64,000 nt of DNA from Myxococcus stipitatus (GTDB lineage: Bacteria > Myxococcota > Myxococcia > Myxococcales > Myxococcaceae), in contig NZ_CP102770.1 of the NCBI RefSeq assembly GCF_038561935.1, forward strand, positions 6,324,001 through 6,388,000, read 5' to 3'. The notes beneath the pieces were generated by a model. The model saw only the letters and a program-made list of their open reading frames with translations. It made no database searches and was not told the origin of the DNA. The first letter of the stretch is position 1; every line of letters begins with the position of its first letter. Of this stretch, positions 1-64,000 are shown in pieces. Made by a program: the position numbers and the translations under genes.

Positions 1-2777
1 CCGCCCACCTTCACCTGGAAGTCCTTGCGGCCGAGGAACTCGATGTCCCCGCCGGGCATGAAGCGGCCCAGGTCTCCGGTCCAGTAGAGGCGCTCGCCCG
101 TCACCGGGTGCTCGATGAAGCGCTCGCGCGTCAGGGACTCGTCACCGAAGTAGCCTCGCGCCAGGCCCTCTCCGCCGATGTAGAGGTCGCCGGGAACGTG
201 CTCGGGTCGCGGAGACAGCGTCTCGTCCAGCACGTGGAAGCGCTGGTTCGCCATGGGGCGGCCGTAGAGGATGCTGCGCGCCGCGCGGTCCACCTTGCCG
301 ATGGGATGGAGAATCGACCAGACCGCGCCCTCCGTCGCACCGCCCAGGCTGATGACTCGCACCTCGCTGGACAGGGCCCGGATGCGGTCCGGAAGGGTGA
401 CGGGAATCCAGTCGCCGCTGAGCAACACCAACCGCAGCGAGGCCGGGAGCCGCTCGCCGCGAGACTCGAGCAGGTCCACCAGCATCTCCATCAGCGTGGG
501 GACCGAGTTCCACACCGTCACGCGCTGCTCGCGCAGCCACCGCAGCCAGCTCGAGGGCTCCCACGTCGCATCCGGCCGAGGCAGCACGAGCGCCGCCCCC
601 GCCGCGAGGCTGCCGAAGATGTCGTAGACGGAGAGGTCGAAGCCCAGCGACGAGAGGCCGAAGACGCGGTCCTCGGGGCCGACCTTGAAGCGCGCGTTGA
701 TGTCCAGCAGGGTGTTCGCCGCGGCGCGATGCTCCACCATCACGCCCTTGGGGCGCCCCGTCGAGCCCGAGGTGTAGATGCAGTACGCCAGGTCCGACGC
801 CCGCCGCGAAGGCAGCCGAGGCGGACGCCGGTCCGCGACGTCGGGAATGGTCACCACCCGAACCCCATCGGGCCACGCGAGCCGCTCCGCGCGCGAGGCG
901 TCCGTCACCACCACGCGGACCCGCCCCTCCAGGAGCAGCAGCCGTCGACGCTCATCTGGGAGCGAGGGCTCGATGGGGAGATACGCGGCCCCCGCCAGGT
1001 GAATCCCCAGCACCGCGACGACCTGACGCCAGCCCTTCTCCAGGACCACGGCCATCAGCTCATCGGGCCGGGCTCCCAGCTCCAGGAGGTGCTCCGCCAG
1101 CGCACCGGCATGTCCTCGGAGCTGGCCATGCGTCAGCGTGCGGCTCTCGTCGAGCACCGCGACGCGCTCGGGTGAGCGCTCCGCTTGTGCGAGGAAGAGG
1201 TCGTCCAGCCGCGTCTCCAGGATGTGAGTCGCGGTGGCGTTGAAGGACTCGCGCCGCTGTGCCTGCGCGGGCGGGAGTCGCACCGGCGTGGCCTCGTCCC
1301 AGGCCGCGGGGTCGTCCGCGAGCCGGATGAGCAGGGCCTCCTGCGCGGAGAATGCGTCCTCGAGCAGCCCCTCCGGGAAGAGCCCTTCCGGGCTGTCCCA
1401 CGAGAAGCGCAGCACACCGTCGTCCTCGAGGACCTGGTGGTCGATCCACACCTGCGGCGTCTGGGAGATGGCGTGGGCCTGCTTGCCCAACCACCCGAAG
1501 AGGAGTCCTCCCTCGGCCCGGGCGGAGCGGTGCCCCAGCAGGCTGGTGAAGACGACGGGCATCAGCCCGCCGTTTCCCTCCCGCCGCCTCGCGCGCTCGC
1601 GCATCACGCGCACCCCGCTGAACTCCAGGTGCTCGATGTCCCGGGCGAGCTGGTCTCGCAGCGCCAGCGCGCGCTGGCGGAACGTCATGCCCTTTCCATC
1701 CACCTCCAGCAGCACATTCGTCGTGAAGTCCCCCACCACCTTGTCGATGGCCGGATGGATGGGTGGGCGCTGGAACAGGGTGAGGTTGAGACAGAAGCGC
1801 CGCGTCTCGCTCCAGCTCGCGAGCACCTCCGAGAACGCCGCGCAGACGACGCCCGAGCGCGTGAGCCCCGCCTCCGCCGCGCGCTCCTTCAACAGCGCCC
1901 AGCGGCGCGCATCGAGTCCCCCGCGCAGACGGCGGAACGCGGGCCGGACCAGGTGCTCGGGCGACGTGGCCAGCGGAAGCACGGGCGCATCGGGAAGGTC
2001 GTCCAGGCGCGCGGTCCAGTAGGCCTCCGCGCTCCGCCAGGCGCTCGACTCCCGCGCGGCCCTCTCCGCGAGGACGTGGTCCCGGAACGTCACCGGCACC
2101 GGCTCCAGGCGGCGGTCGGGGTCGGCGTAGAGCTCACGCCACTCGTCCGAGAGCGCCATCATGGACGCGGCATCCATCGTGATGGCGTCGAGGTCGACGT
2201 GGATGCGCGCCTTGCCTCCATCGAGCAGGGTCGCGCGCAGCTCGAAGGTCGGCCAGTGCCCCGGCGGCGTGGACCGGTTCGACAGCTCCCGGCGGACCTC
2301 CGCGAGCTTCGCCTCCACCACGTCGGGTGGCTGTCCACGCAGGTCCATCACGGGCATGGAGAACGGCGGCACGCGCTCCAACACGCGCTGCTCACCCGAG
2401 GGGAGCACCACCGAGCGCAGCATGGGGTGCTGGTCGATGAGGCGCTGCCAGGCCCCCGACAAGCGGCCGAGGTCCAGGCCCTGTCCATCGAACTCGTGGT
2501 ACAGGTGACAGGAGACGCCCCCGACTCCGAAGTCGATGCCGTGCCCCACCAGGTACGCTTCCTGGAGGTCTGTCAGCGGGAAGGGCTCGTGGGAGAGTTC
2601 GGCGCGTGGCAGGGCCCGGCGCAGCGCTTCGAGGATTTCATCCTTCCTCGCGGCGATGTGCTTCTGGAGCTCCGGAGTGATGACGTTGCGCGCGGCGCGG
2701 ATGCGCAAGTGCTCGTCCTCGACCCTGAGCTCCACCCCCAACCGCATCAGCTCTGAAATGAGTTCGGTGGCATTCAA
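1..2777 (-). CDS. NRPS: TubC docking domain, heterocyclization (Cy) and Cys-type adenylation domains, partial
   Basis: Non-ribosomal peptide synthetase cut by the left window edge inside its A domain; 925 codons are visible. Residues 1-55 look like a TubC-type docking domain (leucine-rich, RLGVELRVEDEHLRIRA). Residues ~70-500 form a heterocyclization domain: the condensation HHxxxDG motif is replaced by the Cy signature DAITMDAAS at residues 197-205. The A domain from ~510 has YTSGSTGRPKG (~667) and FDLSVYD (713-719). Reading specificity positions by analogy with GrsA gives D-L-Y-N-L-S-L-V-W, one residue from the known Cys code DLYNLSLIW. A thiazoline from cysteine is therefore inferred; the carrier and any oxidase lie outside the window. 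The start is TTG at 2777, because the ATG 2 bp further on is in a frame that stops at once. GGAGGAG lies 8 nt upstream, and TTGA overlaps the PKS stop. Confidence 0.9.
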   Translation of the reverse strand, partial: MNATELISELMRLGVELRVEDEHLRIRAARNVITPELQKHIAARKDEILEALRRALPRAELSHEPFPLTDLQEAYLVGHGIDFGVGGVSCHLYHEFDGQGLDLGRLSGAWQRLIDQHPMLRSVVLPSGEQRVLERVPPFSMPVMDLRGQPPDVVEAKLAEVRRELSNRSTPPGHWPTFELRATLLDGGKARIHVDLDAITMDAASMMALSDEWRELYADPDRRLEPVPVTFRDHVLAERAARESSAWRSAEAYWTARLDDLPDAPVLPLATSPEHLVRPAFRRLRGGLDARRWALLKERAAEAGLTRSGVVCAAFSEVLASWSETRRFCLNLTLFQRPPIHPAIDKVVGDFTTNVLLEVDGKGMTFRQRALALRDQLARDIEHLEFSGVRVMRERARRREGNGGLMPVVFTSLLGHRSARAEGGLLFGWLGKQAHAISQTPQVWIDHQVLEDDGVLRFSWDSPEGLFPEGLLEDAFSAQEALLIRLADDPAAWDEATPVRLPPAQAQRRESFNATATHILETRLDDLFLAQAERSPERVAVLDESRTLTHGQLRGHAGALAEHLLELGARPDELMAVVLEKGWRQVVAVLGIHLAGAAYLPIEPSLPDERRRLLLLEGRVRVVVTDASRAERLAWPDGVRVVTIPDVADRRPPRLPSRRASDLAYCIYTSGSTGRPKGVMVEHRAAANTLLDINARFKVGPEDRVFGLSSLGFDLSVYDIFGSLAAGAALVLPRPDATWEPSSWLRWLREQRVTVWNSVPTLMEMLVDLLESRGERLPASLRLVLLSGDWIPVTLPDRIRALSSEVRVISLGGATEGAVWSILHPIGKVDRAARSILYGRPMANQRFHVLDETLSPRPEHVPGDLYIGGEGLARGYFGDESLTRERFIEHPVTGERLYWTGDLGRFMPGGDIEFLGRKDFQVKVG

Positions 2778-5700
2778 AATCGGAACTCCTCCATGGAGTC
2801 GTTGGCGGCCACCTCGGTCGAGGGCGGCCGGGCAGCAAGGCTTTCGAGGGCGAGCTTCACGAGCCCGTCCAGACTCAGGCCGCTCAGGAGCGTCACGGCG
2901 GAGACCGTCAACCCCAGCGACTGCGACAACCGCGCCTTGAGCTTCATCCCCATGAGAGAGTCGAAGCCGAAGCGCACGAGGGGGAGCCGCGCATCGGGCA
3001 GTCCCCCCGGAAGCTCCAGGAGCGTGGCGACCTCGGTCTGGAGGAAGGTCTCGACGCGCGCGCGCCACTGCTCGGCCGGCAGCTGGACCAGCTCGTGGAG
3101 CGGGGGCAGGGCTTCGGGCTCCGGACGCACAGCCTCCGGCGCCGCGGCCACGAGCCCCGCCACCACCTCCGGAAGCGGAAGCGCGGGCTCGGGGTTCGCG
3201 ACCCAGTAGCGCTCCTTCCTCCATGGATACGACGGGAGCGGCACCCACTCCCCGCCCTCGGGGAAGAGGCGCTCCCACTCGGGCGAGACACCCGCGACGA
3301 ACAGGCCGCCCAGCAACGAGAGCAGGGACTCGCGCATGGACGCGTCCTCTCGCAGCGCCGGCACCACGGTCGCTTGCGGGAAGCAGCGCTGGATGACGGG
3401 CGCCAGGAGCGCCGCGGGGCTCAGCTCGACGAAGGTGCCGAGCCCGTCCTGCTCCACGGCCGCGATGGCGGACTCGAGGCGCGACGGCCCCTCCTGGTGC
3501 CGCGCCCAGTGGTCGCTCGTGAAGTCGCCCGCCATCGCGCGCGCGCCGGTGACCGAGGAGTAGAGGGGAATCGTCGGAAGGTGAGCGCTCACGTCCACCC
3601 GCTCGCCCACCACCCCCGCCATGAGGAGGTGCACCGCGTCTTCCAACGAGAGGACGCCCGCCACGTGCGCCGCGATGATCTCACCGAAGCCGTCACCGAG
3701 CACCGCGTCGGGCTCGATGCCCCAGGCGCGCAGCTGCGCCACGAGCGACATCTGCAGGGAGAAGCGCGCGAGCCGCTCGACGCGTCCGACATCGAAGCGG
3801 CCGGGGTCATTTCGCAGCTTCTCGGTGACGGGCCCTCCCGCCAGGCGCTTCAGCACCGCATCCACGGACAGCAGGAGGTCTTGAAGGCCCGGCGCCGCGC
3901 CCAGGGTCTCTCCCGCGCTGTCGCTCCACAGCTCCTCATCTCCGCTGAACACGAAGATGACGCCCGGCGCCCCTCCGCGCGACGCGATTCCGGAGCGTGC
4001 CTCTGGAGGAGTCGCGCCACGGCGGAAGGCGTCGAGGGCCACCGCCGCCTCTTGTCTGGAACGAGCCACCACGGCGAGCCGATGCTCATGGTGGCTCCGA
4101 CGACAGCTCGCCGAGTAGCACACGTCCCGAAGTGAGGCCTTCCGCCCTTCCCTTCCATCCACGAGCAGCGCGTGGAAGCGCTCGGCGGACTCACGCAGGG
4201 CCTCGGGGTCCCTCGCCGAGAGGACGAGCAGCTCCGAGCCTTCCGGAGGAGCCTCCATGCGTCGGGGACACTCGGGCGCCTCCTCCACGATGAGGTGCGC
4301 GTTCGTCCCGCTGAACCCGAAGGAGCTGACGCCCGCGATGCGCGAGCCGCCTTCGGGGACGGACCACTCGCGATGCGCGGAGACCACCTCGATGGGGAGC
4401 TCGGCCCAGGGGATGTAGGGGCTCGGCGTCTCGAAGTGCAGGCTCCGCGGCAGCTCGCGATGTCGCAAGGCGAGGAGCACCTTGAGCAGGCTGGCGATGC
4501 CCGCCGCGCCCTCCAGGTGGCCCAGGTTCGTCTTCACCGAGCCGATGCGCAGCGGCGCCGAGCGCGGGCGCCCCTGCCCCAGCACCGAGGTGAGGGCCTC
4601 CACCTCGATGGAATCACCCAGGGAGGTGCCGGTTCCATGGGCCTCGACGTAGCCGACGTCGAGCGGCGCGACACCGCCCTGCCGCAGCGCGCGCTCGATG
4701 ACCCGCTCCTGGGAGGGACCACTCGGCGCCGTGAGTCCATTGGAGCGCCCGCCCTGGCTGACGGCCGAGCCGCGCAGCACGCCCAGGATGGGCGCTCCTT
4801 CGGCGAGCGCATCCGACAGGCGCTTGAGCACGACGACGCCCGCGCCTTCTCCTCGGACATAGCCGCTGGCGGCGCTGTCGAAGGCCCTGCATGCGCCATC
4901 GGTCGACAGCACCCGGAGCTTCGAGAAGTAGACCGACATCCTCGGAGACAGCAGGAGGCTCGCGCCTCCGACGAGCGCGACGTCACACTCCCCTTCGCGC
5001 AGGCTCTGGCAGGCCAGGTGCGCGGCCACCAGGGAGGACGAGCACGCCGTGTCGACGGCGACGGCCGGCCCCTCCAGCCCCAGCGCGTAGGCGATTCGAC
5101 CCGCCGCGATGCTGTGGACACTCCCCGAGCCCGAGTAGGCGTTGATGCCGCGAGGGTCTCGCGCGTTGAGCTCCAGCAGCGCGTAGTCGCTCAAGCACAG
5201 GCCGACGAACACACCGGTGGCGGTGCCCTGGAGCCGCTCCGCCGCCACGCCCGCGCTCTCCAAGGCCTCCCAGCTCAGCTCCAGCAGCATCCGCTGCTGT
5301 GGGTCCATCGAGCGGGCCTCCGCCTTCGAGATGCCGAAGAAGGACGCATCAAAGGCATCCACGTCGTCGAGGAACCCGCCGTGCCGCGAGTACATCTTCC
5401 CCGGAGCCTCCGGGTCCGCGTCGTACCAGGCCTCCAGGTCCCAGCGGTCCGCGGGCACCTCGCGCACGGCGTTCACACCGTCGGCGAGCAGGCGCCAGAA
5501 GTCCTCGGGACTTCGGACACCCCCAGGAAAGCGGCACGACATCCCCACCACCGCGATGGGCTCCGCGCCGCCAGGCTTCGCGCGAGGGCCCTTCCCGGGC
5601 ATCGAGGAAGAGGCCTCGGCCTTGGAGCCCGAGCGCTCGCGCTGCCAGGCATACGTCGGTAGCTCGACCATGTGTCCCCCCTTCGGGAAGAGCCCCTTCC

Positions 5701-8413
5701 ACATGGGTTCGCGCCCCATCGTGTGAAGTGTTCCCAGCGCCTCCAGCAACGTCGGGCGGGGCGGCTGGTCACGGCGCAAGGAGCACAGCGCCGTGGTTCC
5801 CGGAAGGCCCGAGGCCTCCAGGGTCCGACTCAACATTCGCGACAGCACCGGGTCCGGGGCCAGCTCCACGAAGACGCGGACCCCTTCCGCGAGCATCGTC
5901 TGGAGGACCGGCTCGAACAGGGCCCGCTGTCGCCAGAGGCTCTCCCGCCAGTGGGCCGAGTCGAGATCCAACGTGGAGAGGCGGCCCCCGCGCACGGAGG
6001 AATAGAGGGGCCGCGAGAGCGCATGGGGAGTCGGGGCCCTCGTGCGCCCCACCAACAGCGCCAGGGCATCCTCGAGCGAGAGCGCGCCCGCGAGGTGCGC
6101 CGCGCTGACCTCCCCGACACCATGGCCGACGACGGCGTCGGGACGGATGCCCCACGCGGCCCAGAGCGCGGCGAGCGACACCTGGAACGCGAACAGCAGG
6201 GGCAGCTCGACCTCGGCGCGAACCTGCTCGGACTGGACCGCCTGGAGGAGCGACTCCCCCGTCAGCGCGCGGACGACCTGCTCACAGCGCTCGAAGCGCT
6301 CGCGGAAGCAGGGCTCGTCCATCAGCCCGCGAGCACACTCCCGGAACGGGAAGCCCTCCAGCCCCGAGAACACGAAGCCGAGGCGCGGAGCCATCCCCGG
6401 TCGCACCTCGCCCCGCGCCCAGGGGAGCCTGGGGGTCGCCCTCCTCCCGAAGTCCTCCAGTCCGTCAGCCAAGGCGAGCCGGGAATGCGCGACCAACGCC
6501 AGCCGGTGCTCATGGTGGTCGCGCCGATGGCTCGCCGTGAAGCAGAGGTCGGCCAGCGATGCACCGCTGCGCTCGCGCAGGTGCTCGGCGGTGCGCCGTG
6601 CCTGCTCGCGCAGCGCCGGCTCCGTCCTCGCGGAGAGGACGAACAGCTCGGCGGGGCCCTCGTGTGTGGCGGGCGTGTCGGCACGCGGGCGGATGCGCTC
6701 CTCGCGCACCTCACAGCCCCGCTCCACGAGGACCGAGAGCGCGCGATGCAGCGTGGCGTGCGCGGCTTCTCCTCGCTGCAGGCTCGCGAGAACCTTCGCT
6801 CCATCCGAGCGGCCCACGAAGCCCTCCTCGACCGAGCGCGCGTGGATGGGGTGCGGATTGACGTCGAGGAACACCTCGTGCCCGGACTCGAGCAGGGCCT
6901 TCACCGCCGAGGAGAAGCGCACGCGCTTGCGGATGTGGTCCGTCCAGTACGACGGCCCCATCGAGGCCCCATCGACCACGGCGCCCGTCACCGTCGACAT
7001 CATGGGGACCCGCCCGGGCAGGGGCTTCAGGGCCGGACACTCCCGGAGGTGACGCGCCATGAAGGGCTCGAACGGGGGGAGATGCCCGGAGACATCGATG
7101 TCCACCCTCCGGGCGAAGATTCCCTCCGCGAGCCACCGCGACGTCAGCTCCTGGACCGCCGCGGGCTCTCCGCCTATCCCCGTGGAGGTGGGGCTGTTCT
7201 CGGAGGCGATGGCGACGCGGCCCGCATACGGCGCAAGGCACAGCTCCACCTCGGCGGCCGGCAAGCCCACGACGGCCATGGCCACGCCTCCGAAGGCATC
7301 GCGCATCACCGTCAGGAAGTGCTGGGTGAGCGCGAAGGACTCCTCCAGCGACAGAATCCCCGCCACGTGCGCCGCAGCCCACTCCCCCGCGCTGAAGCCC
7401 ATCACCGCGCTCGGCTCGATGCCCCAGTCGCGCCACAGCGCCGCGAGCGACACCTGCACCCCGAGGACGACGGGGAGCTGCACCGCCCCTCGGTCGAGCT
7501 TCGAACGGGCCAGCGGCGCGATGAGCGCCTCCACCAGCGACCAGCCGCCGATGGGTTGGAACGCCGCATCACACGCCTCGAAGCTCGCGCGGAAGACAGG
7601 CTCGGTGCCCAACAAGTCCCGCGCCATCCCCCACCAGGCCGAGCCCGCGCCCGCGAAGACGAATGCGACCTTGGGAGGACTCCGCCCCTCCGCCCGACGC
7701 ACCGGCCACGACAAGGGCTGGTGCTCCTGGACGAGGACGCCACGCCGCTCGGGCCGCGCCCCCCGTGGTGGTGGAAGTCCGTGCGGACGCCCCTTCCCTC
7801 GAAGGGCGAGCGCCCGCGCGATCACCTCGCAGAGGCCCACCGCTCCATCGACGCTCCACTCGCCCTCCTGGACGACACAGTAGATGGAGTCGCCGTCAGC
7901 GAGCGCGCGCGGCAGGGGCTTGAGCACGACGACGCCCGCACCGCCGCGAGGATGGGCCGGGTCGAATGGAATGTCCTCGACGAGCGCCAGGGTCGACGTC
8001 CCTCCCCGCACGCTTCGACAGGCTTCACGGAACGCCTGGTCCATGACAAGGCTTGGGCCCGCGAAGCCCAGACAATAGGAGACACAGCGGGCGACGAGAC
8101 CGCCCGCATTCCCACGGCCTGTCTGGAATGGAAGCGCCGCGGCGTCACGCGAGGACACGCGGGCGAACACCCCCGTCCGGGTGCCGCGAAGGGACCGGGG
8201 CGCGATTCCCGCATCCTCCAGCGCCTCCCACGACAGCTCGAGCATCAGCCGCTGTCGAGGACCGAGCGCGCCCGCCTCCTCTGGAGAGATGCCGAAGGCG
8301 TGGGCATCGAAGACGTCGACCTCACGGGGCGCCGAGTCGACGCGGTAGGACAGGCCGATGAGCGCCATCCCCTCGCAGTCCTCCAGCCCGGCGCTACACG
8401 CACCCTCTTGCAT
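2774..8413 (-). CDS. Type I PKS with degenerate KS and three AT domains: KS*-AT-AT*-KS-AT*-ACP
   Basis: Modular polyketide synthase of 1879 aa directly upstream of, and coupled to, the Cy-A NRPS. Domains by eye: a truncated KS remnant (1-220) whose active-site region reads MDQAFREAC instead of DTACSSS; AT1 (~245-560) with GFSAGEW near residue 341 and a later His; AT2 (~680-900), where GHSxGE reads GHGVGE (~764); a complete KS (~955-1380) with DTACSSS (~1122), HGTGT and NLGH; AT3 (~1455-1690) with GDGFGE (~1574); ACP (~1785-1860) with GFDSL (~1818). AT2 and AT3 lack the nucleophilic Ser, the N-terminal GQG motif and much of the small subdomain. No KR, DH or ER is visible. AT1 does not show the usual HRSR arginine, so a monocarboxylic starter is possible. 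The start has GAGG 6 nt upstream. Loading module plus one extension module is the simplest reading. Confidence 0.9.
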   Translation of the reverse strand: MQEGACSAGLEDCEGMALIGLSYRVDSAPREVDVFDAHAFGISPEEAGALGPRQRLMLELSWEALEDAGIAPRSLRGTRTGVFARVSSRDAAALPFQTGRGNAGGLVARCVSYCLGFAGPSLVMDQAFREACRSVRGGTSTLALVEDIPFDPAHPRGGAGVVVLKPLPRALADGDSIYCVVQEGEWSVDGAVGLCEVIARALALRGKGRPHGLPPPRGARPERRGVLVQEHQPLSWPVRRAEGRSPPKVAFVFAGAGSAWWGMARDLLGTEPVFRASFEACDAAFQPIGGWSLVEALIAPLARSKLDRGAVQLPVVLGVQVSLAALWRDWGIEPSAVMGFSAGEWAAAHVAGILSLEESFALTQHFLTVMRDAFGGVAMAVVGLPAAEVELCLAPYAGRVAIASENSPTSTGIGGEPAAVQELTSRWLAEGIFARRVDIDVSGHLPPFEPFMARHLRECPALKPLPGRVPMMSTVTGAVVDGASMGPSYWTDHIRKRVRFSSAVKALLESGHEVFLDVNPHPIHARSVEEGFVGRSDGAKVLASLQRGEAAHATLHRALSVLVERGCEVREERIRPRADTPATHEGPAELFVLSARTEPALREQARRTAEHLRERSGASLADLCFTASHRRDHHEHRLALVAHSRLALADGLEDFGRRATPRLPWARGEVRPGMAPRLGFVFSGLEGFPFRECARGLMDEPCFRERFERCEQVVRALTGESLLQAVQSEQVRAEVELPLLFAFQVSLAALWAAWGIRPDAVVGHGVGEVSAAHLAGALSLEDALALLVGRTRAPTPHALSRPLYSSVRGGRLSTLDLDSAHWRESLWRQRALFEPVLQTMLAEGVRVFVELAPDPVLSRMLSRTLEASGLPGTTALCSLRRDQPPRPTLLEALGTLHTMGREPMWKGLFPKGGHMVELPTYAWQRERSGSKAEASSSMPGKGPRAKPGGAEPIAVVGMSCRFPGGVRSPEDFWRLLADGVNAVREVPADRWDLEAWYDADPEAPGKMYSRHGGFLDDVDAFDASFFGISKAEARSMDPQQRMLLELSWEALESAGVAAERLQGTATGVFVGLCLSDYALLELNARDPRGINAYSGSGSVHSIAAGRIAYALGLEGPAVAVDTACSSSLVAAHLACQSLREGECDVALVGGASLLLSPRMSVYFSKLRVLSTDGACRAFDSAASGYVRGEGAGVVVLKRLSDALAEGAPILGVLRGSAVSQGGRSNGLTAPSGPSQERVIERALRQGGVAPLDVGYVEAHGTGTSLGDSIEVEALTSVLGQGRPRSAPLRIGSVKTNLGHLEGAAGIASLLKVLLALRHRELPRSLHFETPSPYIPWAELPIEVVSAHREWSVPEGGSRIAGVSSFGFSGTNAHLIVEEAPECPRRMEAPPEGSELLVLSARDPEALRESAERFHALLVDGREGRKASLRDVCYSASCRRSHHEHRLAVVARSRQEAAVALDAFRRGATPPEARSGIASRGGAPGVIFVFSGDEELWSDSAGETLGAAPGLQDLLLSVDAVLKRLAGGPVTEKLRNDPGRFDVGRVERLARFSLQMSLVAQLRAWGIEPDAVLGDGFGEIIAAHVAGVLSLEDAVHLLMAGVVGERVDVSAHLPTIPLYSSVTGARAMAGDFTSDHWARHQEGPSRLESAIAAVEQDGLGTFVELSPAALLAPVIQRCFPQATVVPALREDASMRESLLSLLGGLFVAGVSPEWERLFPEGGEWVPLPSYPWRKERYWVANPEPALPLPEVVAGLVAAAPEAVRPEPEALPPLHELVQLPAEQWRARVETFLQTEVATLLELPGGLPDARLPLVRFGFDSLMGMKLKARLSQSLGLTVSAVTLLSGLSLDGLVKLALESLAARPPSTEVAANDSMEEFRF

Positions 8414-8907
8414 TCCGTGCCTCGCAGATTGCCTTCAAAAGCACACAAACTCTGGAGCCCCCTCAAACACAACGCCCGGGCTCTCTACACCCATCCTCCC
8501 AGCAATCCCATACATATTCGCGACGAACACGCGCACACCGTGAAAACCCGGACAAACTCGCTGAGTGTCGGCGAGGCCCGTGCCGACACAAAATCCTCGC
8601 GGCGGCGCACAATCCACGAGACCTGGCGGGGGACGGACGTCTCGCGGGGCTCACGAATGCAACACATTGGACACACAGCGTCCGCGCTGTCTCTCATTGT
8701 CAATGATTGCCATGAACTCCGGGGCCGGGTGGGCCCACGTCACGGGGTGAACCCGCGGGCGCGGATGCGGGCTCGCCGCCGCCCGACGCAGCAGGTCCTC
8801 GCCTCCCGGAGGTGGCCCGGCCCCGCGGTCCCCCGCTTCTCCCACCGTCGAGCACCCTGTAGGCGTCCAGCGGTCGTCAGCCCGTCCCCCTGGAGGGCAA
8901 TCTCCCT
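8414..8907. other. Divergent intergenic region between PKS and ahcY
   Basis: About 490 bp separate the PKS start (minus) from the ahcY promoter (plus). It is less GC-rich than its surroundings near 8430-8720. A perfect TTGACA lies on the minus strand at 8698-8703, but no matching -10 box is found 16-18 bp away. No coding frame with myxobacterial codon bias was recognised. It probably holds the PKS/NRPS promoter. Confidence 0.5.
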
Positions 8908-8936
8908 TTGAAATTCGCCGGGGCTTCCCGTAGTTT
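8908..8936 (+). promoter_or_regulatory. Promoter of the ahcY riboswitch transcript
   Basis: TTGAAA at 8908-8913, a 17-bp spacer, then TAGTTT at 8931-8936. The -35 box matches 5 of 6 sigma-70 consensus positions and the -10 box 3 of 6. The predicted start is near 8943, only a few bases before the first paired base of the SAH aptamer at 8946. That position supports both calls. Confidence 0.6.
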
Positions 8937-8945
8937 CGCCCGCGA

Positions 8946-9010
8946 CTTCGAGGAGTGTTGCGAGGCCCCAAGCCCCAGGCTCGAAGCGGATTGTCCCAAC
9001 GGCACTCACC
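8946..9010 (+). promoter_or_regulatory. SAH riboswitch aptamer upstream of ahcY
   Basis: The leader reproduces the S-adenosylhomocysteine riboswitch. P1 is CTTCGAG (8946-8952) paired perfectly with CTCGAAG (8980-8986). The second strand opens with GAGTGTTG (8953-8960), where GAGTG pairs with CACTC (9003-9007) and TTG pairs with CAA (8997-8999). The characteristic unpaired CGG (9000-9002) lies between CAA and CACTC. The known class is found in proteobacteria upstream of ahcY and switches expression on when SAH accumulates, which fits the gene below. The aptamer ends about 95 nt before the ATG; the expression platform in between was not resolved. Confidence 0.9.
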
Positions 9011-9102
9011 TGTACGCGCTGCTTGCGAGGGTGAGACCGCTTGCCACGGCTCGCCGGGTCCTCGTACGAAGCGCCACGCGACCTCAATCAGGAGCCTCAG
9101 TC

Positions 9103-10533
9103 ATGACCGCAGTCACCCCGCACCAGAAGCAGGACCACGCCATCGCCGACCTCTCGCTCGCCAGCTGGGGACGCAAGGAGATCAAGATCGCCGAGAGCGA
9201 GATGCCCGCGCTCATGGCCATCCGCGACGAGTACGCCAGGCAGCAGCCCCTCAAGGGCGCGCGCGTCACCGGCTCGCTGCACATGACCATCCAGACGGCC
9301 GTGCTGGTGGAGACCCTCCAGGCGCTCGGCGCCCAGGTGCGCTGGGCGTCGTGCAACATCTTCTCCACCCAGGACCACGCCGCCGCCGCGCTCGTCGCCA
9401 ACGGCACCCCGGTGTTCGCCCACAAGGGTGAGACGCTCAAGGAGTACTGGGACTTCACCCACCGCATCTTCGAGTTCGGCCCCGCGGGCAGCGACCACGA
9501 GGGTCCGAACATGATCCTGGACGACGGCGGTGACGCGACGCTGCTCATGCACCTGGGCAAGCGCGCGGAGAAGGACCCCAGCGTCATCTCCAACCCCACC
9601 AGCGAGGAGGAGCGGGAGCTCTACGCCTCCATCAAGGCGAAGCTGGCCGAGGACTCCACCTGGTACACCCGCAAGGCCGCCAAGATCATGGGCGTCACCG
9701 AGGAGACGACGACGGGCGTCCACCGCCTCCAGGAGATGTCCACCAAGGGCACGCTCCTCTTCCGCGCCATCAACGTCAACGACAGCGTGACGAAGAGCAA
9801 GTTCGACAACCTGTACGGCTGCCGTGAGTCGCTGGTGGACGGCATCAAGCGCGCCACGGACGTGATGATCGCCGGGAAGATCGCCGTCGTCGCGGGCTAC
9901 GGCGACGTGGGCAAGGGCTCCGCCCAGGCGCTGCGCGCGCTGTCCGCCCAGGTGTGGGTCACGGAGATCGACCCCATCTGCGCGCTCCAGGCCGCGATGG
10001 AGGGCTTCCGCGTCGTCACCATGGACTACGCCGCGGACAAGGCCGACATCTTCGTCACCGCCACGGGCAACAAGAGCGTCATCACCCACGACCACATGGC
10101 GCGGATGAAGGACCAGGCCATCGTGTGCAACATCGGTCACTTCGACAACGAGATCGAGGTCGCCTCGCTGGAGAAGTACAAGTGGGAGGAGATCAAGCCC
10201 CAGGTCGACCACGTCATCTTCCCGGACAACAAGCGCATCATCCTGCTCGCCAAGGGCCGGCTGGTGAACCTGGGCTGCGGCACGGGTCACCCCAGCTACG
10301 TGATGTCCAGCTCGTTCGCGAACCAGACCATCGCGCAGATCGAGCTGTACTCGCACAGCGACAAGTACCAGGTGGGCAAGGTGTACGTGCTGCCCAAGCA
10401 CCTGGATGAGAAGGTCGCCCGCCTCCAGCTCAAGAAGCTCAACGCCCAGCTCACCGAGCTGAGCGAGGAGCAGGCCGCGTACATCGGCGTCAAGAAGACC
10501 GGCCCGTACAAGCAGGAGACCTACCGCTACTAG
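9103..10533 (+). CDS. ahcY: Adenosylhomocysteinase (S-adenosyl-L-homocysteine hydrolase)
   Basis: Cytosolic NAD-dependent enzyme that splits S-adenosylhomocysteine to adenosine and homocysteine, clearing the inhibitory product of methylation. The 476-aa chain begins [13 protein letters not shown] 9103 is chosen because AGGAG lies at 9090-9094, 8 nt upstream, and the longer frame reads back through the riboswitch. Visible hallmarks are the substrate-site LDDGGD, the NAD-binding [20 protein letters not shown], and the C-terminal tail ending KQETYRY, which in the family reaches the neighbouring subunit's NAD. Length is normal. It is controlled by the SAH riboswitch just upstream and followed by a strong hairpin before folD, so it is probably monocistronic. 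Confidence 0.98.
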
Positions 10534-10543
10534 GCCTCCCCCC

Positions 10544-10575
10544 ACGCCCCCTGGCCACTGGTGACCAGGGGGCGT
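10544..10575 (+). terminator. Terminator hairpin after ahcY
   Basis: An 11-bp perfect stem, ACGCCCCCTGG (10544-10554) with CCAGGGGGCGT (10565-10575), and a 10-nt loop. It starts 10 bp after the ahcY stop. Only a short TTCC follows, so it lacks a long U tract. Confidence 0.7.
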
Positions 10576-10626
10576 TCCGCCCAGAAAGAGCGCGGCAAGC
10601 CTCCACGGATGGCGTATGGAGGCCCC

Positions 10627-11514
10627 ATGGCGCGGAACATCGATGGAACCGAAATCAGCCGGGTGATGCGGGCCGAGATGGCCCAGCAGGTCGCGGACCT
10701 CCAGGCCCAGGGCGTCACCCCGGGACTCTCCGTGGTGCTCGTGGGAAACAACCCGGCGAGCCAGGCTTATGTGTCCAGCAAGACACGCGCGTGCGAGGCG
10801 CTGGGCATGAAGGGGCAGACGCTCCACCTGCCCGAGGATGTCTCCACCGAGGATCTGTTCGCCGCCATCGACCGGCTCAACGCCGACGCGTCGGTCCACG
10901 GCATCCTGGTGCAGCTCCCCCTGCCCGCGCACCTGCCCTACAAGGCCGTGCTGGAGCACATCCACCCGGACAAGGACGTGGACGGCTTCCACCCGCGCAA
11001 CGCGGGCCTGGCCTTCGTCGGAGACCCGCGCGCCTTCGTGCCCTGCACCCCCGCGGGCATCCTGGAGATGCTGCGCCGGGAGGACATCCCCACGCGCGGC
11101 AAGCACGTGGTCATCGTGGGCCGCAGCCTCATCGTCAGCAAGCCCCTGGCGTCCCTGCTGATGGCGCCCGGCCCCGACGCCACCGTCACCATCACCCACC
11201 GCCACACGCCGGACCTGGCCTCCTTCACGCGGCAGGCGGACATCCTCATCGTCGCGGTGGGCAAGCAGAACCTCATCACCGCGGACATGGTGAAGCCGGG
11301 GGTCGTCGTCATCGACGTGGGGCAGAACCGCGTCACGGACCCGGGCTCGCCCCGGGGCTACCGGATGGTGGGCGACGTGGACTTCGACGCCGTCAGCCAG
11401 GTCGCCTCCGCCATCACCCCCGTCCCCGGCGGCGTGGGCCCGATGACCATCACCATGCTCCTGGCGAACACGATTCAGTCCGCGCGCCAGGCGCTCCAGG
11501 CCCGCGCGTCGTAA
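10627..11514 (+). CDS. folD: Bifunctional methylenetetrahydrofolate dehydrogenase/cyclohydrolase FolD
   Basis: Interconverts 5,10-methylene-THF, methenyl-THF and 10-formyl-THF in the cytosolic one-carbon pool. The 295-aa chain starts at ATG 10627 (MARNIDG), with GGAGG at 10618-10622, 4 nt upstream; an in-frame ATG at 10609 is less well placed. Family motifs include YVSSKTRACEALG with the catalytic Lys, HGILVQLPLP, KDVDGFHP, PCTPAGI and the C-terminal TPVPGGVGPMT. The NADP site reads GRSLIVSKP where most homologues have GRSxxVGxP, so the second Gly is a Ser. It follows ahcY in the same direction; both serve the methionine/one-carbon cycle, but a hairpin separates them. Confidence 0.97.
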   Translation: MARNIDGTEISRVMRAEMAQQVADLQAQGVTPGLSVVLVGNNPASQAYVSSKTRACEALGMKGQTLHLPEDVSTEDLFAAIDRLNADASVHGILVQLPLPAHLPYKAVLEHIHPDKDVDGFHPRNAGLAFVGDPRAFVPCTPAGILEMLRREDIPTRGKHVVIVGRSLIVSKPLASLLMAPGPDATVTITHRHTPDLASFTRQADILIVAVGKQNLITADMVKPGVVVIDVGQNRVTDPGSPRGYRMVGDVDFDAVSQVASAITPVPGGVGPMTITMLLANTIQSARQALQARAS

Positions 11515-11526
11515 CCCCTGGAACTC

Positions 11527-11546
11527 ACGGGCCTCCCCGGGCCCGT
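11527..11546 (+). terminator. Hairpin after folD
   Basis: ACGGGCC (11527-11533) pairs with GGCCCGT (11540-11546) across a 6-nt loop, 12 bp after the folD stop. It lacks a U run, so it may be a weak terminator. Confidence 0.5.
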
Positions 11547-11658
11547 TGCGCAAAAAGCCGGGGGGTGGGGTGAATACAGGGCTGCGATTCTGTCTAGATG
11601 CGTACGTTTCCGCCTGGCGCGCGGGGCCGGTCCGCGCCGCACCCTGGACGTCCCCCAC

Positions 11659-12192
11659 ATGAAGACCTCCGTCCCCGCCCTCCTCGGACTCTGTCTCTGG
11701 CTTGCCACGCCCGGCGCGGTCCTGGCCGCGGAGCCCCGCGCGCTCGATTTCAGCCAGGGACTGCTGCTGGCCCGCTTGAGGGAGCGCACCACCGTGGCCG
11801 CGCGGGCCCAGGCCGAAGGGGGCCGCTCGCGTGCCTTCAACATCGACATGGGCGACTCCGACGACGCCCTCGCCACACACATCTGGCTGGTGCCCCTGAT
11901 TCTCACGGGCCTGGGGCTCGTCACCGGCATCACCGTCTGTGCCTCCGACTACACGGACGACGACTTCTGCCAGCGCAGCATCCTCACGGGCCTCGTGGTG
12001 GGAGCGGGCCTGGGGTTGGGCTATCTCGGACTCGCCGCCGATACCGGAGGGGATGACTTCAGTGGCGAGCTGAGCCGCGGACGCTCGCCCCGGGACGCGC
12101 GCAAGGGACGGTTCGGCCTCCCGCTCGGCATGGCCCCGTCCATGGGGGTGGTCCAGGACCGCGCCGTGGTGGGGCTCGGCGGTCACTTCTGA
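11659..12192 (+). CDS. Exported or membrane protein of unknown function, 177 aa
   Basis: The family is not recognised. ATG 11659 opens a clear Sec signal peptide (MKTSVPALLGLCLWL, then a likely AxA cleavage site at VLAAEP, residues ~22-25). The mature part has two hydrophobic segments, around residues 73-96 (IWLVPLILTGLGLVTG) and 112-131 (ILTGLVVGAGLGLGYLGLAA), separated by an acidic loop with two Cys residues (CASDYTDDDFC). A glycine-rich C-terminus ends VVGLGGHF. An envelope protein is likely. It stands alone between folD and the thiolase gene and has only a poor ribosome site. Confidence 0.7.
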   Translation: MKTSVPALLGLCLWLATPGAVLAAEPRALDFSQGLLLARLRERTTVAARAQAEGGRSRAFNIDMGDSDDALATHIWLVPLILTGLGLVTGITVCASDYTDDDFCQRSILTGLVVGAGLGLGYLGLAADTGGDDFSGELSRGRSPRDARKGRFGLPLGMAPSMGVVQDRAVVGLGGHF

Positions 12193-12242
12193 CGCTCCCG
12201 CCAGGAGCCTCCTCGCAATCCCAGACACCTGTCGCGCACGGT

Positions 12243-12262
12243 CCTCCGCGATTCCTCGGAGG
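12243..12262 (+). terminator. Possible terminator before the thiolase gene
   Basis: CCTCCG (12243-12248) pairs with CGGAGG (12257-12262) across an 8-nt loop, about 50 bp after the 177-aa gene. The stem is short and there is no U tract. The remainder of the 170-bp gap up to 12363 shows nothing else certain. Confidence 0.3.
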
Positions 12263-12363
12263 GTATGGGTCCTCCAGGAAGGAATACCCCATCCCCACCG
12301 GTTCGCGGATACTCGCTCCGTCCGTCACAGGTCAGTCCAACCGGATTCCCAAGGAGGCTCCCG

Positions 12364-13575
<1,212 letters not shown>

Positions 13576-13616
13576 GTTCTCCAAGACTTCCTTCCGACAA
13601 GATTCGAGCGAATCCC

Positions 13617-15794
13617 ATGAGCGAGCAGAACACCATCCGCTGGGAACAGGATGCCGACGGCATCGTCCTCTTGACGATGGACGACCCGAACCAGTCCGCC
13701 AACACGATGAACGCCGCGTACATCGCGTCCATGCGGGCGACGGTGAACCGTCTGGCCAAGGAGAAGGCCTCCATCACCGGCGTCATCCTCACCTCCGCGA
13801 AGAAGACCTTCTTCGCCGGCGGCGACCTCAAGGACCTGTTGCGCATCCGCAAGGAGGACGCGAAGCAGGCCTTCGAGTTCGGTCAGGAGATCAAGGCGCA
13901 GCTGCGCGTGCTGGAGACGCTGGGCAAGCCCGTGGTCGCCGCCATCAACGGCGCGGCCCTGGGCGGTGGGCTGGAGATTGCCCTCGCGTGTCACCGCCGC
14001 ATCGTCGCCGACGTGAAGGGCGCGCAGATTGGCCTGCCGGAAGTGACGCTGGGCCTGTTGCCCGGTGGCGGCGGCGTGGTGCGCACCGTGCGCATGCTGG
14101 GCATCGTGGACGCGATGATGAAGGTGCTGCTCCAGGGCCAGCGCTACCGCCCCAAGGAGGCCCAGGAGGTGGGCCTGGTGCATGAGGTGGTGGACTCCGT
14201 GGAGGCGCTGCTGCCCGCGGCCAAGGCGTGGGTGAAGGCGAACCCGAGCGCGCAGCAGCCGTGGGACGCCAAGGGCTACAAGATTCCGGGCGGCACGCCG
14301 TCCTCGCCCGGCCTGGCGGCCAACCTGCCCGCCTTCCCCGCCAACCTGCGCAAGCAGATCAAGGGCACGAACCTGCCCGCCCCGCGCGCCATCATGGCCG
14401 TGGCGGTGGAGAGCACGCAGGTGGACGTGGACACCGCGTTCACCATCGAGTCGCGCTACTTCACCGAGCTCGTCACGGGCCAGGTCGCGAAGAACATGAT
14501 TCAGGCGTTCTTCTTCGACATGCAGCACATCAACTCCGGCGGCGGGCGGCCCAAGGGCTATCCGCAGCACACCGCGAAGAAGGTGGGCGTGCTGGGCGCG
14601 GGGATGATGGGCGCGGGCATCGCCTACGTGTGCGCCAAGGCGGGCATCGACGTGGTGCTCAAGGACGTGAGCCAGGCCGCCGCGGAGAAGGGCAAGCAGT
14701 ACTCCGTCAAGCTCGTGGAGAAGGGCCTGCAGAAGGGCAAGACGACGAAGGAGAAGGGCGACGCGCTGCTGGCGCGAATCACCCCCACCGCGGACCCGGC
14801 GGCGCTCCAGGGCTGCGACCTGGTCATCGAGGCCGTCTTCGAGAGCGTGGAGCTCAAGCACAAGGTCTTCCAGGAGGTCCAGGGCGTCGTGGCCCCGGAC
14901 GCGGTGCTGGCATCCAACACCTCCACGCTGCCCATCACCCAGCTGGCGGAAGGGGTGAAGCGCTCCGAGGACTTCGTGGGCATGCACTTCTTCTCCCCCG
15001 TGGACAAGATGCCGCTCCTGGAGCTCATCGCGGGCAAGAAGACGAGCGACGCCACGCTGGCGAAGGCCATCGACATCGCGGTGCAGATTGGCAAGACGCC
15101 CATCGTCGTCAATGACAGCCGGGGCTTCTTCACCAGCCGCGTCATCGGCACGTTCCTCAACGAGGCCATCGCCATGGTGGGCGAGGGCCTGGCGCCCGCC
15201 TCCATCGAGCAGGCGGGACTCCAGGCGGGCTACCCCGCCGCGCCGCTGTCCCTCATGGACGAGCTCACGCTGACGCTGCCGCGCAAGATTCGTCAGGAGA
15301 CGAAGGCGGCCGTGGAGGCCTCCGGCCAGACGTGGGTGGAGCACGGCAGCGCCGCCGTCATCGATGCGTTGATTGACAAACATGGGCGCAAGGGCCGCTC
15401 CACCGGCGGCGGCTTCTACGACTACGCCGACGACAAGCGCGTGGGACTGTGGCCGGGCCTCGCCCAGCACTTCACCCGCGCGGGCCACACCATCCCCTTC
15501 GAGGACATGAAGGACCGGATGCTGTTCGCCGAGGCCATCGACACGGTGCGCTGCTTCGACGAGGGCGTGCTGCGCTCGGCGGCGGACGCCAACATCGGCT
15601 CCATCCTGGGCATCGGCTTCCCGCCCTGGACGGGCGGCGTGGCCCAGTTCATCAACGGCTACGAGGGCCCCACCGGCACCGGGCTGAAGGGCTTCATCCT
15701 CCGGGCGCGCGAGCTGGCGGAGCGCTACGGCAAGCACTTCCTGCCCCCCGCGTCGCTCGTCGAGAAGGCCGAGAAGGGTGAGCTCCTGAAGTAA
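13617..15794 (+). CDS. Fused enoyl-CoA hydratase/3-hydroxyacyl-CoA dehydrogenase (FadJ/FadB-type)
   Basis: Multifunctional beta-oxidation protein of 725 aa, matching the family length. Residues ~1-200 are a crotonase domain with the oxyanion-hole FFAGGDLK, the NGAALGGGLEIALA stretch and catalytic Glu in GLPEVTLGLLPGGGG. Residues ~320-700 are the NAD-dependent dehydrogenase: VGVLGAGMMGAGIA binds NAD, SNTSTLPI and GMHFFSPVDKMPLLE carry the catalytic His/Glu region, and a C-terminal domain ends at GELLK. Substrate flows to the thiolase encoded just upstream. ATG 13617 lacks a strong ribosome site, so coupling to the upstream gene is possible. A perfect hairpin follows. Confidence 0.95.
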   Translation: MSEQNTIRWEQDADGIVLLTMDDPNQSANTMNAAYIASMRATVNRLAKEKASITGVILTSAKKTFFAGGDLKDLLRIRKEDAKQAFEFGQEIKAQLRVLETLGKPVVAAINGAALGGGLEIALACHRRIVADVKGAQIGLPEVTLGLLPGGGGVVRTVRMLGIVDAMMKVLLQGQRYRPKEAQEVGLVHEVVDSVEALLPAAKAWVKANPSAQQPWDAKGYKIPGGTPSSPGLAANLPAFPANLRKQIKGTNLPAPRAIMAVAVESTQVDVDTAFTIESRYFTELVTGQVAKNMIQAFFFDMQHINSGGGRPKGYPQHTAKKVGVLGAGMMGAGIAYVCAKAGIDVVLKDVSQAAAEKGKQYSVKLVEKGLQKGKTTKEKGDALLARITPTADPAALQGCDLVIEAVFESVELKHKVFQEVQGVVAPDAVLASNTSTLPITQLAEGVKRSEDFVGMHFFSPVDKMPLLELIAGKKTSDATLAKAIDIAVQIGKTPIVVNDSRGFFTSRVIGTFLNEAIAMVGEGLAPASIEQAGLQAGYPAAPLSLMDELTLTLPRKIRQETKAAVEASGQTWVEHGSAAVIDALIDKHGRKGRSTGGGFYDYADDKRVGLWPGLAQHFTRAGHTIPFEDMKDRMLFAEAIDTVRCFDEGVLRSAADANIGSILGIGFPPWTGGVAQFINGYEGPTGTGLKGFILRARELAERYGKHFLPPASLVEKAEKGELLK

Positions 15795-15806
15795 CCGCTC
15801 TCACCC

Positions 15807-15835
15807 CGTGACGGGCTCTTCCAGGGCCCGTCACG
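15807..15835 (+). terminator. Terminator of the beta-oxidation operon
   Basis: CGTGACGGGC (15807-15816) pairs perfectly with GCCCGTCACG (15826-15835) across a 9-nt loop, 12 bp after the stop. It is followed by TCGGTTGCCTTTC, weakly T-rich. Confidence 0.75.
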
Positions 15836-15928
15836 TCGGTTGCCTTTCAGGACCCTCCAAACCCGACAGCTCCTCAACCCATGCTTTTCCGGTCATAATG
15901 ACTGGCATCGCTGTCGAGGAGGCTCGTG

Positions 15929-16897
15929 ATGTTCAACGTCATGCAGGTCGCAAGGCAGCTCAAGAGCGCGGTGCTGGCGGACCCGGAGCGCTTCTACTCG
16001 AACGAGACGGGCGCCTGGGTCACCGGCCTCCCCAAGCCCCAAGACATCCACGTCGTGACGGGCCGGGAGCCCTTCTGGATAAACCTGGGCTACTGGCGCG
16101 ACGTGGAGCGGGTGGACGAGACGAACTGCGAGCGGGTGGGTGAGCTGTTCATGACCGCACAGGCGCAGCTGGCCCACCTGCTCGCACGCACGGCGCGGTT
16201 GAGCAAGCACGACTCGGTCCTGGACTGCGGGTTTGGCTATGCGGACCAGGACATCCTCTGGGCGGAGGAATACCGTCCCGCGCGAATCATTGGCATCAAT
16301 GTCACACCCAACCAGGTCCGCATCGGCCAGGAGCGCGTCAGGCTCATGGGGTTGGAGTCGGTGGTGCGGTTGGAATTGGGCTCGGCGACGCGGATTCCGT
16401 ACGGCTCCGGGGAGTTCGACGTCGTCTTCGCCCTGGAGTCCGCCATGCATTTCCGGACCCGAGGCGACTTCCTCCGCGAGGCCATCCGGGTGCTGAGGCC
16501 GGGGGGGCGTCTGGTGATGGCGGACATGTGCCAGAAGACGGACCGCGAGTCGGGCAGCGGGCTGCGCCGCCGGCTGCGTCACCGCTACTGGCGGGGCCGG
16601 ATTGCCTTTCCGGAGGCCAATGTCTGGACCACGCAGCGCTACCTCGCGGAGCTGCGGGAGGCGGGATTTCAGAAGGTCCGGCTGGAGTCCATCGCCTCGG
16701 ATGTCTACCCCGCCGTCAACACGGCGCTGGCGGCGCTGCGAGGCATGACGGCCGCCGAGCGGAGGCCGGGCGACATCACGGTCGCCAAGGTGCGGGAGGA
16801 CGTGCGGCGCGCCCGGCAGATGGAGTTCGAGCAGCTCCAATGGCTGACGCTGTTCAACTGCGACGAGTACGCCGTCGTCCACGCGGAGAAGCCCTGA
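15929..16897 (+). CDS. Class I SAM-dependent methyltransferase, natural-product/small-molecule type
   Basis: Rossmann-fold methyltransferase of 322 aa that transfers the methyl group of SAM to an unidentified small molecule. Motif I reads VLDCGFGYADQDI (~residues 93-105), a later acidic residue lies in EFDVVFALESAMHF, and the post-I strand in GGRLVMADMC, as in the sugar/polyketide O-methyltransferase group. ATG 15929 is 6 nt after AGGAGG (15917-15922); the overlapping GTG 15926 is too close. It is a single gene between the fatty-acid operon and enolase, and is followed by a terminator on the opposite strand. Substrate cannot be deduced. Confidence 0.85.
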   Translation: MFNVMQVARQLKSAVLADPERFYSNETGAWVTGLPKPQDIHVVTGREPFWINLGYWRDVERVDETNCERVGELFMTAQAQLAHLLARTARLSKHDSVLDCGFGYADQDILWAEEYRPARIIGINVTPNQVRIGQERVRLMGLESVVRLELGSATRIPYGSGEFDVVFALESAMHFRTRGDFLREAIRVLRPGGRLVMADMCQKTDRESGSGLRRRLRHRYWRGRIAFPEANVWTTQRYLAELREAGFQKVRLESIASDVYPAVNTALAALRGMTAAERRPGDITVAKVREDVRRARQMEFEQLQWLTLFNCDEYAVVHAEKP

Positions 16898-16972
16898 GGA
16901 GCGGGCCTCCGCCGGCGACGTGCGGTGCCGCTCCCGGCGCGAACCGCGGGACTGGGACGTCCGCGTGACGGG

Positions 16973-17010
16973 AAAAGAGAACGGCGGCCGGGTGAGAGAC
17001 CCGACCGCCG
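16973..17010 (-). terminator. Enolase terminator
   Basis: On the minus strand a 12-bp stem (16999-17010 with 16982-16993, one G-T wobble, 5-nt loop) is followed by TTCTCTTTT. It is the most classical intrinsic terminator in the window, 27 bp after the enolase stop. Confidence 0.85.
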
Positions 17011-17036
17011 GACGAAGACCTCGGGACGTCAGGACC

Positions 17037-21806
<4,770 letters not shown>

Positions 21807-21810
<4 letters not shown>

Positions 21811-22418
21811 TCCCGACCTCCTTGCTCCTCGATGAGTTGCGCGTGGTAGGCCGCGAGCCGCTGCTCCAGCCCTTCCAGGCAGTGGGCGGTGACAAAGGCC
21901 TTGAGGATGCGACGGACCTCGAAGGTGTCCTCCTCGCCCAGGGGCTTGAGGAATCCCATGCCCACCGCCCGCTCGATGTCTTGATTCACGCGCTCCACCC
22001 AGCGCACCTCGTTCGTGCCCTCCGGGAGGAACAGCCGCACGAGCTCCTGAAGCTCATGACGACGCATCACCAGACGCGTTCCCCCCGCCGCCGCATCCGC
22101 GTCCGCCAGGCGCTTGCGCAGGAGCGCGAGCAGCAGGCTCAAGCCGTAGCCCAACTGCCTCCGAGCGATGAGCCGAGGCAGCTCGCTCGTCCCCTCTCCT
22201 TCCGCGCGCTGGCGGAGAAAGGCGTAACCCTCCGGCTCATCCAGGGCCAATCCCAACCCCAGCACGGACACCTGGTCACTGACCCGTGCATGCAACTTGA
22301 GCAAGGATTGCCAGAGCGAGGGGCTCTCCTCCCGGTAGACCACGCCCTTCAAGAGCGAGACGACCACGAGCGACAGGGCATCCGGGGCTTCGGCGACATG
22401 AGACATGGGAGCGGTCAT
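21807..22418 (-). CDS. jetB: JetB/MksE-like protein (DUF4194)
   Basis: Small winged-helix-type accessory subunit (203 aa) that in condensins of the Muk/Mks/Wadjet class bridges kleisin and SMC heads. The sequence is mostly helical; a central LPRLIARRQLGYGLSLLLALL stretch and the C-terminal VRWVERVNQDIERAVGMGFL resemble DUF4194 proteins. It overlaps both neighbours by 4 bp (22415-22418 and 21807-21810), so the three subunits are made in coupled amounts. Assignment depends strongly on operon context. Confidence 0.8.
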
Positions 22419-23851
22419 CGGAGAAAGAGCACCAGGGGAAGGGTCGCGCGACGGGGGAGTCCCCGCGCATCGGTCCAGAAGAGTTCCTGCGTCCGCGATT
22501 CGTCGACCGAGGCCTTCCGGTCTTCCGATGCCAGGCTCAGGTAGACGACGAGCTCGGCGAGGCCGTGCTCCAGGGGATGGCTCCGGACCAGGTCCGCGAG
22601 CGAGACCTGCTCACGGTCCTGGAGCGCCTGCCGGACGTTCGAGCGCAGCCGTGTCTTGTCGATGTACGCGAGGTTGAAGAGCGCGTCCGAGGGCACGTCC
22701 TCCGTCGCCTCCAACACCTCTTCATCCGCCATCTGCGAGCGCGACGGCGGAGAGTACAGCGGGCGCTCCAGCGGGAGGTCCAGCGTGGGAGCGAGCTCGT
22801 CCAGCTCCAGGAAGGGGCCCTCGGGAGGGCTCGCTCGCAAGGCGAGGGCGTGCTTCTCGATGCCTCGCAGGACCTGGAGGATGCGACGGTTCTCCCACCA
22901 CACGCGGTCATCCAGGAAGCGGCGGAGCTGGCCGGAGAGCCTCGCCACGGTGCGCTGGGTGTGCTCTCCCGCCTCCAGCCAATCGAAGTGGATGCGCAAG
23001 AGGCGCGGGTCGGGTTGCAGCGACTGAATCGCCGGGTGCGCGAGGATGCGCTCCAGGTTCTTCGTGAGGACGTCCTTGCGCTCGGGGGACATGAGGAAGT
23101 CCCAGAAGGCTCGGAAGCTGCGCCCCTGGTCCGAGCCGCTGATGGCGTCTCGCTCCCCCAGCACGGTCTCCAGCAGCTCGCCCCGCGTGCCTTCCCAGGT
23201 GGCGATGCGCTCACGCACACGGCGGTCCAGCGCATGGAAGCTGTCTTCCAGGGCGCGGAAGTCGGACAGCAAGCCGCGCGCGGTGTCGGACATCTGCTGG
23301 AAGCGGTCCTTGAGCGCGGACTCATCGAGGAGGTCCAGGTGGCCCGCACGCACCCGAGCCATCTCCGCCTCCAGCTCCGCCTTGCGCCGCTCCAGCTCCG
23401 CGAGCCGCGCGCCTGGGTCCGGCTCCGTCCCTTCCGTCATCTCCTGGAGGAGGTGAAACACGGTGAGCAATCGGGACTCGGTGCCCACGAAGGGTTGCTC
23501 GGTGAGCTGGCTCAGCCATCGGAGGGCGCGCTCCGCCGCGGGCGTCAGGTCGAAGTGTGGCTCGTCGGTATCGGGGGGATAGAACTTGCGCAGCCACCCC
23601 GCGCTATCGGCGGCCCACTCGTCGAGATAGATGCTCGCGGCTCGAGGAAAGGCCGTCTCCCCTCGCTGCTCGCGGAGGGCGTGAAGATGGTCCTCCAGCC
23701 GCAACACCAGCTCCCGCTGCGGGATGGCGCGGGCATTGGATGCCACGAATACCCGATGCAGGAAGCTGGCGATGAGCGAGGCATTGCCCGCGACCAACAG
23801 CCGCCAGGCGGGATGTTTCAGACGCAAGGTCTCCAGCGTCGAGAAGTCCAT
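22415..23851 (-). CDS. jetA: JetA/MksF-like kleisin subunit (DUF3375)
   Basis: First gene of the jet operon; 478 aa. The N-terminus (TLETLRLKHPAWRLLVAGNA) and the mid-protein Glu/Arg coiled coil (~residues 145-190) match DUF3375 proteins, the kleisin component of Wadjet type I, which protects against plasmids by recognising small circular DNA. The C-terminus ends LPRRATLPLVLFLR. The ATG at 23851 follows about 150 bp without a gene. A weak TATGAAT lies near the start, but no convincing -35 was found. Confidence 0.85.
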   Translation of the reverse strand: MDFSTLETLRLKHPAWRLLVAGNASLIASFLHRVFVASNARAIPQRELVLRLEDHLHALREQRGETAFPRAASIYLDEWAADSAGWLRKFYPPDTDEPHFDLTPAAERALRWLSQLTEQPFVGTESRLLTVFHLLQEMTEGTEPDPGARLAELERRKAELEAEMARVRAGHLDLLDESALKDRFQQMSDTARGLLSDFRALEDSFHALDRRVRERIATWEGTRGELLETVLGERDAISGSDQGRSFRAFWDFLMSPERKDVLTKNLERILAHPAIQSLQPDPRLLRIHFDWLEAGEHTQRTVARLSGQLRRFLDDRVWWENRRILQVLRGIEKHALALRASPPEGPFLELDELAPTLDLPLERPLYSPPSRSQMADEEVLEATEDVPSDALFNLAYIDKTRLRSNVRQALQDREQVSLADLVRSHPLEHGLAELVVYLSLASEDRKASVDESRTQELFWTDARGLPRRATLPLVLFLR

Positions 23852-24004
23852 GACGCTTCATTCATACACTTCGGCTCTGACATGCCCTGGTAACCTCACA
23901 GGTGGTTGCGGAGCTGACCTTGGAATGTCCTGCCTGGTTGGCTGCCCACGTCCAAGTGGCCAGGCACCGCGTCTCCTGGACGTGGTTCAAGCTCCTGCGC
24001 GCGC

Positions 24005-24277
24005 TCAGAAGCGAGGAAGCGCGAGCAGGTTGTCCTGCTTCAGCGCATTGGGCTCTGTCCGGAGGTAGGGCGGATCCGCATTCACGACGGCGACCCGGAC
24101 GTCCCCCGTCTTCGCGCGGACGTAGGCGTTGTTACCCGCGGACCGGACCCACTCCACCATCTCGGAAGGAGCACTGTTGCCCTTCCGCCGGGTCTTCGGC
24201 TCGTCCCACTTGTACTCCGCGATGTGCTCCAGCCCGAGACCACCCTCCAGGTGAACCGCCGTGATGTAGCGCAACAT
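24005..24277 (-). CDS. DUF3892 domain protein, 90 aa
   Basis: Small soluble protein that matches the DUF3892 pattern almost end to end: an N-terminal ITAVHLEG strand, EHIAEYKWDE, SEMVEWVRSAGNNAYVRAK, VAVVNADPPYLRT and the C-terminal DNLLALPRF. ATG 24277 is preceded by AAGGAG at a good distance; the open frame continues upstream through the terminator hairpin and is not used. Function of the family is unknown; members are often found alone or near defence genes. It lies about 150 bp past the jetA start on the same strand. Confidence 0.85.
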   Translation of the reverse strand: MLRYITAVHLEGGLGLEHIAEYKWDEPKTRRKGNSAPSEMVEWVRSAGNNAYVRAKTGDVRVAVVNADPPYLRTEPNALKQDNLLALPRF

Positions 24278-24298
24278 GGACGCTCCTTTGTGTGAGGA

Positions 24299-24316
24299 CG
24301 GGGCCCCCGGGCCCCG
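24299..24316 (-). terminator. Hairpin between the diiron-protein and DUF3892 genes
   Basis: CGGGGCC (24299-24305) pairs with GGCCCCG (24310-24316) around a 4-nt loop. It sits about 70 bp past the stop of the upstream minus-strand gene. Confidence 0.5.
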
Positions 24317-24385
24317 CCTTCGCCGTGCACGATGCGCTCCTCGTTCGCGACGCGTCTCTCCCCCCAAGGAGGTAGCTCCTGGCGG

Positions 24386-25069
24386 TTACTTCTCGAGGAA
24401 GAGTCCGGGATACAGCAGGCGAGTGGTCCGCGCGGAGTGGATGAGCACCTCCTGCTCCTCTGGGTCGTCCAGCGTGCGCAACACTTCCGTGAGCGCACCG
24501 ACGTGGTCTCCATCCACGTCAGAGTGGCCTCGCAAGAAGGTCACCGCCTTCTGGATGTTGGGAATCCGCGCCGCGGAGACGAGCCGATCCACCGTGCTCC
24601 CTGCTCGCCGCACGGCCAGCGACTCCAACACATAGGCCGTGCCGAGGAATGCCGTCGGCACTCCCTCCTGCGTCGTGTACTGGTTCCACGCGACATAAGC
24701 CTTCACCGCGCCGCAGGGCGGCGTGGTCTCGACACGCTCAGCCGGCCACCCCAGGTTGCGCAGGTCCGCGAGCAACCACCGCTCGTGCCCCCGCTCCTCC
24801 GCGGACTTGCTCACGAGCAGCTCCGCCAGCGCCGGGTGCAAGCCGGATTGCCGCATCCGCGTCCCAGCGATCTCCAGCAGCGGCGTGGTCCAGCGCACGT
24901 AGTGATACGTCTGCGCGAGGAAACGGGCATATCCCTCCGAGTCGATTCGTCCCTCGAAGAGGTTTCGAGCCAAGGGGCTCGAGTCCAGCGCCTCTTCGAG
25001 CACGGCGACCTCGCGCTCCAGCGCCACCACCCAGTCGGTCCGCGAAACGTCCTTCGTCTGAGGCCTCAC
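24386..25069 (-). CDS. Heme-oxygenase-like diiron protein (HDO/TenA-like fold)
   Basis: All-helical protein of 227 aa. It carries a metal-ligand pattern like that of heme-oxygenase-fold diiron oxidases: EERGH (E91/E92, H95), a mid-protein Glu in YVLES (E149) and HxxxDxxH at H182, D186, H189. Such enzymes use O2 on amino or fatty acids; others in the fold are iron-containing redox enzymes of unknown substrate. GTG 25069 is chosen because AGGAG lies 6 nt upstream and the longer frame is out of character. The substrate is unknown, and nothing next to it suggests a pathway. Confidence 0.7.
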   Translation of the reverse strand: MRPQTKDVSRTDWVVALEREVAVLEEALDSSPLARNLFEGRIDSEGYARFLAQTYHYVRWTTPLLEIAGTRMRQSGLHPALAELLVSKSAEERGHERWLLADLRNLGWPAERVETTPPCGAVKAYVAWNQYTTQEGVPTAFLGTAYVLESLAVRRAGSTVDRLVSAARIPNIQKAVTFLRGHSDVDGDHVGALTEVLRTLDDPEEQEVLIHSARTTRLLYPGLFLEK

Positions 25070-25106
25070 GTCTGTCTCCTGTCCTGGGCCCCGTGAGGCC
25101 CGGCTG

Positions 25107-25763
25107 TCATGGGTTGAAGTGAAGGGGCGCGACGACGCGGACCTGGTCGATGAAGAGGGAGCCGAGGGAAGCCCGCATCGGACTGAGGCGCGTCCGTCGT
25201 CTGCGCGAACAGCGGCACCACCGGGAGCATCCGGGGCCCCGGCGAGTCGCGCCTGACTCGCTCGGGCCTGCTCCGCGTCCGCCTTGAGCCGAGCGAATGG
25301 CACCACGTGCGGGCACGACGCGCCAGGGATGCAGGCGCCAGCGTGGGGTCAGCCAGCCCCGGTCCGAAGCCACCTCGACGTTCCGCCATGTGCCCTCCCT
25401 CTCCATGTTGGCCGATGCAACCCGATGCGACACACCGCGGCGTCGGCGCTCCTCATGCGACCCCGCTTCCGCGCGGTGGCTTCGCTTCTGGATGCAGAGC
25501 CGCGCGCCCACCTGGATCAGAAACCCCTGGTCACCAAGACCTCCTGGCTCGAGCGGCTGATCCAGCTCGATGCCCGAATACTCTCTCATGGCGGAGGCCA
25601 CCGCCAGATCGGGCAACCACAAACGAGACGTGATCACTGGATCACCACCCACGCGGATCAACAGGCGCACGGTGATCTCGGGCGTGTCGAAGCAGATCAC
25701 ACACCGCGACAGCAATCGCAGCTCTCCCACCAATGACAACCCAGCGGATGAGGACCGCGTCAT
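25107..25763 (-). pseudogene. Frameshifted remnant of a beta-rich protein gene
   Basis: The first ~130 codons of this frame (from 25763 to about 25370) have normal GC-rich third positions and a plausible beta pattern (TVRLLIRVGGDP, GTWRNVEVASDRGW). The frame then becomes Arg-rich nonsense, while another frame reads CPHVVPFARLKADAEQA near 25290. The last codons return to SLFIDQVRVVAPLHFNP, a typical strand ending of carbohydrate-binding-like modules. At least two frameshifts would be needed, so decay or sequencing error is likely. The family is not identified. Confidence 0.35.
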
Positions 25764-26081
25764 CCGGCTTTCATCAGGTGGACGCGACTCGGCAGGTCAT
25801 GAATGACATGGGTCCTCTCGCAGAGAGAGGGTTCAGGCGTGGTGGGTCACATCGCCATCACATGTCTCATTCGGAGCCGGAATGCACAGTGCGACGACGC
25901 GGCTCCCCCTCCCCGTCGGGCATACCACCCACGAGGTACAGACAAACAACGAGTCTGGAAACAACCTCGGAAGACAATGCGCACTCGCGCATGCGTCGAA
26001 CTCCGTGGGATGGTGGCGAATGAGCACACACGACGCGGTCATTCCAGAAGTGGAGCCATGAGCTCCTAGCGAGGTGTGGGG
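25764..26081. other. Region upstream of the sigma/HerA operon
   Basis: About 320 bp with no coding frame of normal codon use and somewhat lower GC than the flanks. It should hold the promoter of the five-gene operon. No operator palindrome or clear -35/-10 pair could be assigned by eye. Confidence 0.4.
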
Positions 26082-26687
26082 ATGCGCTATCCAAACAAGG
26101 CGGAGGAAGAGGCACTTCACGCGAGGGTCCTCAAAGGCCCCGCCGACCCGACGGCTCGCCTCGATGTCCATCGCGCCTTCAACGACACGCTCATCTATGT
26201 CTTGCGCCAGGAGGTCAAATGCCTCCTGGACGAAGCCATCGACTCCGCCGTCGACGCGGTCCTCGCCTACCTGGCCGCGCCCCAACGCTTCGACGCCAGC
26301 CTCTCCCGGCTGTCCACCTACTTGACGCGCATCGCCAAGAGAAAGGCCTTGGACCGGCTGCGCTCCCGGAAGAGCCAGGACCGGCGAAATCAGGAATACG
26401 CGGGCGTTGTCGAACTCGTGGCCCGGGCTCCGAATGAGGACCTGGAAGCCACGGTGGAAGCACGGCTGCTCGCAGAACGGATGGAGGCTCTCGGGTTCTC
26501 TCCGAGGGAACAGGCCTTCCTCCGTCTCGTACTTCAGGGCGAGGGCTCTACGGAGCGACTCGCCGAGGCACTCGGCCTGGGGCCCATGCCCGAGGAGGAG
26601 CGCCGACGAGAAGTGAAGCGCCACCGGGACCGGCTGATGAAGCGCCTGGAGCGCCTCGGAAGGGAGGATCTCGATGTCGCCCCCTGA
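26082..26687 (+). CDS. Sigma-70-like (ECF-type) RNA polymerase sigma factor
   Basis: 201-aa sigma-like protein. Region 2 is seen in FDASLSRLSTYLTRIAKRKALDRLRSRK (written here as its landmarks RFDAS, TYLTRIAKRKALDRLRSR, residues ~69-95). Region 4 is seen in the C-terminal helices LGFSPREQAFLRLVL and ERRREVKRHRDRLMKRLERL. ATG 26082 has GAGG 7 nt upstream; the overlapping GTG at 26076 is too near. It is the first gene of a coupled five-gene operon and overlaps the next by 14 bp. It may drive its own operon; no anti-sigma gene is recognisable, unless the next small protein plays that part. Confidence 0.75.
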   Translation: MRYPNKAEEEALHARVLKGPADPTARLDVHRAFNDTLIYVLRQEVKCLLDEAIDSAVDAVLAYLAAPQRFDASLSRLSTYLTRIAKRKALDRLRSRKSQDRRNQEYAGVVELVARAPNEDLEATVEARLLAERMEALGFSPREQAFLRLVLQGEGSTERLAEALGLGPMPEEERRREVKRHRDRLMKRLERLGREDLDVAP

Positions 26688-27054
26688 TTGGCTTGAAACC
26701 GCCGCGCGGCGCAGCTCGCTCGAACCGTCGACCCTGGGGCATGCCTTCGCACGCTACCGGGAGTTGGAGGAGCGAACCCCAGAACAGCTCGCCGATGACT
26801 TGGGCTGCACGGTAGAGCAAACCCAGTGGATGTCGCTCTGCCACCGTCCGGAGGACGGCGAGGGATTCGCCGAACAAGTGGGCCAGATCGCCAAACGTTT
26901 TGAAGTGGATCTCCTGAAGCTGGCCCGGGTTCTCCGACGTGTGGAGGTCATTGATGCTCTGCAACTCGCAGGAGCAGACGGAGAGGAACCTGGCGAGGAC
27001 TCCGTCCTGCTGGCGGCGAGAGACCGTTCCGAGGAGGACAAGACCCACTCATGA
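26674..27054 (+). CDS. Small protein with a possible helix-turn-helix, 126 aa
   Basis: No family recognised with certainty. The segment TPEQLADDLGCTVEQTQWM (~residues 35-53) has the spacing of a helix-turn-helix, and the chain is helical and acidic (C-terminal EEPGEDS and RSEEDK). The start overlaps the sigma gene by 14 bp and the end overlaps the ImmA gene by 4 bp (ATGA). A small DNA-binding protein encoded directly before an ImmA/IrrE peptidase is a known arrangement: in such pairs the peptidase cleaves the repressor on induction. That role is inferred from position. Confidence 0.65.
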   Translation: MSPPDWLETAARRSSLEPSTLGHAFARYRELEERTPEQLADDLGCTVEQTQWMSLCHRPEDGEGFAEQVGQIAKRFEVDLLKLARVLRRVEVIDALQLAGADGEEPGEDSVLLAARDRSEEDKTHS

Positions 27055-27779
27055 CAGCACACTGGTTGGAGGAGGCAGTGGCTGCATCCGGGTTGCCCAT
27101 GCCCCAGGTGTTTCCCAGGAGGCTGGACTCCGAGGTCGAGATCCACCGCGGAGTTACCTTGATCGCTCAGCCAAACCTGACCTCAGACGGTGTGAAGGCT
27201 CGTCTGGCGCGCCATCACATCAAGCATCGCGTGGCGGAGACTCCGCGCCGGTTGTTTGGCTGCATGGTGGCGCGACAGGGGCGCGCCATCCTCTTTCTAG
27301 ACAGCATGGACACCCTCGAAGAACAACGCTTCACCCTGGCGCATGAGATTGCCCACTACGTCCTGGACCATCTGCTGCCACGAAGGTGGGCCTTGAGTGT
27401 GTTCGGAGAGTCGATCCTGTCTGTGCTGGACAACACGCGCCGACCAACGCCCAGTGAGAGGCTGTCCTCCCACTTCAGCCAGATTCCCATCGGTGTCCAG
27501 GTGAAGCTCATGGAGCGAAGCCCCTCCGGGGCCATCCGCTCCACCAAGGTTCTCCACGCGGAGCGCCGAGCGGACCGACTGGCTTATGAGCTGCTCGCGC
27601 CCTCCGGACTCGCCCAGGAGACCTTGAGCGACCTGCCCGAGGACGAGGGGGCCGAGGCGCTCGCCACTCGCTTCGGCCTCACGCGTGCCGCGGCTCGAGA
27701 GTACGCCCAGATGCTGCTCCTGCACCGACGTCCGCCGCCTTTCTCTTTCGCGCGGATGCTGGGCGGGGACCGGAGATGA
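27051..27779 (+). CDS. ImmA/IrrE-family metallopeptidase
   Basis: Zinc metalloprotease of 242 aa with the HExxH motif at residues 98-102 (LAHEIAHYVLDH), followed by a helical region with ERRADRLAYELLAP supplying the downstream Glu and HTH-like C-terminal helices (LATRFGLTRAAAREYAQML). Family members cleave repressors after DNA damage or mobile-element induction (ImmA/ImmR, IrrE/DdrO). The 126-aa product just upstream is the natural substrate candidate. The ATG overlaps the preceding stop, and its own stop region overlaps the start of the next gene. Confidence 0.85.
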   Translation: MTAHWLEEAVAASGLPMPQVFPRRLDSEVEIHRGVTLIAQPNLTSDGVKARLARHHIKHRVAETPRRLFGCMVARQGRAILFLDSMDTLEEQRFTLAHEIAHYVLDHLLPRRWALSVFGESILSVLDNTRRPTPSERLSSHFSQIPIGVQVKLMERSPSGAIRSTKVLHAERRADRLAYELLAPSGLAQETLSDLPEDEGAEALATRFGLTRAAAREYAQMLLLHRRPPPFSFARMLGGDRR

Positions 27780-27781
27780 CC

Positions 27782-28966
27782 ATGGCTGACACGAAACCCT
27801 GGCTGGACCCCGAAGATCTGCAAGGCGATGACAACTTCCTCGCGGACTACGGCGAGGACATGAGCAGGACCCTCAACCTCGACACGTGGCTGCCCGAGAA
27901 CGCCGTCGCGGAGATGATGGAACTCCTCACGAAGGAGATCGCCGGCGCGGTGACAGCGGAGACCGCGCTATGTCGACGCATCCGCCAGGAGATTCTCCCC
28001 CTCATCCGAGGACACCCGGGTGGCCCCACGGAGGCGGGCGTGTACTCCGCGGAGCCCGCTCAGCTGGAGTCCATCTGCCAGAGCCTGCTGTTCGCGGGAC
28101 GAGTCGAGGCCGTCAATGGCACGTTCGCATCCTACGAAAGCCTGCCCATGGGCATCACCCAGATTGGAATCGCCATCGTGGGCTACGGGGGCACGCAAGG
28201 CACCTTCTCCCAACGCCTGTTCCGCAAGGAGATGGCCGAGAAGCACAACAACCTCATCGACGAGGTCTACGAGTGCATCACGCGCAGGCAGGAGAACTCC
28301 TCGTCGACACGGAAAGCCCCCTACTCCCGCCTTGCCCGGCGCGGCATCCGTGCGTACGCGGAGCGGACGGCGCTGGTGGACAAGGCGCGTGCTGAGTGGC
28401 GCATCGGCCAGGGCAACCCTTGTGCCTATGACCTGCTGACAGGCTCGGGCTATCAGCGGTTGCTGGATGCATCGCTCGAGGTGCTCCAACGGCTCGTCCA
28501 GCGCCAGAAGAAGTTCGTATTCGTCAATCCCATCCTGGAGGACCGCGGATGGCTGACATTGGGGAGTGCACTCCATCCGGGTGAGTACACGGTCATCGAG
28601 ACGATGGCCCGCTTTGGCCGGCAAGTCGTCGGGAGATGGCAGTACGACGCGGAAAGCCGGCAGCGCGTGGCGAGGTTCGTGGAGGAGTGCTGCCCCGACA
28701 TCCTCACCGGTGTCTTCCGGACATCAACGAGGGCTCCGCCCCGTCTCTTCCATGCGCATCGCGAGCACGTCCATGTCGCGGCTCGAATCGCGATGGCGGA
28801 CAGCCTGTTCCGACGAGAGCGGGGCTATCCCTTCCTCCTCGACATGGCGGAGATGACGTGCCGGAGCGCGTTCGGCGAGGACGGCTTCCTGGGCCTCGTC
28901 CAGGACGCCTATTCGCAGGTCGGCGCGGGGCTGCAGTTCTTCAACGACTCAAGGTCTCGAAGGTAG
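27782..28966 (+). CDS. Putative NurA-like nuclease partner of HerA, 394 aa
   Basis: No family is certain. Its position directly before a HerA-type ATPase and two local resemblances suggest a NurA-domain protein. One is an early strand, VEAVNGTFASYE (~residue 108), where NurA has a catalytic VDGS-type turn. The other is a C-terminal helix region, RERGYPFLLDMAEMTCRS, like the NurA end motif. The usual Asp appears as Asn, so activity is uncertain. The start is ATG 27782 with GGAG at 27772-27775, 6 nt upstream; ATG 27776, overlapping the previous stop, is an alternative. The herA gene starts 12 bp downstream. Confidence 0.5.
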   Translation: MADTKPWLDPEDLQGDDNFLADYGEDMSRTLNLDTWLPENAVAEMMELLTKEIAGAVTAETALCRRIRQEILPLIRGHPGGPTEAGVYSAEPAQLESICQSLLFAGRVEAVNGTFASYESLPMGITQIGIAIVGYGGTQGTFSQRLFRKEMAEKHNNLIDEVYECITRRQENSSSTRKAPYSRLARRGIRAYAERTALVDKARAEWRIGQGNPCAYDLLTGSGYQRLLDASLEVLQRLVQRQKKFVFVNPILEDRGWLTLGSALHPGEYTVIETMARFGRQVVGRWQYDAESRQRVARFVEECCPDILTGVFRTSTRAPPRLFHAHREHVHVAARIAMADSLFRRERGYPFLLDMAEMTCRSAFGEDGFLGLVQDAYSQVGAGLQFFNDSRSRR

Positions 28967-28978
28967 GTGGAGGGAGTC

Positions 28979-31495
28979 ATGTCAGAAAACGGCAATGGCA
29001 ATGGCAACGGTAGACCGCCCAAGTACCCGGAAACCCAAGCCACGTGGGAGGCGTCTTCCCAACGCACGGCATCGACAACGTCGCGTCCGAACGGCAGCAC
29101 AGGCGCTCCGCAGGGATACAGCCCCACGCGAGGCCGGACCGCGACCATCGAGGAGCCTCCGCGCCAGCCCGTCCGACCTCCCCCCGCCAGTCCGCGCGCC
29201 AATGAGGTGCTCCAGCGAGCTCCTTCCACTCCCGTTGCTCGACCCGCGGGCACGCCGCCTCCCGTCAACGGACGAGCCCCGGACTCGAACCGACGAGAGT
29301 CTCCGCTCCTCGACCCGCCCCCCGCTCGGCCTACGAGCCCACGCGCCAACGAGCCGACGCAAGACCCGCGGTCTCAGCCCGCCCGCGCCCGCATCATCGA
29401 GGCCCTCCAGCGCGACTCCTCGGCCACGCCTTCGGGGGAAAGCCGGCCCCCTCCCACGAGCCCGCCTCCGCCCCAGCGAGCGCCGCAGCCTCCCGCCCCT
29501 CGCCAGGAGTCCCGGCCCCTCCCTCTCAGCGCCCGCTCCAACGAGGTGGCCCGACAAGAGCCGCCCTCCGCCGAGGACCCCGGCCCGACCGCCGAGTCCC
29601 GCGACAACCCGGTCGTGCGGCCCACGCCGCCGGAGGCCCTGGAGGAGCTGGAGTCCCTGCAGCTCGGCGTGAAGCCCTCCACGCCCGAGGACGAGGAGCT
29701 GATGAAGGCCGTGGCCTTCACGCACTTCGATACCTCCTCCAGCGAGGACAACCTCATCACCCTCCTCATCACCCGCGAGGACCTGCCCCAGCTGGCCTCG
29801 CAGACGCTCGTGCGCATCAAGTCGCGCGAGGACCAGCGCAGCTACCTGGGCGTCGTCGTCAAGGGCCCCTTCGCCGAGCCCAACGCCGTCCCCGCAGGCT
29901 CCACCATGGCCATCGGCGTGGTGTCGCAGGGGAAGCGAATGACCTACACCTTCGACTACCACGGACGCGCCGAGGTGGAGCTGCTCGGCGAGGAGACGGG
30001 GGGCGGCGTGCTGGAGCCCCCTCGCTTCCGCCCCCGCCCCCAGAGTCCCGTGTTCAAACTCGATGACGAGGAGAGTGCCCGAGTCCTCGGCGTCGGCGGC
30101 GAGCTGAGCATGGGCATGGTCGTCGGCTACAACAAGATGGAGGCCCGCATCCATCCGCGCGACAAGGCCGTGCTGCCTCGCCACACCGGCATCATCGGCA
30201 CCACGGGTGGCGGCAAGTCGACCACCGTCGCGACGCTCATCCACCGCGCGCAGACGCAGGGCATCGCCACCATCATCTTCGACGTGGAAGGTGAATACAC
30301 CCACGTGGACCGCCCCACGGAGCACCCCGCCATGCTGGAGGCCCTCCGTCGCCGCGGCCAGCGGGCCGAGGGCGTCAAGGACCTCCACATCCACCACCTC
30401 ACGGGCCGCTCCAGCCTCAACCCCCGCCACCGCAACCTGCGCCCCTTCTCCCTCGCCTTCTCCAGCCTGTCCCCCTACGCGCTCGCCGAGATTCTCGAGA
30501 TGTCGGACGCGCAGCAGGAGCGCTTCCTCAAGGCCTACGACGTCACGAAGATGCTGCTCGAGGACTTCAACATCTTCCCGACCACGCCCGAGGAGCACCG
30601 CGCGGCGCTCGACGTCGACGAGCTCTCCACCGGCTACCCTCGAATGACCATCCAGCACGTGCTGGACGTCGTGAGCGCCTACCTCTACAGCCTCAGCGAT
30701 GAGGGCCGCACGGAGACGCGGAGCCGCTCACGCAGCTCCCGCAGGGACGCCGAAGAAGCCGCGCCCAGCGAGGAGCCGGTGTCCCGAGGACCCACCCTCT
30801 ACAGCGAGTTCCGCGCCAACCCGGGGCGCGTCATGGCGCGCGTGATGGCACAGACGAGCCGGAATGAAATCAGCTGGAGGGCCCTGGCCAGCAAGCTCCA
30901 CCGCCTGCGCCGCCTCAACATCTTCGACGTCGGCAACACCCCGAAGGTCGACTACGAGGCGATGCTCACACCCGGCCGCGTCTCCGTCATCGACCTCTCC
31001 GACACCGACTCGCCGCAGCTCAACAACCTGGTCATCGCGGACATCCTCCGGGGCCTCCAGGAGACCCAGGAGGCCCGCTACACCCGCGCCAGCGCCAAGG
31101 GACAGGACGTCACCCCGGTCCTCATCGTCATCGAGGAGGCCCACGAGTTCCTCTCCGCCAGCCGCATCTCCCAGATGCCCGTGCTGTTCGAGCAGGTGGC
31201 GCGCATCGCCAAGCGGGGCCGCAAGCGGTGGTTAGGGCTCGTGTTCGTCACGCAGCTCCCACAGCATCTGCCTCAAGAGGTCCTGGGGCTGCTCAACAAC
31301 TTCATCGTGCACAAAATCACCGACAGCTCCGTCATCGCCCGCATGCAGCGCGCGGTGGGTGGCATCGATGAGAGCCTCTGGAATCGCGTGTCGAGGCTCG
31401 CGCCCGGTCAGGCGCTGGTCTCCTTCACCCAGTTCACCCGCCCGCTCATGGTGGCCGTGGACCCCGCTCCCGTGAAGCGCATGCTCGTGGAGTGA
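28979..31495 (+). CDS. HerA-type hexameric translocase ATPase with disordered N-terminal tail
   Basis: 838-aa ATPase of the HerA/FtsK superfamily (DUF87). Residues 1-225 are Pro/Arg/Ser-rich and likely disordered, opening with an Asn-Gly run and carrying imperfect RxNE repeats. Residues ~245-350 fit the HAS-barrel. The ATPase has Walker A GTTGGGKST (~407), FDVEGEYTHV, and Walker B LIVIEEAHEFL (~714), then FVTQLPQHLP and NNFIVHKITD. HerA rings pump DNA and act with a nuclease or effector; the gene just upstream is the presumed partner. ATG 28979 is preceded by GGAGGGAG; GTG 28967 overlaps that site. A hairpin follows 30 bp after the stop. Confidence 0.9.
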   Translation: MSENGNGNGNGRPPKYPETQATWEASSQRTASTTSRPNGSTGAPQGYSPTRGRTATIEEPPRQPVRPPPASPRANEVLQRAPSTPVARPAGTPPPVNGRAPDSNRRESPLLDPPPARPTSPRANEPTQDPRSQPARARIIEALQRDSSATPSGESRPPPTSPPPPQRAPQPPAPRQESRPLPLSARSNEVARQEPPSAEDPGPTAESRDNPVVRPTPPEALEELESLQLGVKPSTPEDEELMKAVAFTHFDTSSSEDNLITLLITREDLPQLASQTLVRIKSREDQRSYLGVVVKGPFAEPNAVPAGSTMAIGVVSQGKRMTYTFDYHGRAEVELLGEETGGGVLEPPRFRPRPQSPVFKLDDEESARVLGVGGELSMGMVVGYNKMEARIHPRDKAVLPRHTGIIGTTGGGKSTTVATLIHRAQTQGIATIIFDVEGEYTHVDRPTEHPAMLEALRRRGQRAEGVKDLHIHHLTGRSSLNPRHRNLRPFSLAFSSLSPYALAEILEMSDAQQERFLKAYDVTKMLLEDFNIFPTTPEEHRAALDVDELSTGYPRMTIQHVLDVVSAYLYSLSDEGRTETRSRSRSSRRDAEEAAPSEEPVSRGPTLYSEFRANPGRVMARVMAQTSRNEISWRALASKLHRLRRLNIFDVGNTPKVDYEAMLTPGRVSVIDLSDTDSPQLNNLVIADILRGLQETQEARYTRASAKGQDVTPVLIVIEEAHEFLSASRISQMPVLFEQVARIAKRGRKRWLGLVFVTQLPQHLPQEVLGLLNNFIVHKITDSSVIARMQRAVGGIDESLWNRVSRLAPGQALVSFTQFTRPLMVAVDPAPVKRMLVE

Positions 31496-31524
31496 CCCGC
31501 GCGCGCCTCGCAGACGGAGCCAGC

Positions 31525-31547
31525 GGAGGGACGCTCGACGTCCCTCC
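31525..31547. terminator. Shared terminator between herA and the 46-aa gene
   Basis: GGAGGGACG (31525-31533) pairs perfectly with CGTCCCTCC (31539-31547) around CTCGA. It lies between two convergent genes (stops at 31495 and 31550) and could act on both strands. Confidence 0.65.
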
Positions 31548-31549
31548 CG

Positions 31550-31690
31550 CTACCCGTCCTTCTTCGGGGCGTCCTTCCCCTTCTTCTCGCGGTCCTTCCA
31601 GCCCCACGTCGAGCTCCACATCCCGGGCCCCGTCGCGAGAATCGTGACGAGCGTCATCACCACCGCTCCAATGAGAATCTCCCAGACCAT
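31550..31690 (-). CDS. Small single-pass membrane protein, 46 aa
   Basis: Short reading frame from ATG 31690 with an excellent AAGGAGG about 6 nt upstream. The product opens MVWEILIGAVVMTLVTILAT, a single hydrophobic helix, then WSSTWGW and a Lys-rich tail (DREKKGKDAPKKDG). It resembles other tiny bacterial membrane proteins in layout only; no family recognised. It ends 2 bp past the shared hairpin. The stretch 31691-31973 upstream contains nothing else recognisable. Confidence 0.6.
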   Translation of the reverse strand: MVWEILIGAVVMTLVTILATGPGMWSSTWGWKDREKKGKDAPKKDG

Positions 31691-31973
31691 GTCACGCCTC
31701 CTTCGACAACCTCACCCTTCGCACGCTCAGCGCCCCTGAGAACATGCGTAACGCGCGCCTCGCGCCCGGGACAGTGCCGCATCATCCCTCGCGATGGCAT
31801 CCGGCCGCCCCGTCCCTCGGAGCCCCTGCGGGGCACCACCCGCCCTCCCTCGCATGATGCACTGAGCGGACATGCGCGGGGCCGCGACGCGCCGGCAACC
31901 TAGCAGCTCATCCCGTGAGTGCAATCCAAGCCGGGAACAGGCCCTCGCGCACGGTGGTACTGTCCACTCCCCA

Positions 31974-32975
31974 ATGCCTCCCTCCCTCGTGCGCGGCCCC
32001 GTCCGCCTGTCCGTGACGTCACTCCTCCGCGCCGGGCTCCTGCTGGGCCTGGTGTCCGGCGTGTCCGCCTGCGACGGGCGCCCTCCTCCCGAGTCCCCCG
32101 GCCCGGAGACACCGTGCCCCACCCGCCCCTGCGAGGGCGAGGTGGCCATCCGGCCCGAGGGCAGCGTGCGCATCGCCGCGCTCAACGTGCACCGCCTCTT
32201 CGACACCGTCTGCGACTCCGGCAGGTGCGGTGGCTCCGAGTACGAAGCCCTGCCCTCGCCGAGCGCGTTCGCCGCCCAGGCAGACCAGCTCGCCCGCGGC
32301 ATCGAGTTGCTCGACGCGGATGTGATGCTGCTCGCGGAGATAGAGACCCAGGCGGGGCTCGACGCCCTCAAGGCCCGGCTCCCCGAGTTTCCCCATGGCG
32401 TGCTGGGAGAGACCGGGTCCGCGGCTTCCGTGGACGTCGCGGTGCTCTCCGCGTTCCCCATCACGCAGGTGCTGGGACACCGCGACCGCACCCTGGTCCG
32501 CCCCAACGGCTCGACGACGCGCTTCTCGCGCGAGCTGCTGGAGGTCCACCTGGACGTGAAGGGCCAGCAGGTCATCGTCTTCGCGGCGCACTACCGCTCG
32601 AAGGTGGATGACGACCCCGGCCGCCGCTATGCCGAGGCGGACGCGACGCGCGACATCATGACCCAGGCCGCCGCGCGCTCACCGCGAGCGCTGGTGGTGC
32701 TCGGGGGAGACCTCAACGACGTTCCGGGCTCGCCGCCGCTGCTCGCCCTGGAGCTCAACGCCAGCCTCACGCGTGTGGCGAAGGACCGGCCCGACTCGGA
32801 GACGTGGACCTATGTCTACTCCGGGCAGCGGCAGGCCATCGACCACCTGTACATCGCGAACGGCGCGGCCGGGACGTACGTGCCCGGCTCGTTCCGCGCG
32901 GCGCGGGAGGGCGGCGGCGGCTTCGGCGGCTCGGACCACGCGGCCGTCGTCGCCGACTTCCTCCCCGCGCCGTGA
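31974..32975 (+). CDS. Endonuclease/exonuclease/phosphatase-fold lipoprotein
   Basis: 333-aa secreted lipoprotein. The signal segment (LLRAGLLLGLVSGVSAC) ends in a lipobox VSAC, giving a lipidated Cys near residue 33. The mature part is an EEP-fold domain: IAALNVHRLF, LLAEIETQ (catalytic Glu), FAAHYRSK, VVLGGDLNDVPGSPP (Asp/Asn pair), QAIDHLY and the closing GGSDHAAVVADF. The family cleaves phosphodiesters of nucleic acids or phospholipids; an extracellular nuclease is the likely role. ATG 31974 is preferred because an upstream in-frame start would hide the signal peptide. It converges with the YceI gene, with 10 bp between stops. Confidence 0.85.
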   Translation: MPPSLVRGPVRLSVTSLLRAGLLLGLVSGVSACDGRPPPESPGPETPCPTRPCEGEVAIRPEGSVRIAALNVHRLFDTVCDSGRCGGSEYEALPSPSAFAAQADQLARGIELLDADVMLLAEIETQAGLDALKARLPEFPHGVLGETGSAASVDVAVLSAFPITQVLGHRDRTLVRPNGSTTRFSRELLEVHLDVKGQQVIVFAAHYRSKVDDDPGRRYAEADATRDIMTQAAARSPRALVVLGGDLNDVPGSPPLLALELNASLTRVAKDRPDSETWTYVYSGQRQAIDHLYIANGAAGTYVPGSFRAAREGGGGFGGSDHAAVVADFLPAP

Positions 32976-32985
32976 GGCGGGTGTC

Positions 32986-33522
32986 TCAGCTCGCGGCGGG
33001 CACGGCCTGGATGTCCAGCTCGATGTCCACCTTCTCGCCGACGAGCCAGCCCCCGTTGTCGAGCGTCTTGTTCCAGCGGATGCCGTAGTCGGAGCGGTTG
33101 AGGGTGGCGCGCGCGGTGTAGATGAGCCGCGTGTTGCCCCACGGGTCCTTCGACGTGGCCGTGTGACGCGCCTCGAAGACCACGGGCTTCGTCACGTTGC
33201 GGATGGTCAGCTCACCGCTCAAGCGGAAGCCCGCGCCTCCCGTGGACTCCGTGCCGGTGCTCCGGAAGGTGAGCTTGGGCGCCGCCTCCGCGTCGAGGAA
33301 GTCCGCCGAGCGCAGGTGCGCATCCCGGTCCGGCGCCCCCGTGTAGATGCTGGCCGTTTCGGCGGTGACCTCGACCTCTCCCTGGGTGGGCTGCTCCGCG
33401 TCCACGCGCAGGACCCCGGCGACGCGCTCGAAGCGGCCATGCACCCGCGCCACCACCATGTGGCGGGCGATGAACAGGACGGAGGAGTGCGCGGGGTCGA
33501 TGTTCCAGGCAGTCACGGGCAT
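32986..33522 (-). CDS. YceI-family lipid-binding protein
   Basis: 178-aa lipocalin-like beta-barrel protein of the YceI family, which binds polyisoprenoid-type lipids. Landmarks are WNIDPAHSSVLFIARHM near the N-terminus, GRFERVAG, SADFLDAE, GELTIRNVTKPVVFEA and the C-terminal DYGIRWNKTLDNGG. ATG 33522 (MPVTAWNID) fits the family start; it has no signal peptide, so it would be cytosolic, unlike E. coli YceI. The ribosome site is weak. A 400-bp 5' region with hairpins precedes it. Confidence 0.9.
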   Translation of the reverse strand: MPVTAWNIDPAHSSVLFIARHMVVARVHGRFERVAGVLRVDAEQPTQGEVEVTAETASIYTGAPDRDAHLRSADFLDAEAAPKLTFRSTGTESTGGAGFRLSGELTIRNVTKPVVFEARHTATSKDPWGNTRLIYTARATLNRSDYGIRWNKTLDNGGWLVGEKVDIELDIQAVPAAS

Positions 33523-33922
33523 GGGGGAGCTCGCAGATGAAGAGTCGAGGGGGACCCTCATCCTAGGGAGGATGCGCGCACCAGGCATGGCGAATTCTCG
33601 TGACGCTCCACGTGCAGCACACGAAGTGAATGCACGCTGACCGAGAGCGCCAGCGCCGTGTCAGGACAGGTGGGCCGCTGCGTCGGATGCGGCGGTCTCG
33701 TCGAAACACTCAGTGATGCCGGGGTGTCTGGCCGTACGGGTCCGACACGCTTACTAACGGTCCTAAGGTAGCTCCCCTCCGGGCGACCGGAGACGCCATG
33801 CAGCGTTGCCTCTCCCGCAGAAGCACGCCGCGCGCCGACTGCCGCAGCCTCACCGCGGTCAGGGCGACCGCATCCAGCATGGCCCGTACACTCGGGCACC
33901 CCGGCTCACTTCGACACGCGCC
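33523..33922. other. Long gap between the cyclase and YceI genes
   Basis: 400 bp without a gene between two minus-strand genes. It holds two hairpins and an 18-nt match to 23S rRNA (see the entry at 33724-33792). It would carry the 3' end of the cyclase transcript and the promoter and leader of the yceI-like gene. Confidence 0.5.
33724..33792. other. Structured element with an 18-nt 23S rRNA-like core
   Basis: Hairpin one has GTGTC (33724-33728) paired with GACAC (33744-33748) plus inner pairs. Then comes TAACGGTCCTAAGGTAGC (33755-33772), identical to the universally conserved 23S rRNA stretch that forms the core of the I-CeuI site. Hairpin two is CTCCGG-GCGA-CCGGAG (33777-33792), with a GNRA loop on the plus strand. 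It could be a leader RNA, a terminator pair on the minus strand, or partly chance. Confidence 0.4.
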
Positions 33923-36900
33923 TCAGCGAAGCTGCGCCACCGCGAGCGGCGAGTCCGCCGAGGCCGGCACCAGCCGCTGCTCCGCCGCCAGCCGGTCCAG
34001 CCGCCGCAGCTCCGCGCGCGCGCCAATGGACTCGAAGATGTCCCGCGCTCGAGCGAGGAACTCCTCGCGCCGGTGCGGCAGCGCCACCGCGGCATCGTGG
34101 TACGCGACCCCCGTCTCCCAGCGGTTGGGCGTGTCCTCCAGGCAGGCGATGGCGCGCAGGAACAAGGGCTCCGCCGCATGCATGCCCTTGCGCAGGGCCA
34201 GCGCGCGCGCCGTCACCCGCAGCGCGGGCCCCTTCAGGTACGGATAGCGCCGCGCCAGCAAGCGCGCCTTGAACAGGCAGCGCTGGACGATGCGCCACAG
34301 CGTCTCCTTCGGCACCGCCATGGCCCCCTGCTCCAGCGCGAACAGCGCGCCCTCCGCCGCGCCCACCAGGCCAATCTGGAGGAAGGGCACCAGGACCGGA
34401 TAGCGCCACAGGGCCTCGACCGCGCGCACCGCCATCAGTCCCGCCTCCTCCACCTGGTGCTCGAGCACCGTCACGTTGACCAGGTGGTTGAGGCTGGCGC
34501 ACTGGTTGGCCAGGTCCTGCACCTCGATGCTGATGCGCAGCCCCTGCTCCAGCTCGGCGCACAGCTCGCCCACTTCGCCCTCGCCGCGCAGGTAGCGGCA
34601 CATGGGCACCCACGAGTGTGCCCAGCCCTGGTGCATCAGCGCGTGGAGGTCCGCGCCCGTCTTCCCCATCTCGACGAAGATCTTCTCGGCGCTCTCGAAG
34701 CGCGACGAGAAGAAGTGGCTGGCGCCCAGCATCATCAGCGCCGTCTGCACCTCCCACATGTCTCGCACGTGGCGCAGCAGCGCCATGGCCTGCTCCGCGT
34801 AGTACGTGCCGCCGGACAGGTCGTTGGTGAAGACGGCCAGCGTCGCCAGTCGGCTGAGCGCAATCCCCTCCGCCGCCGAGTCCTTCGCCCTCCGCGCGTA
34901 GTCCAGCGCCCGCAGGCACCACTGCTTCGAGAAGCCCAGGAACCCCGAGCCGAACAGCAGCGCCCCGTAGGAGCTGCTCGCCAGGCTCATGCCGCGCTCC
35001 CAGCGCGTGCGCTCCGCCAGGCACACCGCCACGAACGTGGCCCAGGTGAGCTTCGAGATGTCCTTGAAGTAGTAGATCTTGATGAGCGCGATGATGGTGG
35101 ACAGCCGCCGCTCGTACAGCGGCTGCAAGGGCCCCAGCGGCCTCGCGAGCCACGGGAAGACGCCGTAGAGCAGGTGGAGGAAGAAGGCGAGCAGCGTGCG
35201 GGACACCACGGAGAACAGGCCGCTGGGCAGGCGCAGCCCCATCAGCACCATCGCCCGCTCCAGCTCCTGGATGGCCCGCTTGGACTCGCCCTTCTCCTGG
35301 TGCGCGCGTCCCAGCCCCAGGTGCAGCTCCGCGCGGCGCGACTGCTGGTCCTCGTCCGCCAGGCACTGCTCGAACATGTGGATGGCGCCCGCGTAGTTGC
35401 CCGCTTGCAAGAGCGTCTCCGCCAGCTCCTGCATCACCCGGCGCGTCTTGACCAGCACCTCGTCCGGGTCCAGCGACACCGTGGTCGCCAGGATTTCAAT
35501 CGCCTTGTTGAAGTGGTGGACGGCGTCGTCGTTGGCGTACTGGTCCCGGGCGCTGCGTGCCGCCAGCAGCGTGTACTCCAGGCCCTTCACCTCGTCGTTG
35601 CCCGCGAGGAAGTGGAACGCGAGGATACCCGCGGAGGCCACCGGGTTCTCTCCGGCCCGGGCTTCCAGGAAGCGCGCCAGCCGCCGGTGCAGGTCCTCCC
35701 GCGCCGACACCATCAGCGTGTTGTAGGCCGCGTCGCGGATGACGATGTGCTTGAAGATGCAGGTGAGCGGCTCCTCCACCTCCGTCAGGATGAGGCCCAG
35801 GTTCGTCAGCGTGTCGATGGCCTTGCGCAGCCGCTGACGCGACAGCGAGCCGGGCGCCAGCGCCGCCACCGCGTCGAGCGAGAAGATGCGGCCGATGACG
35901 GACGACACCTTCACCACCAGCTTCTCCGTCTCGCCCAGCAGGTCGATGCGCGCGAGCACCACGTCCTGGATGGAGTCCGGCAGCACCAGCGTCTGCAGTC
36001 CCCGCTTGAGCTCCCGGCGCTGGGCTCCCGGGGACACCGGTCCCAGGTAGCCGCCCTCCACCAGTCCCTGGACGATGGACTCCGCGAAGAACGGATTGCC
36101 CTGCACCTTCGACAGCAGCAGGTCCTCCAGCATGATGTCCGGCGGGTCCATGCGCAGGTGGACGCGCAGGAGCGCTCGCGCGTCCTCGTCCTCCAGGCTG
36201 GACAGCTCCAACCTGCGCAGCGACGGCAGGCTCTCCACGTTGCGCAGCGAGTCCCCCGGCCGCATCGTCACCAGCAGCGTCAGCTTCAGCGAGGTGAAGC
36301 GCGTCGCCACGTACTCGATGAGGTCGATGGAGATGTTGTCGGCCCAGTGGAGGTCCTCGAAGAAGAGGAGCAACGGGGTCTTCTGGGTGTGCTTCTCCAG
36401 GAGCTGGAAGATGATGTGGAAGACCTTCTGGTTCTTGTGGCGCGCGTCCATCGCCGCCGTGGACACGTCCTCCGGCATCGCGAGGCCCAGGAGGTTGGCC
36501 ATCACCGGGACCCACTCCGGCCCCACGCCCTCCAGTCCTTCCAGGCCCTGGCGCAGCCGCGTCCCTTGCGTGTCCACGTCATCGCCCTCGTGCAGGCCGA
36601 ACAGCTGCACGAGCACCTCCTTCCACGGGAAGAAGGGCGTGAACATCTCGTACGAGTAGCAGATGCCGTAGAGGCACCGGGCGCCGCACGCCTCCGCGTC
36701 CTCCACCACCTTGGCGCCCAGGCGCGACTTGCCGATGCCGGGCTCGCCGGACACGACACACAGCCGGCCCGTCGTGAGCTCCCGCGACTCCTTCAGCGCG
36801 AGCTGCAGCTGCCCCAGCTCACGCACGCGGCCGATGAGGCTGCCCCGGCCCTTCACGGTGAGGCTGCGGCGCACCTCGCCCTTGAGCCGGTACACGGGCA

Positions 36901-38200
36901 CCGCGCGAGAGACGCCCTTGAGCGTCGCGTCCTCCACGAACTCCGTGGTGAAGCCGCCCTGCTGGAGCTTGCGCTCCGTGTGCGCGTCGATGTGGATGCC
37001 CACCGCGCTCGAGTACGTCATCAAGCGCGCGGCCAGGTTCACCACCTCACCCAGCGCGGAGTAGCCCTTGCGCAAGGGCGAGCCCATGTCGCCGAAGTAC
37101 GCGTGCCCCGTGGCGATGCCAATCTGGAGCTCGCGCACGTAGGGGAAGTTCTCGCGCTCGCGCAGAATCTTGCACGCGAGCTTGCTGGCCAGCACCTCCT
37201 TGTTCTGGAGCGCCGTCGGTGCGCCGAAGAGGACGTAGAGGACGTTGCCCTTGTCCGTGAAGTCCGTCATCAGGAGCACGCCGCCGTGGTGGGCGCTCTC
37301 CCGCTGGACGTACTCGTAGAAGGCGTTGAGCTGGCGGGTGAAGCCCTCCACCTCCGACGGCGCGTGGTCCGTCTTGAAGCGCAGGAAGAAGCAGGTGAGG
37401 TCGCGGAAGTCGCCGCCCAGCTCCTGGTGCGCGCTGGTGATGCGTGTGAAGAGCACCGGGTGCAGCAACAGCGCGCACCGCCCCACCAGCTCCTCGCCTC
37501 CCGGTGGAGAGACATTCGGAAGCGTGCGCGCCTCCAGCGGCACGGAGGGCTCCAGGCGAAAGGCGCCGTCGCGCTCCTCGCCCACGCGGGCCAGGTCCGG
37601 CAGGAGCGCCCACGCCTCGGGGCTCAGGAGGACCTCACCGACGCGGGCTCGCTTCTCCGCGGCCACGGCCTGCTCCAGCGGACGGCCGATGAGCGCCGGG
37701 TGCATCCACATGCCCGTCGTCCCCAGCACGATGCGGTGCGACTCGCCCACGCCCACGCCGATGCGCGAGGACACACCGAAGCGCTGCCCCAGCAGCTCCA
37801 GCCGCGAGAAGCGCGAGAGCCTGCGCTGCATGTCCAGCGCGCACCGCGCCGCGCGCGTCACCGCCTCCCCGTCGCCTTCATCCACGACGGGCTCGAAGCA
37901 CGCCAGGATGGAGTCGCCCGCGAACTGGTAGATGTCGCCGCCGTGTGACTTCACGACGTCGATCATCTCCGTGTAGTAGCTGCGCAAGAGGTGCTGGAGC
38001 GCGTCGATGCCGCGAGGCCCCTCGCCGCTCAGCCCCACGACGATGGGCGTGAAGCCCGCGATGTCCAGCACCAGGATGGCGCCCCGCACCGGCTCCACCG
38101 GAGGCAGCGCATGCGCCTCCGTGTGCGCCAGCCGGCGAATCAGCGCGCCGGGGATGTAGGGGCGCAGCGAGGATAGGACCAGGTCGATGTCCGCCAACAT
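33923..38200 (-). CDS. Soluble adenylyl cyclase-like protein: two cyclase domains, AAA ATPase, TPR
   Basis: 1425-aa cytosolic protein built like eukaryotic soluble adenylyl cyclase. Cyclase domain C1 (~35-200) has both metal-binding Asp positions, in LVLDIAGFTP (~44) and YQFAGDSILA (~96). C2 (~255-430) has lost them (FLRFKTD; TDKGNVLYV) but keeps the VVNLAARL motif (~385) that supplies the Asn/Arg transition-state pair. One composite active site from C1 plus C2 is therefore expected. Walker A GEPGIGKSR (~487) and Walker B FFEDLHWAD (~615) mark an STAND-type ATPase, and the rest is helical TPR-like repeats. cAMP synthesis is inferred. The gene follows a four-helix membrane protein gene by 10 bp. 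Confidence 0.85.
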   Translation of the reverse strand: MLADIDLVLSSLRPYIPGALIRRLAHTEAHALPPVEPVRGAILVLDIAGFTPIVVGLSGEGPRGIDALQHLLRSYYTEMIDVVKSHGGDIYQFAGDSILACFEPVVDEGDGEAVTRAARCALDMQRRLSRFSRLELLGQRFGVSSRIGVGVGESHRIVLGTTGMWMHPALIGRPLEQAVAAEKRARVGEVLLSPEAWALLPDLARVGEERDGAFRLEPSVPLEARTLPNVSPPGGEELVGRCALLLHPVLFTRITSAHQELGGDFRDLTCFFLRFKTDHAPSEVEGFTRQLNAFYEYVQRESAHHGGVLLMTDFTDKGNVLYVLFGAPTALQNKEVLASKLACKILRERENFPYVRELQIGIATGHAYFGDMGSPLRKGYSALGEVVNLAARLMTYSSAVGIHIDAHTERKLQQGGFTTEFVEDATLKGVSRAVPVYRLKGEVRRSLTVKGRGSLIGRVRELGQLQLALKESRELTTGRLCVVSGEPGIGKSRLGAKVVEDAEACGARCLYGICYSYEMFTPFFPWKEVLVQLFGLHEGDDVDTQGTRLRQGLEGLEGVGPEWVPVMANLLGLAMPEDVSTAAMDARHKNQKVFHIIFQLLEKHTQKTPLLLFFEDLHWADNISIDLIEYVATRFTSLKLTLLVTMRPGDSLRNVESLPSLRRLELSSLEDEDARALLRVHLRMDPPDIMLEDLLLSKVQGNPFFAESIVQGLVEGGYLGPVSPGAQRRELKRGLQTLVLPDSIQDVVLARIDLLGETEKLVVKVSSVIGRIFSLDAVAALAPGSLSRQRLRKAIDTLTNLGLILTEVEEPLTCIFKHIVIRDAAYNTLMVSAREDLHRRLARFLEARAGENPVASAGILAFHFLAGNDEVKGLEYTLLAARSARDQYANDDAVHHFNKAIEILATTVSLDPDEVLVKTRRVMQELAETLLQAGNYAGAIHMFEQCLADEDQQSRRAELHLGLGRAHQEKGESKRAIQELERAMVLMGLRLPSGLFSVVSRTLLAFFLHLLYGVFPWLARPLGPLQPLYERRLSTIIALIKIYYFKDISKLTWATFVAVCLAERTRWERGMSLASSSYGALLFGSGFLGFSKQWCLRALDYARRAKDSAAEGIALSRLATLAVFTNDLSGGTYYAEQAMALLRHVRDMWEVQTALMMLGASHFFSSRFESAEKIFVEMGKTGADLHALMHQGWAHSWVPMCRYLRGEGEVGELCAELEQGLRISIEVQDLANQCASLNHLVNVTVLEHQVEEAGLMAVRAVEALWRYPVLVPFLQIGLVGAAEGALFALEQGAMAVPKETLWRIVQRCLFKARLLARRYPYLKGPALRVTARALALRKGMHAAEPLFLRAIACLEDTPNRWETGVAYHDAAVALPHRREEFLARARDIFESIGARAELRRLDRLAAEQRLVPASADSPLAVAQLR

Positions 38201-38210
38201 GCAGGCGCCC

Positions 38211-38612
38211 TCACCCCAACATCCGGAAGCGAATCCACAGCGCCACCACGCCTACCCCGGCGTAGAGGAACGTCTCGGCGGTCTCCAGCGGCGGCTGGGC
38301 TTTTCGCAGCGCGCCCCACACGTGGACCCCCACCATGGCCACGCAGACCCAGCCGATGAGCTCGAAGAGGGCCGGCTGGCCCCGTGGGTCCGGAATGTAC
38401 CGGACCGTCGTGAGGATGATGGCCAGCGCGACCCCACCCAGGCACCGCCCGAAGTACACCGTCAGGTCCGCGTTCCCCTCCACCGGCGCCCACCCGAACC
38501 ACCGCGCCCAGCGCAGCGGCATCAGCAAGAGCGGCAGCGCGAAGACCAGCAGGAAGAACGTCGTCGAGACGGCCAGGAACCAGCTTGCCAGTGGATAGTC
38601 GGCGCTAATCAT
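38211..38612 (-). CDS. Integral membrane protein with four predicted helices, 133 aa
   Basis: No named family recognised. Four hydrophobic segments are clear: residues ~10-32 (WFLAVSTTFFLLVFALPLLL), ~54-70 (FGRCLGGVALAIILTTV), ~82-100 (LFELIGWVCVAMVGVHVWGA) and ~112-128 (FLYAGVGVVALWIRF). ATG 38612 lacks a good ribosome site. It is the first gene of a two-gene unit with the cyclase-like protein, whose start lies 10 bp on, so it may anchor or signal to it. The 137 bp upstream (38613-38749) are AT-richer and hold no gene. Confidence 0.7.
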   Translation of the reverse strand: MISADYPLASWFLAVSTTFFLLVFALPLLLMPLRWARWFGWAPVEGNADLTVYFGRCLGGVALAIILTTVRYIPDPRGQPALFELIGWVCVAMVGVHVWGALRKAQPPLETAETFLYAGVGVVALWIRFRMLG

Positions 38613-38749
38613 GTCGACGCACGAGAGACGACGCGGAACCCGGGTCTTCAACGCGGAGCGGAACATGCCCCCCAAGCACCCCATCCTAGTCGCTTTCTCC
38701 CCGTCTTCGAGCACGACCCACCAATCCAAGCTTTTCTTGTTTACTGTGT

Positions 38750-39301
38750 TCAATGGGCGTGGAGGCGAGCAGGCTCGTGGATGGCGGCGCGAATGAACTC
38801 GGTGACACGCTCGAGTGAGTCGGTGCGCTCGATTTCGGCCGGGAAGCGGCGGAAGGCCTCCGAGGGACCAAACAGGATGATGGGCTTGCCGTAACGGGAG
38901 CACAGGGCGGCCTCGGAGGCAGTGCCCGCGCCGCCGGGGAGCGAGACGAGGGCGTGGGGGGTGAGCACGTTGATGTGGTTGCGGCTGAGCGGCTCCGTGC
39001 CTTGCTCGCCGCTGAGGGGCAGGTGGGTGTAGATGGCCAGCTCCACGCCGGGGTTGGGGTAACCGGCTCGGGGCACGTAGTCGCCGTCCCGCACGGTGCC
39101 GGGGACGATGCCGATGGAGATGCCTCGGCGGCCCACGACACGCACGAAGGCATCCGCCGCGGCCCGCATGACGCCGCTGCCGGCGCCGGTGAGAAGGTCG
39201 AAGCCCGCCTCGGCAATCCAGCGCGCCAACGGAATGACGCGCTCCAGGTGCTCCTCCTGGCCCGACCCGAAGACTCCGATGATGTGCCGTTCCCTGCTCA
39301 T
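38750..39301 (-). CDS. LOG-family (SLOG superfamily) nucleotide-binding protein
   Basis: 183-aa Rossmann-like protein with the LOG signature PGGAGTASE (~residues 136-144) and the early IIGVFGSGQEE and TGAGSGVM motifs. LOG enzymes release cytokinin bases from nucleoside monophosphates; many bacterial members are annotated only as putative lysine decarboxylases or nucleotide-binding proteins. ATG 39301 is chosen because MSRERHIIGVFGSG begins the conserved fold; longer frames add a non-conserved Arg-rich extension. It is a single gene; its partner is unknown. Confidence 0.85.
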   Translation of the reverse strand: MSRERHIIGVFGSGQEEHLERVIPLARWIAEAGFDLLTGAGSGVMRAAADAFVRVVGRRGISIGIVPGTVRDGDYVPRAGYPNPGVELAIYTHLPLSGEQGTEPLSRNHINVLTPHALVSLPGGAGTASEAALCSRYGKPIILFGPSEAFRRFPAEIERTDSLERVTEFIRAAIHEPARLHAH

Positions 39302-39518
39302 GGAGGCCCATTCCTTCCGCGTGTGACTGGCCCTACCCCGAAGCTTCTTCCATGTGCGTCCGACGCACCCGGAGCAACCGTTCAGTGCCCCACAGGCGTC
39401 GCGTTTGCCGTTCACCGGCGGAAGGATCCACCCTCGGACAGAGGCGCAATGGACACTTGCGGCACTCCCTGTCAGACCCCCGCCCTACCCTGCTTCACGT
39501 CAATCCTGGAGGTCGGCC

Positions 39519-39824
39519 TTGTTCGACACCTGTGGTGGATGTGAGCGGCGCGGAAGCTCCGGTGAAATCTTCGACTGGTGCGCCAACTGCGAGCTGTCCC
39601 TGTGTCCGCGCTGCATGGCGCGAGGGTGCTGCGGCACGAGGCCCGCGGAGTCGGGACGGGGCACGCCGCTGCTGCTGCCGGACCCGCCCTCCGAGGATGA
39701 GACTCCGCTGCCAGAGCACTTCGGTGGCAGGTGCTGCTCCAGTGCCCGAGCGGTGGCGTGCTCCTGCGCGTTCCACTGGGTCTGCGAGCGGCACGGCGAC
39801 CAGCACATCGGCACCCACGACTGA
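39519..39824 (+). CDS. Cys-rich zinc-ribbon-like protein, 101 aa
   Basis: Start codon TTG 39519 with GGAGG at 39508-39512, 6 nt upstream; the larger in-frame region before it has no ribosome site and poor codon use. Cysteines are paired as in zinc ribbons: CGGC near the N-terminus, CANC, CPRC, several CC pairs, then CSCAFHWVCERHGDQH with His residues. It probably binds structural zinc. No enzymatic domain is visible. It ends 16 bp before the stop of the convergent giant kinase gene. The 217 bp before it (39302-39518) hold no other gene. Confidence 0.6.
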   Translation: MFDTCGGCERRGSSGEIFDWCANCELSLCPRCMARGCCGTRPAESGRGTPLLLPDPPSEDETPLPEHFGGRCCSSARAVACSCAFHWVCERHGDQHIGTHD

Positions 39825-39840
39825 TGGCTTCGCGTGCGGC

Positions 39841-42800
39841 TCAGGGGGCCTTCGCGCTGGCGTGGCGGGCCGGGTCTCCAGGGCCTTCGCTGGGGAGCTC
39901 CACCGTGAAGCGTGAGCCTTCCCCCAGCACGCTCTCCGCGCGGACCTGGCCTCCGAGCGCGGCGATGATCTCCCGGACGATGTAGAGCCCCAGCCCCAGT
40001 CCTCCGTACTCGCGCGAGGAGACGGCGCGCTCGAAGCGGCCGAAGATGTGAGGCAGTCGCTCGGCGGGGATGCCGATGCCCTGGTCGATGACATCCATGG
40101 ACACCCGTCCGTCCCGCTGCGCAAGCCGCACCTCGATGGGATGGCCCGCGCCGAACTTGAGCGCGTTGGACATGAGGTTCGTCACCACCTGCTCCAGCCG
40201 CACGCGGTCCCACCGGCCGGTGCAGTCCGGGGCCAGCCTGAGAATGAGCTCGGACTGGGCGCGGCGGATGGCGTCGCTCAAGCCCTCCATCACGTCCCGC
40301 ACCACGGCCCCCAGGTCCACCGTCTCCAGGTTCAGGTGGAGCCGCCCCGTCTGGATGCGCGAGACGTCGAGCAGCTCGTCGACGAGGTGCGCCAGCCGCC
40401 GCGTCTGCGCCTGCGTCGTCCGGGACGTGCGCTGCACGGCGTCTCGCGTGGGCGCCTCGCTTCGGGCCAGTCCCTGCACGGAGAGCTGGAGCGCGGTGAT
40501 GGGGGTGTAGAGCTCATGCGCGGCGATGGAGAGGAACTCGTCGCGCAGCCGGATGGCCTCCTGGGACTCGTGGTACAGCCGCGCGTTGTCCAGGGCGATG
40601 GCCGCGCGGCGCGCCAGGTCCTGGGCGAGGTCCAGGTCCGCGGGGCCATAGCGCCGCCCCGGCACCGAGGACACCAGCGTGATGACCCCCAGCATCCGGC
40701 CTCGCGCAATCAGCGGCACCGCCATCAACGTGCGCGCCTTCATCGCGCGGATGAGCGCGATGTGGTGTGCATCGCGGCACAGCCGCTCCAGGATTTCGTC
40801 GGTGAGCACCGGGATGAGCAAGGGCTGCCGGGTGCGGAGCACCTGGGTGGCGGGCTGCGAGGAGTCCCAGTGCGGGGTGTACGACTCCTGCAGCTCCCGG
40901 GCGATGCGCTCGAAGGAGGGGTCCGCGTGCGCGGTGGAGAGCCGGCGGATGCCGCCCGAGGTCTCCACCACGTCGATGGAGCAGACGGTGGCCAGGAAGG
41001 ACACGGACAGGCGCGCCAGGCGCGTGAGCGTGACCTCGAAGTCGAAGGACTCCGCGAGCACCACGCTCGACTCGGCGAGGAAGCGCACGGCCTCCTCGGC
41101 GCGCTTGCGCTCCTCGAAGAGGAGGCTGTTCTCCAGCGAGATGGCCATCTGCGAGGACAGCAGCTGGAGCACGCGCACCCGGTCCGGCGTGAAGGCGTGG
41201 GTGGCCAGGTTGTTCTCCAGGTAGAGCACGCCCATGGTGCGCGCGTGCCGGCGGATGGGCACCACCAGCGCCGACTTCACCCGGTGCTTCGCCACGTAGG
41301 TGTCCGACACGAAGCGGCCCTGGTGCACGGCGTCTCCCAGCACCACCGCGTCTCCCGTGCGGTACGCATGGCCCAGCAGCGACTCCGGCACCTGCTCGGA
41401 GCCCGCGAGCGGCACGTGCAGCCGGGACATCGGCTCCCCCACCACCCCCACGGCCTCCAGCAGCAGCGTGCCCTGCTCCTCCAGGGCCAGCGCGCCCCGC
41501 TGCGCGCCCGCGACCTCCAGGCACACCGCCATCAGCTTCTCCAGCAACTGCTCCAGCGCCACCTCGCCCGACAGCGACTGCGCGGCTTTGAGGATGCTCA
41601 AGAGGTCCAGCGACGCGCCCCGGAAGTCATCCCCCGTGGGTGTGACGGCCTGGTCCCAGAGACCGGGATCCACCACCTGCAGGTCCGGGAACTCCTCCTG
41701 GAGCGCGGAGACCACCGACTTGGCGCCCCAGCGGGCATAGCCCTCTCTCGCGGCGCGCAGGTACAGCATGGCGACACGCTTGCGGCCCAGCGCGCTGTAC
41801 AGGCGGCCCGCGAGGGTGTTGGCGAGCGCCTCGTCCTGCGCGAAGCCCTCCTCGCGCGCGCGGTCGATGGCCTCGTCCAGCAGCTCCGCCGCCTCGGTGA
41901 AGTGGCCATCCAGGCGCGCGCGCTCCGCGGACAGCATCAGGTGCCGATGGCGGAAGTTCTCCGGACAGTTCGCCGTCCAGTGCCGGAAGCGCAGCCACGC
42001 CTCCTCGACCTGGGCCCGGCGTGCGCGCCGCTCCGCCTCCGTGCCGTTGTCGCCTCCCGCCGACTGCACCAGCGCGCCGAAGAAGACGTGCTCGGTGACG
42101 TTGAAGAGCGACGGCATGAAGCGCAGGTGCGGCTCGGCCGCGCGCAGCATCTCCCTCGCTCCGGCCAGGTCTCCCAGGAGGTAGGACGTCTGGAGGCGCA
42201 GGATGAAGTACTGCCCCAGGATGGTCGGGTCGCTCTTCGCCTGCTCCAGGAAGGCGCAGGTGTCGAAGGTGGCGTCGTCGTAGCTCTGCCGCTCGCGGGT
42301 GCGGCCTTGCAGACACCGGACGGCCTGGCGCACGGCGAGCTGGAGGTCCGCCATGGCGCGCTGGCCGCTCTTGCGGTCGAAGGCCAGCGCCGCCTCGACT
42401 TCCGCGTGGACGCGGTCCAGCTCCGTGCCCAACCGCAAGCGCGTGAAGCTGGTGCTCGCCAGGAGGTACGCCACGTACTGGGGCTCGCCGCTCTCCAGGC
42501 CCGCGGCGATGCCTCGGCGCAGCAGCGGAATCGACGAGCGGAGCGGCTCGCGCCAGTGCCGCATGTAGAAGAGGAACGCGGCCAGGACGCGGCACTCCTC
42601 GCGCGGGTCGGCGATGCGGCGGCTCAGCTCCATGCCCAGGTGGCCGAAGGGATGGCCCGCGGCGTAGTCGCGCCGGGCCTCGCCGTAGATGAGGCCGAAG
42701 CACACGTAGGCGAAGGCGGAGTACACGCTGTTGCCGGACTTCATCGTCAGGCTCAGCATCCGCGTGTAGATGAACGAGAACATCGGCGGGTCGGAGAACC

Positions 42801-45552
42801 ACGCCGCGATGCCCGCGTTCATCAAGAGGCGCATGCAGCCCACGTCCGCCTCCAGGCTCATGAGCGGCGCGGACAACAGCTCCTCCTCCGAGCGCGCCTT
42901 CCACCGCGCCTCCACCTGGGGCAGCTCCGCCTGCCACGCCTCCGTGGCATCCCCCTCCGGCAGCTCCACGCCGAAGAGCCGCAAGCCCTCGCGGGCATGC
43001 CGCAGCGCGGCCGTGTGGTCCCGGGCGAGGATGCTGGCGTTCATCCGCAGCACGTACAGGTCCGCCCTGTCGAGCGGCGACACCGCGTGCGCCATCGCCG
43101 TGTCGATGAGGCGCTCGGAGAGCAGGCGGTCTCCCGTGAGCTGCGCGCACTCGGCCGCGTCCTGGTGCAGGCGCATCATGAGCTGCGGCTGCGTGCTCCA
43201 GGCGTCCTCGGGGAGCAGCGAGCGCGCGCGCATGAGATAGGCCAGCGCGGCCTCGAACGCGGACGCATCCCGCACCTTGCGTCCCGCGCGCTGGTTGAGC
43301 TCGGAGAGCCACTGGCGCTCGCGCGCGGACGACACCACGTCGCCGCCCAGGTGGAAGTGGTCGGCCACCTCGCACACGCGCTGCTCGGCCTCCGCCGCCG
43401 TGGCGCTCTCCCAGAGGTGGCGCCCCAGGGCGCGGTGCAGGGACTGGCGCTCCTCTTCCGACAGCAGCGAGTAGGCGGCGTGCCTCACGCGGTCATGCGC
43501 GAAGCGGTACGTGGCCTGTCGCACCGTCAGGCCCTCCGGCGTCGGCTCCGGGTGCGGCGGCTGGAAGCGAGGCCCGCGCCCCTCCGGCACGAGCAGGCCC
43601 GCGCGCACCGCGCTCCAGAGCGCCCCCGCCGTGTCCTCCACCGGCGCATCCACCACGCGGGCCAGGAGCCAGAGGTCCACCTGCCCTCGCATGCACGCGG
43701 CCACCGTCAGCAGCCGCTGCGTGCGCCCGGGGAGCCGGCGGATGGAGTCCAGCATCAGCTCGACGACGTTGTCGGTGACCTCCGCTTGTTCGATGCGCGC
43801 CAGGTCCCAGGACCACGAGCCCTCCTCCAGGTCGTACGTGAGCAGCCCCGTGCGGTGCAGGTGCCGCAGGAAGTGGCCCACGGAGAAGGGATTGCCCGCG
43901 GTCTTCTCCAGCACCAGGCTGGCCAGCGGACGCGCCCGCTCCGCGTCACACCGCAGCGTGTCCGAGCAGAGCGACGTCAGCGCGGGCAGGTCCAGCGGGG
44001 ACAGCTCCACCTTGCGTGGACCGTCCCCCGCGTCGGAGAGCGACGCCAGCAGCCGGGCCAGCGGATGAGAGGGGCCCCACTCACCCGGGCGATAGGCGCC
44101 CAGCAGCAGGAGGTGGTGCAGCTCCGCGTCCGTCGACAGCCGGGTGAGCAGCTCCAGCGTGGCCGCGTCCGCCCACTGCAGGTCATCCAGGAACACCACC
44201 AGCGGCTCGTCCGCGGTGGCCAGGTCCCGGAAGAAGGCCTGGAGCACCAGGAGGAAGCGGCTGCCGGCCTCGCGAGGACCGAGCGGGACGACGGGGGGTT
44301 GCTCACCGATGAGGCGCTCCAGCTCGGGCACCAGCTCCGTGAGCACCCGCCCCTGCGTGCCCAGCGCGGCCTGGAGTCGCTGCCGCCACGCGTCCACTTC
44401 GTCCGGGGGCTGCTCCAGCACGCTCACCACCAGCCCGCGCACCGCCTCCACCAGCGAGGCATACGGCGTCTGCCCCTTGAGCTCGGGCGACTTGCCGCTG
44501 AGGAACCGGCCCGGCCCCACCTGCTCGCGCAGCGAGAGGGCCAGCGACGTCTTGCCGCTCCCGGAGGCGCCCGCCAGCATCACCCACTCCCGCGCGCCGG
44601 CCCGCGCACGCGTCAGCGCCGCGTCGACCAGCGCCCGCTCGCGCTCGCGGCCATAGAGGCGGTCGGGCAGCCCCAGCTCGCGCGCCAGGTCATACCGGCC
44701 CAGCTCGAAGGCCATGGGGGTTCCAGGCCCTCGCCAGCGGCGCTGGATTTCGCGCAGGTCCTCCACCAGCGCCTCCGCGCTCTGGTAGCGCTCCTCGGGC
44801 ACCTTCGCGAGCAGCCGCAGCACCACGTCGGAGAGGAGGACGGGGAGGTTGGGGTTCTTGTCGACGGGCGGCACGGGCGGCTGCGCGAGGAGCGCGTGCA
44901 CCAGCTCCGCGGCATCGGCCGACACGAAGGGCGGCTCCCCCGTGAGCATCTCGTAGAACGTGGCGCCCAGCGCATACAGGTCCGCGCGGTGGTCCACCCT
45001 CCGGCTCATCCTCCCGGTCTGCTCGGGGGCGATGTAGCGCAGGGTCCCCTCGAAGCCGCCCGGGATGCCCGCCCAGCGCACCAGGCCCTGCACCCGCGTG
45101 GCCAGGTCGAAGTCGATCATCACCAGCCGGCGGCCCCCGGGGGCCACCACCAGGTTGGCGGGGTTGAGGTCTCGGTGGATGACGTGCTGACGGTGCAGCG
45201 CGCCCAGCGACATCGCCAGGTCGATGGCCAGCTCCAGGAAGATGTCCACGTCCAGCGCGCCGCGGCGCAGCCACTCGCGCAAGTCGTGCGGTCCGGCGTC
45301 TTCGAGAATCAGCGCCGGCAGGCCCGCGACGGAGTCCATCCCCACGACCCGGGCCACACCCGCGATGTCGCGCAGCTCCCCCAGCATCAGGTGCTCATGC
45401 CGCAGCAGGCCCGAGCTGCTCTCCGCCAGAGGCCCCTCGCGGACGACCTTCAGAACCCGAGCCTCTCCCCCTGGCGCCCAGGCGCGGAACACCTCGTAGC
45501 GGTGGCCGCGGTAGATTCTCCGCATGTCCTGATAGCCGGGCAGCACCAGCAT
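39841..45552 (-). CDS. Trifunctional Ser/Thr kinase-like/ATPase/sensor histidine kinase
   Basis: 1903-aa signalling fusion. Residues ~10-290 are a Ser/Thr kinase-like domain, with HRDLNPANLVV (~124) and DFD (~147) instead of HRDLKPxN and DFG. Residues ~300-600 form an AAA/STAND ATPase: Walker A GASGSGKTS (~327), Walker B LVVFLDDLQWAD (~454). A long TPR-like region spans ~700-1250, then GAF-type sensor domains (~1270-1430 and ~1440-1620). A HisKA domain has AAHELYTPITAL (H ~1679), and a HATPase has LMSNALKF, DQGIGIP and GGLGLGLYIVRE. The order is a known bacterial family; the signal is unknown, and no response regulator is adjacent. ATG 45552 follows an overlapping GTG. Confidence 0.92.
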   Translation of the reverse strand: MLVLPGYQDMRRIYRGHRYEVFRAWAPGGEARVLKVVREGPLAESSSGLLRHEHLMLGELRDIAGVARVVGMDSVAGLPALILEDAGPHDLREWLRRGALDVDIFLELAIDLAMSLGALHRQHVIHRDLNPANLVVAPGGRRLVMIDFDLATRVQGLVRWAGIPGGFEGTLRYIAPEQTGRMSRRVDHRADLYALGATFYEMLTGEPPFVSADAAELVHALLAQPPVPPVDKNPNLPVLLSDVVLRLLAKVPEERYQSAEALVEDLREIQRRWRGPGTPMAFELGRYDLARELGLPDRLYGRERERALVDAALTRARAGAREWVMLAGASGSGKTSLALSLREQVGPGRFLSGKSPELKGQTPYASLVEAVRGLVVSVLEQPPDEVDAWRQRLQAALGTQGRVLTELVPELERLIGEQPPVVPLGPREAGSRFLLVLQAFFRDLATADEPLVVFLDDLQWADAATLELLTRLSTDAELHHLLLLGAYRPGEWGPSHPLARLLASLSDAGDGPRKVELSPLDLPALTSLCSDTLRCDAERARPLASLVLEKTAGNPFSVGHFLRHLHRTGLLTYDLEEGSWSWDLARIEQAEVTDNVVELMLDSIRRLPGRTQRLLTVAACMRGQVDLWLLARVVDAPVEDTAGALWSAVRAGLLVPEGRGPRFQPPHPEPTPEGLTVRQATYRFAHDRVRHAAYSLLSEEERQSLHRALGRHLWESATAAEAEQRVCEVADHFHLGGDVVSSARERQWLSELNQRAGRKVRDASAFEAALAYLMRARSLLPEDAWSTQPQLMMRLHQDAAECAQLTGDRLLSERLIDTAMAHAVSPLDRADLYVLRMNASILARDHTAALRHAREGLRLFGVELPEGDATEAWQAELPQVEARWKARSEEELLSAPLMSLEADVGCMRLLMNAGIAAWFSDPPMFSFIYTRMLSLTMKSGNSVYSAFAYVCFGLIYGEARRDYAAGHPFGHLGMELSRRIADPREECRVLAAFLFYMRHWREPLRSSIPLLRRGIAAGLESGEPQYVAYLLASTSFTRLRLGTELDRVHAEVEAALAFDRKSGQRAMADLQLAVRQAVRCLQGRTRERQSYDDATFDTCAFLEQAKSDPTILGQYFILRLQTSYLLGDLAGAREMLRAAEPHLRFMPSLFNVTEHVFFGALVQSAGGDNGTEAERRARRAQVEEAWLRFRHWTANCPENFRHRHLMLSAERARLDGHFTEAAELLDEAIDRAREEGFAQDEALANTLAGRLYSALGRKRVAMLYLRAAREGYARWGAKSVVSALQEEFPDLQVVDPGLWDQAVTPTGDDFRGASLDLLSILKAAQSLSGEVALEQLLEKLMAVCLEVAGAQRGALALEEQGTLLLEAVGVVGEPMSRLHVPLAGSEQVPESLLGHAYRTGDAVVLGDAVHQGRFVSDTYVAKHRVKSALVVPIRRHARTMGVLYLENNLATHAFTPDRVRVLQLLSSQMAISLENSLLFEERKRAEEAVRFLAESSVVLAESFDFEVTLTRLARLSVSFLATVCSIDVVETSGGIRRLSTAHADPSFERIARELQESYTPHWDSSQPATQVLRTRQPLLIPVLTDEILERLCRDAHHIALIRAMKARTLMAVPLIARGRMLGVITLVSSVPGRRYGPADLDLAQDLARRAAIALDNARLYHESQEAIRLRDEFLSIAAHELYTPITALQLSVQGLARSEAPTRDAVQRTSRTTQAQTRRLAHLVDELLDVSRIQTGRLHLNLETVDLGAVVRDVMEGLSDAIRRAQSELILRLAPDCTGRWDRVRLEQVVTNLMSNALKFGAGHPIEVRLAQRDGRVSMDVIDQGIGIPAERLPHIFGRFERAVSSREYGGLGLGLYIVREIIAALGGQVRAESVLGEGSRFTVELPSEGPGDPARHASAKAP

Positions 45553-45739
45553 CACGACCCCTGGGCGACGTCCTCTCTACAAGCCTCTAACGGACGATGC
45601 GGGCGGGGTTCTGTCCAGGGGGACGGGCCGCCTCCCGCTCGGACGTCAACAGCGCGTGCGCACACCGCTCGCACCTTCCCGCGAGGGGCGACGGGGACTG
45701 TCAAAAACAAGCCCAACAGGCTTTGCTAGACTCGTCCGC

Positions 45740-46927
45740 ATGAACACTCGCGGGAATACCGTGCACGGCAGCGCTCTGCGGGGTTTGTTGTGGGCGCTCA
45801 GTGGCGTGAGCCTCCTCGTCGTGGCCGCCAGCGCCTTGATCGAGTGGTTCTTCATTCGCCGGTATGAACCCGCGCTCGACGCGAAGAAGGAGGAGCTCGC
45901 CGAGGGTCTGGACGCCTACTGCGCGCTGCAAGCAGAGGTCGCCATGGACCCCTGGTTTCATGAGGCCCGTTCCCCGGGAGATGCCGGTCCCGTGCTCAAT
46001 TTCTGGTTGGGTTGGGGCGAGAACCACCGTGAGCTGCCCAAGGGCTCGCCCTTGCATCTCCCGGCCCATCTGCATGAGAAAAAATCCCTGCAGGAGTGGT
46101 TCGCCTCGGACGTGGACCTGTCCATGCTGGACTTCAGCTGGATGCGCGACCTCCAACGTTTTGACCGTTGGGACCTGTTGGTGAACCGCCCCATCAAGCC
46201 AGCGGATCCTTACGATCTGCTCAACGACCCTTCGCCTCACATGACGGTGCTCTCGGAGTGGGCGAAGTTCCGGCTCATCCAGGGCATCCGGACAGGGCAG
46301 GCACTCGAGGCAGCCCGCGATGTGCGCCACCTCGCGTGGCTCATGTATCGGACGGACCTGGTCGACAACGCGAAGCGCGCCGCCTGGATCCTGGACAACG
46401 AGCAGCAGGCCCATGCCTTGATGAAGGACCCCCCGGCGGCGTGGCGCCCCCAGAGCCCCGAACAGAATGCGCGACTGCGAGAGGCGATCTGGACAAGCAT
46501 CGACTACTCGAGAATCTACACCCCCGTGGCGATCGGACGGCGGGCACGCGCCTGCGGCTCTGGCATCACCCGCTGCATCGCCCTGGTGGAGGCCAGCAAT
46601 CGGAACCGCTTCCTGCAACCCCTGCTGGAGCCATTCCATCCTCAGGCCTATGCCGCGCTCGCCGAGGAGCTCTCAACCCCCTGCGGCACCACCCTGTTCG
46701 AGAGGGTGTCGCAACGCGGAGCCACCCTCGACCTGGCCTACGTCATGAGCGAGGAGGGCGGGTGGGTGCCCATAGGGCTGCAATCCCTTCCGCGAAGGTA
46801 TCTGCAGAAACACGTCGCCGGATTTGTGCTGGCCAGCGAGATCTCACTCGCCAGGGAGGACCTGTCGTTCTGGCGGTGGCCTTGGCCAGGGAGCTCCGCG
46901 CCCGCCTCCGCCGAGTCACGTCCCTGA
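45740..46927 (+). CDS. Membrane-anchored protein of unknown function, 395 aa
   Basis: Family not recognised. ATG 45740 starts a short positive segment and one transmembrane helix (GLLWALSGVSLLVVAASALI, ~residues 17-36), after which the chain is mostly helical with Trp-rich stretches (DFSWMRDLQRFDRWDLL; FWRWPWP near the end). Topology suggests an N-in anchor with a periplasmic body. It is divergent from the giant kinase gene, with 187 bp between them carrying no other gene. An AAGCC/GGCTT hairpin lies just before the start (around 45705-45725). Confidence 0.7.
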   Translation: MNTRGNTVHGSALRGLLWALSGVSLLVVAASALIEWFFIRRYEPALDAKKEELAEGLDAYCALQAEVAMDPWFHEARSPGDAGPVLNFWLGWGENHRELPKGSPLHLPAHLHEKKSLQEWFASDVDLSMLDFSWMRDLQRFDRWDLLVNRPIKPADPYDLLNDPSPHMTVLSEWAKFRLIQGIRTGQALEAARDVRHLAWLMYRTDLVDNAKRAAWILDNEQQAHALMKDPPAAWRPQSPEQNARLREAIWTSIDYSRIYTPVAIGRRARACGSGITRCIALVEASNRNRFLQPLLEPFHPQAYAALAEELSTPCGTTLFERVSQRGATLDLAYVMSEEGGWVPIGLQSLPRRYLQKHVAGFVLASEISLAREDLSFWRWPWPGSSAPASAESRP

Positions 46928-46941
46928 GCCGTGCGTGAAAC

Positions 46942-46959
46942 ACATTCCGAAACATTCCG
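46942..46959. repeat. Short direct repeat, possible operator
   Basis: ACATTCCG occurs twice, at 46942-46949 and 46952-46959, one helical turn (10 bp) apart, about 110 bp before the GTG of the TPR-like gene. Such spacing suits a dimeric regulator, but no protein can be named. The rest of the 145-bp gap shows no clear promoter. Confidence 0.3.
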
Positions 46960-47072
46960 GTCTCAGACCCTCCGTCAATTGCCTGGTTGCTCATAGATTG
47001 TGAAGATGCACCGCCGTCACGGGCACCTCCCGGACGCGCACCCTCGATTCTCCCATCTCGAGTGAGGCCTTC

Positions 47073-48914
47073 GTGACTCCCCCGTCCGCTGTGGCTGGAG
47101 CACTCTTCGCAGTGTCCGTGGAGCAGGCCCTCCCCACCACGCTCCCCGAGCGGGCCATCGAAGTGGACGTGGGGGTGGCGCTGCCCATCGCCTTCGGTGG
47201 ATTGAGGAAGGTGCTGCGCGCTTGCGAGGACAGTGCCCCCAGCGTCGTGCGCGCCGTCGCGGATGCCCATCCGTCGGAGTGGAACCGGCTGTTTCCGGGC
47301 AGCATGCAAGGCGTCGCGGACCTGGGAGACCTGGCGCTCTCGCCCTCCGAGCGCAGGCTCCATCGTGAATCCGAGCAGACGTATTGGATTCTCAGCGTGG
47401 CCGCGCGGGCCATCGTCGAGACGCTGCGCTCCACCGGCCGCGCGCTGGTGCTGCATGGCGCGGGCGAGTGCGACCTGGTCAGCCTGCGCGGGATGATGCG
47501 CGCGGCGGAGTGGGCCCGGTTGGATGGGCTGACGGGCACGCTGCTGTTCACCGGCTGGCAGATGCGGCGGCCCCACTGCGCGACCGTCTTCGAGGCGCGG
47601 CGGCGCGAGTACCTGGACTCGCTGAGCAAGCGCCTGCGCGCGCCCACCGCGGAGGGCACGTGCACGCGCTCCTCGCGCGAGGTGGAGCCCGCCGTGGACC
47701 TGGAGGGGCGCTACCTGCGGCTGGTGGTGGACGCGGCGGAGGAGCGTGCGACGCGCGTGGCCGCCGCCATCCACGGCATCCGGAGCTGCTTCTTCACCAC
47801 CAACTACGAGGGCGCGCTGCTGTCCGCGGAGCAAGGGCTGCGGCTCCTGGGGGAGGACTCGGACGCGCGCCTCGCCTCGCGCGTGGCCCAGGCCTGGGAG
47901 TCGTTGGACACGGGCTTCGTCACGCCGGCCATCGAAATCGACCGGAGCAGCCTGGGCGACGTGGAGGAGCTCAAGGCGCTGTTCCACCGGAGCATCGGCG
48001 TGGTGCAGGTCTTCACCGGCTCGCACGACGAGGCCCTGGCGTCGTTCGCCCAGGGGCTGGAGTGCCGGGTCCCTCCGGAGATGCGGGCGCGGCTGCACAT
48101 GTTCCGCGCGCTGACGATGACCAAGCGCCTGGGCGAGCTGCCACAGGCCCGCGCCGAGGTGGCCGCGGGACTGGCCGCGCTGGCGCAAGGCACGGCGGAG
48201 GACCGCGCGCTCCAGGAGGGCTGGCTGCGCAACGTCGGCGCGCTCACGTGGTTCCTGGAGCGCAAGCTGGACAAGGCGCTGGTGGAGGAGAAGCTGGCCA
48301 TGCGCTGCGTGGGGGAGCTGCACGACGCCAGCGCCACGCACCTGAAGATCAACCTCATCTCCAACGCCAGCTATCTCCAGGAGTCGGCGCGGCAGTTCAC
48401 CGACGCCATCAACACCTGGCGGCGCTTCGAGGGCATCAGCGAGCGCTGGGGCGTCAACTTCTCCAAGCACCACCGCTACCGCCTCGCGGGGCTGGAGTTC
48501 GCGGCGGGCTCACGCGAGGACGCCATCGAGCACTTCCAGCAGGCCTACGCCAGCGCGGAGGCCCTGCGCGACTCCTTCCACCGGCAGGTCATCGCGGCGG
48601 AGCTGGGGCGCGTGTTCCTGGACGCGGGCCAGCGGTCGTCCGCCGTGGACTGGTTCGCGCGCGCCGAGCAACACGCGCACGACATCGGCGAGCCGTTGAT
48701 GGCCGCCGAGAGCCTGGCCGGAATGGGCCTCGCCGCCGAGCGGACCGACTGGGCGGAGCCCCTGCGCCGGGCCCTGGCCAGCTCCACGTGGCCCAAGCAG
48801 ACGCGGGCCCTGGTGGATGCCCTGGCCCGGGGTGACGCGGCGGCCATCCACGCGCTCATGCCGCGCCCCCGGACGAAGCTCAATCGCCCGTTCGACTCGG
48901 TCAGCCTGTACTAG
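47073..48914 (+). CDS. TPR-like helical repeat protein, 613 aa
   Basis: No specific family recognised. The N-terminal ~190 residues include a TLLFTGW strand and VVRAVADAHPSEW; the remainder is made of helical hairpins with TPR-like spacing (AIHGIRSCFFTTNYEGALLS, GAAGSREDAIEHF-type units, DAGQRSSAVDWFARAEQH). Start GTG 47073 is preceded by GAGTGAGG. Most likely a scaffold. Its stop shares the palindrome CTAG at 48911-48914 with the convergent gene on the other strand. It lies between signalling genes and the LanB operon, with no evident link to either. Confidence 0.75.
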   Translation: MTPPSAVAGALFAVSVEQALPTTLPERAIEVDVGVALPIAFGGLRKVLRACEDSAPSVVRAVADAHPSEWNRLFPGSMQGVADLGDLALSPSERRLHRESEQTYWILSVAARAIVETLRSTGRALVLHGAGECDLVSLRGMMRAAEWARLDGLTGTLLFTGWQMRRPHCATVFEARRREYLDSLSKRLRAPTAEGTCTRSSREVEPAVDLEGRYLRLVVDAAEERATRVAAAIHGIRSCFFTTNYEGALLSAEQGLRLLGEDSDARLASRVAQAWESLDTGFVTPAIEIDRSSLGDVEELKALFHRSIGVVQVFTGSHDEALASFAQGLECRVPPEMRARLHMFRALTMTKRLGELPQARAEVAAGLAALAQGTAEDRALQEGWLRNVGALTWFLERKLDKALVEEKLAMRCVGELHDASATHLKINLISNASYLQESARQFTDAINTWRRFEGISERWGVNFSKHHRYRLAGLEFAAGSREDAIEHFQQAYASAEALRDSFHRQVIAAELGRVFLDAGQRSSAVDWFARAEQHAHDIGEPLMAAESLAGMGLAAERTDWAEPLRRALASSTWPKQTRALVDALARGDAAAIHALMPRPRTKLNRPFDSVSLY

Positions 48915-49468
48915 CGCGTCGCGGTGAAACGGCGGTTGACGACACAGCCCGGCGCGCCCGAGGGCACGTTCACCCGCGAGACGGAGAAGGTCCCGACGAA
49001 GCGCACCGCTTCGTCCTCGCGCATGGGGCCGTGGTCGAAGTAGCCATCGAGCTCATACTCCAGCTCCGACATGGGCTCGTCCCGGCCATGCGTCTGGACG
49101 CCGGCTCGCAGCGTCAGGTTGGAGTAGCCCGTCCCGAAGTACTCGCCGACGAGCCCGATGCCTTCCAACCTCGCGAGGACGGTGGGGCTGCTGCCTTCGC
49201 GCTTGAGGACGAGCTCCTCGCCTTCGGGGAGCGTGACGCCCGCCGTGCCACAGTCAGGGCCCAGCGAGCTCGTATCCTCGAAGCGCATCACGTACGTGCC
49301 GCTGACGGCGCAGCCTCGCTCACACGTCGTGGGCCGGGCGTCGTCGCCACAGCCTGGGTTGCCCATGCCGCTTCCCATGGACAGCACCGCGGTCACCAGG
49401 AGCAGCGGAAGGCGCAGGTACTTCCCCCCGGAGGACGGCGGATTCGTGCGGGTCCCATCGTCATTCAT
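48911..49468 (-). CDS. Secreted protein, probable lipoprotein, 185 aa
   Basis: Not recognised. ATG 49468 has GAGGGGGGA upstream. The N-terminus has a hydrophobic segment (LRLPLLLVTAVLSMGS) followed by NPGC, a weak lipobox candidate, then CERGC, suggesting export with disulfides. The mature part is beta-rich and may form a lipocalin- or calycin-like barrel (TYVMRFEDT, LTLRAGVQT, RFVGTFSVSRV). It lies 56 bp after the FAD oxidase gene on the same strand. Codon use changes sharply upstream of the ATG, confirming this start over the longer frame. Confidence 0.7.
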   Translation of the reverse strand: MNDDGTRTNPPSSGGKYLRLPLLLVTAVLSMGSGMGNPGCGDDARPTTCERGCAVSGTYVMRFEDTSSLGPDCGTAGVTLPEGEELVLKREGSSPTVLARLEGIGLVGEYFGTGYSNLTLRAGVQTHGRDEPMSELEYELDGYFDHGPMREDEAVRFVGTFSVSRVNVPSGAPGCVVNRRFTATR

Positions 49469-49524
49469 TGTGGATTCCCCCCTCGGCGGCTCCAGCCTCG
49501 GGCCCGCCGTGAGATGCCGCGCGA

Positions 49525-50631
49525 CTATCCACCAACAGGCGGCCGTGACGCCATTCGCGCGGGCGAGAAGGGCGCGGCGAGGTCTCCCCTCCCCCACGCC
49601 ATCAGCTCCACCAGCGCCTGGGCCGCGTGGGCGCCGGTGAGGATGCCCTGCCCTCCCAGCCCCGTCGCGACGAAGGTGCGCCGCAGCCCCGGGAAGAGCC
49701 CCACGTAGGGACGGCCATCCGGCGTCACCGAGCGCAGCCCCGCCCACGCCCGCACGAAGCGCGCCTCGCGCAGACGCGGCGCCAGCTTCGCCACCGTGGC
49801 GCTCAAGTGCAGCAGGCCCGCGGGCGTCACGTTCTCCACGAAGCCCGCCTCCTCCTCGGTCGCGCCCACGACGATTTCGCCCGCGCGCCACGGCGCCAGG
49901 TACGTGGGGCCGGAGACGACTCGCGACAAGAACACGCCGGGCTCATGCACCACGAGCATCTGCCCCCGCACCGGCTTGAGCGGCAGCGCGGGCAAGCCCA
50001 CGAGCGTGGAGGACCACGGCCCCGCGCTCACGACGAGCTGGTCGGCGCGCAGCACCTCGCGGTCCGTGCGCACCTCGATGCCGTGCGGTGTCTCCTCCAC
50101 GGAGCGGGCGGACTCTCCCAGTCGCAAGCGGACACCCGCGCGCGCCGCGGCGCCCAGGAGCGCGTTGACGTAGCCCTCCGTGTCCACCATGTGGCCCCGC
50201 GCCGACTCGAAGGCGCCCAGCAGCGGCGTCCCCTCCAGCGCGGGCTCCAGCTCCACCAGCCGCGCGGCATCCACCCAGGTGCCCACCTCCTCCGGGAAGC
50301 CGCTCGCCTTGCGCGCCAGGGCCTCCTGGCCCTTCGCGTCCGCGACGATGCGGAGGATGCCCTGCCCTCGCCGCAGCAAGGCCCCTTCGGGCAGCGCGCC
50401 CAGGTCGTCGGTCAGGGCGGCCCTCCCCGCACGGGAGAACTCGAGCATCACCGGGTCGTCGTAGAGGCGGACCGAGGGGATGGCCACACCCGCCGCCGCA
50501 CGCGAGCCGCGCCCTCCCGGGTCCACCGCGTCCAGCACCGTGACGCGAGCCCCCGTCGCGGACAGGCGCCTCGCGGCGGACAGGCCCACGACTCCCGCTC
50601 CCAGGACCAGGACGTCCAAGCCGGTGCTCAT
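49525..50631 (-). CDS. FAD-dependent amine oxidase, glycine oxidase (ThiO)-like
   Basis: 368-aa flavoprotein of the DAO family. The dinucleotide-binding motif VLGAGVVGLSAARRL starts near residue 7, VTVLDA supplies the acidic end of the fold, and the C-terminal GLGGQGILTGAHAAQAL contacts FAD. WAGLRSVTPDGRPYVG is typical of glycine/D-amino-acid oxidases. Glycine oxidation for thiazole synthesis is the classic role, but no thi gene is near; as the last same-strand gene after the LanB unit (110 bp gap) it might also act on a peptide. ATG 50631 fits the fold but has no Shine-Dalgarno; TTG 50673 is an alternative. Confidence 0.8.
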   Translation of the reverse strand: MSTGLDVLVLGAGVVGLSAARRLSATGARVTVLDAVDPGGRGSRAAAGVAIPSVRLYDDPVMLEFSRAGRAALTDDLGALPEGALLRRGQGILRIVADAKGQEALARKASGFPEEVGTWVDAARLVELEPALEGTPLLGAFESARGHMVDTEGYVNALLGAAARAGVRLRLGESARSVEETPHGIEVRTDREVLRADQLVVSAGPWSSTLVGLPALPLKPVRGQMLVVHEPGVFLSRVVSGPTYLAPWRAGEIVVGATEEEAGFVENVTPAGLLHLSATVAKLAPRLREARFVRAWAGLRSVTPDGRPYVGLFPGLRRTFVATGLGGQGILTGAHAAQALVELMAWGRGDLAAPFSPARMASRPPVGG

Positions 50632-50741
50632 CGGAGGATTCACGAGGTCTGAAGTACCAGAGCGCCTCTCCAAAACGAAACCGGCGCCGCACTCCTCAGG
50701 GAAGCGCGGCGCCAGGTCTCCTCGAAGCGGAGGGCGTTCGA

Positions 50742-51125
50742 CTAGTTGATGAGCTTGCTCATCTGCTGCGCGGCGAGCTCCGCCACGTTGCCCATGCCCT
50801 GCGGCGTGAAGCCCTGCTTGTTCGCCTTGAACAGGTCGCCCAGGAGGTCGGTGACCTTGCCCTGGCCCGTGGCCATCTTCAGGCCCGCGTCCAGCAGCGA
50901 GTTGCCACCCGCGCCGTCCATCATTCCCTTGCCGGCGAACTTGCCCAGGATGTTCTTGAGCGCGCCACCGCCGGGGATGAGGTCCGTGACGGAGCTCAGC
51001 GCGGCCTTCAGGGGGTTCTCACCCTTCGCGAGCTTCTCCACGAAGCCCAGCGCCGCACCGGCGATGGGGTTGACGGCGGAGAGGATCTGCTTGCCGACAT
51101 TCAGGATTTTGCCGAGAAGTCCCAT
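50742..51125 (-). CDS. Small Gly/Ala-rich protein of unknown function, 127 aa
   Basis: ATG 51125 follows a perfect AGGAGG 8 nt upstream, so expression is likely strong. The chain is amphipathic and Gly/Ala/Leu-rich (LLGKILNVGKQILSAVNP, ALKNILGKFAGKG) with no cysteine, ending QMSKLIN. It resembles small secreted or pore-like peptides in composition only. It lies downstream of the two LanB-like genes on the same strand, 190 bp after the 147-aa gene, and is one of two candidate substrates of that operon; without Cys it cannot form lanthionines. Family unknown. Confidence 0.65.
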   Translation of the reverse strand: MGLLGKILNVGKQILSAVNPIAGAALGFVEKLAKGENPLKAALSSVTDLIPGGGALKNILGKFAGKGMMDGAGGNSLLDAGLKMATGQGKVTDLLGDLFKANKQGFTPQGMGNVAELAAQQMSKLIN

Positions 51126-51315
51126 GGTCGTAGCCTCCTAAGGTTTTGACGGAAGAAAGTGGTTTTTGTGGGCGGCAGGGCCGCCGAAGTAAGCCTGACA
51201 GTGGAGTTATCGGGGGCTCGCGGGAGAAGTTCCGTGGTGTCCGAGCGATTGTTCTGGAGCCCCGAAAAGCCCCTGGAAACAATGGGTTAGAGGGAGTCGC
51301 GACGTCACCGTCGGC

Positions 51316-51759
51316 TCAGCCCACCTTTTTCTCGGAATTACCAGGAGTGGAAGAGGAGGCCGGGTTCTTTCGTGACTCAGGGGCTCCCAGCTGGGCTGCG
51401 TCCGTGGCGAGGGCCGACTTGTAGCGCTCATCCCCCTGCCCCGCACTGAAGCCGTCCCGCTGGTGCGCGCGGCTGATGGCCACCTCGCCCGTGCGGAGCT
51501 TCTCGATGTGGTTCGCGATTTCGTCCACGGTGGGGGCGTCGGGGTACTCGGCCTTGAGCTCCTCGTCGGGGGTGATGGTCAGCTGGGCCGGCTTGTCGGG
51601 GTGCTGCGCGTAGTCGAGGATCTTCTCGACATAGGCCGCCACATCCACCTTCAGGAGCCGGGCCTGCTCCTTCACATCGGGGTTCTCCAGCAGCTCCGCG
51701 CGCAGCTCCGCGACGGGACGCCGCAGTTTCTTGGGCTCGGCCGTGTTCTCTCCGGACAT
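51316..51759 (-). CDS. Small acidic protein downstream of LanB-like gene, 147 aa
   Basis: ATG 51759 has GGAG within 10 nt upstream and lies 91 bp after the LanB-like stop on the same strand. The product is helical and charged (RPVAELRAELLENPDVKEQ, PDAPTVDEIANHIEKLRTG) with a Ser/Thr/Pro-rich tail (PASSSTPGNSEKK). It contains no cysteine. It might be a substrate, leader-carrying or docking protein for the LanB-like pair, but nothing proves that. The 190 bp that follow (51126-51315) contain no further gene. Confidence 0.6.
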   Translation of the reverse strand: MSGENTAEPKKLRRPVAELRAELLENPDVKEQARLLKVDVAAYVEKILDYAQHPDKPAQLTITPDEELKAEYPDAPTVDEIANHIEKLRTGEVAISRAHQRDGFSAGQGDERYKSALATDAAQLGAPESRKNPASSSTPGNSEKKVG

Positions 51760-51850
51760 GGTTCTCTCCAAGCAGCCGCCATCCCAGAAGGCCCCGGAAG
51801 CCGGGCTTTCGGTGCGGTGCGGCATTCTGCTCGCGGAGGCCCCCCTCGTG

Positions 51851-54175
51851 TCAAAGCGACTTCCCTTGGAAAGCCTGAGGGGAAGCCGCGGTCCAGCGGG
51901 TGAGCTGCATGCGCAGCTCGCAGGTGTAGCGGCCTCGAGAATCCCGGAGCCAGAGCTGCTCGGGAGCCGGGTACATCTCCTCCACGGACAGGCGCTCGGC
52001 CTCGCGAGACAGGTGGGAGAGCAGGTCCAGCGCGAAGGGGCTCGACGTGTCGATGAGGTAGGGCTTGCGCTCCTTCGAGCTGCGCATGAAGACGAACCGA
52101 GGCCAGCCTCGCTCCTGCCGCTCGCGCTGCGCGGCGAGGAACAGGTCGAACCCCGAGGCCTTCGCCAGTCGCGCCGACGACAGCTCCCAGCGCTCACGTT
52201 GGTACACCGCGCCGCCTACGCTCAGCCGAGGCAGGTGACTCCCCTTCGTGCGCAGCGGGGCATGCAGCACCTGGGGATGCGCCAACGCCGCGAACGGCGG
52301 ATAGGACGAGAAGTCGTCCAGCGGCAGGTACAGGTGGAGCCGCTCGCCGTGGAGATCCACCAGCTCCGGGCCCTGGGGCGTGGGCACCACCTTCACGTCC
52401 GAGGGCGTGAGGGCCCCCTCCTCGACGTCGAGCACGTCCGACACCGAGTAGACGAGCCGCCGGCCCGGAAACACGTAGAAGCCCTTGTTGCGGCGACGGA
52501 TGGACAGGCCGACGAGGCCTCGCGCCGCGGGGTCCGCCTCCAGCCACCGCGAGGCCACCGCCGAGTAGCGCTCTCGCGACGGGAAGAAGACGCTCAGCCA
52601 GCTTCGCAGCAGCAGGTGGTGGTGCACACGCGCCAGCATCACCTCGAAGCCCGCGCCGTCCCGCTTCGCGGCGAGGCAGACATCGGGCAGCGCGTACCGG
52701 CCTCCCGGCGTGGACGCGCCCAGGAAATCCACCGGCAAGGCGCGGTGACGTGCACCGTCCTCGTCCAGGAGCACGGGTGGCACGGGGGAGAAGCGGCTTC
52801 CGGAGACCTGGTCGGGCCGCAGGCGCACCGCGTAGTCCAGCAAGCCGAGCGGCCTCTCGTCCGCGCCCAGCGCGTCGCGCACCTGCTCTCGGAAGCCTCG
52901 CTGGACCTTCTCGCCATAGGCGGCCGACAGCTCCAGGGGGCCCGTCAGCGCGGCCTCGAGTTCCTCGGTGAAGCGGCGCCCGAAGCGAAGACGGAATGGA
53001 GAGCTGGCCTCCTCGTAGAGGATGAGCCGGTCCGCGTACACCTGCCCGTCACCGCGCCGCGCGGGCTTGCCCGTGGCTTGCGTGAAGTGGGACTCCAGCT
53101 CCAGCAACAGCACCCGGCGGCGCGACAGGTCGGCCGACTCGAACCCGGCCTTCAGCCTCGCGAGCGTGTCCAGTTTCTCCAACCACCGCGTTCGCGCCTC
53201 CAGCTCCGAAGGCAGCGCGGCCACGGCGTCGCGCACGCTCTCGAACGTGGTGAAGTCATTGGGGCGGAATGGCAGGCCCCAGAGCAGCAGCGCGCCCTTC
53301 ACCAGCGGCAGCGCGCTTCGCTCCACGTCCTCCACCGCGCTCCCCAGCACCTTCGCCGCCGCGGCGGGCGTGGGATGGTCCTTCAGCACGGCGAGGAGCC
53401 GCTCGGCGGACTCGGACAGGGGCACATCCAGCTTCAGCGCTTCGCACGCGGCGCGGCCGGGCGTCACGGTGAAGAGGGGATTGAGCCGCAGTGGCAGGTG
53501 CGCCCGAACCGAGCGCTCACGCCCCACCGCGCGCGCCAGCTCCGTCACCGCCCAGAAGGAGAAGAAGGTGCGTCGGCGCGTGTCGCCGCTGGGCACGGTG
53601 CGCACGTCGAAGCCGTCCTCGTCCGTGCGCTCGCCGTAGGAGATGGGGCCGAAGAAGCTGGTGGTCTCGTTCTTCGCGCAGAAGCGTTGCAGGTACGTGT
53701 AGACCTGCCGCTCCACCCTGCGCGCGTCGGACGTGTCCTTGCGCTCGTCTCCGCGCAGGTAGCGGGCCCAGACGTTGTCGAACATCGCCGGACTGGAGAG
53801 GAACACGGCCTCCTGGATGGCGGGGTCCGCCGCGCGCTCGCGCAACCGGGGGCGGAGGGCGGCCCGCTCCTGGGCGTAGCGTTCCTGGAGGGACTCGCGC
53901 CTCGCGAGGTAGCGCTCCAGCGACTCACGAAGGGAGGGGTCATGCTTGGGCTTCAGCGTGGGACGAAGCCCACGCTCCAGCGCATCCTGGAGTGCCTGGC
54001 TCCCGGAGTCATCGCCTTGCGCACGCACCACCTCCACCAGCGCGCGCTCGTCCGCGAGCAACTGCCTCGCCTCCTCCACCACCGCGTCGGACACCCCGAG
54101 CGACTCCAGCCAATCGAAGGGGAAGCCCGCGTGCCGAAGCACGAATACATCCCCCAGGGTCCAGCGTTCGCTCAT
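51851..54175 (-). CDS. Lantibiotic dehydratase-like (LanB N-terminal type) protein 1
   Basis: 774-aa member of the LanB dehydratase family. It starts with VLRHAGFPFDWLESLG, has the family core YLQRFCAKNETTSFFGP (~residues 160-176), where classical LanB has a TPFGLF-type motif, and ends with PEQLWLRDSRGRYTCELR. Full LanB proteins (~1000 aa) carry a second, SpaB_C elimination domain; none is visible here, so this is the short form. Short LanBs either work with a separate elimination protein or act as PEARLs that add an amino acid from aminoacyl-tRNA to a peptide C-terminus. ATG 54175 overlaps the upstream stop by 4 bp. The paralogue lies two genes upstream. Confidence 0.75.
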   Translation of the reverse strand: MSERWTLGDVFVLRHAGFPFDWLESLGVSDAVVEEARQLLADERALVEVVRAQGDDSGSQALQDALERGLRPTLKPKHDPSLRESLERYLARRESLQERYAQERAALRPRLRERAADPAIQEAVFLSSPAMFDNVWARYLRGDERKDTSDARRVERQVYTYLQRFCAKNETTSFFGPISYGERTDEDGFDVRTVPSGDTRRRTFFSFWAVTELARAVGRERSVRAHLPLRLNPLFTVTPGRAACEALKLDVPLSESAERLLAVLKDHPTPAAAAKVLGSAVEDVERSALPLVKGALLLWGLPFRPNDFTTFESVRDAVAALPSELEARTRWLEKLDTLARLKAGFESADLSRRRVLLLELESHFTQATGKPARRGDGQVYADRLILYEEASSPFRLRFGRRFTEELEAALTGPLELSAAYGEKVQRGFREQVRDALGADERPLGLLDYAVRLRPDQVSGSRFSPVPPVLLDEDGARHRALPVDFLGASTPGGRYALPDVCLAAKRDGAGFEVMLARVHHHLLLRSWLSVFFPSRERYSAVASRWLEADPAARGLVGLSIRRRNKGFYVFPGRRLVYSVSDVLDVEEGALTPSDVKVVPTPQGPELVDLHGERLHLYLPLDDFSSYPPFAALAHPQVLHAPLRTKGSHLPRLSVGGAVYQRERWELSSARLAKASGFDLFLAAQRERQERGWPRFVFMRSSKERKPYLIDTSSPFALDLLSHLSREAERLSVEEMYPAPEQLWLRDSRGRYTCELRMQLTRWTAASPQAFQGKSL

Positions 54176-55713
54176 CCGTGAGTCCTCTCCAGGATGGACT
54201 TCGACACCAGCGTCTCCGCCCACTTCGCGCGACGCGCTTCGGGCACCATCGACAACACCTCGGCCAAAGGCGCGGGCACGGTCCGCCGGGACAGCTCGGG
54301 CGCCATCCGCGCATCCATCGCCAGCACGACACCCGTGCGGAGATTGGCCGCGTACCAGGACGGCGTGCTCGCCCCTTCAAGAGAGGCAGGGAGCCGCACC
54401 ACCGCGCAGTCCGAGTCCAGGCGAAGGTGCGTCGCGGGCGCCCCCGCTCGCGGAGAGCGGAGTGCCAGGAAGGCCCCCGCGACCCGCCCCGGACTCAGCG
54501 GCGCTCGACTCGACAGACGCCCTGTGAGCGAGGTGAGCACCTCTTGCAACCGTGATGCGGGAATCGTCCCGGGCCGCTCGATGGGGACCGAGCGACGGAG
54601 GTCGCGGTCCACCGGAGGCATTCCCGGCACACCCCACCTGTGCGCGACATCGATGTTCGATGCCATGCGCTCCACCGACAGGTGGAACGGGCGCACTCCC
54701 GCCAGCAGGTCGAAGAACGCGGCACCCTCGTCCTCGAGCAGGGTCAGCGTGGAGTCCAGGACCGGCACATCCATCCCAGGCGCCCCCACCCACCATTCGG
54801 CGACGACGCGCACTCCCGCCGCGCGCAGACGCTCGAAGCCGCGTTGAAGGAGCGTCCTGGGAATCAACTGGTGGTCGATGTCCACCACGTGGTCCGAGGT
54901 GATGGCGCAGAACTCCACCACCGCCGTGTGACAGCCGCTCTCCACGAGCAGGTCGGGGGTCCCCAGTGCGTCGAGCGACACGTGCCCCGCCCACCGTGCG
55001 CCGCCCGTGAGGGTTCGCACGTGCTCCAGCCTGGAGGCCCCCTGTGCATCGGGAAGCCAGACGACGTCATCACGGCTCGGCTCCGCATCCAGCGGCACGA
55101 CTCGCCAGCGCAGCGGAGGAACAGGCTCCGGAAAGGTGGCGCGCTGGAACGAGGGCATTCGCGCCAGCACGTCGCGATGGGTCTCCGCGAAGGGCCCCGC
55201 CACCTCGAGCGCCACATCGGCCGGGCACACCTGGGCCAGCGCCACGGCGGCGGGAAGCTGGAGGTCTCGCACCAACCACAGTCGCACGCGCTCGGCCCCC
55301 GCGACTCGCGTGGCGAAGGTGGCCACTTCCCGGGCATACGGCGTGGAGAGGGTCGCGGCGCGCTCGACATCCGCGCCGCGCTCCGTGGTGCCCGTCTCCA
55401 GCTCCACGTCATCCAATCGCAGCCGGACACCGTGCGATGGACCCGAGAGGGCCGTCAGCACCGCGCCCAGGGCACGCAGCTCCGCGATGGGGCCTCGCGC
55501 TCGAATGCCCTGCGCGACACGCAGCAGGAGCAGCTCGCGCATCGACCGCGGCGTTGGTGGCGCGCCCTCGCGAGCCTGGGCCTCGACCTCGAGGGCTTCA
55601 GCGGAGAAGACCCGGCGGGTGAAGCCTCTCGCCAGGTCCAGGGGGTGCCACCCCTCGGGTGTTTCGGGAACCAGCGTCACATCCCGGTGCGGAGGCAACA
55701 CCCACCACTTCAT
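54172..55713 (-). CDS. Unrecognised 513-aa protein sandwiched between two LanB-like genes
   Basis: Not recognised. ATG 55713 follows GAGGAGGAAGC, a strong ribosome site, and the gene overlaps both LanB-like neighbours by ATGA, so the three products are probably made in equal amounts and may form a complex. Alternating strands and helices in the middle (ADVALEVAGPF, HVSLDALGTPDLLVE, LRAAGVRVVAEWWVGAPG) look like a TIM barrel, and the order of elements recalls radical-SAM enzymes, but the CxxxCxxC cluster is absent. It could be a degenerate, non-redox relative or an unrelated barrel. The C-terminus includes NIDVAHRWGVPG and SSRAPLSPGRVAGA. Confidence 0.6.
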   Translation of the reverse strand: MKWWVLPPHRDVTLVPETPEGWHPLDLARGFTRRVFSAEALEVEAQAREGAPPTPRSMRELLLLRVAQGIRARGPIAELRALGAVLTALSGPSHGVRLRLDDVELETGTTERGADVERAATLSTPYAREVATFATRVAGAERVRLWLVRDLQLPAAVALAQVCPADVALEVAGPFAETHRDVLARMPSFQRATFPEPVPPLRWRVVPLDAEPSRDDVVWLPDAQGASRLEHVRTLTGGARWAGHVSLDALGTPDLLVESGCHTAVVEFCAITSDHVVDIDHQLIPRTLLQRGFERLRAAGVRVVAEWWVGAPGMDVPVLDSTLTLLEDEGAAFFDLLAGVRPFHLSVERMASNIDVAHRWGVPGMPPVDRDLRRSVPIERPGTIPASRLQEVLTSLTGRLSSRAPLSPGRVAGAFLALRSPRAGAPATHLRLDSDCAVVRLPASLEGASTPSWYAANLRTGVVLAMDARMAPELSRRTVPAPLAEVLSMVPEARRAKWAETLVSKSILERTHG

Positions 55714-58058
55714 GCTTCCTCCTCGGGAGAAGGGAGCGGCTCCGGACGAGGGCCCATCGAGGGACCGCCCCACAACAGCGTGCAGCGAAGCTCCACGGTG
55801 TGACGGCCTTGGGGCCCCCGGAGCCAGAGCTGCTCCGGCCCTGGCAACATCTCCGAGAGGAGCACGTCTTCCTTCTGCTCCAGCAGGTTGAGGAAGACGC
55901 GCAGCAAGGGCGGGCTGCGCACATCCACGAGCACGGGCTTCCGCTCGCCCTTGAACTTCGCGAAGACACAGGTGGGGAGGCCTCGCGCGTCCCACAGGCT
56001 CACCGCGACCCGCAGCCTCGCTCGGTCATCCTTGCATGCCAGCAACGCTTCACGCGCCGCCGCGTCCAGCCGCCACTGCTCACGCTGCACCACCACTCCG
56101 CCCAGCGTCAGCCGAGGCGTGTGGTCCCCCATCGACACCCGCAGGGAGCGGATGCGAGGGAGCGAGAAGGCGGTGTGCACCGCGCTGTCCAGTTCGCCGT
56201 TGTAGAGGCACACCTCGGAGCCCAGCCGCTTCGACACCAGCCGCGCGCTCTTGCCGTCGCTCTCCACGAAGAGGTCGTCCAACGGGATTCGCCAGGCGGC
56301 GGCACGCGCGCTCACGCCCCCCAGCTCCACCACCGGCCCCGGAAACTCCGAAGGCAGCAGGCCCGTGCGCCGCGACGGGAGCACCGTCACCAAAGGCACC
56401 GCGCGAGGCAGCACGCCCATCGCACGCACCATCGCGCTCTCCACCTTCGCGCGCGAGGGATGGAACTGGAGCGCCCAGCCCCACACAAGCGCCGTGTCGT
56501 GGATGTCCCCCATCACCAGCGTGTACTCACCCCGCCCCCACGCCTCCACGTCGCGCGCGCCCACGAGCAGGTCCACCGACGTGATGAGCGGCAGGGTCCG
56601 CGAGGTGTCCCAGGCCGGGAGCTCCACACTCCCCAGCTCCACCGAGGACGCCCCCGCATCGGAAATCCCCATCGCGAGCAGCTCCGCCACGGACGTGTCC
56701 AACGGCACCGGCACATCGGCGGTGGTCGCCGCGACCTTCCAGAAAGGAACCGTGCGTGCGCCCACCCGCTGGGCCACCGCCACACGCGCGGCCTCCCGCG
56801 TGCGCCACCCGGCCTCCGACATCCAGGCCAGCGCTGGCGCCAGGCGCGTCTCCAGCTCGCGCGCACGCTCGCCGCGCACCTCGATGCGGAGGTCTCCGCC
56901 GCACTCCTCTCGCAGCGCGAGCCGGTCCTGGTAGAAGTTGTGCGACTCCGACGCGGGGCCACGCTCCGTCGGAGGCACCACGCCCCACAGCTCCTTCACC
57001 CGCCGCGCGCACGCGTCCTGGAGCGCCATCTTCCCGCTCGCGTCCGCCGCGCCGTAGCGGGCCATCAACGCCAGCACCGAGCTCAAGCCCTCGACATGAC
57101 GCCGAGCCCCGGCGCCCGGCAGCGCGGCGACCCGCTCCGCCAGGTCGTCCACCGGGTGGTGCACGGCGGTCGGCACTTCCAACTGGTGCGTGAGCAGAGC
57201 CTTGTCGCAGCCCAGCCGCAGCGCTTCTCGCGCGAGCCCTGGCGCCACCCCCAGCGACGAGGCCAGCGCCGACAGCGTGCGCGTCCCATCCGCCAGCTCC
57301 ACCAGCCGAGGCAGCAGCTCCTCCGCGCTCACCGGCACGGGGCCCGTCTTCCGCGCGGGCATCTCCGCGAACGCCTTCCTTCGCGGCACCAGCCACGAGG
57401 CGATGTCCGGGTCGAACGCAATCGCGCGAGCCACGCCCTGCACCCACCACGACGCCGCGAAGGTGTTGCGGCCCACCAGCGTCTCGGGACCCGACCACTT
57501 CAGCGACACGCCGGTGGGCGCCTCGGGGTCCACCTGGCCGTAGTTGATGGGGCCGAAGAAGCCCATCGTCTCGTTCTTCGCGCACAGCCGCTGGAGGTAG
57601 CTCGCCACCTGCCTGCGCACCCGGGAGCCGCCTCGGCCCGCGAGCAGGTCCTTGGCCACGGGGGGACTGGAGCTGGCCACCGCCTCCAGGAAGCGCGGCT
57701 CACGGCACAGCGTGGCGAGCTGGGACTCCACCGCCGGAAGCTCTCGCTCCAGCGCCGCCGCGAGGCCCGCCTCCGCCTCCTGCGCCGCCGCCGCGCGCGT
57801 GTTCCATTCGGCGAAGCGCTCCGGGGACTCCATCCCCTCGGTGTCGACGGGGCGCCCCGCCTTGAGCGCGGCGAGGAGCTCGCGCGGGGGACGCCTCACC
57901 CGAGGCCCCTGCTCCCTCAAGGCCACGAGCCCGCGCCGCTCCGACTCGAGGCGACGCGCCCACTCCGCCGACTCCGGGCAGCCCAGCCGCTCCAGCCAGT
58001 CGAACGGGAACCCCGTCGTTCGCACGACGAGGTGGGGGAAAAGGGTCCAGCCCTTCAT
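55710..58058 (-). CDS. Lantibiotic dehydratase-like (LanB N-terminal type) protein 2
   Basis: 782-aa paralogue of the protein at 51851-54175 and first gene of the putative RiPP operon. It shares the opening TTGFPFDWLERLG, the core YLQRLCAKNETMGFFGP (~residue 160) and the closing PEQLWLRGPQGRHTVELR. No SpaB_C elimination domain is visible. Having two divergent copies suggests either different substrates or a heterodimer, as seen for paired short LanBs. The start ATG 58058 comes only 17 bp after a strong hairpin that ends the upstream kinase transcript, leaving little room for a promoter; the ribosome site is weak. Confidence 0.75.
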   Translation of the reverse strand: MKGWTLFPHLVVRTTGFPFDWLERLGCPESAEWARRLESERRGLVALREQGPRVRRPPRELLAALKAGRPVDTEGMESPERFAEWNTRAAAAQEAEAGLAAALERELPAVESQLATLCREPRFLEAVASSSPPVAKDLLAGRGGSRVRRQVASYLQRLCAKNETMGFFGPINYGQVDPEAPTGVSLKWSGPETLVGRNTFAASWWVQGVARAIAFDPDIASWLVPRRKAFAEMPARKTGPVPVSAEELLPRLVELADGTRTLSALASSLGVAPGLAREALRLGCDKALLTHQLEVPTAVHHPVDDLAERVAALPGAGARRHVEGLSSVLALMARYGAADASGKMALQDACARRVKELWGVVPPTERGPASESHNFYQDRLALREECGGDLRIEVRGERARELETRLAPALAWMSEAGWRTREAARVAVAQRVGARTVPFWKVAATTADVPVPLDTSVAELLAMGISDAGASSVELGSVELPAWDTSRTLPLITSVDLLVGARDVEAWGRGEYTLVMGDIHDTALVWGWALQFHPSRAKVESAMVRAMGVLPRAVPLVTVLPSRRTGLLPSEFPGPVVELGGVSARAAAWRIPLDDLFVESDGKSARLVSKRLGSEVCLYNGELDSAVHTAFSLPRIRSLRVSMGDHTPRLTLGGVVVQREQWRLDAAAREALLACKDDRARLRVAVSLWDARGLPTCVFAKFKGERKPVLVDVRSPPLLRVFLNLLEQKEDVLLSEMLPGPEQLWLRGPQGRHTVELRCTLLWGGPSMGPRPEPLPSPEEEA

Positions 58059-58075
58059 GGGTCACATGCCCTTCG

Positions 58076-58110
58076 ACCTCCAGGGGCCCCCGACTCGAGG
58101 GCCCCGAGGT
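58076..58110 (-). terminator. Hairpin between kinase and LanB-like genes
   Basis: Inner stem GGGGCCC (58083-58089) with GGGCCCC (58099-58105), outer stem ACCTC (58076-58080) with GAGGT (58106-58110), bulge CA. It starts 12 bp past the kinase stop. It may be an attenuator rather than a full stop, since the next gene begins 17 bp later. Confidence 0.6.
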
Positions 58111-58121
58111 CTCGCATCGTG

Positions 58122-61100
58122 TTACCGAACCATCACGACAATCTCCTGCCCCGGCACCGCCAGCACCCAGTGCCTGCTCGCGGCTCCCGCACAGGCGACC
58201 TCCACCTCCAGCTCCCGACCGGCCTCGATGGCGGCTCTCGTCAGCGGCGTGCGCTGCGGCAGCGGGCTTCCGCCCACCTTGACCTCACAGCCCGGCATGC
58301 TGCTCGACACGCTCAGCGTGCCGCGAGTCCCGGGCTGAGGCATGGCGTCCGCGAGCGTGCGCACGTCAATCCCCTCACGCTGCTGCGTGGTGCCGAACCG
58401 GCGCAGCCGCCCGTTCACCGCCGTGGAGATGAGCAGCGGGCCCGACGGCGACACCTCCAGGGCCGACGTGCCGGGCGCCATGCGCACGCCACCGACGTAC
58501 ACATGCTCGCCGTCCTCCAGGTTGACGAACGGAGAGCCCGCGCCGCGCAGCATCACCACGGCCACCACCGCCACCACCATCAACACGCCCGCGCCCAGCG
58601 CCGCCCACTTCATCGGCGAGCCCTTGTCCGGCGAGGGGGCGACGGGGGCCTCGGACACGGGGGCCGGAGGACGCGGCGTCGGCACCGGGCTCGGATGGGC
58701 GGGACCGGAGGCTCTCGGAGCCGGAGCCTGTCGAGGGGGCGCCCCCAGGGCCTGCGAGTCCGACGGAGACGGGCGCGGCGCGGCCGTGAGCCCGGGCTGC
58801 CCCGCGCTCGAGGGACGCGGCGCCGGGGCCGGGACCGGGCGAGCCTCGGCCATGTGCGGAGGAAGCCCGCCACCCGACACCACCAGGACCTCGGTCCGTT
58901 CCACGGCGTCCAGGTCTGCCGCGGCGGGAGGCATCGGCGCGCGCGGAGGCACGGGCGCGGGGCGAGGAGCCGCCGGGGGCTGCTGCGGAGGGCGGGCCGC
59001 GACGGGCGCGGGGGGCTGCTGAGGACGCGGCGCCGCCACCGGCGGAGGCGTCATCGGACGGGAGGCCGCCGGCGCGGGACGCGGGGCACTCCCCGCCACG
59101 GGAGGCGCGGACAGGCTCCCGCTGCCCGTCGGGCGAGGTGTCCCGCCAATGATGGAGCCCTTGTTGGGCGTCTTCCCATCGACGGGGGCCGCCAGCTCGC
59201 CGCTGCCCGTCCCCGTGGGCATGGGCTTGGAGTGCTCACCCGTCCCGGAGCTGGAGGACGGCGCGTACTCCACCAGCCGGTCGCCGAGCGTGTCCTTGAA
59301 GAACTGCGCCACCGCGGCGGGAGACGAGTTCAGGCGGTGGTGCGCCATCACCGCTTCAATCTCCTCGCGCATCGCCGCGGCGGACGGCGTGCGGCGCGCA
59401 GGGTCCTTCACCAGGGCGCGGAGGATGAGGTCGGAGACGTCCTGCGGGACGTGCGGCCGCAGCTGCGAAGGCACGGGCGCGGGCTCGCGGACGATGGCGT
59501 TGAGCGTGGCCGCGTCATGCTCGCGGCGGAACGGAAGCTGCCCGGTGAGCAGCTCGAAGAGGACGACGCCCAGCGCCCAGACGTCGTTGCGCGCATCCAG
59601 CGCGCGGCCCGACGCGGCCTCCGGGGAGATGTACGAAATCTTCCCCTTCAGCACCCCCGCCTGTGTGTTGTCCTCGCCGGCGACCTTGGCGATGCCGAAG
59701 TCGCTCAGCTTGATGGCGCCGTCCAGCGAGATGAGGACGTTGTGGGGGCTGACGTCGCGGTGCACCACCGGGTGCGACGTGCCCGCGGGGTCCACGTAGC
59801 TGTGCGCGTAGTGCAGGCCCGCCGCCACCTCCGCGACGATGCGCAGCGCGTGCTCCAGCGGCAGCCCCAGGCCCTTGCGGCGCAGCTCGACGACCAGCCG
59901 CTTCAGGTCCGGCCCGCGCACGTACTCCATCAGGATGTACGCCACGCCGTCGGACACGCCCACGTCGAAGGTCTGCACGACGTTGGGGTGCGTCAGCCGC
60001 GCGTTGGCCCGCGCTTCCGCGAACAACATGTCCACGAACTCGGGGTTCTGCGCGAACTGCGGCAGGACCTTCTTCATCACCACGAACTTCTCGAAGCCCT
60101 TCACGCCCACCTGCTTGGCGAGGAAGACCTCCGCCATGCCGCCCTGCCCCAGGCGCTTGATGATGGTGAGCTTGGTGTTGCCCAGCGAGTTGGAGAGGTC
60201 GGTGGGCGAGCCCTTGTTCGCCTGCGGGTCGACGTTCGCGGAGCCGAACAGGTACTGGCTGAGCGCGCGCGCCTCCAGCGCCTCCAGGTCCTCCAGCGGC
60301 CGGTCCGTCAGCTGCACGCGCGCGAGGAAGCCCTGGAACTGCGGCATGTGCGGCACCTGCGCGGTGCCACCGCAGATGGGGCACTCCCGGGTCATGCCCG
60401 CCTGCTGCGACCGCAGCCGCGCCTGGTATTCGGCCGCCAGGATGCGCTGGTGGCTCACCTGGCCGCAGTTGCGGCACTCACACGGCAGCCACAGCGTGGA
60501 CAGCCGCGCGGGGAGCTGCTTCGCCGAGCGAGACAGCACCGCGAGCGCCGGCGGGGGCACCCGGCACAGCACCACCTGGGCGCCCTGCGCGGCCGTGTCC
60601 AGCACCTGCTCCAGCTTCGCCAGCGCCTCCGGCTCCACCTTGCTCACGTGGCTGAAGTCGAAGCCGACGCGGCCCTCCAACCCGGAGGCCAGGCGGCGCA
60701 CGTTGAGGTCGCCCTTCAGCGCGCTGGCCAGGGTGACGAAGGTGATGTCGTCCTGGACGATCTTCAGGTGCTGCGGGAGCTCCGGCTGCTCCGTGGGCAT
60801 GCTCGCGCGCAGGTAGCGCATCACCACGGGGTCCACGGTGCCGAACTGCTGGCGGCGGCCGTAGTCGAAGAACTCCTCCGGCTGGTCCGCGAACTCCAGC
60901 GGGTTGGAGCACACCGGGCAGCGGTGCGCCGGCGCGAGCCCCTCGGCGAGGACCTGTGCGTCGTCGACCAGGTTCACCACCCGCATCCGGTCTTCGCTGC
61001 ACGTGGGGCAGGAGTACGGGGCCAGGACGGAGAGCACCCGGGCCACGCCGGCGAAGCCCTCCACCATGTTGAGCTGGTCCACCACGACCGGCGGCGCGTG

Positions 61101-61352
61101 GACCACGTAGAGGCCCAGCGCTCCGGGGGGCAGCTTCGCCGCGAACTCAATCCACCGGCGGACACCGAAGGAGCTGATGCGGTCCACCCGCCCCAGGTCG
61201 ACGACCAGGAGCCCGTTGAGCTCTGGCGTGGCCGACGTCAGCGGGAAGGTCTCGTCGATGACACCCGCAATCCGTACGTGGGTGATGGTACCCACACGGA
61301 GCCGGCTGATGATGGCGTTGGAACCCTGGCTATCCACCGACCCTGACCTCAT
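58122..61352 (-). CDS. Ser/Thr protein kinase with two STAS-like and two zinc-ribbon modules
   Basis: 1076-aa membrane kinase. N-terminus: STAS-like domain one (~20-110), zinc pair CPTC (~115) and CPVC (~141); STAS-like domain two (~195-280), zinc pair CECRNC (~291) and CPIC (~323). The kinase (~394-690) has GQGGMAEVF, Lys in VMKKV, HRDVSPHNVL (~530), DFGIAK (~551) and SPEAASG. A ~200-residue Pro/Ala linker, a transmembrane helix (~917, WAALGAGVLMVVAVVAVVML) and a PEGA-like periplasmic tail follow. It overlaps the HATPase-like gene by 23 bp. The STAS/HATPase combination suggests partner switching. The ATG at 61352 has no Shine-Dalgarno and probably relies on coupling. Confidence 0.9.
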   Translation of the reverse strand: MRSGSVDSQGSNAIISRLRVGTITHVRIAGVIDETFPLTSATPELNGLLVVDLGRVDRISSFGVRRWIEFAAKLPPGALGLYVVHAPPVVVDQLNMVEGFAGVARVLSVLAPYSCPTCSEDRMRVVNLVDDAQVLAEGLAPAHRCPVCSNPLEFADQPEEFFDYGRRQQFGTVDPVVMRYLRASMPTEQPELPQHLKIVQDDITFVTLASALKGDLNVRRLASGLEGRVGFDFSHVSKVEPEALAKLEQVLDTAAQGAQVVLCRVPPPALAVLSRSAKQLPARLSTLWLPCECRNCGQVSHQRILAAEYQARLRSQQAGMTRECPICGGTAQVPHMPQFQGFLARVQLTDRPLEDLEALEARALSQYLFGSANVDPQANKGSPTDLSNSLGNTKLTIIKRLGQGGMAEVFLAKQVGVKGFEKFVVMKKVLPQFAQNPEFVDMLFAEARANARLTHPNVVQTFDVGVSDGVAYILMEYVRGPDLKRLVVELRRKGLGLPLEHALRIVAEVAAGLHYAHSYVDPAGTSHPVVHRDVSPHNVLISLDGAIKLSDFGIAKVAGEDNTQAGVLKGKISYISPEAASGRALDARNDVWALGVVLFELLTGQLPFRREHDAATLNAIVREPAPVPSQLRPHVPQDVSDLILRALVKDPARRTPSAAAMREEIEAVMAHHRLNSSPAAVAQFFKDTLGDRLVEYAPSSSSGTGEHSKPMPTGTGSGELAAPVDGKTPNKGSIIGGTPRPTGSGSLSAPPVAGSAPRPAPAASRPMTPPPVAAPRPQQPPAPVAARPPQQPPAAPRPAPVPPRAPMPPAAADLDAVERTEVLVVSGGGLPPHMAEARPVPAPAPRPSSAGQPGLTAAPRPSPSDSQALGAPPRQAPAPRASGPAHPSPVPTPRPPAPVSEAPVAPSPDKGSPMKWAALGAGVLMVVAVVAVVMLRGAGSPFVNLEDGEHVYVGGVRMAPGTSALEVSPSGPLLISTAVNGRLRRFGTTQQREGIDVRTLADAMPQPGTRGTLSVSSSMPGCEVKVGGSPLPQRTPLTRAAIEAGRELEVEVACAGAASRHWVLAVPGQEIVVMVR

Positions 61353-62196
61353 GCAAACAGAACATCAGTGACTTGGGCTGGGCCGCGCGCCGCCGCGCGT
61401 CTCCCAGGTCCACCACGCAAACGACTCGCGACTCCCGCCCCACCACCACCCTCACCGCCACCGCGTCGCAGTGCTCGAGGATGCGCCGCAACCCCAGGCC
61501 GGCGCCGCCGCCCGACGCGTCCACCTTCACCTTCCGCCCCCAGCCCTCCAGCGCCCGGGCAAAAGGCTCCGGACGCAGTCCCCCGAAACGGTCCACGACC
61601 TCCAGCCATATCCGTCCGTCTTCCACCGCGTAGCGCAGCTCGCACGCGTCCTCGGGCGCCACCTCGCGCACCTCCGTGCGTCGGTGTGCATAACGAGGAG
61701 CGCCCTGCGCATCCACTGGCGCATCCAGCAGCGCGTTGACGGCGATTTCGTGGGCGACATCCGCCGCCAGCCCCGCGGCGGCCCGGCTGCCCTCCGAGGA
61801 CTCGACCGCCATCCCCACCGCCGTGGCCGCCTGCTGGACATCCACCACGCCACGCAGCGGGTGGCCCACCACCTCCGCCCGCTCCGGCAGCATGGAGCCC
61901 TCGCGGAGCAGCGAGCCCAACAGCTGCGCCTCCCACTGGGAGGGGCCTCCATCCCGCTCGCGCGTCGCCAGCAGCAGCGCGGGCGGCTCGCGGCGAAGCC
62001 ACTGCGCGTGCTCGGGCTTGAGCACGCCGTCGAAGAGCACCACGTCCCTGGGAGTCGCCGGAGACGCGGAGGCCTCCGGGAGCCCCACCATGCCCTGCGC
62101 CAACAGGGGCGCCACCTGCTCCAGGGACGCCGCGGGCAGGGAGGCATCGGCAATCAGCAGGAGGCCCCCGGCCTCCAAGTGGGACGCGGTGCTCAA
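61330..62196 (-). CDS. HATPase-domain protein, anti-sigma/regulator-like
   Basis: 288-aa protein with a C-terminal GHKL ATPase domain: N-box AHEIAVNALLDAP (~residues 147-159), G1-like VVDRFGGLRP and G2-like GGGAGLGLRRILEH. Its N-terminal ~110 residues resemble a receiver-like fold (VVLFDGVLKPEHAQW) with unclear acidic pocket. It overlaps the STAS-kinase gene by 23 bp, so the two are co-translated. HATPase proteins of this kind bind or phosphorylate STAS proteins; the partner may be the STAS domains of the kinase. The start is TTG 62196, near a weak AGG. No ATG fits. Confidence 0.7.
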   Translation of the reverse strand: MSTASHLEAGGLLLIADASLPAASLEQVAPLLAQGMVGLPEASASPATPRDVVLFDGVLKPEHAQWLRREPPALLLATRERDGGPSQWEAQLLGSLLREGSMLPERAEVVGHPLRGVVDVQQAATAVGMAVESSEGSRAAAGLAADVAHEIAVNALLDAPVDAQGAPRYAHRRTEVREVAPEDACELRYAVEDGRIWLEVVDRFGGLRPEPFARALEGWGRKVKVDASGGGAGLGLRRILEHCDAVAVRVVVGRESRVVCVVDLGDARRRAAQPKSLMFCLHEVRVGG

Positions 62197-62205
62197 ACAG
62201 GGTGC

Positions 62206-64000
62206 CTAGTAGCGAACCTTGACTTCACTGAAGAAGGACTGCGGCGGTGCGGGGAAGCCGTGGGCTTCCTCGTAGGCCGCGTTGAAGAGGTTGGAGCCCA
62301 GGAAGGACACGGAGATGCCGTCGTAGACGTTGAAGCCCACGCGGGCGCTGGCGGTGATGTAGCCGGACAGCTCCACGCGCTGGGTGGGCAGGCCCGTCGT
62401 CTCGTCCACCTGGAAGCCCGGGTCGAAGCGCGGCCCGACGAACAGGGCATACAGCTCCGCGAAGGCCACCTTGCCGATGTTGGTACGGCCGCGCGCGTAG
62501 ATGCGGTGGGTGGGCGCGTAGTCCAGCCGCGTCTCCGGCATCTCGCTGTCGTAGGGCACGCTCTTCGCGTCGAGGAACTGGTAGGCCACGTCGAAGGAGG
62601 AGTTGATGGACGGAATCTGCGCCGCCGCCTCCAGCTCGAAGCCCGCGATGCGCGCGTTGCCCTGGTTGCGGAACTGGGACACCGAGCCGAAGACGAGCTC
62701 CTGGTTAATGAAGTTGTTGGCCACGTTGTAGAAGCCCGTGCCCGTCAGGCGCACCCGCCGGTCGAAGGGCCAGAAGTCCACCGCGGCCTCGAAGGTGTCG
62801 AGCGTCTCCGCGCGCAGGTCCGCGTTGCCCATCAAGGTGGACGCGTACATCTGCTGGTTGATGGCGAGCTCCGCCAGCGTGGGCGCCCGGAAGGCGCGGC
62901 CGTAGTTGGTGCGCACCGTGAGCAGCTCCGGCACCGCGTGGAAGACGACGCTGGCGCGCGGGGAGATCTGGTCCGTGCGCTGACGCCAGACCTTCTCTGG
63001 AATCGCGTAGCGGTCGTAGCGGGCACCCGCGCTGAACACCAGGCGCTCGAACGGGCGGTACTCCGCGTCCACGAAGCCGCCGTAGATGGTCTGCTTCGTG
63101 TCGTCCATCGAGAGCTCCGGCAGCACGTTGGGCACGTTGACGTTGTCGAACTTCACATCGCCGCCCACCGTCACGGAGACCGGGCCCGCCGAGTACAGCG
63201 CGCGCACTTCGCCACCCAGCCGGCGGCGCTTGCCCAGGGCGCGCGTGGGCTCGCCCCCGAAGGCGCTCTCCATCTGCACGTCGCGGCGCTTGAAGAAGCC
63301 GTACGCCTGGCCGAACACGCGCAGGTTGTCCGTCACCTGCTGGTCCACCTGGGCGGAGGCGTTGAAGTTCTGGACCGACTCCTCGTCGTTGGGCGTGTAG
63401 TGGCAGCGACCGCAGTTGCCCACGGTGGAGATCTGCCCGTGCGTGCCACCGGGCCGGCCGATGCTCGCGTCCGTGAAGTCCGCGTCCAGCGCCAGCGGGC
63501 CCACGCGCACCTTGCCGTTGACCTGGTGCACCATCGAGTCCTGGTTCTTGTCCACCAGGCCCGTGGCCGCGTCGTTGAAGAGCTGCGGCCCGTCGGAGCC
63601 GTAGCCGTAGTAGCCCAGCAGCGCTTCGACCGGACCACCGCGACCCGCCGCGGTGCCGTGCACCCGCCACGTCTGGTCCTGGCCCGCCAGCACGCGCGCC
63701 TCCATGCCCACGTTGCGGCCCGGCGCAATCAGGTCGGACGGCTGGCGCTCGATGATGTTGATGACGCCGCTGAAGGCGTTGGAGCCGTACAGCGAGGAGC
63801 CCGGGCCCCGGATGACCTCCACCTGCTTGAGGTTCACCAGCGGCGTCGTCTCATCCGCGTAGAACTGGCCCGTCCACGGGTCCGTCAGCGGGCGGCCGTC
63901 CTTGAGCAGCAGCAGCCGGTTGGACAGGTAGTTGGAGCCCAGGCCGCGCGCGCTCACCGCCGCCTTGCGCATGGAGCCCCGGCGGCACTCCATGCCGGGG
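62206..64000 (-). CDS. TonB-dependent outer-membrane receptor, 5' part outside the window
   Basis: Outer-membrane transporter cut at the right edge; at least 598 codons are visible and the true start lies beyond 64000. The visible N-terminus is the plug: SARGLGSNYLSNRLLLLKDG, VEVIRGPGSSLYGSNAFSGV and INIIERQ. The beta-barrel follows, with NYGRAFRAPTLAEL and a terminal strand FFSEVKVRY ending in an aromatic residue as porins require. An extracellular-loop-like segment contains NCGRCHYTPND, a CxxCH. The cargo is unknown (siderophore, vitamin or nutrient). It ends 9 bp before the start of the HATPase-like gene, so the three genes may form one operon. Confidence 0.92.
   Translation of the reverse strand, partial: PGMECRRGSMRKAAVSARGLGSNYLSNRLLLLKDGRPLTDPWTGQFYADETTPLVNLKQVEVIRGPGSSLYGSNAFSGVINIIERQPSDLIAPGRNVGMEARVLAGQDQTWRVHGTAAGRGGPVEALLGYYGYGSDGPQLFNDAATGLVDKNQDSMVHQVNGKVRVGPLALDADFTDASIGRPGGTHGQISTVGNCGRCHYTPNDEESVQNFNASAQVDQQVTDNLRVFGQAYGFFKRRDVQMESAFGGEPTRALGKRRRLGGEVRALYSAGPVSVTVGGDVKFDNVNVPNVLPELSMDDTKQTIYGGFVDAEYRPFERLVFSAGARYDRYAIPEKVWRQRTDQISPRASVVFHAVPELLTVRTNYGRAFRAPTLAELAINQQMYASTLMGNADLRAETLDTFEAAVDFWPFDRRVRLTGTGFYNVANNFINQELVFGSVSQFRNQGNARIAGFELEAAAQIPSINSSFDVAYQFLDAKSVPYDSEMPETRLDYAPTHRIYARGRTNIGKVAFAELYALFVGPRFDPGFQVDETTGLPTQRVELSGYITASARVGFNVYDGISVSFLGSNLFNAAYEEAHGFPAPPQSFFSEVKVRY

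Follow-up and report, generated by a model that had tools for sequence, protein, structure and literature searches.

The DNA that we analyzed, hereafter the window, is a stretch of 64,000 nucleotides from the Myxococcus stipitatus chromosome (C1:6324001-6388000), and its features of interest are collected in Table 1. As the initial annotation had proposed, two short LanB-like paralogues, A and C, flank a third gene, B, and the three genes are joined by ATGA overlaps, which we observed directly at the A/B junction (GCATGAAG) and at the B/C junction (GGATGAGC). Of 33 relatives, 30 retain the A/B overlap and all 33 retain the B/C overlap. Since 34 of 195 Myxococcota genomes carry the A-B-C cassette in synteny and its dN/dS values are low (0.12-0.13 for A and C; ∼0.3 for B), its arrangement is not a product of chance.

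Table 1. Features discussed in the text (positions in the window, except for the last two rows, which give chromosome positions in the source genome)
Feature	Position	Strand	Length	Description
Gene A	55710..58058	-	782 aa	short LanB-like protein, inferred PEARL (peptide aminoacyl-tRNA ligase) 1
Gene B	54172..55713	-	513 aa	predicted cobalamin-radical-SAM fold without cluster cysteines; between A and C
Gene C	51851..54175	-	774 aa	short LanB-like protein, inferred PEARL 2
Gene D	51316..51759	-	147 aa	no family match; Myxococcus-type loci only
Gene E	50742..51125	-	127 aa	no Pfam/NCBIfam match; Myxococcus-type loci only
ThiO-like oxidase (DAO)	49525..50631	-		FAD glycine-oxidase family protein, inferred BhaG/Amm14 counterpart
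TPR protein	47073..48914	+	613 aa	inferred BhaC1/AmmC1-like flavoenzyme
PLALA scaffold peptide	G000:C1:2242211-2242396		61 aa	NF033737 match, ends EKLDEIEEIDFLLEEIESKIAPLALA
Second locus (L124)	G000:C1:2232500-2252400			peptide, Rieske oxygenase, cytochrome c, 647-aa protein, unknown protein, TldD, TldE

While the coupling of the proposed three-gene operon stood, its extent did not, as D, E, and the gene for a ThiO-like FAD oxidase follow C on the same strand. Genes D and E share one distribution (24 of the 34 A-B-C loci, the window counted), which excludes the loci of Archangium and Citreicoccus, and are probably not core. Both are small, conserved proteins of Myxococcus-type loci encoded between C and the oxidase, E being hydrophobic and glycine-rich and D charged; as candidate scaffold peptides they were rejected, given their nonconserved C-termini and their absence from loci that keep A-B-C. 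The FAD oxidase matches PF01266 (E=2e-57), and its best NCBIfam model is ThiO (E=3e-52, below the equivalog cut-off); its likely start is the ATG at 50631, the longest ORF beginning at 50673, and in Archangium-type loci its gene directly follows C. The TPR protein has a TPR_12 match barely above the cut-off, and its identity as a BhaC1/AmmC1-like flavoenzyme is inferred, without a direct comparison to BhaC1. Upstream of A, on the same strand and syntenic in relatives, lie genes that we named by reading their sequences, namely a STAS-like and Ser/Thr-kinase-like gene (58122-61352) and an RsbW-like gene (61330-62196), whose products are possible regulators.

Genes A and C as putative peptide aminoacyl-tRNA ligases

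A and C match Lant_dehydr_N (PF04738) alone (E=9e-17 and 7e-18, respectively), with a match that runs to the end of the domain, and never Lant_dehydr_C; likewise, all 20 members of the gene C family match PF04738 only. The absence of an elimination domain from both proteins, claimed from the first reading of the sequence, was thereby upheld, as were their CAKNETxxFFGP motif (CAKNETMGFFGP in A and CAKNETTSFFGP in C) and their shared ends, where their identity (31% over the whole length) is strongest. The two are the sole PF04738 genes in the 10.17-Mb source genome, and a profile search of that whole genome found no elimination domain (PF14028). This search works, because the same model matches 47 other Myxococcota genomes; 15 genomes with A-B-C, the source genome counted, have no PF14028 at all.

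PEARLs are LanB-like proteins that lack the elimination domain and use ATP and aminoacyl-tRNA (PMC11962472). A structure model of A, used for fold class only because of its moderate confidence (pLDDT 72), gave TbtB (6ec7/6ec8), which serves as glutamylation protein in thiomuracin biosynthesis, as the best Foldseek matches (E=7e-20), and the closest solved structures, namely TbtB, MibB, GodF, and NisB, are glutamylation proteins and full LanBs. A and C resemble the split glutamylation proteins TbtB and GodF in fold, length, and the lack of an elimination domain; TbtB and GodF, however, need an elimination partner, do not use ATP, and are missing the PEARL arginine of the E-x-R motif.

The residue spacing in A and C agrees with that of BhaBCTrp, in which R34, R197/Q201/Y205/R208, D558, R715, F755, E813, and R815 have been given roles in binding the peptide, CCA, and ATP (PMC11962472). 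The CCA-binding helix (R-x3-Q-x3-Y-x2-R) is directly observed as R146/Q150/Y154/R157 in A and R153/Q157/Y161/R164 in C, invariant within each family, and the further A/C equivalents are R13/R14, the adenine-contacting R659/R660 and F699/F696, and E756-x-R758/E753-x-R755. An invariant aspartate (D496/D498) lies at approximately the right spacing for the Mg2+/ATP aspartate (TglB Asp542), an assignment made by spacing only. TglB Asp542 and Arg803 are kept in PEARLs and not in split LanBs (PMC11117183). Consistent with this division, E-x-R (TglB Glu801-x-Arg803) is present in 40 of 40 PEARL-like sequences, whereas a profile alignment with 20 canonical LanBs (E=7e-40) placed a hydrophobic residue at the position of the PEARL arginine, the canonical proteins having lost both this arginine and the ERKP features. 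In our tree, A and C form two separate clades, each uniting Myxococcota and Actinomycetota with 100/100 support, and the canonical LanBs, except for one long-branch row, occupy their own 100/100 branch. Sequence evidence hence supports A and C as putative PEARLs; their enzyme activities are untested.

Gene B between the two putative ligases

B has no Pfam match, and sequence searches of the PDB and Pfam gave nothing significant; a fragment match to TIGR04479 reached E=0.006-0.013. Its AlphaFold model (pLDDT 87) matched AprD4 in Foldseek (E=1e-4) and, in VIA-align, TsrM, AprD4, and CysS (Z of 12.4, 11.8, and 11.1, respectively), with which residues 1-417 of B share a predicted fold. Unlike cobalamin-dependent radical SAM enzymes, B contains no CxxxCxxC or similar triplet, and therefore no [4Fe-4S]/SAM chemistry is expected. 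This cysteine triplet is absent from B and all of 44 homologues (45 sequences from two phyla), which led us to reject B as an active radical SAM enzyme. Its invariant polar residues are H9, D11, R34, D101, E111, D115, R118, H179, E306, and R410, and its position between the two ligases is kept in both phyla. B, translationally coupled to both ligases, is probably in a complex with A and C. It is most likely a structural or regulatory partner of the ligases, although it could still be a new enzyme that uses a different cofactor or needs none.

The loss of the ancestral cofactor site in B would also fit an arrangement in which catalysis is left to A or C alone, the other serving, along with B, as a structural partner; in the region expected for the second Mg2+, moreover, A reads GDIHD and C reads ARVHH. 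Yet the residues invariant across the 40 PEARL-like sequences are all present in both proteins, dN/dS is equally low for A and C, and the corresponding TglB residue, Glu564, is reported to be nonessential (PMC11117183), so that we regard a single catalytic ligase as unlikely.

Solo copies of B without A or C also occur (L067:8817-10532 and L068:8993-10729), one genome (G062) carrying such a copy besides its A-B-C and another (G102) carrying the solo copy alone. A link of the L067 and L068 copies to other RiPP enzymes was rejected, as their neighbors are ordinary, unrelated genes. In one relative, B is extended to 625 aa by a long repeated insertion (ATPAPERATNT-like; L055:6357-8234).

A distant scaffold peptide and its co-distribution with A-B-C

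A pattern scan of the source genome for the conserved end of PEARL scaffold peptides returned six sites, one of which is a stop-terminated peptide ending in EKLDEIEEIDFLLEEIESKIAPLALA, the genome's only small ORF to end in APLALA. This peptide directly matches the NCBIfam family NF033737 ("ammosamide/lymphostin RiPP family protein") at 55.4 bits (cut-off, 30); its C-terminal end is invariant, and it has no Ser/Thr/Cys core. Known PEARL scaffolds have a conserved PLALA end, as in BhaA-Ala-Trp (DIDFDLEEIEDKVAPLALAW) and AmmA*-Trp (IEFDLDEVESKIAPLALAW) (PMC9850906). The peptide gene lies ∼4.1 Mb from the window, and no PLALA-type ORF was found in the window or flanking A-B-C in relatives.

At this second locus, the gene for a Rieske/VanA-type oxygenase overlaps the peptide stop codon, and among the relatives examined the gene order is conserved wherever contigs extend far enough, with G109 as the exception. 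TldD and TldE near the peptide find their best match in a Kitasatospora pair (36% and 38% identity). The initial annotation had reported no LanC, protease, or transporter, which holds for the A-B-C neighborhood; TldD/TldE are, however, a likely protease at the second locus. No quinone reductase was recognizable at either of these two myxobacterial loci. An outer-membrane-type protein, the cytochrome c, and the 647-aa protein, the last with weak MtrC/OmcA-like matches, flank the peptide (L124:8088-14992, ∼2.24 Mb) and are conserved in relatives, the cytochrome c being missing from Archangium-type peptide loci.

Across the 195 Myxococcota genomes, we observed the NF033737 peptide in exactly 34, the same 34 that carry A-B-C, and in none elsewhere; the TPR protein has an identical distribution, and the Rieske oxygenase is present in 33 of the 34, G109 being the exception. 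The only same-genus genomes without A-B-C (G114 and G130) also lack the peptide, as does G102 with its solo B. The exact match of the distributions has p ∼1e-38, a figure computed per single match with ancestry ignored and inflated by shared descent; this problem does not affect the paired absences inside the genus or the linkage in actinobacteria (below). In G109, the peptide gene lies immediately before the TPR gene, which ties the two loci together. The carriers include a strain of Myxococcus xanthus (G137).

A tblastn search of a plasmid collection found homologues of C and B side by side on a Kitasatospora plasmid, in a 13-gene operon encoding a TPR protein, a ligase, A, B, C, four further LanB-like proteins, an FMN reductase, TldD, TldE, and a DAO. 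A, B, and C overlap there too, and an unannotated 40-aa ORF upstream of the operon ends in ENKIAPLALA. Identities to this cluster are 39% for C, 46% for the DAO, and 36% for the TPR protein (to the first gene of the cluster). When a species-genome collection was scanned for the C-terminus of the peptide, 21 loci emerged, each from Myxococcota or actinobacteria, and all eight of the actinobacterial genomes also carry B. In actinobacteria, the peptide adjoins the TPR gene in the order peptide-TPR-(B0)-A-B-C, usually with TldD/E and a ThiO-like DAO in one cluster, and some clusters include a quinone reductase. The scan did not return Bacillus halodurans, because BhaA itself is without the last alanine (PMC9850906). 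Of the seven PEARL-like proteins that the Kitasatospora operon (L117:11953-35826) encodes, four carry no annotation beyond "hypothetical."

These distributions also bear on the substrate. A PEARL that acts on a non-ribosomal product is known from the sna pathway (PMC11212132), and the two genes immediately after C, D and E, show conservation within Myxococcus; A and C might then be PEARLs that act on D, E, or a small molecule, with the PLALA peptide belonging to another system. Against this, the A-B-C loci of Archangium and Citreicoccus have neither D nor E, whose C-termini are also not conserved, the peptide and A-B-C coincide over 195 genomes and share one cluster in actinobacteria, and the source genome has no other PF04738 gene to use the peptide; we give this reading little weight. 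The notion that A and C are glutamylation halves of a split lanthipeptide or thiopeptide dehydratase with an elimination protein in trans, which the initial annotation had allowed as a new split dehydratase and which draws on the nearest solved structures (TbtB, MibB, GodF, and NisB), is largely refuted and very improbable, as PF14028 is absent from the source genome and 14 other A-B-C genomes, canonical LanBs have lost the E-x-R and ERKP features of A and C and, bar the one long-branch row, branch apart from them at 100/100, and the associated peptide belongs to the ammosamide/lymphostin family, with an invariant C-terminus and no Ser/Thr/Cys core. The PEARL-like pathway suggested at the outset is instead favored by the lack of PF14028 in the genome, the invariant PEARL residues, the ammosamide/lymphostin-family peptide in the same genome, and the actinobacterial clusters with A-B-C. 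Grouping of A and C with full LanBs, together with a SpaB_C protein encoded nearby, would have refuted it, and neither was found.

A proposed two-locus pathway

Although no enzyme has been assayed, we conclude with considerable confidence that A and C act as PEARLs in a pathway of the ammosamide/lymphostin type ("pearlin"), whose genes are divided between two loci on the chromosome. Charged tRNAs are very probably used to extend the end of a carrier peptide encoded ∼4 Mb away, building a quinone-like small molecule.

In the amm and bha pathways, a PEARL adds Trp to the PLALA end, the TPR flavoenzyme BhaC1/AmmC1 trihydroxylates the indole, a second PEARL adds Gly to the resulting quinone, and a glycine oxidase releases glyoxylate; in amm, TldD/E free the product (PMC11117183, PMC12424672, PMC9850906). 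The gene set in Myxococcus is observed, and every reaction, the amino acids added, and the product are inferred, with a step order that rests on analogy with these characterized pathways. By this analogy, (i) one ligase, A or C, would add Trp to the PLALA end of the trans-encoded peptide; (ii) the TPR protein would trihydroxylate the indole to give a hydroxyquinone; (iii) the other ligase would add Gly to the quinone; (iv) the ThiO-like oxidase (BhaG/Amm14-like) would release glyoxylate and leave an aminoquinone; and (v) TldD/TldE would cut the product from the scaffold, with the Rieske oxygenase encoded beside the peptide perhaps performing one further oxidation. Judged by the same precedents, two ligases, the TPR protein, the ThiO-like oxidase, and TldD/E would be the minimum for such a scheme. 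The Trp and Gly specificities of A and C are a guess, as neither was aligned directly to the characterized BhaB, AmmB, or TglB. Two counterpoints are the lack of a recognizable quinone reductase at either locus and the requirement of the ammosamide TldD/E for a C-terminal Arg from a fourth ligase, which is absent here.

The Myxococcus set thus shares with amm and bha a PLALA-ending scaffold, short LanB-like ligases, a ThiO-like glycine oxidase, a TPR protein, and, with amm, TldD/TldE. Unlike in amm and bha, its genes lie in two loci 4.1 Mb apart, with two ligases versus four in amm; its peptide sits near a Rieske oxygenase and c-type cytochromes, and no halogenase or methyltransferase was seen. 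It also has a cluster-less radical-SAM-like protein between the ligases, a feature whose presence in amm and bha could not be compared. A short LanB-like ligase likewise extends a scaffold peptide in the case of TglB, from the 3-thiaglutamate pathway. That pathway has Cys-specific chemistry and a peptide different from that of Myxococcus and, to our knowledge, neither a TPR protein nor a glycine oxidase.

Neither the peptide family, nor the ligase class, nor the chemistry is itself new, and our literature search, which did not cover subscription journals, found no relevant paper on myxobacterial PEARLs or pearlins. As far as that search reached, what is new is the layout over two loci, the occurrence across most of Myxococcus, the Rieske/cytochrome surroundings, and the conserved A-B-C block containing a cluster-less protein of radical-SAM fold. 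tRNA-dependent assembly of small molecules on a carrier peptide has so far been worked out in only a few clusters, and the same logic here would make a conserved two-locus pathway across Myxococcus, including the genetic model M. xanthus. Because biosynthetic genes are usually mined as a single block, a scaffold peptide encoded 4 Mb away from its ligases would escape notice. The two ligases form a minimal set beside the four of amm. The conserved A-B-C block brings in a third type of protein, a radical-SAM fold that no longer has its cofactor site, and the part that this protein plays in peptide extension from tRNA is now open to testing. Speculatively, and with low expectation, the product might be a lineage-wide, redox-active aminoquinone that serves the cell itself instead of acting as an antibiotic; the outer-membrane-type protein, the cytochrome c, and the MtrC-like protein would then handle it, and B would be a repurposed, cluster-less cobalamin-radical-SAM protein that has taken on a new function, for example as a switch or channel linking the two tRNA-dependent ligases.

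Other short LanBs came to light in myxobacteria. Single KNET-type proteins of a different family (L102, L103, L104, L105, and L108) lie near a conserved PLP-enzyme-like gene (FINCSYLGLD; named by reading) and further conserved unknowns, in what looks like a separate PEARL-type system. Another short KNET-type LanB (L111:6726-9062) resides in an apparent polyketide/non-ribosomal peptide cluster in Myxococcus, an arrangement that recalls the sna pathway.
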